DNA of 64,000 nt. It comes from Halomonas sp. CUBES01. Its GTDB lineage: Bacteria; Pseudomonadota; Gammaproteobacteria; Pseudomonadales; Halomonadaceae. The notes beneath the pieces were generated by a model. That model was not told the DNA's origin. It saw nothing but the letters and a program-made list of their open reading frames with translations, and ran no database searches. Below, piece by piece: positions 1 through 64,000 of this stretch (position 1 is the stretch's first letter; the number at the start of each line of letters is the position of its first letter). Made by a program: the position numbers and the translations under genes. The stretch covers positions 1 to 64,000 of the forward strand of contig NZ_JAJLLW010000008.1 in NCBI RefSeq assembly GCF_020991005.1, written 5' to 3'.

Positions 1-1
1 T

Positions 2-77
2 GGTGGATGTAGCTCAGTGGTAGAGCCCCGGATTGTGGCTCCGGTGGTCGTGGGTTCGATCCCCATCATCCACCCCA
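2..77 (+). tRNA. tRNA-His (anticodon GTG)
   Basis: A full cloverleaf can be drawn. The acceptor stem is GTGGATG (3-9) with CATCCAC (67-73), the anticodon stem CCGGA/TCCGG (28-32/40-44) encloses loop TTGTGGC with anticodon GTG at 35-37, and the T arm is GTGGG-TTCGATC-CCCAT. The extra G at position 2 faces the discriminator C at 74, which is the G-1:C73 identity pair peculiar to tRNA-His. CCA is encoded (75-77). It lies at the left edge, so any upstream tRNA partners cannot be seen. Confidence 0.97.
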
Positions 78-162
78 TTAACCTTCAGTTTGTACTCGTT
101 GATACCCCCCCTTTGTCCTCCAATATCTATCTCTCTGAATCCTCAGCTTATTCGTTTGCCCG

Positions 163-3100
163 TCAGCGTGGCATGACCTTGATAGGTCGTTCGGTGGCCT
201 GTGTGAGCGGTGCCGGGTGCCCCAGCAAAAAGCCTTGCGCGTAGTCGATACCCATCGCTTTCAGCGTGTCGAGTGTCTGCTGCGTTTCGACGAACTCGGC
301 TATCGTTTCGATGTCGAGCGCTTTGCCCACTGCGTGAATAGCGTCGACCATGGCGCGATCGATCGGGTCTTCATGAACCTGGCGAATGAAGTGGCCGTCG
401 ATTTTCAGATAGTCAACGGGGAGCTGTTTCAAGTAGCTGAAAGAAGACAGTCCGGTGCCAAAGTCATCCAGGGCGAAGCGACAGCCCAGCGCTCTGAGGG
501 TGTGAATCAGTTCGGTGACGCTTGAAAGCTGGGCAATGGCGGCGCTTTCGGTAATTTCAAAGCACAGGCTGCCTGGCGGTAGCCGGGCATGCTTTACCTG
601 AGCGATCAGATCCTGGCAAAAATCGCCATCAGACAGCGACGCCCCCGATAGGTTGATCCCCCAGCAGCCCCAGGCCTTGTGCGGTGACGAGCGGGTCACG
701 TCCGACAGCCAGGCAAGCGTATTGCGTACTACCCAGCGGTCAATCCGCGGCATGAAGTGATAGCGCTCGGCGGCGGGTAAGAAACTGCCGGGCGTCACCA
801 GGGTGCCGTCTTCCTCCAGGCGCAAGAGTATTTCCTGATAGCCGGGTCGCTTCGCGCAGACCGCCTCGATGGGCTGGGCGAAAAGGCGGAAGTGGTCATT
901 GTCGAGGGCGTTTTGTAACCGCTGCACCCAACGCAGCTCGCCGTGACGTTCGAGTAGCGTATGGTCATTGGCCTGGTGGCAGTGCAGCCGGTTGCGACCG
1001 GCTTCCTTGGCGGTGTAGCAGGCCGCATCGGCGGCGTGTAGCGCATCGCTCAACTGCATGTGATGATCGTTCAGCGCTACCAGGCCAATGCTGACGCCAA
1101 TACCAAAGGTGTGCTCCTGCCAGGCAAAACGGTAGTTCTCGATATCGCGGCGCAGGGCATCGGCGATTTGCATGGCCTGATCCATGGGGCAGTTGGGCAG
1201 CAGCAGGGCGAATTCGTCGCCTCCGAGCCGTGCGACCGTATCGCTGGTGCGAACATGGGCCTGCAGCTTTGCCGCCACCTGGCGCAATAACTCATCCCCG
1301 GCGAGGTGGCCGCAGGTATCGTTGACGATCTTGAACTGATCGAGATCCAGATAGCACAGGACGTGCTCGCCCTCCTTGGCCTCGAGCAGCCGGCTTAGCG
1401 TGGCCTCGAACGCCCGGCGATTCATCAGCCCGGTCAGGTTGTCATGGCTTGCCTGGTAGTTGAGCTGGTCGGCGAGTTGGCGGGTGACGCTGACATCCTG
1501 AAAGACGGCCACCGCCCCCAGCGTAATGCCGCTGCGCGAGCGTATGGGGGCCGCGCTGTGCTGGATGGGCGTACGTTGGCCGTCGCGGTGCTCCAGCCAG
1601 CCGTCCTCGGTGGAGTGGATCGGCCGGTGCTGGGTCAATGCCTGGCGTGCCGGATTGCTGATGGGGCTGCCGGTGAAGTCGTCGGTCAGCCGATAAACGT
1701 GCTGAATGGGTTTTTCGCGGGCGTCGGCTATCTGCCAGCCGGTGAGGCGCTGGGCCTCGCCATTCATGAAGGTAATCAAGCCACTGGCGTCGCAGGTAAT
1801 CACGCCATCGCCAATCGAGGCCAGGGTGGTGCGCGCCAGGTCGCGCTCGCGATTGAGCTGCTCCTGGAGGCGCTTGCGCTCGGTGATGTCGCGCACCATC
1901 CCCGAGCGCTCGGAAGCCGACCCGCTGGCGCCTTCACTGACCTGAATTTCCAGGTAGCGAACGTCCTGGTTGGTCGAGCGCAGCTTGATTTCGTGGCGAT
2001 CGCCGGGCGTCAGGTGACGATCGGCAAGCAGTCGACTTACCGGGGTGCCGACCAGTTGCTGGGCGTCAACGCCAAACAGCTGCTCCGCGCCAGGGTTTAG
2101 GCTGGTCAGCATGCCGTCGGCCTGCCAGGTAATCACGCCGTCGCGCAGGTTATGCAGCATCACGCGGGTATGGCCAATGGCGCTTTCCAGCGCCGCCGCC
2201 ACGCGGTTGTAGCCGGCGGCAATTTCCCCCACCTCGGTGAACGGATCCGCCTCGATGCGTTGCCGCATGTCGCCTTGCTGTTCATGACGGCGCATATGCT
2301 CAAGTAGCTGGGTGAGCTCATTGTGGGTGCCGTGTTCCGCGAGGTTGAGGCCCATCTGCTCCGCCTCATCGCTGACGCGCAGCGGGAAGTAACGCCCCGA
2401 GATGCGGAACAGCAGCCAGGCAATCCCGAAGCTCCAAAGGCCGCAGACCGTGACACCCAGCAGTTGAACGCCTGCCTGCTCCAGGGTGCCAAGGCCCGTT
2501 CCCATTGCCTCGGTGTCAGCCAGCCAGGGCAGGGCCAGGGTGCCCCATATGCCAGGCACCAAGTGGGCGGGAATGGCGCCGACGGCGTCGTCGATACGTC
2601 GGCTGAGCAGCCATTCGCTGGTCAGCACCATCAGGATACCGCTGACCGCGCCAAGACTGAGTGCCGCCGACATCGACACTGCATGGGCCCCGGCGGTCAC
2701 GGCAACCAGCCCGGCAATGGCGCCGTTGATAGCGTACATTACGTCGGCATAGCCTCGACTCCGCCAGCCCATCAGCATGCCCGACAGAATGCCGCCGGCG
2801 GCCCCCAGCACGGTGTTGGCGAGCACGCCGGGAATCTGGTGGTTAACCGCCAGGGTGCTACCGCCATTGAAGCCAAACCAGCCAAGTATCATCAGTAGTG
2901 CGCCGAGCATGGCGAGGGGTAGGTTGCCTGCTGGAAAAGCAGTCGGGGGTTGGTGCTGGTTGAAGCGTCCTTTGCGCGGACCGATAGCCAGCACAGCAGC
3001 GAGTGCCACCCAGCCGCCTACGCTGTGAACCACGGTCGCGCCGGCAAAATCCACAAAGCCCAGCGATGCGAGCCAGCCGCTGTCGCCTTCCAGCAGGCCG

Positions 3101-3540
3101 CCCCACGCCCAGTGACCGAAAATCGGGTAGATCAGCAGCGCAATCCAGAGGGCAGTCCACAAGTAAGCGGCAAAGGGCATGCGTTCGGCGACGGCACCGG
3201 CAACAATGGTGGCGGCGGTGGCGCAGAACATGGCCTGGAATATAAACAGCGTGACAATCCAGCTGGACGCGGCGTTGAGCTGCCAGCCAAACAGGCTGGT
3301 GCCTACCCAGCCGCTTTCCGATAGCCCGAACATCAGGCCAAACCCCACCAGCCAGAAGATGCTAACCGCCATCGCGAAATCTGCAATATTCTTCATTGCC
3401 ACATTGATAGCGTTCTTGCTGCGCGTCGTGCCCGCTTCCAGGCATAAAAAGCCTGCCTGCATGACAAATACCAGTGCGGCTGCCCATAATACCCATAGCG
3501 TATCGAGAAGTTGGGTATCGGCGGCGGGCGTTACGAGCAT
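163..3540 (-). CDS. Ammonium transporter (Amt) fused to PAS-PAS-GGDEF-EAL c-di-GMP module
   Basis: This 1125-residue fusion has an AmtB/Rh-type channel at about residues 1-400 with many membrane helices. Both pore histidines appear kept (in GATVVHSVGG and GAIPAHLVPG), so conduction looks possible. A short cytoplasmic linker leads to two PAS domains (about 455-700), then GGDEF (about 705-870) with intact GGDEF and an RTSD inhibitory site exactly five residues upstream, then EAL (about 885-1115). In the EAL domain the signature reads EIL, but the other catalytic elements (INLS, EITE, DDFGTG, YLKID, AEFVET, YAQGF) are present. Both cyclase and phosphodiesterase could therefore be active. The inferred role is an inner-membrane ammonium sensor or transporter controlling c-di-GMP. 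The start follows CCGAGGACATTACC on the minus strand. No glnK gene is adjacent. Confidence 0.93.
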   Translation of the reverse strand: MLVTPAADTQLLDTLWVLWAAALVFVMQAGFLCLEAGTTRSKNAINVAMKNIADFAMAVSIFWLVGFGLMFGLSESGWVGTSLFGWQLNAASSWIVTLFIFQAMFCATAATIVAGAVAERMPFAAYLWTALWIALLIYPIFGHWAWGGLLEGDSGWLASLGFVDFAGATVVHSVGGWVALAAVLAIGPRKGRFNQHQPPTAFPAGNLPLAMLGALLMILGWFGFNGGSTLAVNHQIPGVLANTVLGAAGGILSGMLMGWRSRGYADVMYAINGAIAGLVAVTAGAHAVSMSAALSLGAVSGILMVLTSEWLLSRRIDDAVGAIPAHLVPGIWGTLALPWLADTEAMGTGLGTLEQAGVQLLGVTVCGLWSFGIAWLLFRISGRYFPLRVSDEAEQMGLNLAEHGTHNELTQLLEHMRRHEQQGDMRQRIEADPFTEVGEIAAGYNRVAAALESAIGHTRVMLHNLRDGVITWQADGMLTSLNPGAEQLFGVDAQQLVGTPVSRLLADRHLTPGDRHEIKLRSTNQDVRYLEIQVSEGASGSASERSGMVRDITERKRLQEQLNRERDLARTTLASIGDGVITCDASGLITFMNGEAQRLTGWQIADAREKPIQHVYRLTDDFTGSPISNPARQALTQHRPIHSTEDGWLEHRDGQRTPIQHSAAPIRSRSGITLGAVAVFQDVSVTRQLADQLNYQASHDNLTGLMNRRAFEATLSRLLEAKEGEHVLCYLDLDQFKIVNDTCGHLAGDELLRQVAAKLQAHVRTSDTVARLGGDEFALLLPNCPMDQAMQIADALRRDIENYRFAWQEHTFGIGVSIGLVALNDHHMQLSDALHAADAACYTAKEAGRNRLHCHQANDHTLLERHGELRWVQRLQNALDNDHFRLFAQPIEAVCAKRPGYQEILLRLEEDGTLVTPGSFLPAAERYHFMPRIDRWVVRNTLAWLSDVTRSSPHKAWGCWGINLSGASLSDGDFCQDLIAQVKHARLPPGSLCFEITESAAIAQLSSVTELIHTLRALGCRFALDDFGTGLSSFSYLKQLPVDYLKIDGHFIRQVHEDPIDRAMVDAIHAVGKALDIETIAEFVETQQTLDTLKAMGIDYAQGFLLGHPAPLTQATERPIKVMPR

Positions 3541-3866
3541 GGTAATGTCCTCGGTATTTTTATGGTGCGTTAGGCGCGTTATGTTGGTGCAGAAAAACGT
3601 CAGGTGATGATTAAGTCAGCACTTAACTAAGGCGTCGCGCGATTTCAAACGCCAATGGCATATAGAGACTAAGCAATTGTTATGCCGTTAGTAGTGGGGT
3701 TTGCGGTTTAGCGGGTTTTTAAGGGTTTTAAATCTAATTTTGATTTTAAAAACAGTTTTTTAGGCTATGTTAAAGCTCTTTAGTTGGTGTTATTTTTTCT
3801 GATCATTAATACGAACGCGCTGGTTTGCCTGCGCGTCGTGGGGTGGTCAACGAGGAGGTGGTATCA
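3541..3866. other. AT-rich divergent intergenic region
   Basis: This 326-base gap separates the divergent Amt fusion and the FAD dehydrogenase and must hold both promoters. Positions 3650-3810 are much richer in A/T than the flanking genes, with several T runs. An imperfect inverted repeat, TTTTAAATC (3726-3734) and GATTTTAAAA (3742-3751), could be an operator. I searched by eye for a sigma-54 element (TGGCAC-N5-TTGCA) that would suggest nitrogen control and did not find a convincing one. No gene or structured RNA is recognisable. Confidence 0.5.
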
Positions 3867-5108
3867 ATGTCGCGTCACGCGGTGGTATTGGGAGCGGGGA
3901 TGGTCGGTGTCGGCATTGCCTGGCATCTTCAGCAGCGTGGCTTTCAGGTCACGCTGGTCGATCGCCGCCAACCCGGGCAGGAAACGTCGTTTGGCAATGC
4001 CGGGATTATCCAGCGTGAAGCCGTCAAGCCGTATCCCTTTCCCCGTGATCTCAAAACCCTCTTGAGCGTGCTCCCCAATCGGCGCGTGGATATTCGCTAC
4101 CGTACCGGTGGAATGCTCAAAGCGGTTTCCCCGTTACTCAGCTATTGGCGCCATTCGGCATCACGTCGCTATGCGCAGATCGTGCCCGAATACGCATCGC
4201 TGATTCAGCTTTGCCTAGAGACGCACGCGCCGATGATCGAGGCGGCCCATGCAAAGCACCTGGTGCGCCGGCAAGGCTGGCTCGAGATATATCGAACGCC
4301 GGAGAAGCTTGCCAAGCGGGTGAAAGAGGCGGAAGAGGCGCGCGAGCGCTTTGCGGTGCAGTTTCAGGTGCTGAACCGCGCGGGACTGCTCGCGAAAGAG
4401 CCCGATCTTGGCGAAGACATTATCGGTGCAATTCACTGGCTGGATGCCTGGACGGTGGCAGACCCTGGCGCCTTGGTGGCCGCCTATGCAGCGTCTTTTG
4501 TCGCCAATGGCGGAAGGATCGTACAGAGTGACATCCGTTCGGTGAGCCAGCAGAGTGAACAATGGCGTGTCACGACCGCCGACGAGGACATCGACGCTGA
4601 CGACGTTGCGGTGGCCATGGGGCCCTGGGCAGGCGAGTGGCTGAAAGGATTGGGTTACCATTTTCCTACCTTCGTTAAGCACGGCTACCACATGCACTAT
4701 GCAACACAGTCGCCAGCACGCCTCCATTATTGGCTGATGGATGCGGAGGTGGGGTATTTGCTGGCGCCCATGAACGCCGGTGTGCGGTTGACCACCGGGG
4801 CCGAGCTGGATCGCCTTGAGTCCCCATCCGACGAGCATCAGCTAAGCGATGCGGAAAACGTCGCGCGGCGGATCTTTCCGTTGGCTGAGCGACGCGACGC
4901 CGCCGCCTGGAAAGGCGCGCGCCCCTGTCTACCCGACATGAAGCCGGTGATTGGCCCAGCGCCCCGCCATGCGGGCCTTTGGCTGGCGTTTGGGCATGGA
5001 CATCAAGGCTTTACGCTGGGCCCCGCCACCGGGTATCTGCTGGCCGACATGATGGAGGGTAAAACGCCCGCAATCGACATGCGGCCTTTCCGCGCCGAGC
5101 GTTTTTGA
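3867..5108 (+). CDS. FAD-dependent D-amino-acid dehydrogenase/oxidase family protein (DadA-like)
   Basis: This 413-residue flavoprotein belongs to the DAO/DadA family, which oxidises amino acids (often D-amino acids, glycine derivatives or imino acids) and passes electrons to the respiratory chain. The N-terminus carries a dinucleotide-binding Rossmann motif, VLGAGMVGVGIAWHL, followed by the acidic end of strand 2 (VDRR). The SFGNAGII segment is typical of DadA relatives, and the C-terminal WLAFGHGHQGFTLGP closes the FAD site. The ATG at 3867 is chosen because AGGAGGTGG lies just upstream; an in-frame extension back to 3825 has no such site. The substrate cannot be told from sequence: no alr/dadX racemase lies beside it, so the symbol dadA is withheld. 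Confidence 0.85.
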   Translation: MSRHAVVLGAGMVGVGIAWHLQQRGFQVTLVDRRQPGQETSFGNAGIIQREAVKPYPFPRDLKTLLSVLPNRRVDIRYRTGGMLKAVSPLLSYWRHSASRRYAQIVPEYASLIQLCLETHAPMIEAAHAKHLVRRQGWLEIYRTPEKLAKRVKEAEEARERFAVQFQVLNRAGLLAKEPDLGEDIIGAIHWLDAWTVADPGALVAAYAASFVANGGRIVQSDIRSVSQQSEQWRVTTADEDIDADDVAVAMGPWAGEWLKGLGYHFPTFVKHGYHMHYATQSPARLHYWLMDAEVGYLLAPMNAGVRLTTGAELDRLESPSDEHQLSDAENVARRIFPLAERRDAAAWKGARPCLPDMKPVIGPAPRHAGLWLAFGHGHQGFTLGPATGYLLADMMEGKTPAIDMRPFRAERF

Positions 5109-5179
5109 GCCCTTTTTTTGCGTGTACAGTGGCTCTTTGCTAGTCTGTTTATACATTCGCACTACACTGAGGTGCCCTT

Positions 5180-5389
5180 ATGGATGTAGCCGTTAGCAAT
5201 GCGGTAAGCCAATCGCTTTATATGAACCAAGCGCAAACGGCCGAGCAAGCGCAAATGCAGGTATTCAAGGAAGCATTGGATACTCAGGCGCAGCAGGTCA
5301 GCGAGATAATGGCGTCCGCCGATACCGGGGCCCAGCCTGATCTCGCAAAAGAAGGCAATGTCGGCACCCAAGTCAACACGTTTGCCTGA
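5180..5389 (+). CDS. Small YjfB-family protein (putative motility protein)
   Basis: This 69-residue acidic, glutamine- and alanine-rich protein has no signal peptide or membrane segment. The N-terminal helix MDVAVSNAVSQSLYMNQAQ and the later KEALDTQAQQVSEIM match the layout of the YjfB family of small putative motility proteins, in which a short helix is followed by a KxALDxQ motif. GAGGTG five bases before the ATG supports translation, and a strong terminator follows, so it is a single-gene unit. No flagellar genes are nearby. The family has no firmly established biochemical role. Confidence 0.7.
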   Translation: MDVAVSNAVSQSLYMNQAQTAEQAQMQVFKEALDTQAQQVSEIMASADTGAQPDLAKEGNVGTQVNTFA

Positions 5390-5422
5390 GCGCATTGCGG
5401 TTAAACAGACGATGCTTTGAAG

Positions 5423-5449
5423 AAACGCCGGCTAATCCGGCGTTTTTTT
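5423..5449 (+). terminator. Rho-independent terminator after the YjfB-like gene
   Basis: Stem AAACGCCGG (5423-5431), loop CTAAT and stem CCGGCGTTT (5437-5445) run into a T tract ending at 5449. It lies 34 bases after the small gene and ends its transcription before prfC. Confidence 0.93.
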
Positions 5450-5470
5450 ATGGATGTTCGCCTAGGCGTG

Positions 5471-5515
5471 TTCAGTCACAGCAGCGACCTGCACGGCCTG
5501 TCGCTTGTGGCTGAA
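5471..5515. repeat. Long stem-loop upstream of prfC
   Basis: TTCAGTCACAGCAGCGAC (5471-5488) pairs with GTCGCTTGTGGCTGAA (5500-5515) across an 11-base loop, with one G-T pair and a two-base bulge. There is no following T tract, so it is not a classical terminator. It lies just upstream of a TACAAT sequence (5531-5536) that may be the prfC -10 box. Its role is unknown. Confidence 0.55.
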
Positions 5516-5613
5516 TGCGCGCTGTGAAGGTACAATTGCGGCCCATGGCATATCGCTCAGCCGCCGCCGGCTCGCCCTGTGGCCGACTGGGAACACCTTG
5601 ATGATGAGGCCCG

Positions 5614-7203
5614 ATGAAAGATACCCAATTAGCCCAGGAAGCAGGGCTTAGAAGAACCTTCGCTATCATTTCGCACCCCGATGCCGGTAAAACGACCATT
5701 ACCGAGAAGATGCTCCTGTTCGGCAATGCGATCCAGTTGGCAGGCTCGGTCAAGAGCAAGCGCAATGACCGTCATGCTACGTCGGATTGGATGAAGATGG
5801 AGCAGGAAAGGGGCATCTCGGTGACCACCTCGGTGATGCAGTTCCCCTACGGGGGGCGAATCGTCAATCTGCTCGATACACCCGGTCACGAAGACTTCTC
5901 GGAAGATACATACCGTACGCTCACCGCCGTGGATTCCGCCCTGATGGTGATCGATGGCGCGAAGGGCGTCGAGGATCGCACCATCAAGCTGATGGAAGTG
6001 TGCCGCTTGCGCACCACGCCGATTCTGACGTTCATCAACAAGATGGATCGCGACATCCGAGACCCGGTCGAGGTGATGGATGAGGTCGAAACGGTGCTCA
6101 ATATCCAGTGCGCGCCCATGACCTGGCCCATCGGTATGGGGCGGCATTTCCGCGGGGTCTACCATCTCTACAACGATGTGATCCACCTCTATACTCAGGG
6201 CCAGGGCAGCCGCATTCCTGAGGACAAGCGCATTGAAGGGCTGGATAATCCCCAAGTCGACGAAATCCTGGGCGAAGAGCAAGCCGAAGAGCTGCGCATG
6301 GAAGTCGAGCTGGTGCGCGGCGCTTCCCATGAGTTTGATCTCGAGGCCTATCGTCGCGGTGAGTTGACGCCGGTCTATTTTGGTACGGCGATGGGCAATT
6401 TTGGCGTCCGCGAAATGCTGGACGGTTTTGTCGAGTACGCGCCTGCACCGCAAGCCCGTGAAACCGATGTACGCGACGTGCCCGCCGACGATCCGCGTTT
6501 CACCGGCTTTGTGTTCAAGATCCAGGCCAACATGGATCCCAACCACCGTGACCGTATTGCCTTCCTGCGGGTGTGTTCGGGCAAGTACGACAAGAACATG
6601 AAGATGCGCCACGTGCGTATCGGCAAGGATATCAAGATCGCCGACGCGCTGACCTTCATGGCGTCCGACCGCGCCCAGGTAGAAGAAGCCTGGCCCGGCG
6701 ACATTATCGGTCTGCACAACCACGGTACAATTCAGATTGGCGATACCTTTACCGTGGGTGAGGATATGCGCTTCACCGGGATCCCGCACTTTGCGCCTGA
6801 GCTGTTCAAGCGCGTGCGGCTCAAGGATCCGCTGAAGATGAAGGCGCTGCAGAAAGGCTTGCAGCAGCTTTCGGAAGAGGGGGCTACCCAGGTCTTCATG
6901 CCGATCGACAATAACGACCTGATTCTCGGTGCGGTGGGGACGCTGCAGTTTGATGTCGTGGCCCACCGCCTGAAGGAGGAGTACAAGGTTGACTGTCTTT
7001 ATGAAGGCGTCAATGTGCAGACGGCGCGCTGGGTGTATTGTGAAGATGCCAAGATGCTCGAGGAATTCAAGCGCAAGGCAAGCGCCAACCTGGCCATCGA
7101 TGGCGGCGGCTACCTGACCTACATCGCGCCGACCCGCGTCAACCTGCAAATGATCCAGGAGCGCTGGCCGGATATCCGCTTCCAGCCCACGCGGGAGCAC
7201 TAG
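5614..7203 (+). CDS. prfC: Peptide chain release factor 3
   Basis: RF3 is the translational GTPase that removes RF1/RF2 from the ribosome after peptide release. The protein has 529 residues, the same length as E. coli RF3. GTPase signatures are complete: P-loop SHPDAGKTT near residue 19, the switch region with [17 protein letters not shown], and NKMDR. The C-terminal [18 protein letters not shown] ending is characteristic of RF3 rather than EF-G. A GAGG element precedes the ATG. It is followed 45 bases later by the TatD-type gene, probably in the same transcript. Confidence 0.97.
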
Positions 7204-7248
7204 GCGGTGTACTTCGACTGATCGAGAACCGGCGACAAAGAGGCGAGC

Positions 7249-8019
7249 ATGCTGATTGACGCCCACTGCCACCTTGATTTTGCGGCTTTCGATCCCGACC
7301 GAGAGGCGGTGATTGACGCGGCCAGGCGGGCGGGCGTCGAGCATTTCATTGTGCCGGGCACCATGCGTGAACGCTGGCAGCCGGTTCTAGCGCTCGGCGA
7401 GCGTGCCCAGTTCAGCGTGTGTGCCGGCCTGCATCCCTACTTCATAGACCAGCACCAAGCGTCAGACCTTGCTGAGCTGGATAGTCTGATCGGTGGACAC
7501 CCCGACATTGTCGCGGTGGGCGAGTGCGGGATTGACGGGCGCTTTGAGGATACCCTTGAGGCGCAATGGCGATATTTTGACACCCAGCTGGCGTTGGCCA
7601 AGCAGCATGAACTACCCGTGGTGGTGCACTGCGTCAAGGCCAACGACAGCGTTGCCAAGCGGCTTCGCCAGCGGGCGCTGGCGCATACGGGGCTTATTCA
7701 CGCCTTTTCCGGCTCCTATGAACAGGCCAGAAAGTTTATCGATCTTGGCTATTTGCTGGGGCTGGGCGGTGCGGTGACCTACTCCCGCGCCAAACGCCTG
7801 CACCGTGTTATTCGTGCGCTGCCCGACGACAGCTTCGTGCTGGAAACGGATAGCCCTGATATGCCGCTCAGCGGCTATCAAGGCCAGCGCAATGAACCAT
7901 GCCGGGTGAGCGAGGTGTGCAACAGCGTTGCGGCGTTACGCGACCAGACCGTCGAGCAGGTAGCGGCCTTTAGCAGCGCCAATGCACGACGGCTGTTTCG
8001 TTTGCCGCCGGAAAGCTAG
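7249..8019 (+). CDS. TatD-family metal-dependent hydrolase
   Basis: A 256-residue TIM-barrel metallohydrolase of the TatD/YcfH/YjjV group, members of which act as DNases or as deacylases of modified D-amino-acid tRNA. The metal-binding HCHLD near the N-terminus, the GECGIDGR strand (Glu ligand), VVVHCVKA (His), LIHAFSGS (His) and LETDSPDMP (Asp) form the expected set. GAGGCGAGC precedes the ATG. Its stop overlaps by four bases the stop of the converging ygfZ. It resembles the YjjV subgroup most, but the precise substrate is not known. Confidence 0.9.
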   Translation: MLIDAHCHLDFAAFDPDREAVIDAARRAGVEHFIVPGTMRERWQPVLALGERAQFSVCAGLHPYFIDQHQASDLAELDSLIGGHPDIVAVGECGIDGRFEDTLEAQWRYFDTQLALAKQHELPVVVHCVKANDSVAKRLRQRALAHTGLIHAFSGSYEQARKFIDLGYLLGLGGAVTYSRAKRLHRVIRALPDDSFVLETDSPDMPLSGYQGQRNEPCRVSEVCNSVAALRDQTVEQVAAFSSANARRLFRLPPES

Positions 8020-8978
8020 TTGACTACGCCCATGGCAAGTTGCTCAGGGTCGAGTCGCTCGATGGCGTAGGGCAGTTCCAGCAGGGTTAACGGTACTTCT
8101 TCCAGGTGGATGGGCGTCGCTTCGTCTATCACTTTGGTGTTCATCACGGCCAGCAGCTCGACCTTGCCCGTTTCCGTCATGGCGCTGTGTACCACCTCGC
8201 CAACCGCTTTCCCGGCATCGCTGAGGATGCTGGCGCCAACGCCGGGCGGTGTCGTCGTCGGTAATTCGGCACGCACCAGGCGCTTTTTGACCTGACCGCG
8301 AAAATGCGCCCGAGCCACCACTTCCTGGCCGGTGTAGCAGCCCTTCTTGAAGCTGATACCCCCAAGGGCTTCCCAGTTGAGCATCTGGGGCAAGAAGTGA
8401 TCCTGCTGAGCCTCGGTCAGCCAGGCCAGGCCGCTGCGAATGTCGGCGAGCTGCCAGGCCGCGCGGCCGGCCTCATCATCGAGCGCTGAGACGTCGCTAT
8501 CGTCTTCCATGCAGAACAGCCAGCGCGGCGTATCGCCGGGGTAGCACAGTACGCTGGCCTGCGGGTTGGCTGCTTGCGTTCCCGGGGCACCCGGTAACGT
8601 CAACGACAGGTTGTCCGCGAGGGCCTGGGCGTTATCGCCGATGCCGATCAGCGGGAGTGCTGGCAGCGGCACCAATTCAGCGCGGTAGAAGGCCGCGAAC
8701 TTTTTGAGGTGGGCGGTGAGCAACTCGAGCAGTGAGGCGCTGAGCAGTAATCGGTAGTGCTCAGCGCCTACTTTCATCAGTTGGGCGTTGGCCAGCATGC
8801 GCCCTTTGGGCGTGCAGAAGCAGGTAAGGGGAGCAAAGCGGCCATCGGCCAGGCTGACCTGGGCACTGGTTTGTCCCTGCAGGAACGTTTCTGCGTCGGG
8901 GCCTTTGACGTCCAGCGCAGCGAGATGATGAAGGCGAACACCGCTGTTGAGGGCATCGACTGAGGGGACGGTCGCCAT
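8016..8978 (-). CDS. ygfZ: tRNA-modifying/Fe-S cluster repair protein YgfZ
   Basis: A 320-residue folate-binding protein of the YgfZ/GcvT-like family, which uses tetrahydrofolate in maintaining Fe-S enzymes such as MiaB. The diagnostic KGCYTGQE motif with its conserved cysteine is present in the C-terminal half (KKGCYTGQEVVARAHFRG), and the N-terminal half shows the usual FLQGQTSAQV segment. The start at 8978 (MATVPSVD) is preceded on the minus strand by AGGAGTTGTC; a further upstream in-frame ATG at 9086 adds 36 residues unlike the family. It converges on the TatD gene and diverges from the HMA-like gene. Confidence 0.93.
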   Translation of the reverse strand: MATVPSVDALNSGVRLHHLAALDVKGPDAETFLQGQTSAQVSLADGRFAPLTCFCTPKGRMLANAQLMKVGAEHYRLLLSASLLELLTAHLKKFAAFYRAELVPLPALPLIGIGDNAQALADNLSLTLPGAPGTQAANPQASVLCYPGDTPRWLFCMEDDSDVSALDDEAGRAAWQLADIRSGLAWLTEAQQDHFLPQMLNWEALGGISFKKGCYTGQEVVARAHFRGQVKKRLVRAELPTTTPPGVGASILSDAGKAVGEVVHSAMTETGKVELLAVMNTKVIDEATPIHLEEVPLTLLELPYAIERLDPEQLAMGVVN

Positions 8979-9195
8979 GACAACTCCTGATGAAGGGGGT
9001 GGTTGAATCGTGATGCGAATCAATATTGAGTATAAATGTGGGCGATGACCGGCGATTGCAAGGTGCACGCTGCATGCTAGACTCATCCGTCTGTATCAGT
9101 TTTGCATAGGGCAAAACCACACCACACCGCTCGGCGAGCCAATCCGGTTGGCATTGACCCGTATTGATACCCTGAATGCGTAACAAGGATAGGCG

Positions 9196-9393
9196 ATGGC
9201 ACTGCAATCATTAACCTTTCACGGCGTCACATCCGCTGAACAGGTCAATAAAATCACCACCGCGCTGATGATGCTCGACGGCGTCGACAGTGCCGAAGTG
9301 GGCCGCTACGGCGCGGAGGTAGTCGGCCGTGTAAAGCGTGAGGCGCTGATCAAGGCCGTTGAAAAACTCAAACTCGGCATAAAGGTAACATGA
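9196..9393 (+). CDS. HMA-fold-like small protein without the CxxC metal motif
   Basis: A 65-residue protein whose pattern (strand LQSLTFHGV, helix TSAEQVNKITTALMML, strand GVDSAEV, strand GAEVVGRV, helix REALIKAVEKL) follows the ferredoxin-like heavy-metal-associated fold of CopZ. It has no cysteine at all, so the usual MxCxxC copper site is replaced by FHGVTSAEQ. AAGGATAGGCG precedes the ATG. The stop codon overlaps the start region of the OsmC gene, implying translational coupling. Function is unknown; direct copper chaperoning is unlikely without thiols. Confidence 0.7.
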   Translation: MALQSLTFHGVTSAEQVNKITTALMMLDGVDSAEVGRYGAEVVGRVKREALIKAVEKLKLGIKVT

Positions 9394-9800
9394 TGCACAA
9401 GCCTATTACCGTGATCAGTGAGCGCAACCGCGTCTTTCGTCAGCGCGTCGAGGTGGACGGCCTGGAAGATTTGTACGCCGATGTACCCCCCGTCGTAGGC
9501 GGTGACGGTAGCGCGCCGGATCCGCATGACTATTTCGATATCGCCCTGGGAACGTGCAAGGCAATCACGGTTCAGATGTATGCCAAGCGCAAGCAGTGGC
9601 CGCTGGAAGGTATTACGGTGACGGTGCAGCGCGATGACAGCCAGGAAGCCAAAGGTGTCTACAAGCTCGCGGTCACGCTTGCTTTTCACGGCATTGATGA
9701 CCCCGAGCAGCGCGCCAGGCTCGAAGACATCAGCCATCGCTGCCCGATTCAGCGCTTGATGACCCAATCAACCGTGGATATCACGACGAGCACCGAGTAG
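9393..9800 (+). CDS. OsmC/Ohr-family protein
   Basis: A 135-residue protein of the OsmC/Ohr superfamily, thiol peroxidases that reduce organic hydroperoxides. Both redox cysteines are visible: [16 protein letters not shown] (first Cys at the helix start) and HRCPIQRLM (second Cys). ATG codons at 9390 and 9393 are both possible; AAGG at 9382-9385 is better spaced for 9393, which overlaps the TGA stop of the preceding HMA-like gene. It could equally be one of the OsmC-like proteins of unknown physiological substrate. It precedes uvrB by 25 bases. Confidence 0.88.
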
Positions 9801-9825
9801 CTCGCCCTACCCGACAGGAGCAATG

Positions 9826-11850
9826 ATGAGCAAGCCATTCCGGTTGCAATCGAAATTTCAACCCGCAGGCGACCAGCCCAATGCCATCAAGGGACTGATT
9901 GGCGGACTTGAGTCGGGGCTTGCCCATCAAACACTGCTGGGTGTCACCGGCTCGGGTAAAACCTTCACGATGGCCAATATCGTTGAGGAGCAACAACGCC
10001 CCACTATTGTGATGGCGCCGAATAAAACCCTGGCCGCCCAGCTGTACGGCGAATTCAAGGCGTTTTTTCCCGATAATGCCGTCGAGTACTTCGTTTCCTA
10101 TTACGATTACTACCAGCCGGAAGCCTATGTGCCGTCATCGGACACCTTTATCGAAAAGGATGCCTCGATCAACGACCATATCGAGCAGATGCGCCTTTCC
10201 GCGACCAAGGCGCTGCTGGAGCGTCGTGACGCCCTGATTGTCGTGTCGGTGTCGGCCATATATGGTTTGGGTGACCCTGACCAGTATCTGAAAATGCGCC
10301 TGCACTTTACCCGCGGCGAGCTGATTGATCAGCGGGCGTTTCTGCGCCGGCTTGCGGAGCTTCAGTATACGCGCAACGATATGGATTTTCGTCGCGGCAC
10401 CTACCGGGTGCGCGGCGATGTGATCGATATTTTCCCGGCGGACGCCGAAGAGGAGGCGGTGCGCGTCGAGCTGTTCGATGATGAAATCGACTCGATCCGG
10501 CTGTTTGATCCGCTGACCGGTGACGTGCGGGGTCAGGTGCCGCGCATGACGATCTACCCCAAGTCGCATTACGTAACCCCCCGCGAGACCATCCTCGGGG
10601 CCATCGATGATATCAAGGCCGAGCTCAAGGAGCGCCTGGAGTGGCTGCGCAAACACGAGCGGCTCGTCGAGGCACAGCGCTTAGAGCAGCGCACTCTCTA
10701 CGATATCGAAATGATGCTCGAGCTGGGGTACTGCAACGGCATCGAAAACTACTCGCGCTATCTATCGGGTCGCGCGCCCGGCGAGCCGCCGCCGACGTTC
10801 TTCGATTACCTGCCCGACGATGCGCTGCTGTTCATCGATGAATCCCATGTCAGCGTGCCTCAGGTGGGGGGCATGTACAAAGGCGACCGTTCGCGCAAAG
10901 AAACGCTGGTCGAGTATGGCTTTCGCTTGCCGTCGGCGTTGGACAACCGTCCCATGAAATTTGAGGAGTGGGAGGCGATTTCGCCGCAAACGATTTTTGT
11001 CTCGGCAACGCCTGGCCCCTACGAAGCCGACCATGCCGGGCAAATCGTCGAGCAGGTCGTGCGGCCGACGGGGCTGCTGGACCCAGAAATCGAGGTGCGC
11101 CCGGCCAGTACCCAGGTCGACGACCTGCTGTCAGAGATCGGCCTGCGCACCGAGGTGGGCGAGCGGGTACTGGTGACGACGCTCACCAAGCGCATGGCCG
11201 AAGACCTGACGGAATACCTGGATGATCACGGTATTCGCGTGCGTTATCTGCACTCGGATATCGATACCGTCGAGCGGGTGGAAATCATCCGCGATCTGCG
11301 CCTGGGTAAGTTCGACGTCCTGGTGGGGATCAACTTGCTCCGCGAAGGCCTGGATATTCCTGAGGTGTCGCTGGTCGCCATCCTCGATGCCGATAAGGAA
11401 GGGTTTCTGCGTAACGAGCGCTCGCTCATCCAGACCATTGGCCGTGCCGCGCGTAACGCCCAGGGCAAAGCTATTCTCTATGGTGACCGGGTGACCGACT
11501 CCATGCGCCGGGCGATGGATGAAACCCAGCGTCGGCGTGACAAGCAGAAGGCTCACAACGAGGCCCATGGCATTACCCCCACGACGATTACCCGCTCGGT
11601 AACCGACATCATGGAAGCGGCCCAGGCCCCCGGCAAGAAAAACAGCCGTCAGCGCGGCAGCGATCGCAAGGTTGCCGAGAGCGCCGCCGAATACGATACG
11701 GCCAACATGAACAAGCACGATTTCCTCACGGCGATCAGCAAGTTGGAAGACTCGATGTTCGAGGCTGCGCAGAATCTAGAGTTCGAGGAAGCCGCTCGTT
11801 TGCGCGACCAGCTCAATCAAATGAAAGAAAAACAGCTGGCGCTGGGGTAG
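9826..11850 (+). CDS. uvrB: Excinuclease ABC subunit B
   Basis: UvrB is the damage-verifying ATPase of nucleotide excision repair, working with UvrA and UvrC. It is 674 residues long, the usual size. It shows Walker [11 protein letters not shown], the tyrosine-rich beta-hairpin ([16 protein letters not shown]) that probes [13 protein letters not shown], helicase motifs up to QTIGRAARN, and a C-terminal UVR motif ([10 protein letters not shown]) for UvrC contact. The start at 9826 (MSKPFRLQ) has GGAG five bases upstream and matches the family N-terminus; ATG at 9823 is too close to the ribosome site. I found no LexA box directly upstream. nei follows after three bases. Confidence 0.97.
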
Positions 11851-11853
11851 GGC

Positions 11854-12681
11854 ATGCCTGAAGGTCCGGAAATCCGTCGCGCGGCGGACAGTATTCAGCG
11901 TCAGATCGGCGGCAGGGTGATCGATGAGGCCTGGTTTGCCTTTCCCGAGCTTGCCAAGCAGGCGAGTGCGCTGGAAGGGATCCGCGTCGAGGCGGTGGAT
12001 ACCTGGGGGAAGGCCATGCTGCTGCGCTTTGCCAATCAGCAGGTGCTGTACTCCCACAACCAGCTATATGGCGTTTGGAAACTTCACGATGCAGCAAAGC
12101 CTCCTTCCACCAAGCGCTCGCTACGTGTTCGCCTGGTCGCCGACGGTAAAGCAGCAAGCCTGTACAGTGCGTCGGATATTTCGCTCTGGCATCAGCAAGA
12201 CTTGGCGAAACATCCCTTTTTATCCCGACTGGGGCCGGATTTGCTCAGCCACTCGCTGACCGTCGACGACGTGGCGTCACGGATTACCTCGCGCGCCTTC
12301 CTGCGACGCCGGTTGGGTGGCCTGTTACTCGATCAGGGGTTTGTCGCGGGGCTGGGTAATTACCTGCGCTCCGAAATCCTGTTTTTTGCCCAGTGTCACC
12401 CCAAGCAGCGTCCGGTTGACTTGACCGAGTACCAGCACTATCAGCTGGCCACCTGCATTATCGACACGACGCGTCAGGCGTATCAGCAGGCGGGCGTCAC
12501 CAATACCCTGGCCTGGATCGAGCAGGCCATCGCCGCCGGCGAGCCGCGTCGCCAATGGCGGTTCAGCGTTTTCGAGCGCGCGGGGCTTTCCTGTCACCGC
12601 TGCGGCGAGGTCATCGAGCGCATGATGGTGGGGTCCAGGCGCCTGTATTGGTGCCCAGGTTGTCAGGTTAATACACCATAG
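11854..12681 (+). CDS. nei: DNA glycosylase/AP lyase Nei (endonuclease VIII)
   Basis: Nei removes oxidised pyrimidines in base excision repair. The 275-residue protein starts MPEGPEIRR, where Pro2 is the catalytic nucleophile once Met1 is removed and Glu3 is the acid. A helix-two-turn-helix region (DQGFVAGLGNYLRSEILF) follows, and the C-terminus has a complete zinc finger, CHRCG...CPGCQ. PEGPEIRRAAD points to Nei rather than MutM/Fpg, which starts PELPEVE. It begins three bases after uvrB, so two DNA-repair genes share an operon. Confidence 0.95.
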   Translation: MPEGPEIRRAADSIQRQIGGRVIDEAWFAFPELAKQASALEGIRVEAVDTWGKAMLLRFANQQVLYSHNQLYGVWKLHDAAKPPSTKRSLRVRLVADGKAASLYSASDISLWHQQDLAKHPFLSRLGPDLLSHSLTVDDVASRITSRAFLRRRLGGLLLDQGFVAGLGNYLRSEILFFAQCHPKQRPVDLTEYQHYQLATCIIDTTRQAYQQAGVTNTLAWIEQAIAAGEPRRQWRFSVFERAGLSCHRCGEVIERMMVGSRRLYWCPGCQVNTP

Positions 12682-12777
12682 TTTATACCGTTATCTTGCA
12701 TAACCTGGCATTTGGCAACTTCCTAAACCCTTCGTTTCAATGACGTTGGTGTTGCTGCTGGGGAGGGGGCAATACGG

Positions 12778-12783
12778 TATAAT
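12778..12783 (+). promoter_or_regulatory. Candidate -10 box upstream of the fumarase gene
   Basis: A perfect TATAAT lies 78 bases before the fumarase start. The best -35-like sequence, TTGCTG (12752-12757), is 20 bases away, longer than the optimal 17, so the promoter may be weak or need an activator. Confidence 0.45.
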
Positions 12784-12860
12784 GCTTCAAGCCGAGCAGG
12801 CACTTGTGGCAAAGACCGCTAAGGCTGCCGATAAGACGATAACCGAGGAGCTGTTTGTCC

Positions 12861-14366
12861 ATGACCGTGATTCGCCAGGACGACGTGATTCAAAGCGTTG
12901 CCGATGCCCTGCAGTATATCTCCTATTACCATCCCAAAGACTTTATCGATGCCATGGCGGCGGCTTATGAGCGCGAAGAAAACCCCGCTGCCAAGGACGC
13001 GATCGCGCAGATTCTGATCAACTCGCGGATGTGCGCTACCGGTCACCGGCCGATCTGCCAGGACACCGGCATCGTGACGGTCTTTGTCCACGTGGGCATG
13101 CAGGTGACCTGGGACGCCGACATGAGCCTGGACGACATGGTCAACGAGGGCGTGCGCCGTGCCTATCAGCTCCCCGACAATATCCTGCGTGCGTCGGTGC
13201 TGGCAGACCCCGACGGCAAGCGTCAGAACACCAAGGACAACACGCCTGCAATTATTCACCATAAGCTTGTGCCGGGTGACAAGGTCGATATTCACGTGGC
13301 CGCGAAGGGCGGTGGTAGCGAAGCCAAATCCAAGTTTGCCATGCTCAACCCGTCGGACAGCGTGGTGGACTGGGTGATGGAGCAACTGCCCAAGATGGGG
13401 GCCGGCTGGTGTCCGCCGGGCATGCTGGGGATCGGCATTGGCGGTACGGCGGAAAAAGCCATGGAAATCGCCAAGGAAGCGCTGCTGGACCCGATCGATA
13501 TCCAGGATCTTCAGGCGCGTGGGGCGAGCAACCGCGCCGAGGAACTGCGTCTTGAGCTTTTCGACAAGGTCAACAAAAGCGGCATTGGCGCTCAGGGACT
13601 GGGCGGCCTGACCACCGTGCTGGACATCAAGGTCAAGGATTATCCGACCCATGCGGCGAACAAGCCAGTCGCCATCATTCCCAACTGTGCCGCTACCCGT
13701 CATGCGCACTTCACCTTGGACGGTTCGGGCCCCGTGGCGCTAGCGGCACCCAAACTCGAAGACTGGCCGGAAATCACCCGCGAAGCGGGCGATAACGTCA
13801 AGCGAGTCAATCTCGATACGGTTACGCCGGAAGATGTCAAAACCTGGCAGCCCGGCGACACGCTGCTGCTTAATGGCAAGTTGCTCACCGGTCGCGACGC
13901 CGCGCACAAACGCATGGTGGACATGATCGCCAAGGGCGAACCGTTGCCCGTGGACATGAAAGGCCGATTTATTTACTACGTGGGCCCAGTCGACCCCATT
14001 GGCGATGAAGTCGTGGGGCCTGCAGGCCCCACGACCGCCACGCGTATGGACAAGTTTACCCGTACCATGCTGGAAGAAACCGGCCTGCTGGGCATGGTCG
14101 GCAAGGCCGAAAGGGGACAGGCGGCGATTGACGCGATTCGCGACAATCAGGCGGTGTATCTGATGGCGGTAGGCGGCTCTGCGTACCTCGTTGCCCAGGC
14201 GATCAAGCAGTCCCGTGTCGTCGGCTTTGAAGATCTCGGCATGGAAGCGATTTACGAGTTTGAAGTGGAAGACATGCCGGTCACGGTGGCGGTGGATAGC
14301 GCAGGCACGTCGGTGCATCAGACCGGGCCCGCCAAGTGGAAGGAGATCATCGCCCAAACGGCTTGA
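12861..14366 (+). CDS. Fumarate hydratase, class I (4Fe-4S)
   Basis: A 501-residue class I fumarase interconverting fumarate and malate in the citric acid cycle, with an oxygen-sensitive 4Fe-4S cluster. Candidate cluster-ligand cysteines lie in RMCATGHRPICQDTG, in GWCPPGMLG and in IPNCAATRH; the C-terminal domain has YYVGPVDP and GPTTATRMD. The ATG at 12861 is preserved ten bases after GAGGAG; a TTG six bases earlier lies too close to it. The gene is monocistronic, with a terminator after it. It is unrelated to the class II fumarase FumC. Confidence 0.95.
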   Translation: MTVIRQDDVIQSVADALQYISYYHPKDFIDAMAAAYEREENPAAKDAIAQILINSRMCATGHRPICQDTGIVTVFVHVGMQVTWDADMSLDDMVNEGVRRAYQLPDNILRASVLADPDGKRQNTKDNTPAIIHHKLVPGDKVDIHVAAKGGGSEAKSKFAMLNPSDSVVDWVMEQLPKMGAGWCPPGMLGIGIGGTAEKAMEIAKEALLDPIDIQDLQARGASNRAEELRLELFDKVNKSGIGAQGLGGLTTVLDIKVKDYPTHAANKPVAIIPNCAATRHAHFTLDGSGPVALAAPKLEDWPEITREAGDNVKRVNLDTVTPEDVKTWQPGDTLLLNGKLLTGRDAAHKRMVDMIAKGEPLPVDMKGRFIYYVGPVDPIGDEVVGPAGPTTATRMDKFTRTMLEETGLLGMVGKAERGQAAIDAIRDNQAVYLMAVGGSAYLVAQAIKQSRVVGFEDLGMEAIYEFEVEDMPVTVAVDSAGTSVHQTGPAKWKEIIAQTA

Positions 14367-14398
14367 GTTCCCCGCAGACCGAGAATGTTCTAGGCTTG

Positions 14399-14425
14399 AA
14401 AGGCCCCGTCGGTGGCGGGGCCTTT
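14399..14425 (+). terminator. Rho-independent terminator after fumarase
   Basis: AAAGGCCCCG (14399-14408), a seven-base loop TCGGTGG, and CGGGGCCTTT (14416-14425) form a strong hairpin. Only three T residues close it, so termination relies on stem strength. Confidence 0.8.
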
Positions 14426-14481
14426 ATCCATTCCGGCAAGTACGGCGCACAGGATTGAACACCCATGACAAGGACACCACC

Positions 14482-15900
14482 ATGACCTCGTGGTTGCTAG
14501 GGACCGGCATCTTGCTGACCTATGTGCTGGGGATCGTTTCAGCGGTGATGGCGTTGATGTCGAGCCGCACATCCCAGGGGGCCGTTGCCTGGATCATCTC
14601 GCTGCTCACCTTTCCCTACGTGGCGGTACCCGCCTATTGGCTGTTCGGGCGGCCGCGGTTCTACGGCTATGTTACCGCCCGTGGCGTGCGCGACAATATC
14701 CTGCGCCGCATGCTGGTGCGCTATCGTGCCAATATAGACCCTTATGGCGTGACGTCCAAAAGCGCCGATATTCAGGCGGTTGAACAGCTGGCCATGATGC
14801 CGATGACGCATGGTAATCAGGCCAGCTTGCTGATTGATGGCGAAGCGACCTTCGACAGCCTGTTCGCCGGTATGGAGCAAGCTAAGCACTATATTCTGCT
14901 GCAGTTTTTCATCGTCCGCGACGATGCTCTCGGTCGCCGCATGATGGGCTATCTTCAGCAGGCCGCTCGCCGCGGCGTGAACATCTACTTTCTCTACGAT
15001 GAGATGGGCAGTCGTAAACTCAGCGCGCGGTATTTGAACGACTTGATGCAAGCGGGCATCGAGGTCAGCGCTTTTCGCTCATCGCGGGGCTTCAAGCACC
15101 CCTTTCAGCTGAACTTTCGCAACCACCGTAAGGTGATGGTGGTTGATGGTCAGCAAGGGTGGCTGGGGGGATTCAACGTCGGCGTCGAGTATCTGGGGGA
15201 AGATCCTCATCGCGGCGCCTGGCGCGACACTCACCTCAAACTGCAGGGGCCAAGCGTGATGGGCCTTCAGGAAGCCTTCTGGGAAGACTGGCACTGGGCC
15301 ACCGGCGAGGTTATCACGCTGGATTGGCAACCCCGGGAAACCTTTGCCAGCAACCACCATGTGGTGGTGGTGCCTTCAGGCCCGGCGGATCGCCAGGATA
15401 CGGCAAGTCTGCTGATACAGCAGGTGATTCAGAGCGCCCAGGAGCGGCTTTGGGTGACCAGCCCCTATTTCGTTCCAGATCAGGGCGTACAGGATGCGCT
15501 GCGCTTGGCCGCCATGCGCGGTGTCGATGTGCGGGTCATGATCCCCGAGCGCCCGGATCATCTGCTGGTTTTCCTCTCGGCTTTTTCATTTCTACCCGAT
15601 ATGCTGCGCGCGGGTGTAAAAATATACCGTTATCTTCCTGGTTTTCTCCATCAAAAAGTGATGCTTGTCGACAACCGAGCCGCCACGGTGGGGACGGTCA
15701 ATATGGATAATCGTTCTTTCCGGTTAAACTTTGAAATTACGGCATTTATGCCCTGCGAGGCGGTTGCGTCACAGGTCACGCTGATGCTGGAAAAAGACTT
15801 TGCTCAATGTCGGCGAATTGGGCTCGATGAAATTGCTCAGCGCCCCTGGTGGAAAAAAGTGGTTTCGCGTGCGGCATACCTGACGGCCCCTATTCAGTAA
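14482..15900 (+). CDS. cls: Cardiolipin synthase (ClsA type)
   Basis: A phospholipase-D-superfamily membrane enzyme that condenses phosphatidylglycerol to cardiolipin. The 472-residue protein begins with two hydrophobic segments (about 3-60) and has both HKD motifs: NHRKVMVVDG near residue 215 and LHQKVMLVDN near residue 390, each followed by the expected GxxN segment (GGFNVG, GTVNMDN). The ATG at 14482 follows AAGGACACCACC; the open frame extends 97 codons further back into the fumarase gene without meaning. Cardiolipin is often raised in salt-stressed bacteria, which suits a halophile, although no regulation is visible here. Confidence 0.93.
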   Translation: MTSWLLGTGILLTYVLGIVSAVMALMSSRTSQGAVAWIISLLTFPYVAVPAYWLFGRPRFYGYVTARGVRDNILRRMLVRYRANIDPYGVTSKSADIQAVEQLAMMPMTHGNQASLLIDGEATFDSLFAGMEQAKHYILLQFFIVRDDALGRRMMGYLQQAARRGVNIYFLYDEMGSRKLSARYLNDLMQAGIEVSAFRSSRGFKHPFQLNFRNHRKVMVVDGQQGWLGGFNVGVEYLGEDPHRGAWRDTHLKLQGPSVMGLQEAFWEDWHWATGEVITLDWQPRETFASNHHVVVVPSGPADRQDTASLLIQQVIQSAQERLWVTSPYFVPDQGVQDALRLAAMRGVDVRVMIPERPDHLLVFLSAFSFLPDMLRAGVKIYRYLPGFLHQKVMLVDNRAATVGTVNMDNRSFRLNFEITAFMPCEAVASQVTLMLEKDFAQCRRIGLDEIAQRPWWKKVVSRAAYLTAPIQ

Positions 15901-15955
15901 TCAGACGGCTCAGTGCCAAATCCAGCTAGACGACCAGGGTGACAAGGAGTCGTAG

Positions 15956-16873
15956 GTGAATCTTGAAACAAAATGGCTAGAAGACTTCGTGGCCTTGGCC
16001 AATACGCGTAGTTTTTCCGCATCGGCCCGCCAGCGGCATGTCACCCAGCCTGCCTTCAGCCGCCGCATTCGCGCCCTGGAGCAGGCAGTGGGGGTCACGT
16101 TGGTGGATCGTTCGACAACGCCGGTCGGCTTGACGTCGGAAGGTCAGCTATTCCTGGTAACGGCACGCAACCTGGTAGAGCAGCTCACTGAATCACTGGG
16201 GCATTTGCGCGGGCTTTCAATGGCCAATGAGGCACTGGATATCGTGGCGGCTCATTCGCTGGCCCTGAGCTTTTACCCGCCCTGGATATCCCGGCTGCAA
16301 AAGGGGTTGGGTGAGTTGCCTACGCGTTTGGTGGCCATGAACGTGGGCGATGCGATCCATGTGCTGCGCGAGGGCAACTGCGATCTCATGCTCGCCTACT
16401 ATGACCCCTTTGCCACCATGCAACTGGACGCCGAGGTATTTCCTTCCTTTTCCATCGGCAACGTCAACATGCTGCCGGTGTCGCTACCCGACGCCCAGGG
16501 AAACCCCCTGTTTTCGCTCCAGCGCGACAGCTCGGTACCGTATCTTGCGTATACTCAAGGCGCTTTCCTAGGGCGCAGCGTGCGCATGTTGCTCAAGAAT
16601 GATCCGCTACGCATGAAGCTGCGGACCGTCTACGAAACGGCCATGGCGGAAGGCTTGAAAGGCATGGTGCTACAGGGGGTGGGCGTCGCCTGGATCCCCG
16701 ATTTCTGTATCCGCGAGGAGCTGAACAGCGGGCGGCTGGTACGTGCCGCGGATGCCAACTGGGATATCCCGCTGGAGATCCGTCTATATCGCTGCTCGTT
16801 GGTGCACAAGCCGGGAGTAGAGCGTCTGTGGCGGCAAATGATGAAGCTGCCAAGGGATTTTCTCCAAGGCTAG
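15956..16873 (+). CDS. LysR-family transcriptional regulator, HypT (YjiE)-like
   Basis: A 305-residue LysR-type regulator with an N-terminal winged helix (FVALANTRSFSASARQRHVT and QPAFSRRIRALEQAVG) and a C-terminal effector domain. The opening NLETKWLEDF, the IVAAHSLAL strand and the GVGVAWIPDF segment closely follow E. coli HypT/YjiE, the hypochlorite-responsive regulator. The start is GTG at 15956 with AAGGAG five bases upstream. It sits downstream of cardiolipin synthase in the same direction and converges on the NadM gene. Whether it senses HOCl cannot be decided: the oxidation-sensitive methionines need an alignment. Confidence 0.83.
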   Translation: MNLETKWLEDFVALANTRSFSASARQRHVTQPAFSRRIRALEQAVGVTLVDRSTTPVGLTSEGQLFLVTARNLVEQLTESLGHLRGLSMANEALDIVAAHSLALSFYPPWISRLQKGLGELPTRLVAMNVGDAIHVLREGNCDLMLAYYDPFATMQLDAEVFPSFSIGNVNMLPVSLPDAQGNPLFSLQRDSSVPYLAYTQGAFLGRSVRMLLKNDPLRMKLRTVYETAMAEGLKGMVLQGVGVAWIPDFCIREELNSGRLVRAADANWDIPLEIRLYRCSLVHKPGVERLWRQMMKLPRDFLQG

Positions 16874-16876
16874 GGC

Positions 16877-17974
16877 TCAGGGAACACTGCTGAAATCCGC
16901 CGGCAGGCCCAGAAAGTTCTGAATGATGAAGAAATGGTCTTCGAACAGGCTGTCCGGCTCGAGGTCGGCCAGGGCTACCCAGCGAGCCTGATCCCCGCCC
17001 TTGACCGGCTTCAGGCGCGGCAGTTGCTGATCGGGGCGCAGAGCAAAATAAAAGGCTTCCGCCAGCGTTCGTCCTCGCCAGCTGCGGTGCGGTTCATCAA
17101 ACAGCCGCTGCCCCCGGAGCGAGCCTTTGAGAACCGGCTCGGGCACTTTCAAACGAATACGCTCGCGTAGTTCCCGCAGGCAGGCATCCAGCAGCCGTTC
17201 GTGGGGGTTGATGAATCCGCCGGGTAACGCCAACAGGCCTTTTCCCGGCGCCGAGGTGCGACGCACCAGCAGGACGTGGCCCGATTGCACCACGACGGCA
17301 TTGACCGTCACGAAGATCGGCGGGTAGGGGGCTTGTTGCCAGGCCTGTCGATACTGGTCGAGGAGTCGCTGCTCCTCGAGAAGCTGTTCATAGTCAGTGC
17401 CACAGCAGAAGTACTGCACCTGTTCAACCACCCCTGGCGGCAAGTCGTGGAAAGCACCCGTGCTGAGATAGTCGTCGGTGGAGCCGGGAGAGCGAAACAG
17501 ACGTTCGCGGATATGGCTGGCGGAAATCCCCTCGACCAGCGGAACGCTGACCGATTCCCACTGGGGAAATAACGACAGGTAGTAGCTGGACTGGCCTCTG
17601 CTGGCTCCAATAAGCCCGATCCGCGGCAGCCTGGCGTTGGTCGGCGCGGCGAGGTCGCGAACCTTGCGTTGCACATCGCGTACCCACACATCGTTGTTGT
17701 ACAACGCATCGAGCAGCGGGGTGATTTCCAGGCGTTGATTATCTTCTTCGTCGAACCCCGAGCGCAGCATCGCCTGACGCTCTTCGAAGCGCCAAGGGTT
17801 GCGTAATGAGCGTGCCTGCCAGGAGGAGCCCACCAATACGATCACCTGACGTGCTTGCTTCAATGCTTCGCGGATAATCGCCAGGTGGCCCAGGTGGGGA
17901 GGCTGAAAGCGGCCGATAAATACCAGGCAATCAAAGTCATACGCCGAGGTCGGATGTGGGGCATCGATTGCCAT
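16877..17974 (-). CDS. Bifunctional NMN adenylyltransferase / Nudix protein (NadM-Nudix)
   Basis: A 365-residue two-domain protein. Residues 1-190 are an NMN adenylyltransferase with the nucleotidyl-transferase motif GRFQPPHLGH (His27, His30) and a C-terminal GISASHIRERLF. Residues about 205-350 are a Nudix domain. The family makes NAD from NMN, and the Nudix half often hydrolyses ADP-ribose. In this copy the Nudix box ends RELRERIRL where REUxEExGU is expected, so one metal-binding glutamate and the glycine are replaced by arginine, and hydrolase activity may be reduced. It converges on the LysR gene, separated by only three bases. Confidence 0.88.
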   Translation of the reverse strand: MAIDAPHPTSAYDFDCLVFIGRFQPPHLGHLAIIREALKQARQVIVLVGSSWQARSLRNPWRFEERQAMLRSGFDEEDNQRLEITPLLDALYNNDVWVRDVQRKVRDLAAPTNARLPRIGLIGASRGQSSYYLSLFPQWESVSVPLVEGISASHIRERLFRSPGSTDDYLSTGAFHDLPPGVVEQVQYFCCGTDYEQLLEEQRLLDQYRQAWQQAPYPPIFVTVNAVVVQSGHVLLVRRTSAPGKGLLALPGGFINPHERLLDACLRELRERIRLKVPEPVLKGSLRGQRLFDEPHRSWRGRTLAEAFYFALRPDQQLPRLKPVKGGDQARWVALADLEPDSLFEDHFFIIQNFLGLPADFSSVP

Positions 17975-18130
17975 GCAGGCTGTCCTTTATCCGCAGTTAA
18001 GTTGATGGGTCATTATGGTGGGCTTGTCGAGGCGGCGCAATCCGGCTCTGCAGCCAACGGTGTGATTGGGTATGCTAGTTATCTTAGGCCATGGATAGTG
18101 GGCCCTGTATCAATCCATTAGGGAGTCGTC

Positions 18131-19039
18131 ATGCTCAAACGCAGCGTTTATTTCTGGGGCAATGTGATCAAGGACTCAGCGACGCTTTGGCTGCAACGTA
18201 ATGCCTTCAGCTACGCGGGTTCCCTGGCGTTCTATACGCTTTTCTCGCTGGCACCGACGATCATTATTGCGGTAAGCGTGATCGGCCTGGTGCTGGGTGA
18301 AGAAGCCGCGCAGGGACAGATCGTGGCGCAACTGCAAAGCACCATGGGCGCCGAGGCTGCCTCGGTGGTTGAGCAGGCCGTCGCCCAGTCTCGCATCCAG
18401 GAGGCCGGTATCATGCCGACCCTGTTAGGGGTGGCGGCGCTGATGGTAGGTGCCACCACGGTATTTGCGCAAATGCAGTTTTCGCTCAATACCATCTGGG
18501 GGGTGACAGCCAAGCCGACGGCCAATGGCGCGCTGGTGTTCATTAAAAATCGTTTGCTGTCATTGACCGTCGTGCTCTCCATCGGCTTTATCCTGATGGT
18601 GTCGTTGGTGCTTGGGGTGGCGATTCGCGGCGCGCTGGGGGCCGCCGATAATCTGCTGCCCTACGTCGGTTTATTGAGCCAGCTCGCCGAGTCCCTGGTA
18701 TCGTTGATAGTCGTGGCGATGCTGTTCGCGACCATATTCAAGGTGTTGCCCGATGTGGTGCTGAGTTGGCAGGATGTGTTGATCGGCGCGCTGGTGACCG
18801 CCGTGCTGTTTACCATCGGCCGCAGCGTCATTGCTGTCTATCTTGCCTACACGGCAACGGCGTCAACCTACGGGGCTGCAGGCTCGGTGGTGATGGTATT
18901 GCTGTGGGTTTACTACTCATCGCTCATCCTGCTGTTTGGTGCGGCGTTCACGCGGTCACTGTTGATTCGCCGGGGGCGTCCGTTAGTGCCGCGCAATAGC
19001 GCCATCCTTGTCAAGCATCAAGAACACCACCCGGAATAG
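18131..19039 (+). CDS. YihY/virulence factor BrkB family inner-membrane protein
   Basis: A 302-residue integral membrane protein with about six hydrophobic helices. NAFSYAGSLAFYTLFSLAPTIII near the N-terminus, the GATTVFAQMQFSLNTIW loop, and the late TYGAAGSVVMVLLWVYYSSLILLFG stretch are the conserved parts of the YihY (UPF0761/BrkB) family, once misnamed RNase BN. GGGAG precedes the ATG. Biochemical function of the family is not settled. It lies nine bases upstream of the acylphosphatase gene and likely shares its transcript. Confidence 0.88.
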   Translation: MLKRSVYFWGNVIKDSATLWLQRNAFSYAGSLAFYTLFSLAPTIIIAVSVIGLVLGEEAAQGQIVAQLQSTMGAEAASVVEQAVAQSRIQEAGIMPTLLGVAALMVGATTVFAQMQFSLNTIWGVTAKPTANGALVFIKNRLLSLTVVLSIGFILMVSLVLGVAIRGALGAADNLLPYVGLLSQLAESLVSLIVVAMLFATIFKVLPDVVLSWQDVLIGALVTAVLFTIGRSVIAVYLAYTATASTYGAAGSVVMVLLWVYYSSLILLFGAAFTRSLLIRRGRPLVPRNSAILVKHQEHHPE

Positions 19040-19048
19040 GAGAGAGCC

Positions 19049-19324
19049 ATGGCAGAGTGTTGTGTACGCGCCTGGGTGACGGGAAAAGTACAGGGGGTGT
19101 GGTTTCGTCGTTCCACCCAGCATCAGGCGCTTGAGTACCGTCTTACCGGCTATGCGAAAAACCTGCCCGATGGTCGTGTCGAAGTATTGCTGTGCGGAAG
19201 CCGTGATGCGGTCAAGACCGTCAGCGAATGGTTATGGCAGGGGCCGGAAGGGGCGCAGGTGACCCACGTCGAACTCGACGTGCTCGATCAGTGCCACGCC
19301 CCGGATCATTTCGCGACGTATTAA
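19049..19324 (+). CDS. Acylphosphatase
   Basis: A 91-residue cytosolic acylphosphatase that hydrolyses carboxyl-phosphate bonds. The signature GKVQGVWFRRSTQ contains the catalytic Arg-binding loop, and GYAKNLPDGRVEVLLCG carries the catalytic Asn. AGGAGAGAG precedes the ATG. The last four bases overlap the stop of the converging hydroxyacid dehydrogenase gene. Confidence 0.95.
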   Translation: MAECCVRAWVTGKVQGVWFRRSTQHQALEYRLTGYAKNLPDGRVEVLLCGSRDAVKTVSEWLWQGPEGAQVTHVELDVLDQCHAPDHFATY

Positions 19325-20262
19325 TGTGCCGCTTGCCACTGCCGGATGTTGTCAGCGGTGAGGCTGACCACGTTTTGGCGTGCTTCCGGTGTGATCCAGG
19401 CATTATGCGGCGTGACGATCAGGTTCAGCGGCTCATTTAGTGCCGATAGCAATGGATGGCCGTCCCGAGGAGGTTCCTGGGGCAGGACGTCCACGGCGAG
19501 ACCGCCGATTTGGTTGTCTCTCAGCGCTGCCAGGGCAGCCTCTTCATCGATAATGCCGCCGCGGGCGCAGTTGATCAGCAGCAGCGACGACTTGGCTCTG
19601 GCAAGACGTGTGGCGTTGATCAAGTGCCAGGTGGCTTCGTTGAGTGGGCAGTGAAGGCTGATCACGTCGGCGTCGGGCAGCAGGTCGTCGAGCGATGCCC
19701 GTGGGTCGTTCGCTTCATCGCCGGGACGCGCCGCGAAGCTTATGCGCATGCCGAGGGCCTCGGCCAGCCGTGCAACTTCCGATCCCAGCTCACCTTGCCC
19801 GACCATGACAAGATGTTTGCCCGCCAGCTGAAGCGTCGGGTAATCCTGCAAACAGAAAAAGTCGCTTTGCTGCCAGGCGCCTGTCGCTACATCGCGCTGA
19901 TAGCGCGGTAATCGGTTGGCCAGCGTCAACATCAGCATCAAGGTATGTTGCGATACGCTGGCCGTGCCGTAGGCCGTCACGTTCTTGACCTCGATGCCCT
20001 GGTGTTTAGCGGCGTCCAGGTCAATGTTGTTGAGCCCGGTGGCGAGTACGCAGATCAGCTTGAGCGAGGGCAGCTGCTTAAGCGTGTCGGCATCCAGAAC
20101 CACCTTGTTGACGATCGCGATATCGGTATCCGCCAGGCGCTCCCGGGCCTGCTGGGTGGTGCTCTGGCCGAATACCTCAAGGTTGGATACCTCGTTGCGG
20201 ATCGCCGCCAGATCGATCTGAGGGCCAAGGCTCTCGGCATCCAGTATCACTGCATTGGGCAT
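19321..20262 (-). CDS. D-2-hydroxyacid dehydrogenase (glycerate/hydroxypyruvate type)
   Basis: A 313-residue NAD(P)-dependent oxidoreductase of the D-isomer 2-hydroxyacid dehydrogenase family. It has the NAD-binding VMVGQGELGSEVARLA, the active-site Arg in NCARGGIIDE, the Glu in PQEPPRDGHPLL, and the catalytic His in VTPHNAW. The closest types by pattern are hydroxypyruvate/glycerate dehydrogenases; the exact substrate is not fixed by sequence. The start at 20262 has GGAG eight bases upstream on the minus strand, while the longer frame to 20397 overlaps the promoter of the next gene. It diverges from the zinc-ribbon/aspS unit. Confidence 0.88.
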   Translation of the reverse strand: MPNAVILDAESLGPQIDLAAIRNEVSNLEVFGQSTTQQARERLADTDIAIVNKVVLDADTLKQLPSLKLICVLATGLNNIDLDAAKHQGIEVKNVTAYGTASVSQHTLMLMLTLANRLPRYQRDVATGAWQQSDFFCLQDYPTLQLAGKHLVMVGQGELGSEVARLAEALGMRISFAARPGDEANDPRASLDDLLPDADVISLHCPLNEATWHLINATRLARAKSSLLLINCARGGIIDEEAALAALRDNQIGGLAVDVLPQEPPRDGHPLLSALNEPLNLIVTPHNAWITPEARQNVVSLTADNIRQWQAAH

Positions 20263-20298
20263 TTTCTCATCTCCATTACCTACCGAGGGTGGATAGCC

Positions 20299-20329
20299 TT
20301 GCTCGGCAGGGGGCACAAAAGGGTATAAT
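20299..20329 (+). promoter_or_regulatory. Candidate sigma-70 promoter for the zinc-ribbon gene and aspS
   Basis: TATAAT at 20324-20329 is a perfect -10 box. TTGCTC at 20299-20304 is a plausible -35 with a 19-base spacer, slightly long. It sits in the divergent gap, about 114 bases before the zinc-ribbon start. Confidence 0.55.
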
Positions 20330-20442
20330 AGCGTCTCGTGATCAACTATCGCCTTGGAATTTATCCCGACTGGCCGCATATCGCAGCTTGGCAGCATTTA
20401 TGTCGCTGTTTTGTCGGAGTTGAGCTTTCTGGAGTCATCAAC

Positions 20443-20727
20443 ATGCCCATCTATGAATATGAGTGCAAGGCCTGCGGCCATCGCCTGGATAAATTGCAGA
20501 AAATCAGCGCGGATCCGTTAACGGACTGTCCTGCCTGTGAAAGTGCCAGCCTGTCACGCCTCGTGTCGGCGGCAGGTTTCCGGCTGGCAGGCGGCGGTTG
20601 GTACGAAACCGATTTCAAGACCGGCAGCAAAAAGAACCTGGCTGCTGACGCAAAGCCAGCGGGGACAGACGCCGGTAGCAAGAACGCTGCCGGTGACGCT
20701 GCATCGAAAAAAGGCACGGCGGCCTAG
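20443..20727 (+). CDS. FmdB-family zinc-ribbon protein
   Basis: A 94-residue protein. Its N-terminal half is a zinc ribbon of the FmdB/CxxC_CxxC_SSSS type: MPIYEYECKACGH and DCPACESASLSRLVSAAGF give two CxxC pairs. The C-terminal part is a low-complexity Lys/Ala/Gly/Asp-rich tail, probably disordered. TGGAG precedes the ATG at 20443; an upstream in-frame start at 20338 falls at the promoter and was not used. Its position directly ahead of aspS is common in gammaproteobacteria. The molecular role of these proteins is not established. Confidence 0.87.
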   Translation: MPIYEYECKACGHRLDKLQKISADPLTDCPACESASLSRLVSAAGFRLAGGGWYETDFKTGSKKNLAADAKPAGTDAGSKNAAGDAASKKGTAA

Positions 20728-20790
20728 CCGCCGCGCCAGGGCCGGAAAGGCTCACGAACACTTTTGCCACGAAACACAACAGGATGAAAC

Positions 20791-22572
20791 ATGCGCAGTC
20801 ATTATTGCGGCCAGCTTAACGAAACATTGGTAGACCAGACGGTCACCGTATGCGGATGGGTACATCGCCGCCGTGACCACGGTGGGGTCATCTTCCTCGA
20901 TATGCGCGACCGCGATGGCGTCGCGCAGTTCGTGGTCGATCCGGATACCGCCGAGGCGTTTGCCAATGCCGACCGCGCTCGCAGCGAATTTGTACTGCGC
21001 ATTACAGGCCGGGTTCGTCTACGTCCGGAAGGCACGCAAAATCCCAACATGCCTACCGGGATGATCGAAGTACTGGCAAAAGATGTTGAGGTGCTCAATA
21101 CCGCCGTAACACCGCCTTTCCAGCTCGACGAGCACGGTAAGGTAGGCGAGGAAGTGCGTCTCAAGCACCGCTATATCGATCTGCGTCGGCCTGACATGAT
21201 CGACAAGCTGCGCCTGCGTTCGCGTATTTCGCACACCGTCCGTGCGTTTCTCGAAAACCAGGGGTTCCTGGACATCGAAACACCGGTGTTGACGCGCGCC
21301 ACGCCTGAAGGCGCACGGGATTACCTGGTGCCCAGCCGCACCCATGCGGGCAGCTTCTTCGCGCTGCCCCAGTCGCCTCAGCTGTTCAAGCAGCTGTTGA
21401 TGGTTGCCGGGTTCGATCGCTACTACCAGATTGCCAAATGTTTCCGCGACGAAGACCTGCGTGCGGATCGTCAGCCCGAGTTTACGCAAATCGATATCGA
21501 GGCTTCTTTTGTCGAAGAGCAAGATATCATGGGCATTACCGAGTCGATGATTCGCCAGCTTTTCAAGGAAGTGCTTGATGTCGAGCTGGCCGACTTCCCG
21601 CGCATGACGTGGCAGGACGCCATGGATCGTTTCGGCTCCGACAAGCCCGACTTGCGCATCCCGCTTGAGCTGACCGATGTCGACGACCTGATGCAGCAGG
21701 TGGACTTCAAGGTGTTCTCAGGCCCGGCGAACGCCGACGATGGACGCGTTGCCGCGCTCAAAGTCCCCGGTGGCGCTTCGCTGTCGCGTAAGGAAATCGA
21801 CGAGTACACCAAGTTCGTCGGTATCTACGGTGCCAAGGGCCTGGCCTGGATCAAGGTCAACGAGCGCGCCAAGGGCCTGGACGGGCTTCAGTCACCCATC
21901 GTCAAGTTCATGGAAAACATCGTCGAGGATCTGCTTGACCGCGTCGACGCCAAAGATGGCGACATCATTTTCTTTGGCGCCGACAAGGCACGCATCGTCA
22001 ACGAAGCCATTGGCGCGCTGCGCGTCAAGCTGGGCGCGGATCTCGAGCTGTACACCCAGGATTGGGCGCCGCTGTGGGTAGTGGACTTTCCGATGTTCGA
22101 GGCGGACGATAACGGTCGCCTGAGCCCGCTTCACCATCCGTTTACCGCGCCTTCCTGCTCGCCGGAAGCCCTCAAGGACGACCCGGCAAGCGCACTCTCC
22201 CGCGCTTACGACATGGTGCTCAACGGCACCGAGCTGGGCGGCGGGTCGATCCGTATTCACGACCAGACCATGCAGCGCACGGTGTTCGATATTTTGGGTA
22301 TCAGCGATGCGGAAGCACAGGAAAAATTCGGTTTCCTGCTGGACGCTCTTCAGTACGGCGCGCCGCCCCATGGCGGTCTGGCCTTTGGTCTCGACCGCCT
22401 GGTCATGTTGATGGCCGGTGCCAAGACGATTCGCGAAGTGATCGCCTTCCCGAAAACCCAGAGCGCTGCGTGTCTGATGACCGACGCACCGGGCGAGGTG
22501 AGCTCAGAGCAGCTCAAGGATCTCAACATTCGCCTGCGTCAGAAAGCCAAGGCGGATTCGACCGCCGAATAA
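20791..22572 (+). CDS. aspS: Aspartyl-tRNA synthetase
   Basis: A 593-residue bacterial-type class II aminoacyl-tRNA synthetase charging tRNA-Asp. It has an N-terminal OB-fold anticodon-binding domain (about 1-105), the catalytic core with motif 2 [18 protein letters not shown], the inserted bacterial GAD domain (about 290-420), and motif 3 [22 protein letters not shown] precedes the ATG. The length and GAD insert distinguish it from the short archaeal-type, non-discriminating enzymes. It is probably co-transcribed with the zinc-ribbon gene and is followed by a terminator. Confidence 0.98.
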
Positions 22573-22590
22573 GTGCTCGATCAGCCCTCC

Positions 22591-22618
22591 ACACCGGCGC
22601 TCAGGCGTCGGTGTTTTT
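22591..22618 (+). terminator. Rho-independent terminator after aspS
   Basis: ACACCGGCGC (22591-22600), loop TCAG, and GCGTCGGTGT (22605-22614) with one G-U pair are followed by a T run. It separates aspS from ruvC, whose ATG is 26 bases later. Confidence 0.88.
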
Positions 22619-22643
22619 GTATGAACTACCCGAGTATTGTCGT

Positions 22644-23201
22644 ATGCAGACGTCATCCGCTCCCTCAGCGGTGCGCATTCTAGGGATTGACCCGGGATCG
22701 CGGATTACCGGCTACGGCGTCATTGAGCTGGCAGGCGTCGTGCCCCGATACGTCGCCAGCGGCTGTATTCGGACGGCGGAGGGCGCCCTGGAGCAGCGGT
22801 TGGCGCAAATATACGCCGGGCTCAGCGAAGTGGTGGGCCTCCATCGGCCCAACGCCGTCGCCATCGAGCGCGTCTTCATGGCCAAGAATCCTGATTCGGC
22901 GCTCAAGCTTGGCCAGGCACGCGGGGCAGCGCTGGTGTGTATGGCCAATCACGGCCTGGCCATTGAGGAATACGCCGCCCGCCAGATCAAGCAAGCGGTG
23001 ACCGGCCAGGGCGGTGCCGACAAATTGCAGGTACAGCATATGGTCACGGCCATCCTGCAGCTTGCGGCCGCTCCCCAGGCCGACGCTGCCGACGCCTTGG
23101 CCATCGCATTGACCCACGCCTACGCTAGTCAGGCCCCTCAGGCACTCTCAACCCGAGGAGCAGGGCGTCGCCGTTCAACAGGCCGCTGGCGACTTTCCTG
23201 A
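22644..23201 (+). CDS. ruvC: Holliday junction resolvase RuvC
   Basis: A 185-residue RNase H-fold endonuclease that cuts Holliday junctions. The acidic catalytic residues are seen as Asp16 in GIDPGS, Glu75 in [11 protein letters not shown], and the C-terminal [13 protein letters not shown]. The ATG at 22644 (MQTSSAP) is chosen because the longer frame runs back through the aspS terminator and coding end. It precedes ruvA and ruvB, but an 80-base gap with its own promoter-like and LexA-like sequences separates them. Confidence 0.95.
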
Positions 23202-23218
23202 CGGCAAGCTGCTGACCA

Positions 23219-23248
23219 CTGGTCATCTGTACAGAGTCGCTTTATAGT
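23219..23248 (+). promoter_or_regulatory. Candidate ruvAB promoter overlapping a LexA-type box
   Basis: CTGGTCATCTGTACAG (23219-23234) fits the SOS box pattern CTG-N10-CAG, though the inner bases depart from the TATA-rich consensus. TGGTCA (23220-23225) and TATAGT (23243-23248) form a -35/-10 pair with a 17-base spacer, so a bound repressor would block it. It lies 33 bases upstream of ruvA, which is SOS-controlled in E. coli. Confidence 0.5.
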
Positions 23249-23280
23249 GGCGACTGTCTTTGTTTAGCGTGAGCGTAACT

Positions 23281-23892
23281 ATGATTGGACGGCTTCAAGG
23301 CCCGTTGATTGAGAAACAGCCTCCCTGGATAGTGGTTGACGTGCACGGCGTGGGGTACGAACTGGAGACCTCGATGACCACCCTGGTCTCACTGCCAGCG
23401 GTTGGCGAACAGGTTTTTTTGTATACCCATTTGAGTATTCGCGATGACGCCCACCTGCTGTATGGGTTTGGCCGCGAGCACGAGCGCGCTCTGTTCCGCG
23501 CCCTGATCAAGGTAAATGGCGTTGGCCCCAAGCTGGCGTTGGCCATTCTGTCAGGCATGGATGAAGATGCCTTCATGCGTTGTGTACGCGACGATGACAG
23601 CAAGGCACTGACCAAGCTGCCCGGTGTTGGCAAGAAAACTGCCGAGCGCTTGATCATTGAAATGCGTGACCGCTTTGCGCAGTGGGAAAACGGGGGGGAC
23701 GCGACGCTCCCGCTGGAGGCGGCCAATGGGCAAGCGGCGAGCTACCGCAATAGCGTGGCGGATGCGGAAGCGGCGCTTGTGAGTCTTGGTTACAAACTCA
23801 CCGAGGCGTCCAAAATGCTGGCCGATCTCGATGGTTCCCAGTCCACCGAGGCGCTCATCAAGGCGGCACTGACACAGCGGATGAAAGGCTGA
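23281..23892 (+). CDS. ruvA: Holliday junction branch migration protein RuvA
   Basis: A 203-residue tetrameric junction-binding protein. Domain I (about 1-65) is an OB fold (MIGRLQGPLIEK...VDVHGVGYEL), domain II (about 66-145) has paired helix-hairpin-helix motifs (VNGVGPKLALAIL and LPGVGKKTAERLI), and domain III (about 155-203) is the flexible RuvB-contacting helix bundle. The ATG at 23281 gives the canonical MIGRL N-terminus; an upstream in-frame codon at 23260 was rejected. ruvB follows after 48 bases. Confidence 0.97.
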   Translation: MIGRLQGPLIEKQPPWIVVDVHGVGYELETSMTTLVSLPAVGEQVFLYTHLSIRDDAHLLYGFGREHERALFRALIKVNGVGPKLALAILSGMDEDAFMRCVRDDDSKALTKLPGVGKKTAERLIIEMRDRFAQWENGGDATLPLEAANGQAASYRNSVADAEAALVSLGYKLTEASKMLADLDGSQSTEALIKAALTQRMKG

Positions 23893-23940
23893 TCGCGAAA
23901 GATGGTCGCGGTTTAACGACGGACGTACAGAAGAGCGCTT

Positions 23941-24978
23941 ATGCTAGAGCACGATCGATTGATTGCCGCTGAGCCCGAGCAGGGCGAAGTCCGCATTGAC
24001 CATGCGATTCGCCCCAAGCGGCTAGTAGACTATATCGGCCAACCCCGCGTGCGCGAGCAGCTGGAAATTTTCATTGGTGCCGCGCGACTGCGCGAAGAGA
24101 GCCTGGATCATACCCTGGTATTCGGCCCGCCGGGGCTGGGCAAAACTACCTTGGCCAACATTATTGCCACGGAAATGGGGGTGGGGCTCAAGTCCACGTC
24201 GGGTCCGGTGCTGGAGCGCGCGGGTGACCTGGCCGCGATGCTCACCAACCTCGAGCCTGGCGACGTGCTGTTTATCGATGAAATCCATCGCCTTTCCCCG
24301 GTCGTGGAGGAGGTGCTGTACCCGGCAATGGAGGACTTCCAGCTCGATATCATGATCGGTGAAGGCCCGGCCGCGCGTTCGATCAAGCTGGATTTACCAC
24401 GCTTTACCCTGGTGGGTGCCACCACCCGAGCGGGACTGCTTACCTCACCGCTTCGCGACCGCTTTGGTATCGTTCAGCGGCTGGAATTTTACAACCTGAC
24501 CGAGCTGACCGAAATTGTCACCCGCTCAGCCAGTCTGCTGGGCGTCGAAACCCACCACGATGGCGCCGTGGAGATTGCCCGCCGCTCCAGAGGAACGCCG
24601 AGGATAGCCAATCGCCTGCTGCGCCGCGTGCGTGACTACGCTGAAATGAAGGGCGACGGCATTGTCGATGCGACGCTTGCCGACGCCGCGCTTAACATGC
24701 TCAATGTCGATCACCACGGTCTGGATCACATGGATCGCCGACTGTTACTGGCCATGATCGATAAATTCGACGGTGGCCCGGTCGGCGTCGATTCGCTTTC
24801 CGCGGCCATCGGTGAAGAACGCGATACCATTGAAGACGTTATCGAGCCTTATCTGATTCAGCAGGGCTTGATGATGCGTACCCCGCGCGGCCGGGTCGTT
24901 ACCCGGCAAGCCTGGCTGCACTTTGAGCGGGTTCCCCACGAGGCGTCCAGCGATGCCCAGGGAGAGCAGCGGCCATGA
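23941..24978 (+). CDS. ruvB: Holliday junction branch migration helicase RuvB
   Basis: A 345-residue AAA+ motor that drives branch migration with RuvA. It shows Walker [14 protein letters not shown], Walker [10 protein letters not shown], the sensor/arginine-finger region GATTRAGLL and PLRDRFG, and a C-terminal winged helix ending in RTPRGRVVT. Length is typical. Its stop overlaps the ybgC start by four bases (ATGA), so the ruvAB and tol genes are translationally linked. Confidence 0.98.
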
Positions 24979-25367
24979 GCCAAAGCGTGCGTTTCCCCGT
25001 CCGCGTTTACATGGAGGATACAGACGCCGGGGGCATTGTCTACTACGTTAACTACCTGAAGTTTATGGAGCGTGCCCGGAGCGAATGGCTGCGAGCGCTG
25101 GGACTTGACCAGCAATCGCTGCTGGACGCGGGCACGCAGCTAGTGGTATATCGCTTGTCCTGCCATTACACCAAACCGGCGCGATTGGACGATGCGCTCG
25201 AGGTCAGTGCCGAGGTCATCAGCATGGGCCGCTGCCGCATGACGTTTGAGCAGCACGTGTGGCGGGGAAATGAACGTCTTTGCGCCGCCACGGTCGAGAT
25301 AGCGTGCTTGAGCGTTACGCATCTTCGCCCCATGGCATGGCCGTCTGCGCTCACGTCGCTGATATAA
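24975..25367 (+). CDS. ybgC: Acyl-CoA thioesterase YbgC, Tol-Pal associated
   Basis: A 130-residue hotdog-fold thioesterase. The catalytic segment [26 protein letters not shown] carries the key Asp of the 4-hydroxybenzoyl-CoA thioesterase class. It begins inside the ruvB stop and lies directly before tolQ, the standard first gene of the tol-pal operon. Its role is thought to be in phospholipid metabolism near the envelope. Confidence 0.94.
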
Positions 25368-25420
25368 GGTACGATGCGGGCACGTATTTCCACATTTATT
25401 GATGATTGATGAGGGCACTT

Positions 25421-26110
25421 GTGAACGATAATGCCATGTCTATTCCACACTTGATCATGAACGCCAGCGTCGTGGTTCAACTGGTCATGCTGCTGCTGGT
25501 GGTGGGATCCGTTCTGTCGTGGATCGTGATTTTTCAACGCGGTATCGCGCTGCGCCGTGCCCAGAAAGAATATGCCCAGTTTGAAGAGACCTTCTGGTCG
25601 GGGGTAGACCTCAACGAGCTATACCGCGATATACCCGCCGACGACCCGCGCCACGGGGCCGAGCATATATTCCAGGCAGGCTTCCGTGAGTTCAATCGCC
25701 TGATGCCCAAAACGCGTAATGCGCCGACCATTCTGGAAGGCGTCCAACGCAGTATGCGCGTGGCCTGGTCCCGTGAAGAAGATCGCCTCACCCAACATCT
25801 CGTCTTCCTGGCCACCGTCGCCTCGGCAAGCCCTTATATCGGGCTGTTTGGTACCGTATGGGGCATCATGGGGTCATTCCAGTCCTTATCGATGACTCAG
25901 CAGGCGACGCTGGCAACGGTGGCGCCCTGGATAGCCGAAGCGCTGATTGCCACCGCCATGGGGCTGTTTGCCGCGATTCCCGCGGTCATTTTCTACAACC
26001 GTCTCTCCAACAGCGCCAGTCGCCTGCTAGGCAAGTACGAAGATTTCGCCGAAGAATTCCATGCCATCTTGCACCGCAATCTGCAAGGGCGTGACAGCGC
26101 GTCAAGCTAA
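25421..26110 (+). CDS. tolQ: Tol-Pal system inner-membrane protein TolQ
   Basis: A 229-residue MotA/TolQ/ExbB-family protein, part of the proton-driven TolQR motor. It has three membrane helices: one near the N-terminus ([21 protein letters not shown]) and two after residue 130 ([22 protein letters not shown] and [24 protein letters not shown]), separated by a cytoplasmic loop. GTG at 25421 with GAGGG five bases upstream gives a length like E. coli TolQ (230); TTG/ATG codons at 25406-25409 lie on the wrong side of that site. Confidence 0.95.
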
Positions 26111-26122
26111 GGGAGCAGCCCC

Positions 26123-26560
26123 ATGCAAGGACCGTTCAAACGTGGCGGACAGCGTAAGCCCATGGCTGAAATCAACGTTGTTCCCTTCATCGATGTCATG
26201 CTGGTACTGCTGGTCATCTTCATGATCACCGCGCCCATGCTGAACCAAGGGGTCGACGTTGAGCTGCCTCAGGTCAGCTCTGAACCCATCGACAGCCAGA
26301 AAGATAACGACCCGATTATTATCTCCATTGATCGCGAAGGGCAATACTTCCTGAGCCTGGGGGATGAGGCGACAGAAGTGTCGCCCGACGATATCACCCG
26401 TCGGGTGACCGCCATTCTGGAACAACGTCCGGATACACCGGTAATGGTTCGGGGTGATCAGAACGTGGCCTACGGTGAGGTGGTCGTGCTCATGAGCAAC
26501 CTGCAGCGCTCGGGGGTCGCCAACGTGGGGCTTATTTCCGAGCCACCGCAGAATGAGTAA
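26123..26560 (+). CDS. tolR: Tol-Pal system protein TolR
   Basis: A 145-residue ExbD/TolR-family protein. A single membrane helix contains the conserved proton-carrying Asp ([19 protein letters not shown]), followed by a periplasmic domain that dimerises and contacts peptidoglycan. GGGAG precedes the ATG by seven bases. The stop overlaps the first codons of tolA. Confidence 0.95.
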
Positions 26561-27656
26561 GGGCACACACGGCATGGCAGTCAATACACCTCGTGATCCT
26601 CAAGACGTTGGCTACCTGTGGCCAGCGGTTTTCGCGATCGTGGTGCATCTGTTGATCGTAGTGTTTTCGCTGATCCAGTGGCCCGAGCGCAGCGCAGAGC
26701 CGGATTCGTCCTCCATCGTGCAGGCCACGCTGGTCAGCACGGAAGCCTTTACCGACCAGGCTCAGCAGGCCAACGCCGAGTCAGCGGCGATGTCAGCGTC
26801 TGAAGAATCCGAGCCGGAACCCGCCGCCGAGGCTCCCGCGCCCTCCGAAGAGGAGGCGGCTCAGGAACAGGCTGCCGCTGAGCAGAGCGCGAGGGAAGCT
26901 GCACAGGCTGAAGAGCAGGCGGAGGCGCTTGAAGCGGCAAGGGCCGAAGCGGAAGCCCAGGCTGAGCGCCTTCAGGAAGCAGCGCAGGCCGAGGCTGAAC
27001 GCCAACGCGAAGCCGAAGAGCAGCGTCGCCAGGAAGCAGCGGAAGCCGAGGCCGAACGTCAGCGCGAAGCCGAAGCGCAGCGTCGCCAGGAAGAGGCGGA
27101 AGCCGAGGCCGAACGTCAGCGTGAAGCCGAAGCGCAGCGTCGCCAGGAAGAGGCGGAAGCCGAGGCCGAACGCCAGCGCGAAGCCGAAGCGCAGCGTCGC
27201 CAGGAAGAGGCGGAAGCCGAGGCCGAACGTCAGCGCGAAGCCGAAGCGCAGCGTCGCCAGGAAGAGGCGGAAGCGCAACGCCTGCAGGAAGAAGCCGAAG
27301 CCGCGATGCAACGCCAGCTTGCAGGAGAGGCCCAGGCCGCCGCCGAGGCGCGGCAGGCCGAACAGGCTGCCAATAGCTTCCTGACCATTGTTAAACGCGC
27401 GGTCGAGCAGGCCTGGATCATCCCGCCCGAGGCAAGCGACTCAATGAGTGCTACGCTTCAGGTCAGGCTCGGCCCGTCGGGTGAAGTCCTGACGACCTCG
27501 GTCGTGGCCTCAAGCGGCGATAGCAACTTCGATCGGTCGGCGATGCAGGCGATAGAGCATGCGGCACCCTTCGCTGAGCTGCGTGACCTACCGACCGAAC
27601 AGCAGCGTAATTTACGTCAATTCAATCTGCGGTTTACCCCGGGGGATGTTCGCTGA
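26553..27656 (+). CDS. tolA: Cell envelope integrity protein TolA
   Basis: A 367-residue protein linking the TolQR motor to Pal and TolB at the outer membrane. Domain I is a membrane anchor ([18 protein letters not shown], about 27-44). Domain II (about 60-270) is a very long Ala/Glu/Arg/Gln helix containing five 19-residue repeats. Domain III (about 275-367) is the globular TolA C-terminal domain with [25 protein letters not shown]. The start overlaps the end of tolR; an ATG at 26574 is an alternative with a better-spaced AAGGG, removing seven residues. The tolB start overlaps its stop. Confidence 0.95.
26988..27272 (+). repeat. Five tandem 57-bp repeats inside tolA
   Basis: Five head-to-tail copies of a 57-base unit (26988, 27045, 27102, 27159 and 27216) each encode 19 residues of the type [19 protein letters not shown]. 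Copies 2-5 are nearly identical at DNA level, differing at a few mostly silent positions, which indicates recent duplication or slippage. They lie wholly in the helical domain II. Confidence 0.95.
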
Positions 27657-28945
27657 TGCACACCACAAGTAAGGTATGGCTATTCTGTTTATTGCTTGCG
27701 CTGAGTACCGCTGCAAGCGCTAACCTGACCATCGAAATCACCCGTGGCAGCGACCAGGCGCTCCCCATCGGCGTGGTTCCGTTCGAAGGTACCGAAGGAA
27801 TGCCCGAGGACGTGGCGCAGATCATCCACGATAATCTTGAGCGCAGCGGTTTTTTTGACCCGCTGGATCGTAGCGCAATGTTCGAGCAACCGAGCGAAGC
27901 GGACGACGTCAATTTCAGCACCTGGCGTTCGCTGGATGTCCGCTACCTGGTGGTGGGGCAGGCCGAGCGCACAGACAGCGGCTATCGCCTCCAGTATGAC
28001 CTGATGGATATCAGCGGGCAGACTCGAATGATGAGTGAAACCGTGACAGCCAGCGAAGGCGACCTACGCGGCGCGGCGCACTACATCAGTGACCAGATCT
28101 TTGAGGCGATCACCGATATTCGCGGCGCCTTTTCCACGCGTATCGCCTACGTGACGGCGCAGGGCGTGGGGGATAATACGGACTATGGTCTCTACGTTGC
28201 CGATGCTGACGGGCGTAACAGCCAACAGATACTTACCTCCGACCAGCCGATTTTATCGCCCGCCTGGTCGCCGGATGGCGAAAAGCTTGCTTATGTGTCC
28301 TTCGAAAGCAGTCGGCCTGAAATCTATGTTCAGGAAGTAAGCAGTGGCAACCGAGCGCGCATCTCCTCCTTTGAGGGTATCAACGGTGCCCCTGTCTGGT
28401 CACCCAACGGCCGTCGCCTGGCGATGTCACTGTCTAAGGACGGCCAGCCAGAAATTTACATCATGGACATTGCGGATCGCTCGCTGAACCGCATTACAAA
28501 CAGCAACAGTATCGATACCGAGCCTGCCTGGTCGCCGGACGGTAACCGCTTGCTGTTTACCTCTGATCGCAGCGGTGGTCCGCAGGTTTATCAGCATGAC
28601 CTCAGCAGCGGCGATACCCAGCGCATGACCTTTACCGGCAATTACAATGCCCGGGCGCGTTTTTCTCCTGACGGTGAAGATATCTTTCTTATCCACCGTT
28701 CGGATCGTGGCTTTCAAGTGGCCCGGCAGAATATCGAAAGTGGCCGTCTGGTCACGCTAAGCGATTCAACCCAGGATGAATCGCCTAGTGTTGCACCGAA
28801 CGGGACCATGGTAATCTTCGCTACCCAGCAGGGTAACAACGGGGTGCTGAGTGCCGTTTCCGCCGATGGCCGTTCGTCATTCAGGTTGCCCGCAGCACAG
28901 GGAGATGTGCGGGATCCCGCATGGTCACCGTTTTTAAACGAATAA
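27656..28945 (+). CDS. tolB: Tol-Pal system periplasmic protein TolB
   Basis: A 429-residue periplasmic protein. A Sec signal peptide (about 1-22, ending STAASA) is followed by an N-terminal TolB domain (about 23-155) and a six-bladed beta-propeller (about 165-425) with repeated [27 protein letters not shown] and [14 protein letters not shown] blades. It interacts with Pal and TolA. The ATG shares its first base with the tolA stop. Confidence 0.96.
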
Positions 28946-28979
28946 CCTCCATTCACGTTTTCAGGCAAGGAATCTGATT

Positions 28980-29525
28980 ATGAAACTTAACCCCTTGGCT
29001 CGCTCATTGGCCGTCGCGCTATCGCTTGCTGTCATGGCGGGCTGTTCCAGCACCGGCGGCACTCAGAGTGGTGACTCATCTGGCAGCCAAGACGGCCTCA
29101 GTGGCAGCGCCAGCAGCACCTCAGGCGCCGGCACCAGCGGACAGTACGGCAGCAGCACATCAGGCGCTGATCGCGGTCAGCAGGCCGATTCGCGCATACC
29201 TGACGTCAAGACCATCTACTTTGATTACGATCGCGACACCATCAAGAGCGAATACGAATCCGTGGTCATGGCCCACGCGCGCTATCTACGCTCCAACCCT
29301 GATGTCGACGTCGTCCTGCACGGCCATACCGACGAGCGTGGTACCCGTGAATACAACATGGCACTGGGCGAGCGTCGTGCGAATGCCGTTGAGCGCTTCC
29401 TGACCATCCAGGGCGTTTCACCCTCGCAGATGAGCGTGGTCAGCTACGGTGAAGAGCGTCCGGCAGTGCGCGGTGACAGCGAGCGGGCATATTCACAGAA
29501 CCGCCGCGTCGTGTTCAGTTATTGA
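28980..29525 (+). CDS. pal: Peptidoglycan-associated lipoprotein Pal
   Basis: A 181-residue outer-membrane lipoprotein. The signal peptide ends in lipobox VMAGC with Cys22 lipidated; Ser at +2 predicts outer-membrane sorting. A Ser/Gly-rich linker (about 23-75) precedes the OmpA-like peptidoglycan-binding domain with VKTIYFDYDRD and GHTDERGTREYN. AAGGAATC precedes the ATG. Confidence 0.97.
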   Translation: MKLNPLARSLAVALSLAVMAGCSSTGGTQSGDSSGSQDGLSGSASSTSGAGTSGQYGSSTSGADRGQQADSRIPDVKTIYFDYDRDTIKSEYESVVMAHARYLRSNPDVDVVLHGHTDERGTREYNMALGERRANAVERFLTIQGVSPSQMSVVSYGEERPAVRGDSERAYSQNRRVVFSY

Positions 29526-29569
29526 TGGCCCGGGTGAGAGTCAGCACGCTTTAGACATTGGGAGTCATC

Positions 29570-30358
29570 ATGAATCACGGTCTCAAACGTTTTGTTGAGA
29601 GGCTGTGCGGTGCGGGAGCCTTAGCGCTCCCGCTATCCGTATTGCCTATGGTCAGCATGGCCCAGCAACCCGTTGTCGAGGATCTATCAGGATCCGGAAG
29701 CGGGTTCTATGAACAGGCACAGACGCAGTCCGGTTCGAACGGCAGCCTGGTATTATTCAACCAGGTGCAGGAGCATGGCCAGGAAATTCAGCGGCTGCGC
29801 GGCGAAATCGAGGAGCTGCGCCATCAGATGGAACAGCTCCGTCGTCAGTCTCAGCAGCGCTATCTGGATATCGAAGACCGCCTGATGAGCATTGGGCCGA
29901 GCCAAGTAGAGGAGTCGACACCCGAGGTAGAGCCGGAAGCCGCCGAAGAAGTCGCTAATACCCCCTCACCAAGCGGTGTAAGCGAAGAGGCGCGGCAGGC
30001 TTATCAAGATGCGTTTGCGCACGTACAGGAACGTCGTTTTGGCGAGGCCATTGCCGCGTTTAAAGCTTTCGTCGAGCAGCACCCCGATACCAGCCTGACC
30101 GCCAATGGTCATTACTGGCTGGGCGAGCTGTATGCCGCCGAAGGCGAGTTGGAGGCCGCCGAGCAGTCCTTCAATCGTGTGATCGACAACTATGCTGACA
30201 GCAGCAAGGTGCCGGACGCGATGTATAAACTAGGCTTGGTCAAAGCGCGCCAGGGCGAAGCGGAAGCAAGCCGCGCGCTGCTCGAAAAGGTGCAGGATGA
30301 TTATCCGCAGAGCAGTGCCGCAGGGCTAGCCGATGATTTCCTTCGCCAGGGTGGCTAG
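29570..30358 (+). CDS. cpoB: Cell division coordinator CpoB (YbgF)
   Basis: A 262-residue periplasmic protein with a signal peptide (ending VSMAQ), an N-terminal trimerising coiled coil (about 58-105: QVQEHGQEIQRLRGEIEELRHQM) and C-terminal tetratricopeptide repeats (about 140-262: YQDAFAHVQERRFGEAIAAF). CpoB links Tol-Pal to PBP1B at division. The ATG at 29570 has GGAG five bases upstream; TTG at 29558 is a longer, less likely start. It is the last gene of the tol-pal cluster. Confidence 0.94.
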   Translation: MNHGLKRFVERLCGAGALALPLSVLPMVSMAQQPVVEDLSGSGSGFYEQAQTQSGSNGSLVLFNQVQEHGQEIQRLRGEIEELRHQMEQLRRQSQQRYLDIEDRLMSIGPSQVEESTPEVEPEAAEEVANTPSPSGVSEEARQAYQDAFAHVQERRFGEAIAAFKAFVEQHPDTSLTANGHYWLGELYAAEGELEAAEQSFNRVIDNYADSSKVPDAMYKLGLVKARQGEAEASRALLEKVQDDYPQSSAAGLADDFLRQGG

Positions 30359-30384
30359 CATTGCCGTCGCCAGGAGAGTCTGTG

Positions 30385-31149
30385 ATGACATGCAAGATTG
30401 ATTATCAGCCCGCGCCCGATCTCCTTCGTGATCGTGTTGTCCTGGTCACCGGTGCCGGTGATGGTATCGGGCGTGCCGCTGCGCTCAGCTATGCGCGCCA
30501 CGGCGCGACGGTTGTGCTGCTGGGGCGCACCATCGCCAAGCTTGAGCGGGTATATGACGAGATCGAAGCCGCAGGCGGTTCGCAGCCAGCCATCTTTCCA
30601 CTGAACTTGGAAGGGGCGACGCTCAAGGATTTTCACGACATGGCCGATACCCTCGACAAAGAGTTCGGCTGTCTGGACGGCTTGCTGCACAACGCCGGCC
30701 TGCTCGGCAGGATTACCCCGTTTGCGCAGTATGATGCGGATCTGTGGGAGCAGGTCATGCAGGTGAACATCAACGGCCCGATATGGATGACGCAGGCGCT
30801 GTTGCCGCTGCTGCAGCGTTCAGACGACGCCTCGGTGATTTTCACTTCCTCAAGCGTCGGGCGCAAAGGCCGTGCGTATTGGGGTGCCTATGCCGTGTCA
30901 AAATTCGCCACGGAAGGCTTTGTTGAAGTGCTGGCTGATGAGCTGGACAGCGAGCCTCATCTGCGCATCAACACCCTGAACCCTGGCGCCACCCGTACCC
31001 AAATGCGGCGCAACGCCTACCCGGGTGAAGACCCGGCGAACCTGCGTACGCCGGAGGACATCATGCCCACTTACCTGTGGTTGATGGGTCCCGATAGCGC
31101 TGGCACCCATGGGCAGAAAATCGACGCTCAACCCCCCAGGCAGCCCTAG
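30385..31149 (+). CDS. YciK-type short-chain dehydrogenase/reductase
   Basis: A 254-residue Rossmann-fold oxidoreductase. It has the cofactor motif VTGAGDGIGRA, the LHNAG strand, a serine in FTSSSVGRKG and the catalytic YAVSK. The arrangement RVVLVTGAGDGIGRAAALSYARHGATVVLLGR and the C-terminal PDSAGTHGQKIDAQP are like YciK, whose substrate is unknown. GGAG precedes the ATG at 30385. It converges on the mupP-like gene, an arrangement that resembles the Pseudomonas locus where yciK, mupP and ubiG lie together. Confidence 0.88.
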   Translation: MTCKIDYQPAPDLLRDRVVLVTGAGDGIGRAAALSYARHGATVVLLGRTIAKLERVYDEIEAAGGSQPAIFPLNLEGATLKDFHDMADTLDKEFGCLDGLLHNAGLLGRITPFAQYDADLWEQVMQVNINGPIWMTQALLPLLQRSDDASVIFTSSSVGRKGRAYWGAYAVSKFATEGFVEVLADELDSEPHLRINTLNPGATRTQMRRNAYPGEDPANLRTPEDIMPTYLWLMGPDSAGTHGQKIDAQPPRQP

Positions 31150-31152
31150 CGG

Positions 31153-31821
31153 TCAGCCAATGGTCGGCAAGGCATCGACCAGTGACGCGCACTGGTGGTA
31201 CCAAAGATGCGCTGGCCATTGGTGATAATCGTCATCCTCGGCTATATACCCATAGCCAACGGCTACCGCCGTCATCCCGGCGGCCCTGGCGGCTTGCATA
31301 TCCCTCAAATGATCGCCGACGTACCAGCAGGCATGGGGGGCAACGCCCAGCCGGGAAGCGGCCTCCAGCAAGGGAAGGGGGTCAGGTTTTCTGACGGCCA
31401 AGTCGTCGGCACACAGCAGGGCGCCGGGTGAAAGCGCCAGCGCCTCGATCAGGGGTGTGGTATAGCGTCGTGGCTTGTTGGTCACGATCCCCCAGGGACG
31501 GTGGTGCCGCTGCCAGGCGGTAAGCCATTCGTCGAGGGGCGAAAACACCCGACTGTGCATCGCCACCGCCGCTTCATAGGTATCCAGTAGAAACTGCCGG
31601 GCCTCGGCCTGATGCGCAGTGCTTAACTCATTACCCAGCGCCAGGCTGACCAAGGCGTTACCACCATTGGAAACCTGGGCGCGGATCGTCGGGAACGGCA
31701 GCGGCGCCAGGCCGTGATGCTGGCGTAACGCATTGGTCGCCACGGCCAGATCGGGGGCGGTGTCCACCAGGGTGCCGTCGAGGTCGAAAAGCACCGCTTC
31801 GGGTGTTGAAGGCGCCGACAT
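31153..31821 (-). CDS. mupP: HAD phosphatase, probable N-acetylmuramic acid 6-phosphate phosphatase (MupP)
   Basis: A 222-residue haloacid dehalogenase-superfamily phosphatase. Motif I is FDLDGTLVDT (nucleophile Asp13, acid Asp15), motif II lies in VTNKP, and motif IV in YVGDHLRDMQAARAAG. By sequence alone it is a Gph/phosphoglycolate phosphatase-like protein. The MupP assignment rests on context: it follows ubiG immediately (one base beyond its stop) and faces a yciK-type gene, as mupP does in Pseudomonas, where MupP acts in the anabolic muropeptide-recycling route with AmgK and MurU. Phosphoglycolate phosphatase remains the alternative. Confidence 0.72.
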   Translation of the reverse strand: MSAPSTPEAVLFDLDGTLVDTAPDLAVATNALRQHHGLAPLPFPTIRAQVSNGGNALVSLALGNELSTAHQAEARQFLLDTYEAAVAMHSRVFSPLDEWLTAWQRHHRPWGIVTNKPRRYTTPLIEALALSPGALLCADDLAVRKPDPLPLLEAASRLGVAPHACWYVGDHLRDMQAARAAGMTAVAVGYGYIAEDDDYHQWPAHLWYHQCASLVDALPTIG

Positions 31822-32565
31822 CTAGGCATCCACCTTACGGCAGTACATCATGTAGTTGACCGACACATCGTTCTCGGTGAGACGGTAATGCCGCGTGATG
31901 GGGTTGTAGGTCAGGCCGATCTGCTCGCGAACCTCGAGACCGCTTCGCCGGTTCCAGCTCGCCATTTCAGACGGACGGATAAACTTGGCGTAGTCATGGG
32001 TGCCTCGTGGCAATAATTTGAGCACGTACTCGGCGCCCAGAATGGCAAAGACGTATGACTTGGGCGTGCGATTGAGCGTAGAGAAAAACACATAACCGCC
32101 CTGACGTACCAGGGTCGCGCAGGCGCGCACCACCGACGCCGGGTCGGGGACGTGTTCCAGCATTTCCATGCAGGTCACCACATCGTAGTGACCAGGCTGC
32201 TCTTCTGCCAGCGCTTCGACGCTGACGTGACGGTACTCGATGGCCACGTCCTGCTCCTGGGCGTGCAGGCGGGCAACGCCCAGCGGCGCCTCGCCCAGGT
32301 CGATACCGGTGACGTCTGCACCACGACGCGCCATGGCCTCACTCAAGATGCCGCCGCCGCAGCCGACATCCAGCACTTTCTTGCCGGCCAGGCCAGCCCG
32401 CGCATCGATAAAATCTAGCCGCAGGGGATTGATGTCGTGGAGCGGCTTGAACTCACTTTGTGGATCCCACCAGCGGCTGGCAAGTGCTTCAAATTTCGCG
32501 ACTTCGGCATTATCAACATTGCCTTGATATTGGTGAGCAGTGCTATCCTTGGTTGTCGCTGACAT
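31822..32565 (-). CDS. ubiG: 3-demethylubiquinol O-methyltransferase UbiG
   Basis: A 247-residue SAM-dependent methyltransferase performing both O-methylations in ubiquinone synthesis. The N-terminal [27 protein letters not shown] is diagnostic of UbiG; SAM-binding [16 protein letters not shown] and [13 protein letters not shown] follow. The start at 32565 (MSATTKD) has GGAG six bases upstream on the minus strand; the frame is open to 32646 but without family similarity. It is probably co-transcribed with the mupP-like gene. Confidence 0.96.
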
Positions 32566-32710
32566 ATTTGACTCCATCAACAGTGAGCAATCACAGCGGA
32601 GGGCGTGGTCGACAAGGTGCCGTATAACGGCGAACTGGAAACCCACCGCGCGTTCAGTATGATGGGCATTCTAACCACTCCTGAGCCGGAACGCATGAAA
32701 AGGACTGCTT

Positions 32711-33601
32711 ATGATTCGTAAGGCTGTACTGCCTGTGGCGGGGTTTGGTACCCGTTGTCTACCTGCTTCCAAAGCGATTCCCAAGGAAATGATCACCATT
32801 GTGGATCGCCCGGTGATTCAGTACGTGGTCGAAGAAGCGATTGCGGCCGGTATCCGCGATATCGTATTCGTTACCAGCAGCAACAAGGGCGCCATCGAAA
32901 ACCACTTTGATACCCACGCCGAACTCGAGGCCAGCCTTGAGGCCAAAGGCAAGCACGACCTGCTGGCGTCGCTGCGCGCCATCGTGCCCGACGATGTCAA
33001 TATCATCAGTATACGCCAGGGCGAGCCGCTGGGGTTGGGCCATGCGATTCTCTGCGCGCGCCCCATCATCGGTGACGATGAACCTTTTGCGGTATTGCTG
33101 CCGGACGTGCTGGTAGACAACAGCGATAATCCGCGCAGCGACCTTGCCGGTATGCTCGAGGCTTACGACCAGCACGCTACCGCGCAGCTGATGGTTGAAG
33201 AGGTCGACTGGGCCCAGGTGGAAAAATACGGCATTGTCGCGCCCGCCGGTGACGTTCCCGCACCGTCACGTTCCGCCGACCTGGTAGGCATGGTCGAAAA
33301 ACCGCCGCGTGACCAGGCGCCTTCCAACCTGGCGGTGATTGGCCGGTATGCCTTGCCGGGGGCGATTTTCCCCATTCTCGAACAGACGTCGCCGGGAGCG
33401 GGGGGCGAAATCCAATTGACCGATGCCATCGAATCGCTGCGCGAGCAGCAGGGTGTCCAGGCCTACCGTATGCGTGGCACTACCTACGATTGCGGTCAAC
33501 CGCTCGGCTACCTTGAAGCCACCCTGGCCTATGCGCGCCGCCATCCGCAATGGGGTGACGGCTTCAAGGCACTGCTTGCACGCTATCACGAGGAATCATA
33601 A
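32711..33601 (+). CDS. galU: UTP-glucose-1-phosphate uridylyltransferase
   Basis: A 296-residue nucleotidyltransferase making UDP-glucose for envelope polysaccharides. It has the activation loop PVAGFGTRCLPASKAIPKEM and YVVEEAIAAGI at the N-terminus, LLPDVLVDN for metal binding, and VEKPPRDQAPSNLAVIGRY. AAAAGGA precedes the ATG. It is followed three bases later by a Ugd-like gene, a pairing known in pseudomonads. Confidence 0.97.
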   Translation: MIRKAVLPVAGFGTRCLPASKAIPKEMITIVDRPVIQYVVEEAIAAGIRDIVFVTSSNKGAIENHFDTHAELEASLEAKGKHDLLASLRAIVPDDVNIISIRQGEPLGLGHAILCARPIIGDDEPFAVLLPDVLVDNSDNPRSDLAGMLEAYDQHATAQLMVEEVDWAQVEKYGIVAPAGDVPAPSRSADLVGMVEKPPRDQAPSNLAVIGRYALPGAIFPILEQTSPGAGGEIQLTDAIESLREQQGVQAYRMRGTTYDCGQPLGYLEATLAYARRHPQWGDGFKALLARYHEES

Positions 33602-33604
33602 GTC

Positions 33605-34897
33605 ATGCGGGTGCTGGTGTACGGCAGTGAATTGAGCACCGCGACGGCGGCAGCGGCGCTGTCGTCGGTCGGCCATGAGGTCAAGTGGCTACCCCACGAC
33701 GATGCCCCTTGGACGACGCTGGCGGGCGAGGATTGGCTGCGCCGCGAGCCTCAACTGGCCGCCCAGATACAGGAAGCACAAGAAAGTGGCGCGCTGGAGG
33801 TTGTCACCGAACTTGACGCCCGTATGGCTTTCGATGTGCTGTGGTTAGCGCTGTCCCCAGCCCAGCGCGAATCGGCCGCAGCGTTGCTGCAGGATTCGCG
33901 TCTAACCCGGCAGCCAGATTGCGTGCTGGTCAATAACTCGACGTTCCCGGTTGGCGATACCGAGCGGTTGCAGCACCTTCTAGGCGAACAGGCGCTGAGT
34001 GCTGCACTGCCCGATACGCTGGAGGAGGGGCGCGCCTGGGCGTCGTTCACCCGCCCGACGCGCTGGCTATTGGGCTGCGATGATCCGCGTGCGGAGCAAA
34101 AGCTCAGAGAGCTATTGCGAGCCTTCAATAGGCGTCGGGATGCCTTTCAAGTCATGCCTCAGCGTGCCGCCGAGCTGACCAAGCTGGCGATCAACGGTAT
34201 GCTGGCAACGCGTATCAGCTACATGAACGAGATTGCCGGGCTGGCGGATACCCTCGGCGTTGACGTCGAACACGTGCGCCAGGGGATGGGCGCCGATTCC
34301 CGGATCGGTTATGAATATCTGTATCCAGGCTGCGGCTTTGGCGGGCCGAGTTTTTCCCGGGACTTGATGCGCCTGGCCGACGTGCAGGTCGCCAGCGGCC
34401 GGCAGTCTGCCTTGCTTGAGCATGTCCTGGACATCAATGAACAGAAGAAAGAGACGTTGTTTCGCAAGCTATGGGCTCACTACGGCGGCGCACTGGCAGG
34501 CAAGACGATTGCTATCTGGGGCGGGGCCTTCAAACCCGGCACGGCACGTATCGATCACGCGCCGGTACTCACTTTGCTCAACGCGCTCTGGGCGCAAGGG
34601 GTTCACGTCAAGCTTCACGATCCGGCGGCTACGCCCGCATTGCGTGCCGCCGTCGGGCCCCGTGACGATCTGGTCACGTTCGTCGACAGCCCTTACGCTG
34701 CCTGTGATAACGCCCATGCATTGATGTTGGTCACGGAATGGAAAACCTACTGGAACCCCGACTGGCAGAGACTGGCGAGTCAACTTGGCGATAAGTTGAT
34801 TCTCGATGGACGTAATATCTACGATCCTGATTTTGTTGCCAGCTGTGGGTTACAGTACAGAGGAATAGGTCGGCGCGCCGATCCAACATCGTTGTGA
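33605..34897 (+). CDS. UDP-glucose/nucleotide-sugar dehydrogenase-like protein with altered active site
   Basis: A 430-residue protein with the three-part Ugd architecture: N-terminal NAD-binding domain, central dimer domain (KLAINGMLATRISYMNEI), and C-terminal UDP-binding domain (GKTIAIWGGAFKPGTARIDHAP). Two key motifs depart from the family. The GxGYVG loop reads GSELST (residues 7-12), and the catalytic GGSCFPKD reads GGPSFSRD, placing Ser249 where the nucleophilic cysteine should be. Cys243 lies six residues away but not in the normal position. UDP-glucuronate synthesis by the standard thioester mechanism is therefore doubtful. Its tight coupling to galU suggests it still works on a UDP-sugar. 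The symbol ugd is withheld. Confidence 0.8.
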   Translation: MRVLVYGSELSTATAAAALSSVGHEVKWLPHDDAPWTTLAGEDWLRREPQLAAQIQEAQESGALEVVTELDARMAFDVLWLALSPAQRESAAALLQDSRLTRQPDCVLVNNSTFPVGDTERLQHLLGEQALSAALPDTLEEGRAWASFTRPTRWLLGCDDPRAEQKLRELLRAFNRRRDAFQVMPQRAAELTKLAINGMLATRISYMNEIAGLADTLGVDVEHVRQGMGADSRIGYEYLYPGCGFGGPSFSRDLMRLADVQVASGRQSALLEHVLDINEQKKETLFRKLWAHYGGALAGKTIAIWGGAFKPGTARIDHAPVLTLLNALWAQGVHVKLHDPAATPALRAAVGPRDDLVTFVDSPYAACDNAHALMLVTEWKTYWNPDWQRLASQLGDKLILDGRNIYDPDFVASCGLQYRGIGRRADPTSL

Positions 34898-34906
34898 GGA
34901 AACTGC

Positions 34907-35719
34907 ATGTCCGATAACGCCACGTCTTCGCGCATTGTGCCGGATGCCGATCAAAGCATCGCGTCACAGCATGTCAAACACCGCAAGGGCCCCTCGCTCT
35001 GGCCCCTGTGGCTGTGTGTGGTATTGCTGACGACCCTTATGGCGGCGGCGGCTGTCGGTCTTTATTGGGAGCGCGAAAGGCTCCAGGAGGAGCTTCAGCG
35101 CGTCAGCGGTGAAGTATCCAACATGCACGCGCGCCTGGACTCGGGTGACACGGATGTACAAGATACGTTAGCCTTTGTACAAGCGCAGATGGGCACGCTG
35201 TTTCAGGAGCAGGAGCAGCTTGCCGTTGCCCTGACCGATACGCGCACCGAGCTTTACGACCTGTTGACCGAGAATAAAGACAGCGTCGCCAGCGACACGG
35301 TTGACCCCTTGATTGAGCGGCTTGAACAGATGCGTGAGCGAGCCGCGCTCCGCGACAGCCAGCTGGCTGCCATCTACGCGTCCCTTGATGCGCTGGAACA
35401 GGCCGGCACTTCAGGGCGCGATTCGCTGAGGGAAGAGATCACCCATGTCGAGAGGCAAAGCCGCGAGCGCCTTGATGGCCTTGAGGAGTCGATTGCATCG
35501 CTGGCCGATGATATCGACCAGCGCCTTGAGGCGCGTAGCGAAACCCGGCAGGCACAGTGGGATCGCGTTGATGAGTCGATCAGCGCACTGGAAGACGGCG
35601 CAAACGACGCCGAGGCGCTCGAGAGCGTCGAGGGTCGCCTCAAGGAGCTTGAAAATGATGTACGCCAGGTTCGCCAGGCTCAGCTAGCGTTCAGCGCCCA
35701 GCTGGAAATGTTACGTTGA
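34907..35719 (+). CDS. Membrane-anchored coiled-coil protein of unknown function
   Basis: I do not recognise the family. The 270-residue protein has a short polar N-terminus, one membrane helix at about 31-53 (LWPLWLCVVLLTTLMAAAAVGLYW) and then an acidic, strongly helical region with heptad-like patterns (ERERLQEELQRVSGEVSNMHARL, EQMRERAALRDSQLAAIYASL, LEESIASLADDIDQRLEA). The orientation predicted is N-in, with the coiled coil in the periplasm. GAGGAAACTGC precedes the ATG. It lies between the galU pair and tamA-tamB, all on the same strand with short gaps, so an envelope-assembly role is possible but unproven. Confidence 0.75.
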   Translation: MSDNATSSRIVPDADQSIASQHVKHRKGPSLWPLWLCVVLLTTLMAAAAVGLYWERERLQEELQRVSGEVSNMHARLDSGDTDVQDTLAFVQAQMGTLFQEQEQLAVALTDTRTELYDLLTENKDSVASDTVDPLIERLEQMRERAALRDSQLAAIYASLDALEQAGTSGRDSLREEITHVERQSRERLDGLEESIASLADDIDQRLEARSETRQAQWDRVDESISALEDGANDAEALESVEGRLKELENDVRQVRQAQLAFSAQLEMLR

Positions 35720-35772
35720 CTGATGCTCAGGACTGAAAAGCAACACGCCGATGATCAGGTTAGGAAAAATGT

Positions 35773-37629
35773 ATGGGAAGACAACGGCAATGGCTTTCAG
35801 CATCGGTCATGACCCATGTCCTGATGTGGCCGCTATGGATGGCGGCGCCATCCGCTTGGGCATTGAGCGCCGACCTCGAAGGGGTTGACGATGAAGTGGC
35901 GCGCAATATTCGCGCCTACCTTCAGAATATCGAAGAAGACGAATATACCGAGAACCGTCTGGAAGGGGAGATCCGCCAGCGTACCCAGGCGGCCATGCGT
36001 GTTTACGGTTACTACGAGCCGGATATTACCATCGACCTGCCTGACGACGGCAGTCCGAAGCTGACCATCGAGCCGGGCGCTCAGGTGACCATCGAAACCC
36101 TGGACATCAATATTCTGGGCGATGCCGCTGACGATGCCCCTTTTGTCGATGCGCTGGATCGGTTTCCGCTGAAAGAGGGCGATACGTTGCGACATGCGCC
36201 CTGGGATCGGCTGCGAGGGGAATTTTCTGGCCTGGCGATTGAACGAGGTTACTTTGACTGGGGGTTCACCGATCGTCGGATGGAGGTTCGTCCTTACCTG
36301 CAGAGCGCTCGGCTATACATGGCGTTCGACAGTGGGCCCCGTTACCAGTTTGGTGAAACGCTGATTACCGGCAGTCAGATCCAACCCGAACGTTTGCAGC
36401 GCATGCGTCCCTTTGATGTGGGCGACCCTTATCTGGCGGAATCCCTGGCACGCTACAATCAGCAACTCGCCGAGACCGGCTGGTTCAGTTCGGTCTCGGT
36501 CACGCCGCGCCTGGAAACCGCGCAGGAACTGACCATTTTGCCGACCGGCGGCGGCGATCCCTGGTGGACATCGGCGACCGCGTCACAGCCCGAACGCCCC
36601 CGGGTGAGCAGTGCCGCGCTTTCCAGCGTCTTGAGCGTGAGTCAGCAAAACGATACGGCCTTGCCGATTGACGTCAACGTGGAGCCGGCCAACCGGCATC
36701 AGTTCGAAGTGGGGCTGGGGTTCGCCACCGATGTGGGGCCTCGCCTGCGTTTCGGCTGGGATCAGCCCTGGATCAATCAGTACGGCCACAGCCTCGACCA
36801 CGATCTTTATCTATCCGCGCCCGAACAACGGTTTACCGGCGTTTATGACATGCCGCTCGACGACCCGCTGCGCGATAGCTACCGGCTGCAGTACGGTATT
36901 CGCAATGTGGATGACAGCGATACCGACTCGCTGGAGGGCACCGTGGAAATCGCCCGGCGCTGGGAGTTCGACAATGACTGGGTCCAGTCGCTGTATTTCC
37001 GCACCACCTACGAAGATTTCACCCAGGGCGGTGAGGCCGACCAAGTCTGGCTATTTTACCCCGGTATCCAGTGGTCGCGAACCCGGACCCGACCGCAGCG
37101 CTTCCCCCTATGGGGTGATCGTCAACAGTTTTCGGTGGAGTATTCTGATACAACTTGGGGCTCCGATGCACAGTTCTTGCGCCTCACCGGCGATACCGAA
37201 TGGATTCGAACCTACGGCGAGGATAATCGCTTCTTAGCCCGTGTTAGCGTCGGCGCCATTGAAACCAACGATTTCGATAAGCTACCGCCGTCGTTGCGCT
37301 TCTTTGTCGGCGGCGATCGTAGCGTGCGCGGTTACTCCTACGAAGGCCTTTCCCCGCGCAACGAGCAGGGCAAGCTGCGCGGTGGCCAGCAGAAGCTTAC
37401 CTCAAGCCTAGAATACCAGCGCCGCGTTACCGGCGACTGGTGGGGCGCCACCTTTGTCGATGCCGGGGATGCCTTCGACAACTGGGGGCCGAGTGACTTG
37501 AAGAAAAGCGCGGGTTTAGGGGTCAGGTGGATATCACCGGTTGGCCCTATTCGTTTTGATATTGCGCACCCGTTTGACGATGACGACGATAACTGGCGTC
37601 TGCATTTTTCGATTGGACCCGAATTCTAG
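35773..37629 (+). CDS. tamA: Translocation and assembly module outer-membrane protein TamA
   Basis: A 618-residue Omp85-family protein. A signal peptide (ending PSAWA) is followed by POTRA domains (about 30-260; ITIDLPDDGSPKLTIEPGAQVTI and RYQFGETLITGSQI) and a C-terminal 16-stranded barrel (about 300-618). The barrel carries the lid-lock-type motif VRGYSYEG, and FDIAHPFDDDDDNWRLHFSIGPEF ends in the terminal Phe signature. TamA works with TamB in outer-membrane protein insertion and phospholipid transport. The tamB start is nine bases after its stop. Confidence 0.94.
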   Translation: MGRQRQWLSASVMTHVLMWPLWMAAPSAWALSADLEGVDDEVARNIRAYLQNIEEDEYTENRLEGEIRQRTQAAMRVYGYYEPDITIDLPDDGSPKLTIEPGAQVTIETLDINILGDAADDAPFVDALDRFPLKEGDTLRHAPWDRLRGEFSGLAIERGYFDWGFTDRRMEVRPYLQSARLYMAFDSGPRYQFGETLITGSQIQPERLQRMRPFDVGDPYLAESLARYNQQLAETGWFSSVSVTPRLETAQELTILPTGGGDPWWTSATASQPERPRVSSAALSSVLSVSQQNDTALPIDVNVEPANRHQFEVGLGFATDVGPRLRFGWDQPWINQYGHSLDHDLYLSAPEQRFTGVYDMPLDDPLRDSYRLQYGIRNVDDSDTDSLEGTVEIARRWEFDNDWVQSLYFRTTYEDFTQGGEADQVWLFYPGIQWSRTRTRPQRFPLWGDRQQFSVEYSDTTWGSDAQFLRLTGDTEWIRTYGEDNRFLARVSVGAIETNDFDKLPPSLRFFVGGDRSVRGYSYEGLSPRNEQGKLRGGQQKLTSSLEYQRRVTGDWWGATFVDAGDAFDNWGPSDLKKSAGLGVRWISPVGPIRFDIAHPFDDDDDNWRLHFSIGPEF

Positions 37630-37638
37630 GAGAGCGAT

Positions 37639-40600
37639 GTGCCTCAAGCCAAGCCAACGCCGGCGACCAGTCGCCAGGCGTTATCACGTCGCTACCGCCT
37701 GTGGCTGCTGATTTGGAGTGCGCTGCGCTTCTTTATCGTGTTTCCGCTGTGGTTGGTCGGCGTCGTCGCCCTGTTGCTGGGTGTCGCGCTATCCCCCTGG
37801 GGGACGGGCTTATTGCTCTCGCAGGGCCAGGAGCGTGGCTGGTGGGTGGTCGAGGATCATCAAGGCGGGCTGCTCGATGAATTCCAGCTAAGCGGCTTCC
37901 GCCTCGATGTGGCCGGTACCGAGGTGCGCATCGACCACCTTGAACTCGCCTGGGCAGACGACTGCGTGTTGTCCGGTGAGCTATGCCTGGATATGCTGCG
38001 TGTCGAGGGCGCAGATATCCGCCTGCCAAGCGGCGGCGTGGCCGATGAGGCTCCGCCGGCCGATCCCGATGCGGCCGGCGGCCCCATGGCAATAAACTTT
38101 CCCTTTCCTGTCGCATTGCGCGAGCTGGTGCTGGACGATGTCACGCTGCATCTTCCCGATGGCAGTCGCTTCTCCTGGATCGCGTTTCGATCGTCCCTGG
38201 AAGCCAGTGGAGGGCGTGTGGATATAGCCGCGACCCACCTGGAAAACCCAAGGCTTTACCTACCGCCTTCCGAAGGAGCACGCCTGGCGCCTTCTGACGA
38301 CGCTGATGGTATCAGCGCAGCGGCCATCGATGCGTCTATTGCGTTACAAAACCCACTCTCGGCGCCGTCTGATGAGGCGTCTAAAAGCGACGTCGCCGCT
38401 GAACGCACGTCCATTGAGTTGCCTGACATCCAGCTGCCGGTGGACGTTCGGCTTGCCGCGCTGACGGTCAACGATATCGACGTTATCGGCCGTTTCAGCT
38501 ATCTGGTCGAGCGATTCAGTCTGGGAGTGGAAACCCAGGGAAGCGACGTATTGATCGACCATCTTGAGGTGGTATCCCCGGATGCCACCTTCAGCCTGGC
38601 GGGTAATGTGACCCTTCGTGACGACTATCCGTTGACGCTGCGTGCCGACGCCGAGCTGTTTCTGGAAGAGCCGCTGCCAGCCCTGAACGGTCAGACCTTG
38701 GCCCTGGATCTTTCGGGCTCTCTCAGTGATCTGACGGCTCGCCTCGACGCACAAGGCGCGGTCAATGCAGCGCTGGAAGGCCAAGTCGATGCGCTGGCCC
38801 CGGAGTTTCCGTTCCAACTCAATCTGCAAAGCGAGCAGGTTACGTGGCCGCTACCCTCTGCCAATGTCAGCCTGGAAGATGACGCCGAAGAGGGGGCTCA
38901 GGACGATGCCTTTATCGTTGACAATATCGACCTCCAGGTCAGAGGTGATCTCGACGCCTATGAAGTGCGGCTGGGGTTGAAAGCGCAGGGGCCGGGTATC
39001 CCTGAAACCGACATTGCGGTGAGCGGACAGGGCGATACCGGACATTTCAACTGGCAGCCGCTGACCCTGGCGGCAGGCGACAGCCGGCTGACCAGTGAAG
39101 GCCGGGTTGACTGGTCCGACACGCTGGCGGTGGATGCCCAGGTGGCGCTTGAGCAGTTCAATCCTGCTCTGTTTAACGGTCAGCTGGAAGGCGATATTGA
39201 CGGTGAGCTCGCCTTCAACGTGCGCCAGCAGGCATCGCGCTGGCGGGTCGACGTCCCCAGGCTGACGCTGGACGGGGAGCTGCGTGATTATCCGCTGCAG
39301 TTGGAGGCCGCCTTCGACGCCAACAGCGACCTGCAGGCTAATATTGAACGGTTCCGTTTCCGTCAAGGGGAAAACCGCCTGTCTGCCAGCGGCTCGGTTC
39401 AGCCCGATGAGCTTTCAGTCGATGCCACTATCGACCTGCGCGAGCTGCAGTCGCTGTCACCGAATCTTGCCGGCATCATTACGGGCGATATCGACGCGCG
39501 GGGCAGCCTCGAGCAGCCACAGCTTCAGGCAACCCTCAACGCCGATGCGTTGCGCTTTGCCCAGAACCGCGTCGGACAGTTACGCCTGACCGCCAATGTC
39601 TCGGGCCTCGACGATCCGCAGCTCGACGTCGCCTTGGCGATGGAGAACCTCGAGGCGGGTGGCCAGTCGCTTGAAACAGCGAATCTGACGCTGGACGGCC
39701 GGCTGTCCTCGCATCAGCTGGCGATCAACGTGGAAGGCCAGCCAAACGGTACGCTTGAGCGTGCCTTGCTGAGCCTTAACGGCCAGTTCGACCAGGCTGC
39801 TCAGCGCTATCGTGCCCGGGTTACGCCCCTGGAAATCGACGCCCAGGCGGGTGATATTCGTCTGGAGGCGCCCCTTGATATCAACTATGACCTGGCCAGC
39901 AGCGAGGCCAGGTTATCGCCTTTCTGTCTGCGCCGTGAGCAGGGTGGTCGGCTGTGTGCCGACGATCCAACGGTGGCCTCGCCAGACCAGGGACAAACAG
40001 CGCTTAACGTACGTGATATTCCGATTGAAGCGCTGGAACCCTGGCTGCCGGAAGGCTGGCAGGTGGAAGGCGATACCACGGCCGATGTAGCGGCTCAGTG
40101 GCGCCAGGGTGGCCGGCGCTGGCAGGCGGACGTCGAGGTGCTCGGCGAGCTTGGGATCACAGCGATAAACGATTACGGCCAGCCCGTTGAACTGCCGCGT
40201 ATTTCACTGGATACTCAGGTAACGGCCAACCAGGGACAGGCAGATGGCAATGTCGTGTTATCGCTTGAGGAAGCGGGCAATATAGCGTTGGACGTGTCGG
40301 TGAGTGATCCGCTCGGCGCCGGTGAGCTTTCCGGTTCACTCGTCGCCGACGAGGTCTCCCTGGCGCCTTACCGACCCATGGTGGTGGCCCTCGACGCGCT
40401 TGCCGGGGAGCTGAACGGCCGGGTCGATATCGCCGGCACTACCCGCCAGCCAGACCTTCAGGGTGAACTGTCGCTGCTGGGCATCCAGGCCAATGGCCCC
40501 GATATTCCCGTCGATATACAGGACGGTGAGGTCAACGTGACGTTCGACGGCGAGGAAGGCACGGTCGATGGATTCCTGGCGGCCGAACGCGGGCGCTTGA

Positions 40601-41694
40601 ATATCGAGGGCGATGCCTACTGGCCCGCTGACGAAGACTGGCGCCTGGGGATTGACCTCGACGGTACACAATCACCCATTCTGGTGGTGCTCCCGGAGTT
40701 CGGGCGTTTGGAAGCCGCGCCGGATATCCGCGTTCGCGTGACCCCTGACCGTCTTCAGGTGCGCGGCAACGTCGACCTGCCCTGGTCCCGGCTCGAGGTG
40801 GGCGATCTGCCGTCTTCGGCCGTGTCGCCGAGCCCGGATGAAGTCATCATTACCGAGCGCGATGACCGGGAGGCGGAGCGCGAGGCCCGCCGCGCGGCCG
40901 AGCGGGGCGATGACGCCCCCAGCGCCGCCGATGAATTGGCCGATAGCGGCATGGAACTGGACGTGCTGATCACCCTCACATTGGGCCGCGGCATGCGGAT
41001 TGAAGCCTATGGCCTGGAATCGGGGCTGGGCGGCACGCTGGAGATCCGCCAGGATAGTGGCTCGTTACAACTGTTTGGCGAGGTCAATCTGATCGACGGC
41101 CGCTTCCAGGCGTTTGGTCAGGACCTGCTCATTCGCCGTGGCCAGCTGTTGTTCAGCGGGCCGCCCGGGTTGCCCGTGCTGGATTTTGAAGCGATCCGCA
41201 ATCCGGACGTGACGGAAGACGATGTGATTGCCGGCCTGCGGGTGACCGGCAATGCCGAGCAGCCCAATATCTCGATATTTTCCGAGCCGGCAATGAACGA
41301 GTCCCGCGCGCTTTCCTATGTGTTGCGTGGACGCGCGCCGGATGACGCAGGTGGCGGTGTCGACAGCGCGCTCACCACGGCGCTGATTGGCATGTCACTG
41401 GGGCGCACCGGCGGGGCGGTTGGCTCGATCGGCGAGGCCTTTGGTATCGATGACCTGACGCTGGATACCGCCGGCGCCGGCGACGACAGCCAGGTAGCGC
41501 TGAGCGGCCAGTTGACCGATGATCTGCGCATCAGCTACGGAGTGGGAATTTTCTCGCCGATTGCGGAACTAACGTTACGCTACACGCTTTGGCGCAATCT
41601 TTACGTACAGGCGGTTTCCGGTGCCAACCAGGCAGTTGATCTGATTTACACTTTCAGCCGCGCCGGTAACCCGACCATTTTCGATCAGCAATGA
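37639..41694 (+). CDS. tamB: Translocation and assembly module inner-membrane protein TamB
   Basis: A 1351-residue AsmA/TamB-type bridge-like protein. One N-terminal membrane anchor (about 28-60) precedes a very long periplasmic run of beta-strands forming the lipid-carrying groove, and the C-terminal DUF490 domain (about 1050-1351) has the typical [33 protein letters not shown] and [10 protein letters not shown] segments. Start is GTG at 37639 with AGGAG upstream. A charged Arg/Glu/Asp insertion (about 1075-1105, [18 protein letters not shown]) interrupts the C-terminal domain and looks disordered. Confidence 0.94.
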
Positions 41695-41704
41695 GGTAAG
41701 CACC

Positions 41705-42343
41705 ATGCATGTGTTTGAGCAAAACAATGCCCCCCGTCAGGGAGAGTCCACGCTGCCCGGGCGTCAGCAGCCCATTGCCACCAGTGATCACCACGCCGTT
41801 AACGGTCACCCGCTGCACCCGCCGTTCCCTGCGGGATCTGAAGAGCTGGTAGTGGGCATGGGCTGTTTCTGGGGAGTTGAGCGACTGTTCTGGGATCTGC
41901 CGGGTGTCTATGTGACCGCAGCGGGCTACGCCGGCGGCGAAACGCCCCATCCTACTTACGAAGAGACCTGTACGGGGCGTACCGGGCATACCGAAGCCGT
42001 GCGGATCATTTACCAGCCGAGCCAAGTGTCGCTGGCGACGCTGTTGGCTATTTTCTGGGAGCAGCACGATCCCACCCAGAAAAACCGCCAGGGTAATGAT
42101 ATCGGCTCCCAGTACCGGTCAGCCATCTATACCACGACCGACGAGCAGTATGATGCCGCCATCTGCAGCGCCAAGGCGTTCCAGGAGGCGCTTCACGGGG
42201 CAGGCAAGGGCGATATCACGACGGAAATCAAGCCGTTGGATACCTTCTACTATGCAGAGGCCTATCATCAGCAGTATCTGTATAAAAATCCCAACGGCTA
42301 CTGCGGCATCAAGGGCACGGGGGTCAGCTGCCCCATTGGCTAA
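41705..42343 (+). CDS. msrA: Peptide methionine sulfoxide reductase MsrA
   Basis: A 212-residue repair enzyme that reduces methionine-S-sulfoxide. The catalytic motif [12 protein letters not shown] has nucleophile Cys54, and two resolving cysteines lie at the C-terminus ([15 protein letters not shown]), as in the three-cysteine E. coli enzyme. An N-terminal extension of about 45 residues before the core is also typical of the E. coli form. Its hairpin terminator lies before the converging carbonic anhydrase gene. Confidence 0.96.
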
Positions 42344-42360
42344 CGCCGGTCAGGTGGTGC

Positions 42361-42391
42361 CCCGCTCATTCTGGTGAGCGGGCGCTATTTT
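42361..42391 (+). terminator. Candidate terminator between msrA and carbonic anhydrase
   Basis: CCCGCTCA (42361-42368), loop TTCTGG, and TGAGCGGG (42375-42382) form a stable hairpin followed by CGCTATTTT, a weak T tract. It ends at the stop of the converging gene. Confidence 0.6.
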
Positions 42392-43038
42392 CAGTCGTCG
42401 GGCTGCAGGCGGTCGATGCGGTACAGGGTTTCGACCTGGTCAAGCCCCTTGATGGTGCAGTTGAGGTCTTTGACGCGGCCATCAGTCAAGCCATACACCC
42501 AGCCGTGAACCGAAATCTGCTGGCCGCGCTGCCAGGCTCGTTGAAGAATCTTGGTTCGGCATAGGCTATTGACCTGGGCGATGACGTTCAGCTCACACAT
42601 GCGGTCGATCTGCTCGTTCAGCGGCAGGTGCTCGAGGGTGCCGCGGTGCTGATTGTACTGTTCGCGAACCGAATGGAGCCAATAGTCGACGACGCCGCAC
42701 TCGCCCCCCGTCACGGCGGCCTTGATGCCGCCGCAGCCGTAATGTCCCACTATCATGATATGGCTGACCTTGAGTACATCCACCGCAAACTGCACCACCG
42801 ATAGCGCATTCATGTCGGTGTGATGGAGCAGATTGGCCACGTTGCGGTGCACGAACACCTCGCCCGGGGGAAGGGCAATGATCTGATTGGCGGGCACCCG
42901 GCTATCGGAGCAGCCAATCCACAGATAATCGGGATTTTGCTGCTCGGATAGCCGTTTGAAATAATCCGGATCTTCATTGCACATGCGTTCCGCCCATGCG
43001 CGATTATTCTCTAGTAATGTCTCAATCGGGTCGGACAT
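42391..43038 (-). CDS. can: Beta-class carbonic anhydrase
   Basis: A 215-residue zinc enzyme hydrating CO2 to bicarbonate. The zinc ligands and active-site pair are visible: Cys43, Asp45 and Arg47 in IGCSDSR, and His99 and Cys102 in VGHYGCGG. The start at 43038 (MSDPIETLL) has GGGAG five bases upstream on the minus strand; upstream in-frame ATG codons at 43050 and 43125 are less well supported. It diverges from the glutathione reductase gene. Confidence 0.95.
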   Translation of the reverse strand: MSDPIETLLENNRAWAERMCNEDPDYFKRLSEQQNPDYLWIGCSDSRVPANQIIALPPGEVFVHRNVANLLHHTDMNALSVVQFAVDVLKVSHIMIVGHYGCGGIKAAVTGGECGVVDYWLHSVREQYNQHRGTLEHLPLNEQIDRMCELNVIAQVNSLCRTKILQRAWQRGQQISVHGWVYGLTDGRVKDLNCTIKGLDQVETLYRIDRLQPDD

Positions 43039-43202
43039 TGGGTCTCCCATTACGCACGTTGCCCACCAATACAGTGGGTATATTCGTCGGGTCTGTACAG
43101 CGCGATAGCGTAACAGTCGCCGCATCCATTAGCAGGAGGAGGTTTTAACCTTCTCGCGTCATGCGGTCAACATTTGCAGTGTTGACGATACAGGAGTTTG
43201 AA

Positions 43203-44585
43203 ATGACAGAAGTAAACGCGCACGACTACGATTTACTGGTGATTGGCGCCGGATCCGGCGGCGTACGGGCAGCACGTATGGCAGCGGCCACGGGCGCCAG
43301 GGTGGCCATTGTGGAAGACCTTTATCTGGGCGGCACCTGCGTCAACGTGGGCTGTGTCCCCAAGAAGCTTTACGCCTACGCCGCGCATTTTCATAGCGCC
43401 TTTGATGACGCCAGCGGCTTCGGCTGGCAACTGCCCGGCGAGGCGCACTTCGACTGGGCCACGCTGAGGGACAACAAGACCAGCGAGATCAAGCGTCTGA
43501 ACGGTATCTATCAGCGCCTGCTGGAGACCGCTGGGGTCAATCTCTATAACGGGCGGGGGAGCCTTGAGGACGCACACACGGTACTCATTCGCAGCAAGCA
43601 GGGCGACGAGCAGCGGGTTAGCGCCGAGCGTATCCTGCTGGCCACCGGCGGATGGCCTTGGGTGCCCAATTTTCCAGGCAGCGAGCATGCCCTTAACTCC
43701 AACCAGGTTTTCGATCTCGATCGCCTACCCGAGCGGTTTTTAGTGCTCGGCGGGGGCTATATCGCCGTCGAGTTCGCCAGTATCTTCAACGGCCTGGGGA
43801 GCGACGCGCATCTTATCTACCGTGGTGACATGTTCCTGAAAGGCTTCGACAACGAAGTGCGCGACTTCACGCGTCAGGAAATGGCCCGCCAGGGCGTCAA
43901 TCTTCACTTCAATACCAATATCGAGGCCATCGAGAAAACCGCGTCAGGCTATCGGGTGACGCTGACCACCGGCAATGAGATGGACGTCGATGCCGTGCTT
44001 GCCGCGACTGGGCGCAAGGCCAACGTGTCGGGACTGGGTCTTGAATCGGTCGGGCTATCGCTCAACGAGCAGGGCAAGCTGTCGGTCAATGAACGCTTTG
44101 AAACCGAGGTGCCGTCGATCCTGGCGCTCGGCGACCTCATTGATACGCCCGAACTCACGCCCGTCGCCATTGCCGAAGCCATGCTGCTGGTCGACCACCA
44201 TTTCGGTAACGTTACCCCTGAACCGCTGGATTACGACCGTATTCCTACGGCCGTGTTCTGCCATCCCAACATTGGCACGGTGGGGCTTTCCGAAGAGGCG
44301 GCGCTGGAGCGATTCGGCAGCATTCGTGTCTACCGCACCGACTTCAGGGCCATGAAACACACCTTGTCAGGCAGCCAGGAACGCACCTTGATGAAGCTCG
44401 TTGTCGATGAGGCCAGCGATAGAGTGGTCGGCGCGCATATGGTCGGTGACGACGCCGGCGAGGTCATCCAGGGGATTGCCATCGCGGTGCGCGCCGGGTT
44501 GACCAAGCGCGACTTCGATAACACCGTCGGCATTCATCCGACCGGTGCTGAAGAGTTTGTCACACTGCGAACACCCGCCCGTTGA
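43203..44585 (+). CDS. gorA: Glutathione-disulfide reductase
   Basis: A 460-residue NADPH-dependent flavoprotein regenerating reduced glutathione. It has FAD motif VIGAGSGGVRAA, redox pair Cys46/Cys51 in GGTCVNVGCVPKK, NADPH motif GGGYIAVEFASIF, a nucleotide-2'-phosphate region IYRGDMFLKGFD (first basic residue Arg, second Lys rather than the E. coli Arg), and the C-terminal catalytic GIHPTGAEEFVTLR. CAGGAG precedes the ATG at 43203; the frame extends to 43161 without family match. Confidence 0.95.
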   Translation: MTEVNAHDYDLLVIGAGSGGVRAARMAAATGARVAIVEDLYLGGTCVNVGCVPKKLYAYAAHFHSAFDDASGFGWQLPGEAHFDWATLRDNKTSEIKRLNGIYQRLLETAGVNLYNGRGSLEDAHTVLIRSKQGDEQRVSAERILLATGGWPWVPNFPGSEHALNSNQVFDLDRLPERFLVLGGGYIAVEFASIFNGLGSDAHLIYRGDMFLKGFDNEVRDFTRQEMARQGVNLHFNTNIEAIEKTASGYRVTLTTGNEMDVDAVLAATGRKANVSGLGLESVGLSLNEQGKLSVNERFETEVPSILALGDLIDTPELTPVAIAEAMLLVDHHFGNVTPEPLDYDRIPTAVFCHPNIGTVGLSEEAALERFGSIRVYRTDFRAMKHTLSGSQERTLMKLVVDEASDRVVGAHMVGDDAGEVIQGIAIAVRAGLTKRDFDNTVGIHPTGAEEFVTLRTPAR

Positions 44586-44741
44586 AACCGCAACGCAGGG
44601 GTGGCAAATCTTCCAGAGAAGCCGCCCCGCTTGGACTAAACTTATCTGCCAGCCGGGAAGTAATGGGCATCAATCACCCCCCATGGATACTTCTCGTATA
44701 ATGAATAATTATCGAATTCAGGTGGTTGAATAACACTAATT

Positions 44742-44770
44742 TTGAACTGCTCATAATCAGCTGTTATAAT
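44742..44770 (+). promoter_or_regulatory. Candidate ectABC promoter
   Basis: TTGAAC (44742-44747) and TATAAT (44765-44770) are separated by exactly 17 bases, a good sigma-70/sigma-38 type promoter about 33 bases before the ectA start. A second perfect TATAAT lies upstream at 44697-44702 without an obvious -35, which may mark another osmotically or stationary-phase controlled start. Known ectA promoters in Halomonas are multiple. Confidence 0.65.
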
Positions 44771-44802
44771 GACCACCAAATTCGCAACAGCGAAGCATAA
44801 CC

Positions 44803-45381
44803 ATGAACACCCCAACACCGCCGTTTACGCCTTCCGCCGACTTGGCTCGACCTACCGTTGCTGACGCCGTCGTGGGTCATGCCGACACGCCGCTATACAT
44901 TCGTAAACCCAATGCCGAAGACGGCTGGGGCGTCTACGAACTTATCAAGGCGTGTCCGCCGCTGGACGTGAACTCCGCTTACGCCTACCTGCTTCTGGCG
45001 ACTCAGTTTCGTGATACTTGCGCCGTGGCGACCAACGAAGAAGGCGAGGTTGTCGGCTTTGTCTCTGGCTACGTCAAGGATAACGCGCCAGATACCTACT
45101 TTTTGTGGCAGGTCGCCGTGGGCGAGAAGGCCAGGGGAACCGGGTTGGCACGTCGTCTGGTTGAAGCCATCATGTCGCGCCCTGAGCTTGCCGATGTGCA
45201 TCACCTTGAAACGACGATAACGCCCGACAACCAGGCCTCATGGGGCTTGTTTAAACGGCTTGCGGGGCGTTGGCAGGCTCCGCTGAACAGCCGTGAATAC
45301 TTTTCCACTGAACAGCTGGGGGGCGAGCACGATCCGGAAAACCTGGTACGTATTGGCCCGTTCAATACCCACAACCTCTGA
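44803..45381 (+). CDS. ectA: L-2,4-diaminobutyrate acetyltransferase EctA
   Basis: A 192-residue GNAT-fold enzyme that acetylates diaminobutyrate at the gamma-amino group, the second step of ectoine synthesis. Conserved features are YIRKPNAEDGWGVYELIKACPPLDVNSAYAYLLL, the acetyl-CoA loop VGEKARGTGLARRLVEA and LETTITPDNQASWGLFKRLA. It is first in ectABC. The ribosome site is weak (GCGAAGC), perhaps limiting basal expression. Confidence 0.98.
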   Translation: MNTPTPPFTPSADLARPTVADAVVGHADTPLYIRKPNAEDGWGVYELIKACPPLDVNSAYAYLLLATQFRDTCAVATNEEGEVVGFVSGYVKDNAPDTYFLWQVAVGEKARGTGLARRLVEAIMSRPELADVHHLETTITPDNQASWGLFKRLAGRWQAPLNSREYFSTEQLGGEHDPENLVRIGPFNTHNL

Positions 45382-46725
<1,344 letters not shown>

Positions 46726-46786
46726 CAACGCGCTAGTATGTCATCATGGGTGGCCTGATGGAGGCCACTGCTAAAGGAGCTTGAAT

Positions 46787-47179
46787 ATGATCGTTCGCAA
46801 CCTGGAAGAAGCACGCAAGTCAGACCGTCTAGTGACTGCCGAGAACGGCAACTGGGACAGCACGCGCCTGGTGCTGGCTAACGATGGCGGCAATTTCTCG
46901 TTTCACATCACCCGTATCTTTGAAGGCACCGAAACGCATATTCATTACAAGCACCACTATGAGTCCGTGTTCTGCATTGAAGGTGAAGGCGAGGTAGAAA
47001 CCCTTGCCGACGGTAAAATCTGGCCGATCAAGCCGGGTGATATCTATATTCTGGACCAGCATGACGAACACCTGCTGCGTGCCCACAAGACCATGCATCT
47101 GGCATGTGTGTTCACGCCGCCGATCACGGGTAATGAAGTCCACCGTGAAGATGGCTCCTACGCGCCGGCTGACGAATAA
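46787..47179 (+). CDS. ectC: L-ectoine synthase EctC
   Basis: A 130-residue cupin-fold dehydratase that cyclises acetyl-diaminobutyrate to ectoine. It starts [14 protein letters not shown] with [20 protein letters not shown]; the iron-binding cupin residues fall within [24 protein letters not shown] and the later [17 protein letters not shown] lies seven bases before ATG 46787; the in-frame TTG six bases earlier was rejected. Neither ectD (hydroxylase) nor the ectoine aspartokinase gene follows, so those steps, if present, are encoded elsewhere. Confidence 0.98.
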
Positions 47180-47213
47180 AGCCGACGCTTGATGCCGTCA
47201 GTGTGCGAGATAC

Positions 47214-47243
47214 AAAACAGCCTGCTGAGAAGCAGGCTGTTTT
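47214..47243. terminator. Bidirectional terminator after ectC
   Basis: AAAACAGCCTGCT (47214-47226), loop GAGA, and AGCAGGCTGTTTT (47231-47243) form a perfect 13-base stem with A and T tracts on either side. It serves both ectABC and the converging DUF3833 gene. Confidence 0.92.
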
Positions 47244-47283
47244 ACATTGTCATCGAGCCAATCATAGGGATTGTCAGCGCTGA

Positions 47284-47823
47284 TCAGGAATTGTCCTGTT
47301 CGAAGACTAGGGTAATCTCACCCAGGGTTAACCCAAATTTCTTCATGGCGGTTCGGTTGATCAGGCGTCCATCGGCCTGCAGGTACATCCAATCGTCCAT
47401 GGTGAAGTTGATCGTTCTATCCCCGATTTCAACGTCCAGCGGGTAGTTCATGTGGAAGACATGGCCATACTGGCGCGCCTCGACGGTGCCTTCAACGTCA
47501 TTGGCGGTACCCACCCAGCGATGCTCGTCAACCCGCTCAAAGCGCCAGATGCGACGGTCGGTTTCGCCGTCGGCAAACGCGAAGGCTTCATCCAGCGTCA
47601 GCGTGTCGTCCTCGACGCTGCCTTCGATGGTAACGGTGAAGCGACGCTGAACCTCGCCGCTGTAATCCTGTACCATGCCCCAAGCGCGGGTCGTGCCAGA
47701 GAAATAGTCGGCGATATCCAGGCGCGGGTCGCTGTCGGCGTAATCTTCAACGTCGACACTTGAGCATCCCGCCACCAAAAGGAGTAAGAGGGCGGAGACA
47801 ATCGCTAAAACAGGGGTTTTCAT
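47284..47823 (-). CDS. DUF3833-family lipoprotein
   Basis: A 179-residue predicted lipoprotein. The signal peptide ends in LLVAGC (Cys20) with Ser at +2, so outer-membrane sorting is likely. The mature part matches the DUF3833 pattern: PRLDIADYFSGTTRAWGMVQDYSGEVQRRF, WRFERVDEHRWVGTANDVEGTVEARQYG and FTMDDWMYLQADGRLINRTAMKKFGLTLGEIT. This suggests a lipocalin-like beta-barrel. The biological function is unknown. It converges on ectC. Confidence 0.88.
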   Translation of the reverse strand: MKTPVLAIVSALLLLLVAGCSSVDVEDYADSDPRLDIADYFSGTTRAWGMVQDYSGEVQRRFTVTIEGSVEDDTLTLDEAFAFADGETDRRIWRFERVDEHRWVGTANDVEGTVEARQYGHVFHMNYPLDVEIGDRTINFTMDDWMYLQADGRLINRTAMKKFGLTLGEITLVFEQDNS

Positions 47824-47929
47824 TGAGCATTTCCTTTATGGTCAAGTCGGCTCGTATAACCACTGTCGAGTTTATCCCAGGAGTGGCACCCGACGCCAAT
47901 CGATATCTGCTGGCAATGCCTTAAGTTCG

Positions 47930-47945
47930 CATAATATATATTATG
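47930..47945. promoter_or_regulatory. Perfect 16-base AT palindrome upstream of the ATP-grasp cluster
   Basis: CATAATATATATTATG is a perfect palindrome in the divergent gap between the DUF3833 gene and the retropepsin-like gene, about 100 bases from each. It could be an operator or part of promoters on either strand. Which regulator binds is unknown. Confidence 0.5.
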
Positions 47946-48045
47946 TTAAATAAAGGGTGTCGACAGTGAAATCATCAAGCGGTGTTGGACAATGGGTCTG
48001 ACTACTCCTTATCATTCGTCTTCTTATTGTTGAAGGATATAGCGA

Positions 48046-48888
48046 ATGATGCGCCCAGGTGTTGTATGGCTGCTGGCAGGTTTGGCGGTAATGGTGACTG
48101 GCTGTGCAGTACCAACCTCTGCGCCCGATGAGCCCCCTCCTCTTGATGAAGCCACTTTCGACATGCGGATGGACACGCTAGCGGCCCAGCTATCCCAGCA
48201 GTGCGGTGAAACCAGCGCCTTGCAGCAACGTCAACTGGATCAGCAACAGGTATTTACCGCCGATGTGCGCGAAGTGGGCAGCCTGCTTCGACACTTGCGA
48301 AGCGACGTCCAGGCGCTCGGCGCGCGCAGCGATGAGCCAGTGATTATTCGTGAGGAATGCCAGGCCGATAACGGCCTGCTGGAAGGCAAGACCCTGCTCG
48401 GTCGCAATGAATGGGTGGGCTTGCCGAGTATCGGCACCTACCTCCAGGCGCGCATCGACTCAGGCGCCAATACCTCCTCGCTGTCCGCCCGGGACATCAC
48501 GCCCTTTGAGCGCGACGGAGAAGACTGGGTGCGCTTCAAGCTGGCCCTCAACGACGATGATGTGGTCGTCGACCATATCCGTGATGAGTGGATCGAGGCC
48601 CCCGTTGAACGCCGCGTGCGCATCTTGCAGGCGTCCGGGGACGACTCCCGGCCGGTGATTACACTGCTGCTGACGCTGGGGCCGCTGAGAGAAAACGTGG
48701 AATTCACTCTCAACGACCGCAGCCATCTGGATTATCCCGTTCTACTGGGGCGGCGCTTTCTGCTGGATATTGCCCTCATCGATGTGGCTGAAACCTACCG
48801 CTTTGAGCGCCCGGAGTTCCCCGGTGGCGAATCCGCTGATCAGGCCGCCGAGGACGAAGCGGCCGACGCGGACGACAGCGAAGAATAA
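48046..48888 (+). CDS. Retropepsin-like aspartic peptidase (Zn_protease/RimK-associated family), lipoprotein
   Basis: A 280-residue protein. The N-terminus is a lipoprotein signal (VMVTGC, Cys20), so the rest is probably periplasmic. The conserved domain starts near residue 125: WVGLPSIGTYLQARIDSGANTSSLSARD contains the DSGA nucleophile motif (Asp near 138) of single-domain, dimeric retropepsin-type proteases. NDRSHLDYPVLLGRRFL follows. Databases often label the family an ATP-dependent zinc protease, which the motif does not support. It is the first of three same-strand genes with a transglutaminase-like/7TM protein and an ATP-grasp ligase, a recurring set in gammaproteobacteria. The acidic Ala/Asp/Glu tail is low complexity. 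Confidence 0.82.
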   Translation: MMRPGVVWLLAGLAVMVTGCAVPTSAPDEPPPLDEATFDMRMDTLAAQLSQQCGETSALQQRQLDQQQVFTADVREVGSLLRHLRSDVQALGARSDEPVIIREECQADNGLLEGKTLLGRNEWVGLPSIGTYLQARIDSGANTSSLSARDITPFERDGEDWVRFKLALNDDDVVVDHIRDEWIEAPVERRVRILQASGDDSRPVITLLLTLGPLRENVEFTLNDRSHLDYPVLLGRRFLLDIALIDVAETYRFERPEFPGGESADQAAEDEAADADDSEE

Positions 48889-48924
48889 CGACGGCGACCG
48901 CCGTCACTTTTGAAAGGAATCTGA

Positions 48925-50448
48925 ATGTCTCGGCTACCGTTTTATTTTATTGTCGGCCTTATGCTCGTCGCGGGTATCGCGATGAGCGTTCATCGCCACC
49001 TGCAGTTTGAAATACCCTGGCTGCCCGGTGAGCAACGCAAGGTCTGGGAAATCGAAGCCGTCATTACCTTCGATGCGCTGGGCGGCCCGATTCAGGTCGA
49101 TCTTGCCCTGCCCACCCATCAGGCCGGTTATCGTGTGCTGACCGAGAATACCGCCTCTTCCGGCTATGGACTGGCTTATCAGGCCGGCGATACCGGACGG
49201 CGCGCCGAATGGACCATCCGCGAGGCGGAAGGCAGCCAGCAGCTCTACTACTCTGTGCAGATGCTGGTATCGCCCGATGCCCAGGCGCCGGTGCAAACGG
49301 CGCCCGAGCTGCCACCCGCCGTGGAGTGGGAAAGTCCTTTTGACTCCGCCGCTGAACAGCTTATTGACGAAGCCTGGGAGCGCAGCGCCAACAACGCCAC
49401 CTTTGCCCGTGAGCTGATCCGTGATGTGAACGGCGAGCGGCAGGATGAAAATGCGCGTCTACTGCTTGGTGAGCTTGATCCGGCCCCGCTGATAATTCGC
49501 CTGCTCAATCAGGCCGAGGTAAAGGCCCGGGCGGTCAGTGGCCTATTGCTGGAAGATGGCCGCCGTCGGCAGACGCTGAGTAGCTGGATTCAGGTGTTCG
49601 ACGAAAACGACGAAACCTGGTCGCTCTTCCATCCGATAACTGGCGCGCAAGGCAAGCCCGATAACCTGCTGCTCTGGGAAACCACCGGCGACGCCGTGCT
49701 CGAAGTCCAAGGCGGCACCAATTCGCGGGTCAGCTTCTCGATGTTGACGCATCACCAGCCCGCGTCGGCGGCGGTGCGTAACCACAACTCCAATGACACC
49801 CTGCTGAACTTCTCGATTCATAGTCTGCCACTTGAGGAACAGGCGCTGTTCCAGACCATCCTGCTCATCCCGATCGGCGCGCTGGTCGTGGTTTTCCTGC
49901 GGGTTTTCGTCGGCATCAAGACGTCGGGCACCTTCATGCCGGTGCTGATCGCCCTCGCCTTCATCCAGACCAGCCTGGCCACGGGGCTGATCGGCTTCCT
50001 GCTGATCGTGGCGGTGGGTCTGGTGATTCGCAACTATCTGTCGTATTTGAATTTGTTACTGGTGGCCAGGGTATCGGCGGTGATCATCACGGTGATAGGC
50101 ATTATTTCGTTGTTTTCGGTACTGGCGTATCGGATGGGCTTGAATGCCGGGCTGACTATCACCTTCTTCCCGATGATCATTCTCGCCTGGACCATCGAAC
50201 GGATGTCCATCCTGTGGGAGGAGGAAGGCCCCAAGCAGGTGCTGATTCAGGGCGGCGGCAGCCTGCTCACCGCGGTGATTGCCTACCTGGCCATGAACAG
50301 CCCGTGGGTGCGCCATATCACTTTCAACTTCCTGGGCGTTCAGTTCATCCTGATGGCGTTGATCCTGTTGCTGGGTAACTACACTGGCTACCGTTTGCTG
50401 GAGCTGCGTCGCTTCAAGCCCATTACCGAGGATGATAAGCCCTCATGA
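48925..50448 (+). CDS. Inactive transglutaminase-like domain fused to 7TM membrane protein
   Basis: A 507-residue membrane protein. After an N-terminal anchor (about 4-22), residues about 30-300 form a periplasmic domain of the inactive-transglutaminase family (RAVSGLLLEDGRRRQTLSSWIQVFDENDETWSLFHP). The last 200 residues hold about seven hydrophobic helices starting FQTILLIPIGALVVVFLRVFVGIKTSGTFMPVLIALAF. In the transglutaminase-like part I see no clear Cys-His-Asp triad; there is no cysteine in that region, so it is probably a binding module. AAGGAATC precedes the ATG. Its stop overlaps the ATP-grasp start by four bases. Confidence 0.85.
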   Translation: MSRLPFYFIVGLMLVAGIAMSVHRHLQFEIPWLPGEQRKVWEIEAVITFDALGGPIQVDLALPTHQAGYRVLTENTASSGYGLAYQAGDTGRRAEWTIREAEGSQQLYYSVQMLVSPDAQAPVQTAPELPPAVEWESPFDSAAEQLIDEAWERSANNATFARELIRDVNGERQDENARLLLGELDPAPLIIRLLNQAEVKARAVSGLLLEDGRRRQTLSSWIQVFDENDETWSLFHPITGAQGKPDNLLLWETTGDAVLEVQGGTNSRVSFSMLTHHQPASAAVRNHNSNDTLLNFSIHSLPLEEQALFQTILLIPIGALVVVFLRVFVGIKTSGTFMPVLIALAFIQTSLATGLIGFLLIVAVGLVIRNYLSYLNLLLVARVSAVIITVIGIISLFSVLAYRMGLNAGLTITFFPMIILAWTIERMSILWEEEGPKQVLIQGGGSLLTAVIAYLAMNSPWVRHITFNFLGVQFILMALILLLGNYTGYRLLELRRFKPITEDDKPS

Positions 50449-51443
50449 GCTGGCTGAGTGATTGGACATGGCCGTCACGGCTGCGCGACAAGGGCATCAT
50501 CGGCATGAATCGTCGCAATATCCGCTACATTGGCCGCTATAATAGCCGGCGGCTTTACCCGCTGGTCGATGACAAACTCAAAACCAAGCTGCTCGCACAG
50601 CGCTACGGCATCACCACGCCGGCGCTGATCGGCACGGTGACCACCCAATTTGGCGTCAAGCACATCGGCGAGATGCTGGGCGGCCACCATGGCTTCGTCA
50701 TCAAGCCGGCCAAGGGCAGCGGCGGAAAGGGTATTCTGGTGATTGAAAGCGTCGACGGCGACGAATTCATCAAGCCTAGCGGCGCCCGTCTCCTGGTCAC
50801 CGATATTGAACGCCACGTGTCCAACATTCTGTCGGGGCTCTACTCTCTCGGCGGCTCGCCGGACGTGGCGGTGGTCGAAACGCTGATCAATTTCGATGAA
50901 AGCCTGATGGCCTACACCTACGAAGGCGTGCCCGACATCCGTGTCATTGTCTTCAAGGGGTATCCAGTCATGGCCATGATGCGGCTTTCCACGGCCGCCT
51001 CGGACGGCAAAGCCAATCTTCACCAGGGCGCTGTCGGTGTGGGGCTGAACATGGCAACGGGCGAGGCCCTGCGGGGCGTCCAGTTTGATCGCCCCTGCTA
51101 TGCCCATCCGGATACCGGCCACGACCTGGCGAGCCTGAAGGTACCGCAGTGGAAAACCCTGCTGGATCTGGCGGCGGGCTGCTATGAAATGACGGGGTTG
51201 GGCTATCTGGGCACCGATATGGTGCTCGACCGTAAGCACGGCCCCATGCTGCTCGAGCTCAATGCCCGCCCTGGCCTGGCTATTCAGATGACCAACGGTG
51301 AAGGACTGCGGCGACGGCTGGACCTTATCGAACGGCAGCCCGACGGCGTCTCCGTGGAAAAGCGCGTGGCCTTTGCCCAGCACCACTTTGCTCGCACAAG
51401 CGAGTTGACGGACGCGCCTGACACGCCGCCAGCAACCGCGTAA
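50445..51443 (+). CDS. RimK-like ATP-grasp amide ligase (alpha-L-glutamate ligase-type)
   Basis: A 332-residue cytoplasmic ATP-grasp enzyme. The nucleotide-binding part has HHGFVIKPAKGSGGKGILVIE, and the metal-binding end is LELNARPGLAIQMTNGEGLRRR. MNRRNIRYIGRYNSRRLYPLVDDKLKTK is typical of the subfamily usually named alpha-L-glutamate ligase homolog. Such enzymes join an amino acid or peptide carboxylate to an amine, but the real substrate of this subgroup is not known to me. It is translationally coupled to the 7TM gene (ATGA overlap), so ligase, membrane protein and protease form one unit. Confidence 0.87.
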   Translation: MSWLSDWTWPSRLRDKGIIGMNRRNIRYIGRYNSRRLYPLVDDKLKTKLLAQRYGITTPALIGTVTTQFGVKHIGEMLGGHHGFVIKPAKGSGGKGILVIESVDGDEFIKPSGARLLVTDIERHVSNILSGLYSLGGSPDVAVVETLINFDESLMAYTYEGVPDIRVIVFKGYPVMAMMRLSTAASDGKANLHQGAVGVGLNMATGEALRGVQFDRPCYAHPDTGHDLASLKVPQWKTLLDLAAGCYEMTGLGYLGTDMVLDRKHGPMLLELNARPGLAIQMTNGEGLRRRLDLIERQPDGVSVEKRVAFAQHHFARTSELTDAPDTPPATA

Positions 51444-51492
51444 ACTTTATCTTTCAAGCGTTAACTGCGCTCACAATGTCAACGAGACCTCT

Positions 51493-51942
51493 ATGACAAA
51501 CGCCAATGCGCTGGTTCAGCAGGCTGAATCGCAATGCCATACGCGTGGCGTGCGGTTTACTCCCATCCGACGGCGGGTGCTGGAGCTGATTGCGCGGCAT
51601 GGCGGCGGGCTGAAAGCCTATGACCTGCTTGATCAGCTTTCCACAGAGCACGCAGCGGCCCGGCCTCCCACGGTCTACCGCGCACTCGAGTTTCTAATCG
51701 AGCAGGGACTTGTCCATCGCATCGAGTCGCAAAATGCCTACGTTGCCTGTGCATGCCCGGAACACGCCCACGGGTTTCAACTGCTCATCTGCCGGCATTG
51801 CGGCTATGTAGAAGAACTCCACCTGGATGAAATAAGCGATCAACTGGCCGGACTGGCACAGCGCCAGGGCTTCAAGGTGGAAAGGCAAACGATCGAATTG
51901 CTGGGCCTCTGCCAGCGCTGCCAACCCCAAAGCGAGTCGTAA
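51493..51942 (+). CDS. zur: Fur-family zinc uptake regulator Zur
   Basis: A 149-residue metalloregulator. A winged helix ([50 protein letters not shown]) is followed by a dimerisation domain with a structural zinc site (CRHCG and CQRC) and the sensor residues in [16 protein letters not shown]. The CxxC pairs and the HAHGF motif favour Zur over Fur or PerR. It lies one base upstream of hisI and in the same operon. No znuABC genes are in the window, and I did not find a recognisable Zur box just upstream. Confidence 0.86.
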
Positions 51943-51943
51943 C

Positions 51944-52414
51944 ATGTCCTCAGTGAATCAGCAGGCGAATCAACAGCTCTTCAAGGACCTTGAAGCCGCC
52001 TCTCCATCCGACGCCCTGCCCGCATTAGCCACGGTACTCGACGCGGTGCAGTTCAATGCAGACGGCTTGCTTCCGGCCATTGCCCAGCAGCACGACACTG
52101 GCGAGGTGCTGATGATGGCGTGGATGAACCGCGAAGCGCTTGAAGAAACGCTACAAACGCATCGCGTATGTTACTACTCGCGCTCCCGGGACAAGCTGTG
52201 GCGCAAGGGAGAGTCTTCCGGCCAGCAGCAGCACCTGAAAGGCGCGTCGCTGGACTGTGACGGTGACACCCTGCTGCTCCAGGTCGAGCAGATCGGGCCT
52301 GCCTGTCACACCGGACGGCGAAGCTGCTTTTATCTGTCGCTGACGCAGGAAGACGTGTCGATCAACAGCGCACCGATCATCGATCCTGCCGATCTTTACG
52401 GCAAGCCGTCGTGA
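51944..52414 (+). CDS. hisI: Phosphoribosyl-AMP cyclohydrolase HisI
   Basis: A 156-residue enzyme of histidine synthesis opening the purine ring of phosphoribosyl-AMP. The core [41 protein letters not shown] is unmistakable, and all three zinc-site cysteines are present ([19 protein letters not shown]). An N-terminal extension of about 40 residues precedes it. Unusually, it is not beside hisE or tatABC, but sits one base after zur and overlaps yidD. It may be a second, Zur-linked copy; the rest of the genome would be needed to tell. Confidence 0.93.
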
Positions 52415-52752
52415 AAAGCCGCTGCCAGGCGCTGATTCGGTGGCCTCGCTGGTTGGCTAGCCACGTCTTGGTGGGGCTGGTGCGCGTCTATCAGTACACG
52501 CTAAGTCCGTTACTTGGGCCTCGCTGTCGCTTCTGGCCAAGCTGTTCGGCGTATGCCGTCGAGGCAATACAGGTTCACGGCCCGCTTAAAGGCACCTGGA
52601 TGGCCATTAAACGCATACTGAAATGTCACCCCGGCAGTGAAGGCGGCATGGATCCGGTTCCCGGCGGGCGTAGCGAAGCACTTTGTCGGGAAGACGACGA
52701 AGGTGACCATCACGCTTGCCCTCGCCCCCCTTCTACGGCTACCCGCGACTAG
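52411..52752 (+). CDS. yidD: Membrane protein insertion efficiency factor YidD
   Basis: A 113-residue protein of the YidD (UPF0161) family, which aids YidC-dependent membrane insertion. The core is complete: [57 protein letters not shown] with the conserved cysteines. An amphipathic N-terminal helix lies ahead. The start is GTG overlapping the hisI stop (GTGA). A Pro/His/Asp-rich tail extends about 30 residues past the core. It normally lies between rnpA and yidC; here it is detached from that cluster and ends by overlapping the stop of converging sufE. Confidence 0.92.
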
Positions 52753-53168
52753 GTCGACTGCTGAGCCACCTGGTAGATGCGCTCCAGCATCGCATTCAGC
52801 CCGTTGCTGCGCGTCGGCGAAAGGTGTTTATCCAGGCCCAGGTCCGCCATGAAATGCGGCTCGGTATGGCGGACTTCGTCCGGGGTTCGCTCGCTGTAGA
52901 TACGCAGCAATACGGCAATCAACCCGGAGACAATCGCCGCATCGGACGTGGCCTTGAAGATCAGCTTGTCGCCCTGGGCTTCATGGTGCATCCAGACGTT
53001 GGACTGGCACCCCTGAATTTTCGTCTCTTCGGTTTTCCATTCGTCCGGGAAGTCGGGTAGCTGTTTGCCCATGTCGATAATGTATTGATAACGATCCATC
53101 CAGTTATCAAACATGTCGAATTCTTCGATCAGTTCCTGCTGGGCGAGTTCGGCACCTGACGTACTCAT
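52749..53168 (-). CDS. sufE: Cysteine desulfurase sulfur acceptor SufE
   Basis: A 139-residue SufE/CsdE-family protein that receives persulfide sulfur from SufS for Fe-S assembly. The acceptor cysteine is Cys54 in [12 protein letters not shown], and [22 protein letters not shown] is a standard N-terminus. AAAGGAAT lies upstream on the minus strand. SufS and the other suf genes are not in the window. Confidence 0.93.
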
Positions 53169-53204
53169 GGTAATTCCTTTAGCGTTAGGCGTGAAATATC
53201 GCCA

Positions 53205-54362
53205 TTATAACGTGTCAGCGTCGTCTTGGGTGGCCTTGGGCGCAATCTGATGGCGCTGTTGTTCATGGTGCCACTCGATGGCTTCATTATGCAGATAGCG
53301 CGCAGTGGTATCCAGGCGCGAGTGGCGTGCGCTATCGGCCAGGTGTCGCAGGCTGATGCCCGCCTGGGCCTGATGGGTAATCGAGGTGTGGCGTAACCAA
53401 TGCGGGGTGGCCTTGCGCAGCGCGGCGACATGCGCGGGATTGCCTTCGGCGGTTTGCAGCGCGTCGGCCGCCTCATTGAAGGTATCGCGTATCAGCCGGT
53501 AAAGCTGGTTGTGGCCAATGCCGCGCTGCCCGTCCAGCGCGCGAATAAGCGGTGTGTCGTCATGATGCGCGGGCATCCCATGATGACCCAGGGCGTGTCG
53601 CCACTCGATGAGACACGCTTGCATATCCGACGGTAGCGGAATGCGCGCGATCTTGCTTCCTTTGCCAACCACCGACCACCACCAACGCCCCTCGCTTTGC
53701 TGGAAATCGCCCATGCGTGCCTCGGCCATTTCACTCACTCGGGGGGCTAGCAGATAGGCAAAACCAAAGATAAACCGTCGCCGGCCGTGTTCGTAAGCTC
53801 CGCGTTCGCCCTGCCCTGCTGACTGGTTCAACCACTCCCAGAACCACTCCCACAGCTCGCGCTCCAGGTAGCGTTCAATTCGCTGTGTCTGATTGTTCAA
53901 TCGGCGTGATTTATCGCGCATCAAGCGAAACGGGTTATGGCGTACCCAGCCGGCTTCGACCAGCCAGCTGTAAAGCCCCTGCAGAATAATCAGGCTTTGC
54001 CGGCGGCTGCTGGGCGAAAGCCCACCGCGAAACGGCCGCCATTGAGGATGCTGGCGTGGCTTGGTGGGCCCCACCCACTGGGCGCTTGGCTGAGGGTCGG
54101 CCAAAAACTGCTCGAAGTCGCGTAGTACCTCGCGATTGACCTGCCCAAGCGTCAACCCCTGGTGCGTCAGCCAGAGTAACAGCCGCTCGGCCTCCCGACG
54201 GTAGCATTTCCAGGTTTGTGGACTTTCCTGGTACTCGGCAAGCCACGCCGCCACCGCCTCCACGTCCGTGTTGGCGGTAATCTGTGGCAAAACCGGCGAC
54301 TCGCTGAGGCTTTCCAGCGGCGATATCGCGTTGGCGATAGCTGTATGATCCCGTGTTCCCAT
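53205..54362 (-). CDS. Tyrosine recombinase (phage integrase family)
   Basis: A 385-residue site-specific recombinase. The N-terminal SAM-like/core-binding region (about 33-150) has YQESPQTWKCYRREAERLLLWL; the catalytic domain holds a complete active set: Arg208 (APRVSE), Lys234 (GKGSK), His321 and Arg324 (PHWLRHTSITH), His347, and the nucleophile Tyr356 (TTARYLHNE). It looks active. It is too divergent and too long for XerC/XerD, and no phage or plasmid genes are near. It is divergent from a KfrA-type gene, with inverted repeats between them, an arrangement like tnpS/tnpT of Tn4651-type transposons. The leader is purine-rich on the transcript. Confidence 0.88.
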   Translation of the reverse strand: MGTRDHTAIANAISPLESLSESPVLPQITANTDVEAVAAWLAEYQESPQTWKCYRREAERLLLWLTHQGLTLGQVNREVLRDFEQFLADPQPSAQWVGPTKPRQHPQWRPFRGGLSPSSRRQSLIILQGLYSWLVEAGWVRHNPFRLMRDKSRRLNNQTQRIERYLERELWEWFWEWLNQSAGQGERGAYEHGRRRFIFGFAYLLAPRVSEMAEARMGDFQQSEGRWWWSVVGKGSKIARIPLPSDMQACLIEWRHALGHHGMPAHHDDTPLIRALDGQRGIGHNQLYRLIRDTFNEAADALQTAEGNPAHVAALRKATPHWLRHTSITHQAQAGISLRHLADSARHSRLDTTARYLHNEAIEWHHEQQRHQIAPKATQDDADTL

Positions 54363-54396
54363 TGGCGCCTTTCTCCTCTCTGCCTTCTGCTATTTT

Positions 54397-54420
54397 CCCT
54401 CTTCCCTCTTCCCTCCTCCC
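54397..54420 (-). promoter_or_regulatory. G-quadruplex-type tract in the recombinase leader
   Basis: On the minus strand there are four GGG runs separated by four-base purine loops (AGGA, AAGA, AAGA), fitting the G3-N1-7 quadruplex pattern. On the plus strand these are CCC at 54397, 54404, 54411 and 54418 within a longer polypyrimidine tract (about 54371-54432). It lies 35 bases upstream of the recombinase start on its coding strand. Confidence 0.6.
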
Positions 54421-54486
54421 TCATTTTCTACTTATTTATTCGATCCATTGGTTGGCGAGTGCGCTAAGTCTGCCTTGCACCACCAG

Positions 54487-54520
54487 TAAATTCAAGATAA
54501 GGCGGGTAATCTTGAATTTA
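54487..54520. repeat. 12-10-12 inverted repeat, candidate recombinase core site or operator
   Basis: TAAATTCAAGAT (54487-54498) and its exact complement ATCTTGAATTTA (54509-54520) flank a 10-base spacer AAGGCGGGTA. The TTCAAGA element recurs nearby: TTTAAGA at 54526-54532 and TCTTGAA at 54570-54576. Paired arms around a short asymmetric spacer are the layout of tyrosine-recombinase crossover sites. KfrA operator binding is the alternative. Confidence 0.6.
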
Positions 54521-54547
54521 TATAGTTTAAGATAAATAAATTACATT

Positions 54548-54562
54548 TTACGTATTACGTAA
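54548..54562. repeat. Palindrome TTACGTATTACGTAA upstream of the KfrA-type gene
   Basis: A perfect 7-1-7 palindrome sits 66 bases before the KfrA-type start. It is a good candidate for autoregulatory binding by that protein, since KfrA proteins repress their own promoters. Confidence 0.5.
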
Positions 54563-54627
54563 TATTGCCTCTTGAAGTGAATAGCGGCACAATCACCACC
54601 ATCAACCCCCGCAACAGGAGCCTCTCC

Positions 54628-55668
54628 ATGGCGCGCAGCGGCATTCAGTATTCCGATGTTCAGCAGGCCATCGATACGCTGCTCACCCGGGGCGATACCC
54701 CGAGCGTGCAGCGCATTCGGGAAGTGCTGGGTACCGGCAGCTACACCACCATCAGCGAGCATTTCCGCCAGTGGCGCATCGAGCGGGACAACAACCGGGA
54801 CGTGCCGCCGCCCAAGGGCGTGCCCGAGGCCGTCGCCAGCCTGGCCGGCGAGCTCTGGAAAGAAGCCCTGGAGGCTGCCCAGCAGGCGCTACATCACTAT
54901 CGCGAAGAAGCCGACCGACAGGTAGAGGTTGCCCGACGCGAGGCAAGCGACGCTGATCAGCGTGCCGCCAACGCGGAGCAGCGCGAAAGCGCCCTGGCCG
55001 AACACCTTCGGCATACCGAAACCCGAGTGGAAGCGCTCAGCCGTGACCTTGCCGCCAGCCAATCGGACGAAGCCCACTGGCGGGCGCAGTCTGATGAAGC
55101 CCGCAGCGAAGCGGCCAAATCGCAAGAAGCCTATGAGCGGATCCAGCAGCAGCTGGCCGAACGTGAGGCAAGCCATGCCGAGCAGCTGAATCGCCAGCAG
55201 GCCGAGTGGGAGACGCGTCTGGCTCAGGAAGAGCAGCGCCACGAAGCTGCCGAAGATCGCCTGATGGGCTTGCTAGACAGTGCCCGACAGGAGCGCGCGC
55301 AGGAAGAAGCCGCTTATCAGCAGCGCTTGAAGCAGGCCGATAAGCGTAATGAGACGCTGGCTGGCGAGGTAAAAACCCTAGAGCGCACGTTGCATGAACA
55401 GCAGTTGGAGGCCCAAGCTCAACGTCAGGCGCAGACCCGCCTAGAAGAAACGCTGGAAACCCTACAGAAGCGCCTTGAGGAAGTTACCCAGCAACGCGAG
55501 GCAGCGGAAGCGTCGCTCGCCAGACAGGCACAGCAGCATGAAACACGGGAAAGCGCCTGGCAGGAACAGCTGTGGTCACGCATGGACGCCATGCAGCAAC
55601 AATTGACGAACCTGCCCGCGTCGCTGTCGCATCAAAAGGAAGACGGTTCGGGCAATCAGCCGGATTAG
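54628..55668 (+). CDS. KfrA-type DNA-binding coiled-coil protein
   Basis: A 346-residue protein with an N-terminal KfrA_N DNA-binding domain (about 1-115: YSDVQQAIDTLLTRGDTPSVQRIREVLGTGSYTTISEHFRQW) and a long, alanine/glutamine/glutamate-rich coiled coil (about 90-330). KfrA proteins bind DNA by the N-terminus and multimerise by the coil. The ATG at 54628 follows CAGGAG; the open frame to 54565 has no such site. It is divergent from the tyrosine recombinase, suggesting an accessory or regulatory role. The auxiliary protein TnpT of Tn4651-type transposons occupies the same position beside tyrosine recombinase TnpS, although similarity at sequence level is untested here. Confidence 0.85.
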   Translation: MARSGIQYSDVQQAIDTLLTRGDTPSVQRIREVLGTGSYTTISEHFRQWRIERDNNRDVPPPKGVPEAVASLAGELWKEALEAAQQALHHYREEADRQVEVARREASDADQRAANAEQRESALAEHLRHTETRVEALSRDLAASQSDEAHWRAQSDEARSEAAKSQEAYERIQQQLAEREASHAEQLNRQQAEWETRLAQEEQRHEAAEDRLMGLLDSARQERAQEEAAYQQRLKQADKRNETLAGEVKTLERTLHEQQLEAQAQRQAQTRLEETLETLQKRLEEVTQQREAAEASLARQAQQHETRESAWQEQLWSRMDAMQQQLTNLPASLSHQKEDGSGNQPD

Positions 55669-55705
55669 AGGGGGCATAAAGATAAGCTGCCAAAAGGGCT
55701 GATAC

Positions 55706-55735
55706 AAAAAAGCCCAGCGTTTGCTGGGCTTTTTT
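55706..55735. terminator. Bidirectional terminator between the KfrA-type gene and nfuA
   Basis: AAAAAAGCCCAGC (55706-55718), loop GTTT, and GCTGGGCTTTTTT (55723-55735) make a perfect 13-base stem with A and T tracts, serving both converging genes. Confidence 0.95.
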
Positions 55736-55756
55736 GAGGTGTATAACCGGCAAGGA

Positions 55757-56380
55757 TCAACGATAGTAGGCGTTGGTCGTATCCGAGTGATCGGTGACAT
55801 CGCGGATGCCGGCCAGCTCGGGAATACGCTCCATCAGCGTTTTCTCGACGCCATCCTTGAGGGTCAAGTCCACGGCCGCGCAGCCCTGACAGCCACCGCC
55901 GAAGGCAAGCACGGCCATTTTCTGCTCGGTGAGCTCAACCAGCTTGACTTCGCCGCCATGAGAGGCAAGGCCAGGATTGATTTCGCTGTACAGCACGTAG
56001 TTGACGCGGTCTTCCATCGGACTGTCGGCATTGACCTTGGGCATCTTGGCGTTGGGCGCCTTGATGGTCAGCTGGCCGCCCATACGATCGGCGTTGAAAT
56101 CGACAACGGCTTCTTCCAGGAACGCCAGGCTATTCTTGTCCAGGAACACATTGATCTTGTCGAGTTCCAGCTTCTCGTCGGTGGGCTCTTCTTCCCCCGG
56201 ACGGCAATAGGCCAGGCAGGTTTCCGCGTAGGGAGTCCCCGGCTGGGTAATGAAAATGCGCACGGCAATACCTTCGACGTTTTGCTTTTCCAGCAACTCT
56301 GCCAGGTAATCCTGTGCGCTATCTGTAATATCAATACCTTGGGTATCGACGTTGGTATCGGCTTCGGTAGTCTCGGTCAT
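55757..56380 (-). CDS. nfuA: Fe-S biogenesis protein NfuA
   Basis: A 207-residue Fe-S carrier. The N-terminal half is a degenerate A-type domain ([27 protein letters not shown]), the C-terminal half an Nfu domain with the cluster-binding CxxC at Cys164/Cys167 ([15 protein letters not shown]). The start at 56380 (MTETTEAD) follows GGAGG on the minus strand, somewhat distant; the frame extends to 56422. The adjacent metH is divergent. With sufE it brackets the recombinase/KfrA module with Fe-S genes. Confidence 0.95.
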
Positions 56381-56672
56381 GAGGGGTATCTTCCTCCCGT
56401 GGCAGTGGCGTGACCACTTCACATGTCATTTGTGTCTATGGTAAGCAAAACCGGCCGCCGACACAATCCCGACTGTTTTACTGGGCTATTCACCCTGTCT
56501 GGCCGATAATACTCCCTTTCTTTCGCCAATGCCGCCCTGCATTCGAGACAATACATTGCTGCCCCGCCTGAGTCGCTTTGTTATGATAGTGCGCCGCTGA
56601 CCCGTTGGGACTTGAAGTAACGACGATAACAACCCCCCTTTTTGACTGAAACGCTGGAGAGCTTCCCCCGCC

Positions 56673-60368
<3,696 letters not shown>

Positions 60369-60370
60369 CG

Positions 60371-61693
60371 GTGTCGTACGTCGCCCGCCGCCACGGTAAA
60401 GTGGTTCGTCTGGCCTGGCCCATCATGCTGGGCATGCTGTCGCAGAGCATGCTCAACCTGGTCGATGCGGCAATGGTCGGCCGTCTGGGTGAGACCGCCT
60501 TGGCGGGCGTCGGACTTGGCGGCTACGCCATGTTCATGATGACGGCATTGGTGTTCGGTCTTTCTTCCAGCGTTCAGTCGCAAACCGCGCAACGCCAGGG
60601 GGCCGGCGCTTCCCTCACCTCCCCGCTTTATGCCGGGCTATGGCTCGGCTTGCTAAGCGGGATGCTGGTGACCTTGCTGGCCTGGTGGCAGGCGCCCTGG
60701 CTTATGCAGTGGCTATCGCCGGCACCGGACGTGCATGACGTGGCCATCGACTACTTTCGCTGGCGCGTGCTTGCGCTGACGGCCATCGCCCTTACCCTGT
60801 GTTTCAGAGGGTATTGGAACGGCCGTCAGCATACCCAACTGTATTTGCGTATTATCGTCGCCGTGCATCTGCTCAATGTACTACTCAGCGCCGGCTTGAT
60901 TTTTGGCCTCGCAGGGTTTCCTCGATTGGGCGCTACGGGCGCGGGAGTAGGCACCACGCTGTCGATCATGGTCGGGCTTCTGCTTTGGGTATGGGTGACC
61001 CTGCGCCGTGACGCTTATGCGCGGTGGCGTCAATTACGCCCCGACAGTCAGATACTACGCGCCACCGCCCGGCTAGCGCTGCCGCATTCGGCCCAGCAGC
61101 TCTGGTTCGCGGCCGGCTACGCGGTGCTGTTCTGGCTGTTGAGCCAGCTCGGCACGGCAAGCGTTGCCGTGGGGCACGTCTTGATCAACCTGTCGTTATT
61201 ATTGATCCTTCCTGGCGTTGGCGTCGGGGTGGCGGCCATGAGCCTGGTCGGCGAAGCGCTTGGCCGAGACGCCGAACAAGAAGCCCACCGCTGGGGAATG
61301 GACGCGCTGTGGGTGGCGTGGCTACTGCTCGCCGTGTTGGCGCTGCCGATGCTGTGGGTGCCTGAATGGGTGCTGGCGCTGTTTTTCAGCAGCCCTGAAC
61401 TGATTGACCTGGGGACGCTGCCGCTGCAGTTGACCGGCCTGATGATGATAATCGACGCGGCGGCGCTGGTGCTGGCCCAAGCGCTGATGGGTGCGGGTGC
61501 TCAACGCACCGTGATGATCGTCACGCTTGGCATGCAGTGGCTGGTCTTTTTACCGCTGGCATGGTGGGTCGGGTTGAAGCTTGGCCATGGCCTGCTCGGC
61601 ATTTGGCTGATGCAGCTGCTTTACCGGCTCATCAATTCAACTGGTTTTTTGTGGATATGGCAACGCCGCCAATGGGCGTCGTCGCCGGCTTAA
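60371..61693 (+). CDS. MATE-family multidrug/Na+ efflux transporter (NorM-like)
   Basis: A 440-residue transporter with about 12 membrane helices in two repeated bundles. AWPIMLGMLSQSMLNLVDAAMVGRLGETALAGVGLG is the first MATE signature, and SLVGEALGRD in the second half is another. The GTG start lies two bases after the metH stop, so it is likely co-transcribed with metH, although no functional link is known. NorM types use Na+ or H+; the substrate is not predictable. Confidence 0.92.
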   Translation: MSYVARRHGKVVRLAWPIMLGMLSQSMLNLVDAAMVGRLGETALAGVGLGGYAMFMMTALVFGLSSSVQSQTAQRQGAGASLTSPLYAGLWLGLLSGMLVTLLAWWQAPWLMQWLSPAPDVHDVAIDYFRWRVLALTAIALTLCFRGYWNGRQHTQLYLRIIVAVHLLNVLLSAGLIFGLAGFPRLGATGAGVGTTLSIMVGLLLWVWVTLRRDAYARWRQLRPDSQILRATARLALPHSAQQLWFAAGYAVLFWLLSQLGTASVAVGHVLINLSLLLILPGVGVGVAAMSLVGEALGRDAEQEAHRWGMDALWVAWLLLAVLALPMLWVPEWVLALFFSSPELIDLGTLPLQLTGLMMIIDAAALVLAQALMGAGAQRTVMIVTLGMQWLVFLPLAWWVGLKLGHGLLGIWLMQLLYRLINSTGFLWIWQRRQWASSPA

Positions 61694-61722
61694 ATGCTAT
61701 TTTGAGATAAAAAGATAATTAT

Positions 61723-61741
61723 ATATTCTTTTGTAGAATAT
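61723..61741. promoter_or_regulatory. Inverted repeat in the cysI upstream region
   Basis: ATATTCT (61723-61729) and AGAATAT (61735-61741) flank TTTGT in an AT-rich gap, about 77 bases before cysI. The spacing suits a LysR-type operator (T-N11-A), so CysB control is a reasonable guess; no clear -35 box is seen, as expected for an activator-dependent promoter. Confidence 0.4.
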
Positions 61742-61817
61742 GACGCCCGCGTTAAGGTGGCGACACTGATTCGTCCCGTTGCAACGTGACAACTTCGCTT
61801 TAGCAGGACCGTGCCCC

Positions 61818-63473
61818 ATGTACCGTTATGATATTCACGACCAAACGCTGGTAGATGAGCGTGTCGCTCAGTTCCGCGATCAGATGGATCGTTACCGCGC
61901 CGGGCGTTTGGGAGAGGAAGAATTTCGTCCACTGCGTCTGCAGAATGGACTCTATATCCAACGACATGCGCCGATGCTGCGCATCGCGATTCCCTATGGC
62001 ATGCTCGCCGGCTATCAGCTGCGCGCACTGGGCGACATCACCCGCCGCTATGATCGCGGCTATGGTCACTTCACGACGCGCCAGAATCTGCAGCTTAACT
62101 GGCCGGCGATCGAAGACGTGCCGGACATCCTGGCAGACCTTGCCAAGGTGGAGATGCATGCCATCCAGACCAGCGGTAACTGCATCCGCAACACGACCAG
62201 TGACCAGTTTGCCGGTATCGCCAACGACGAAGTCGAAGACCCGCGCCCCTGGTGCGAGCTGATTCGTCAATGGTCGACCCTGCACCCGGAGTTTGCTTAC
62301 CTGCCGCGCAAGTTCAAGATTGCCGTGAGCGGCGCCGCGCAGGATCGTGCGGCCATTCAGGTTCACGATATCGGCCTGCGGCTGTGGTACAACGACGCAG
62401 GCGAATTGCGCGTCAGGGTACTCGCCGGTGGTGGCCTGGGCCGCACGCCGATGATCGGCGATGTGGTTCGCGACGACCTGCCCTGGCAGCACCTGCTGAC
62501 CTACCTGGAAGCCTGTGTGCGGGTGTACAACCAGTTTGGCCGCCGTGACAACAAATTCAAGGCGCGGATCAAGATCCTGGTCAAGGCGCTGGGTATCGAG
62601 GAATATCGCCGCCGCGTCGAGGAAGAGTGGGCGCACTTGAAAGACGGCCCGCAAACGCTCAATCAAGCCGCCGTGGATGCGGCGAAAGCCCACTTTCCCG
62701 AGCCTGAGCGTCGCGAGGTGGGCGAAGCTGCCGTGGCGGCGTTCGAGCGCCTACGCCAGGATGATCGTGGCTTCGCGCGTTTCGTGACCAATAACGTCAC
62801 CGACCACAAGGTGTACGGCTACAAGGCCGTGACGCTGTCGCTGAAACGCCGCGAACACGCCCCGGGGGATGTCACGGCTGACCAGATGGATGCGATTGCC
62901 GACCTCGCCGACCGCTACAGCTTTGGCGAAGTCCGCGTGACCCACGAACAGAACCTGGTTCTTTCGGACGTACCGGTGGATGAACTCGAAGCGCTCTGGA
63001 AGGAGCTAGACGCCCTGGGGATGGCCAATCCGACGGTGGGCACGCTCAACGATATTATCTGCTGCCCCGGCGGCGACTACTGTAGTCTGGCCAATGCCGT
63101 GTCGATCCCCATCGCTCAGGCTCTGCAGGAACGTTTTGAAGACCTCGACTTCCTCTACGACCTGGGGCCTGTGGATCTCAATATTTCCGGCTGCATGAAT
63201 GCCTGTGGCCACCACCACGTGGGCCATATCGGCATCCTGGGCGTCGACAAGAAGGGCGAGGAGTACTACCAGGTATCGATTGGCGGCAACGCCACCGACG
63301 ACGCCTCATTGGGTAAAATCCTTGGCCCGTCGTTCTTCCGTGAAGACGTCCCCGGTGTGGTCGAGAAAGTCCTCCAGGTGTATGTATCACAGCGTCACGA
63401 AGACGAGCGCTTCCTGGATACCTATCGCCGCATTGGCCTGAAACCCTTCAAGGAGCACGTTTATGCCAAGTAA
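61818..63473 (+). CDS. cysI: Sulfite reductase hemoprotein (nitrite/sulfite reductase family)
   Basis: A 551-residue siroheme/4Fe-4S enzyme of assimilatory sulfate reduction, reducing sulfite to sulfide. The two ferredoxin-like halves are seen (FTTRQNLQLNW, and RVTHEQNLVLSDV), and the cluster/siroheme motifs are complete: CPGGDYC and GCMNACGHH. The ATG at 61818 (MYRYDIHD) is preceded by AGGA; the frame opens further back to 61779. It resembles the stand-alone pseudomonad CysI followed by a DUF934 gene, and overlaps that gene by 11 bases. Confidence 0.93.
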   Translation: MYRYDIHDQTLVDERVAQFRDQMDRYRAGRLGEEEFRPLRLQNGLYIQRHAPMLRIAIPYGMLAGYQLRALGDITRRYDRGYGHFTTRQNLQLNWPAIEDVPDILADLAKVEMHAIQTSGNCIRNTTSDQFAGIANDEVEDPRPWCELIRQWSTLHPEFAYLPRKFKIAVSGAAQDRAAIQVHDIGLRLWYNDAGELRVRVLAGGGLGRTPMIGDVVRDDLPWQHLLTYLEACVRVYNQFGRRDNKFKARIKILVKALGIEEYRRRVEEEWAHLKDGPQTLNQAAVDAAKAHFPEPERREVGEAAVAAFERLRQDDRGFARFVTNNVTDHKVYGYKAVTLSLKRREHAPGDVTADQMDAIADLADRYSFGEVRVTHEQNLVLSDVPVDELEALWKELDALGMANPTVGTLNDIICCPGGDYCSLANAVSIPIAQALQERFEDLDFLYDLGPVDLNISGCMNACGHHHVGHIGILGVDKKGEEYYQVSIGGNATDDASLGKILGPSFFREDVPGVVEKVLQVYVSQRHEDERFLDTYRRIGLKPFKEHVYAK

Positions 63474-64000
63474 TGCCACGGCGGGCGATGCGCCATCAAT
63501 GGCTCCGGTGCACGTCGACCATCTGATCGCCGACGGTGAACTGGCGGCGGAAAACGCCTGGTGCGTGTCCTACGATGCAGAGGCGCTCCCCGAGCGGCGC
63601 CCGGCGTTTGTCCCCCTGGCGCTCTGGGAGGCCAATCAGGAGGATACCGAGCTGGCACCGCTGCTGCCCAGCGACTGCGAATTGACCGCCGAACTGGTCA
63701 AGAGCATCAGCGCGGCCCCGGCGATCGCGATTGATTTTCCGGCGTTCACCGACGGCCGTGGCTACTCCATCGCGCGCCTGCTGCGCGAGCGGTTTGGCTA
63801 TCGCGGTGAAATCCGCGCGGTGGGTGATGTGCTGGTCGACCAGTTGAATTACATGCAGCGCTGCGGTTTCAATGCCATGGCCCTGCGCGACGACCAGCAC
63901 CCTGACGATGCCCTGCGCGCACTTAATGCCTTCAGCGTGCGCTATCAGCCTGATGTCGAAGAGCGCCAGGCGCTGTTTGAAAAGCGCCTGAACGCCGACA
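63463..64000 (+). CDS. DUF934 protein (partial, cut at window edge)
   Basis: An open frame begins at ATG 63463, overlapping the cysI end by 11 bases, and runs 179 codons to the last base without a stop, so the 3' end is missing. FPAFTDGRGYSIARLLRERFGYRGEIRAVGDVL and QLNYMQRCGFNAMAL are the conserved core of DUF934. The family is regularly paired with this type of sulfite reductase and is thought to assist assimilatory sulfur metabolism; its biochemical role is not established. AAGGAG lies about 10 bases upstream. Confidence 0.88.
   Translation, partial: MPSNATAGDAPSMAPVHVDHLIADGELAAENAWCVSYDAEALPERRPAFVPLALWEANQEDTELAPLLPSDCELTAELVKSISAAPAIAIDFPAFTDGRGYSIARLLRERFGYRGEIRAVGDVLVDQLNYMQRCGFNAMALRDDQHPDDALRALNAFSVRYQPDVEERQALFEKRLNAD

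Follow-up and report, generated by a model that had tools for sequence, protein, structure and literature searches.

Sequence comparison indicates that a divergent pair of genes in Halomonas, coding for a tyrosine recombinase and a KfrA-type DNA-binding protein, is an ancestral chromosomal module of the Halomonadaceae that comprises the recombinase, a presumed core site, a presumed KfrA operator and kfrA itself, and that it is no transposon remnant. We regard it as very probable that the pair is an active recombination module acting at the site at 54487-54520, and as reasonably probable, with noticeably less assurance, that the recombinase resolves sister copies at the terminus. The features of the whole stretch of DNA analysed here, 64 kb long and called the window below, are the following.

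47924 to 47951, plus strand: chromosomal dif of XerCD, the resident system outside the pair, located by dif search; beyond about 42-44 kb the GC skew drops to near zero.
53205 to 54362, minus strand: tyrosine recombinase of 385 aa with catalytic residues R208, K234, H321, R324, H347 and Y356 (ORF, Pfam, family-wide orthologues).
54487 to 54520, no strand: presumed core recombination site, TAAATTCAAGAT, a 10-bp centre and ATCTTGAATTTA, with its core at 54492-54515 (conserved arms, variable centre, single place in the genome).
54548 to 54562, no strand: presumed KfrA operator, palindrome TTACGTATTACGTAA, on the kfrA side of the gap and kept with kfrA after recombinase loss.
54628 to 55668, plus strand: KfrA/TnpT-type coiled-coil DNA-binding protein of 346 aa (ORF, Pfam, BLASTP to TnpT); the listed start at 54565 is probably too early.
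55705 to 55736, no strand: terminator-like inverted repeat in the interval where kfrA and nfuA converge, judged by its sequence.

The window belongs to a contig of 161,396 bp in an assembly of 3.6 Mb and 30 contigs. The ORF list confirmed reading frames at 53205-54362 on the minus strand and, ending at 55668, on the plus strand, and the divergent pair is located between sufE and nfuA, with kfrA and nfuA convergent. The recombinase reaches 49 bits against Pfam Phage_integrase (cut-off 27.1), carries all six catalytic residues as the initial annotation had stated, and has no Pfam match to the DUF3701 domain at E 0.001. It misses both curated NCBIfam cut-offs, with 66 bits for XerC (cut-off 335) and 45 bits for XerD (cut-off 330). 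Its partner had been called KfrA-type, and indeed scores 96.8 bits against Pfam KfrA_N (cut-off 26.1) and shows a coiled coil as judged by SMC-like profile matches. Because the protein aligns with TnpT from residue 1, its start is probably the ATG at 54628, in agreement with the gap of 54363-54627 given previously. Profile comparison, which had been proposed for both proteins, thus placed the KfrA side, above the KfrA_N cut-off and with a match to TnpT; the recombinase fell far under the XerC and XerD cut-offs and gave no meaningful BLASTP match to TnpS.

An orthologue of the recombinase (match at E 1e-20) is present in 126 of 151 Halomonadaceae genomes, representing 20 of 24 genera, and absent from the other 25. 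It is found as one gene per genome, with the match split into two pieces in five genomes. The reading frame was recovered in 126/126 genomes, and the set of six catalytic residues is complete in 125: five residues are kept throughout and the tyrosine in 125/126. One short reading frame, that of locus L206, has 196 aa. Values of dN/dS from 0.07 to 0.16 in eight pairs indicate that the recombinase is under purifying selection. The closest named proteins, among the best 120 of 1043 matches, come from Halomonas and Vreelandella. We compared 20 longer stretches, of which five came from genomes sampled before and some from genera with no more than 43-46% identity. All 20 have sufE on the side of the recombinase and 18 have kfrA on the opposite side; in the exceptions, G018 and G037, an insert of roughly 9-18 kb sets the recombinase apart from site and kfrA. 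The pair does sit at the same locus across the family, a check that the initial annotation had put forward. The constant locus and the single copy per genome rule out a genomic island or recent transposon and bear out the earlier view of the pair as lying outside any island; tnpA and the transposon ends of the Tn3 family were not seen in the ORF list and the longer stretches, where the neighbours of the pair are housekeeping genes in conserved order.

At 54487-54520 (34 bp) the intergenic gap contains a conserved palindrome, two perfect 12-bp arms around a 10-bp centre, that fits the prediction of an own recombination site between the genes. Perfect repeats with 12-bp arms and spacers of 4-12 bp occur at four places in the 64 kb versus none in six first-order Markov simulations. 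We applied a 34-bp site profile in leave-one-out fashion to 129 gaps from 124 genomes (five genomes entered twice; G086 and G094 were outside the scan), with 129 shuffled gaps as control. The site scored above the best shuffled gap in all 124 loci (120 genomes) that have kfrA inside the stretch. The stretch lacks kfrA in the other five loci: one of these genomes is covered by a second, site-bearing locus, three (G018, G037 and G016) have site and kfrA further from the recombinase, and in G052, the only genome without a found site, the stretch stops at the contig edge. The palindromic site is therefore present in 123 of the 124 genomes examined. Several positions in both arms are invariant and positions 15-19 are variable, which fits a crossover region that needs to match only its sister copy. 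Site and recombinase also go together: in a linkage set of 44 mostly complete genomes, picked by hand, the core pattern (at most one mismatch) occurs in 37/37 genomes with the recombinase and in 0/7 without it. The recombinase would thus act on, and presumably cleave, the palindromic core site at 54487-54520.

A single place for the site was found in 29 of the 37 recombinase-bearing genomes, and an extra place (at most one mismatch) in eight. The extra copy is exact in three, on plasmid pZB5060 in G018, on a 9.8-kb contig in G007 that has two replication-initiator-like genes, and on the chromosome of G079. These exact copies, together with the common roles of tyrosine recombinases, could speak for a DNA inversion switch or for the integrase of a mobile element with the site as att. 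Both functions are disfavoured by the single place in 29 of 37 genomes, and also by G018, G037 and G016, in which the inserts of 8-9 kb lie between recombinase and site and one site copy was found in the stretches; we hold this explanation to be very improbable. Since most genomes have one site per chromosome, the regular substrate should be the sister copy, which argues for resolution over inversion or integration. The job suggested in the initial annotation, resolving dimers or inverting DNA, is hence narrowed, with the dimer-resolution type the likeliest and inversion unlikely. A phage origin of the site was considered separately and set aside: a composite site query of an annotated phage collection gave 7 weak matches, none named as a Halomonas phage, and the exact core pattern on 6 viral contigs lay in stretches without the pair or its neighbour genes.

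The operator (at least 12 of 14 positions) is present in 122 of 124 gaps versus 1 of 124 shuffled gaps, and in 116 of the 122 it starts 54-62 bp past the start of the site; this nearly rigid spacing suggests that site and operator form one nucleoprotein complex. Among 20 recombinase-less genomes searched (of 25), kfrA is retained in 17, in G024 only weakly (E 8e-13). In each of the 17 it adjoins sufE and is accompanied by the operator, which matches at 12-14 of 14 positions, and the site was not found in the 3.9-kb stretches of these 17 loci (best 4-6 mismatches); in G091 the recombinase-less locus contains a recombinase remnant. This loss pattern, with the site gone together with the recombinase and the operator staying with kfrA, pairs the site with the recombinase and KfrA with its operator, and since KfrA outlasts the other two it would have another job of its own. 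Such retention could mean that the module turns chiefly on KfrA, which would bind DNA near the terminus in a nucleoid or segregation role, with the recombinase as an optional helper. The joint loss of site and recombinase marks these as a separate unit, however, and we find this account improbable. Our preferred reading is that KfrA would bind the operator, probably repress its own gene and serve as accessory factor to the recombinase.

The window also contains the dif of the XerCD system, overlooked in the initial annotation, at 6.6 kb from the core site of the pair. Over roughly the first 44 kb the window has a GC skew of +0.02 to +0.06, followed by -0.03 to +0.01 from about 44 to 60 kb and +0.02 in the final few kb, a course that may fit expectation near a terminus. 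Elsewhere in the genome are a XerD-type gene (363.8 bits, above the family cut-off) and a XerC-type gene (330.3 bits, slightly below the cut-off of 335.15), and with dif present the XerCD/dif system that accompanies the pair is apparently complete. The absence of the recombinase from 25 of the 151 genomes makes it dispensable, so that it would work in parallel or as a backup.

Nearness to dif is general in the family. The distance from site to dif is 4.9-36.5 kb, with a median of 7.8 kb, in 33/33 genomes in which both were found. For the 29 genomes that have a contig of chromosome size, the median position of the site relative to dnaA is 0.48 of the circle; the outlier G023 has the site at 0.20 of the circle, yet 6.7 kb from dif. 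In G022 the recombinase is present and our dif pattern searches gave no match. A fixed consensus dif pattern matched in 12 of 47 genomes, nearly all of other families, and the arms alone in 14 of 39. Since sufE, nfuA, metH and other neighbours are also syntenic, the nearness to dif may be inherited gene order, and within the family it is not independent evidence of a terminal function. A second lineage helps the terminus argument: two Oleispira-type genomes (g144) have a recombinase-kfrA module of the sister group beside a XerL-type gene and within 3-3.5 kb of the site of the XerL type, and in G484 its distance from dnaA is 0.47 of the circle. In G280 the module is about 94 kb from its dif.

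Copies of the site also occur on plasmids. We searched 72,556 plasmid records with a 40-base query of the window site, a Zymobacter site query and a third query. The window-site query returned five records, four of them from Halomonas (pIGAnt2, p2-bachu37, pHAL40 and a 45.9-kb H. qaidamensis plasmid) at E 3e-3 to 2; the fifth, from Jeotgalibacillus, is at chance level (E 6). The Zymobacter query returned pZB5060 (24/24 bases, E 2e-3) and three chance-level records; pZB5060 is identical to the site of its host over these 24 bases, where the likeness ends. The third query recovered pIGAnt2 and pZB5060 again. Single matches are statistically weak (E 2e-3 to 2), and the dyad motif is present with 0-2 mismatches on all five Halomonadaceae plasmids. 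No recombinase is annotated on the four site-bearing plasmids viewed whole, for which the PLSDB gene table is incomplete, and on p2-bachu37 the site lies 8 bp beyond the end of a KfrA_N gene. Plasmid-borne sites of this kind resemble cer and pdif sites. Some small Halomonadaceae plasmids probably borrow the chromosomal enzyme for multimer resolution.

These plasmid copies are also what a relic would leave, that is, an ancestral plasmid integrated near the terminus of which the multimer-resolution pair was kept, a pair that would now mainly benefit resident plasmids or only maintain itself and play no part in segregating the chromosome. Related sequences do occur on plasmids (pRR3-57, Burkholderia, Cupriavidus), small plasmids bear the site, and synteny accounts for the position. 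The module is nonetheless kept in 20 of 24 genera with intact catalytic residues and under purifying selection, and an exact second site copy on a small contig occurs in 2 of 37 genomes. We judge the relic explanation rather unlikely, and prefer a module of plasmid ancestry that would have been domesticated as a chromosome-encoded site-specific recombination system.

The recombinase is related to KfrA-linked recombinases of plasmids and to XerL. In our tree, built from 67 proteins, the 34 Halomonadaceae rows form one group with weak support (74/16). Its sister group consists of five rows, namely two Oleispira-type proteins, G280, G367 and plasmid pRR3-57, and plasmid proteins of Burkholderia, Paraburkholderia, Cupriavidus, Rhodanobacter and Pseudomonas branch outside; with six long branches flagged, these placements and that of TnpS are unsure. 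XerL forms a separate clade (100/100) without the window protein, which rules out XerL membership; a sixth outside-set row, L036 (G494), joins XerL on a long branch. The plasmids of Burkholderia, Paraburkholderia and Rhodanobacter resemble the window in that a divergent KfrA_N gene adjoins the recombinase, and those of Burkholderia and Paraburkholderia, as well as Halioglobus (with a KfrA-like reading frame judged by eye), in having a clear palindromic site in the gap. The repeat scan listed no palindrome of comparable kind in the Rhodanobacter gap, and the Cupriavidus gap has a palindrome with 9-bp arms and no annotated kfrA. Unlike the window module these recombinases are on plasmids, and their arms differ from ours except in Halioglobus (ATTCATGATTA).

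The initial annotation had likened the pair to tnpS/tnpT. In Tn4651-type elements tnpS and tnpT diverge from an intervening rst region that contains core and accessory palindromes (PMC7157771, PMC4619425; a figure legend in the former has the two gene names swapped). The resemblance to TnpS/TnpT/rst of Tn4651 on pWW0 stands for the layout, a recombinase and a KfrA_N protein in divergent orientation on either side of core and accessory palindromes, and for the partner, since TnpT is homologous to the window KfrA (35% over the N-terminal 127 residues, E 5e-14). It does not extend to the recombinase, for which homology to TnpS was rejected (best BLASTP E 2.0, TnpS of Tn4651 a far outgroup in the tree), and the window pair differs further in having no adjoining tnpA and in being chromosomal and vertically inherited. 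The TnpR subgroup of Tn4401, described as simple Xer-related recombinases of beta- and gammaproteobacteria (PMC8138268), shares 34% identity with the window recombinase over residues 28-363; the latter has no DUF3701 and occupies a chromosomal core locus and no transposon. With XerCD/dif the module shares one site at the terminus and Xer-like catalytic residues, whereas it scores far below the XerC and XerD cut-offs, has its own site and stands beside XerCD/dif in the same genome. The XerL/dif system of Legionellales is likewise a single tyrosine recombinase with long perfect symmetric arms near the terminus, and alignment gives 27-29% identity between the window recombinase and six XerL-type proteins. 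In contrast to XerL, which in Legionella works without a partner, even in yeast (PMC9765430), the window recombinase has a KfrA partner, coexists with XerCD/dif and lies outside the XerL clade.

Our searches also bear on XerL itself, whose XerL/dif system has been described for Legionellales (PMC9765430). In 20 of 32 genomes searched there was no XerD match at E 1e-40; 19 of these 20 had no dif-arm match (at most one mismatch), and 13 are represented in our XerL-type alignment, A1. XerC at E 1e-25 matched in 3 of 21 such genomes, none above the cut-off. The genome of a divergent A1 member, L051 (G430), has XerCD and dif. A scan of named genomes with A1 (best 80 of 410 confirmed stretches) gave Thalassolituus, Oleispira, Marinomonas, Microbulbifer, Thalassotalea, Thalassomonas, Granulosicoccus, Rickettsiella and a Legionella bin, among others. 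At 33 places, in 6 of 22 order-level and 27 of 80 named loci, we found a further palindrome, TTCCGATAA-6 bp-TTATCGGAA or a close variant of it (L032 and L084 are the same contig). In 16 genomes, 10 of them in A1 and some with lengths known to two digits only, the relative listed for each genome is placed between 0.39 and 0.50 of the circle relative to dnaA, in 15 at 0.44 or more. These data suggest that XerL/dif extends to many XerCD-less gammaproteobacteria, well beyond Legionellales, and they bear on the open question of Carnoy and Roten, namely by what means bacteria with large chromosomes, Saccharophagus and Colwellia among them, do without dif/XerCD (PMC2731167).

Among the papers listed in searches by title and abstract, with most subscription journals outside them, none describes the module. 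Chromosome dimer resolution is usually pictured as one system per chromosome. Alongside XerCD/dif, the module most likely acts at the terminus to resolve dimers (or late sister links), perhaps with some dependence on FtsK. Precedents exist for redundancy and for substitution: the Enterobacteriaceae plasmid R27 has two redundant dimer-resolution systems, and Cre/loxP can stand in for dif in an FtsK-dependent manner (PMC11724359). We propose, tentatively and with doubts of our own, that Halomonadaceae keep two parallel terminus resolution systems, XerCD/dif and a KfrA-assisted recombinase with a dif-like site, as a living intermediate of the sort of exchange in which relatives replaced XerCD/dif by XerL, with KfrA now a terminus protein in its own right. 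A second inherited system within a few kb of dif, with separable site and operator, would make Xer redundancy and replacement testable in bacteria that are harmless and tractable. For the family itself, a plasmid-type resolution module would have turned into chromosomal core equipment, which small plasmids apparently use.

Extra DNA separates the recombinase from its presumed core site and the divergent kfrA gene in genus g16 and in Zymobacter (loci L233-L235 with L064, L066 and L213), and where this DNA intervenes the site remains with kfrA. At seventeen other loci (L260-L265, L267, L268 and L270-L278) both recombinase and site have been lost, yet kfrA with its presumed operator still adjoins sufE; among these recombinase-less loci a recombinase remnant was found in genome G091 (L261). 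The recombinase ORF of genome G122 (L206) is only 196 aa long with an internal stop and is, judged by its sequence, a decaying copy, despite which the presumed core site persists there.

Further copies of the site were found away from the module. Genome G079 carries a second site matching the core pattern without mismatch (L245 position 8934; G079:C1:2507933), with a centre that differs from that of the first site, 400 kb away on the same chromosome. The 5,060-bp Zymobacter palmae plasmid pZB5060 (L243/L283 position 3326) carries the exact 24-bp core site of its host; beyond these 24 bp the flanks show no similarity to the host, and the plasmid annotation contains no recombinase. On the 4.4-kb Halomonas plasmid p2-bachu37 a KfrA_N gene ends 8 bp before the site (L280 positions 521-1480). 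In a 9,766-bp contig (G007:C7; L244 position 8343) the host site's left arm and centre recur next to a different right arm. By visual inspection, this contig also encodes two genes that resemble replication initiators and two ORFs that resemble integrases. The exact core pattern is also present in six viral contigs (L253-L258), whose fetched stretches hold neither the pair nor its neighbour genes.

The chromosomal dif lies at 47924-47951 of the window, and the GC skew drops to about zero near it. At two Oleispira-type loci (L032 and L034) the recombinase-kfrA module adjoins an XerL-type gene, the presumed sites of the two systems being 3-3.5 kb apart. XerL-type recombinases were also found at near mid-chromosome positions in gammaproteobacteria that lack XerCD and a consensus dif (L038-L050 and L073-L152; the named XerL-type loci among these are the best 80 of 410 confirmed stretches), with a palindrome, TTCCGATAA-6 bp-TTATCGGAA, close to the XerL-type gene in about one third of the loci. 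From these sequences the range of XerL/dif is apparently far wider than the Legionellales.
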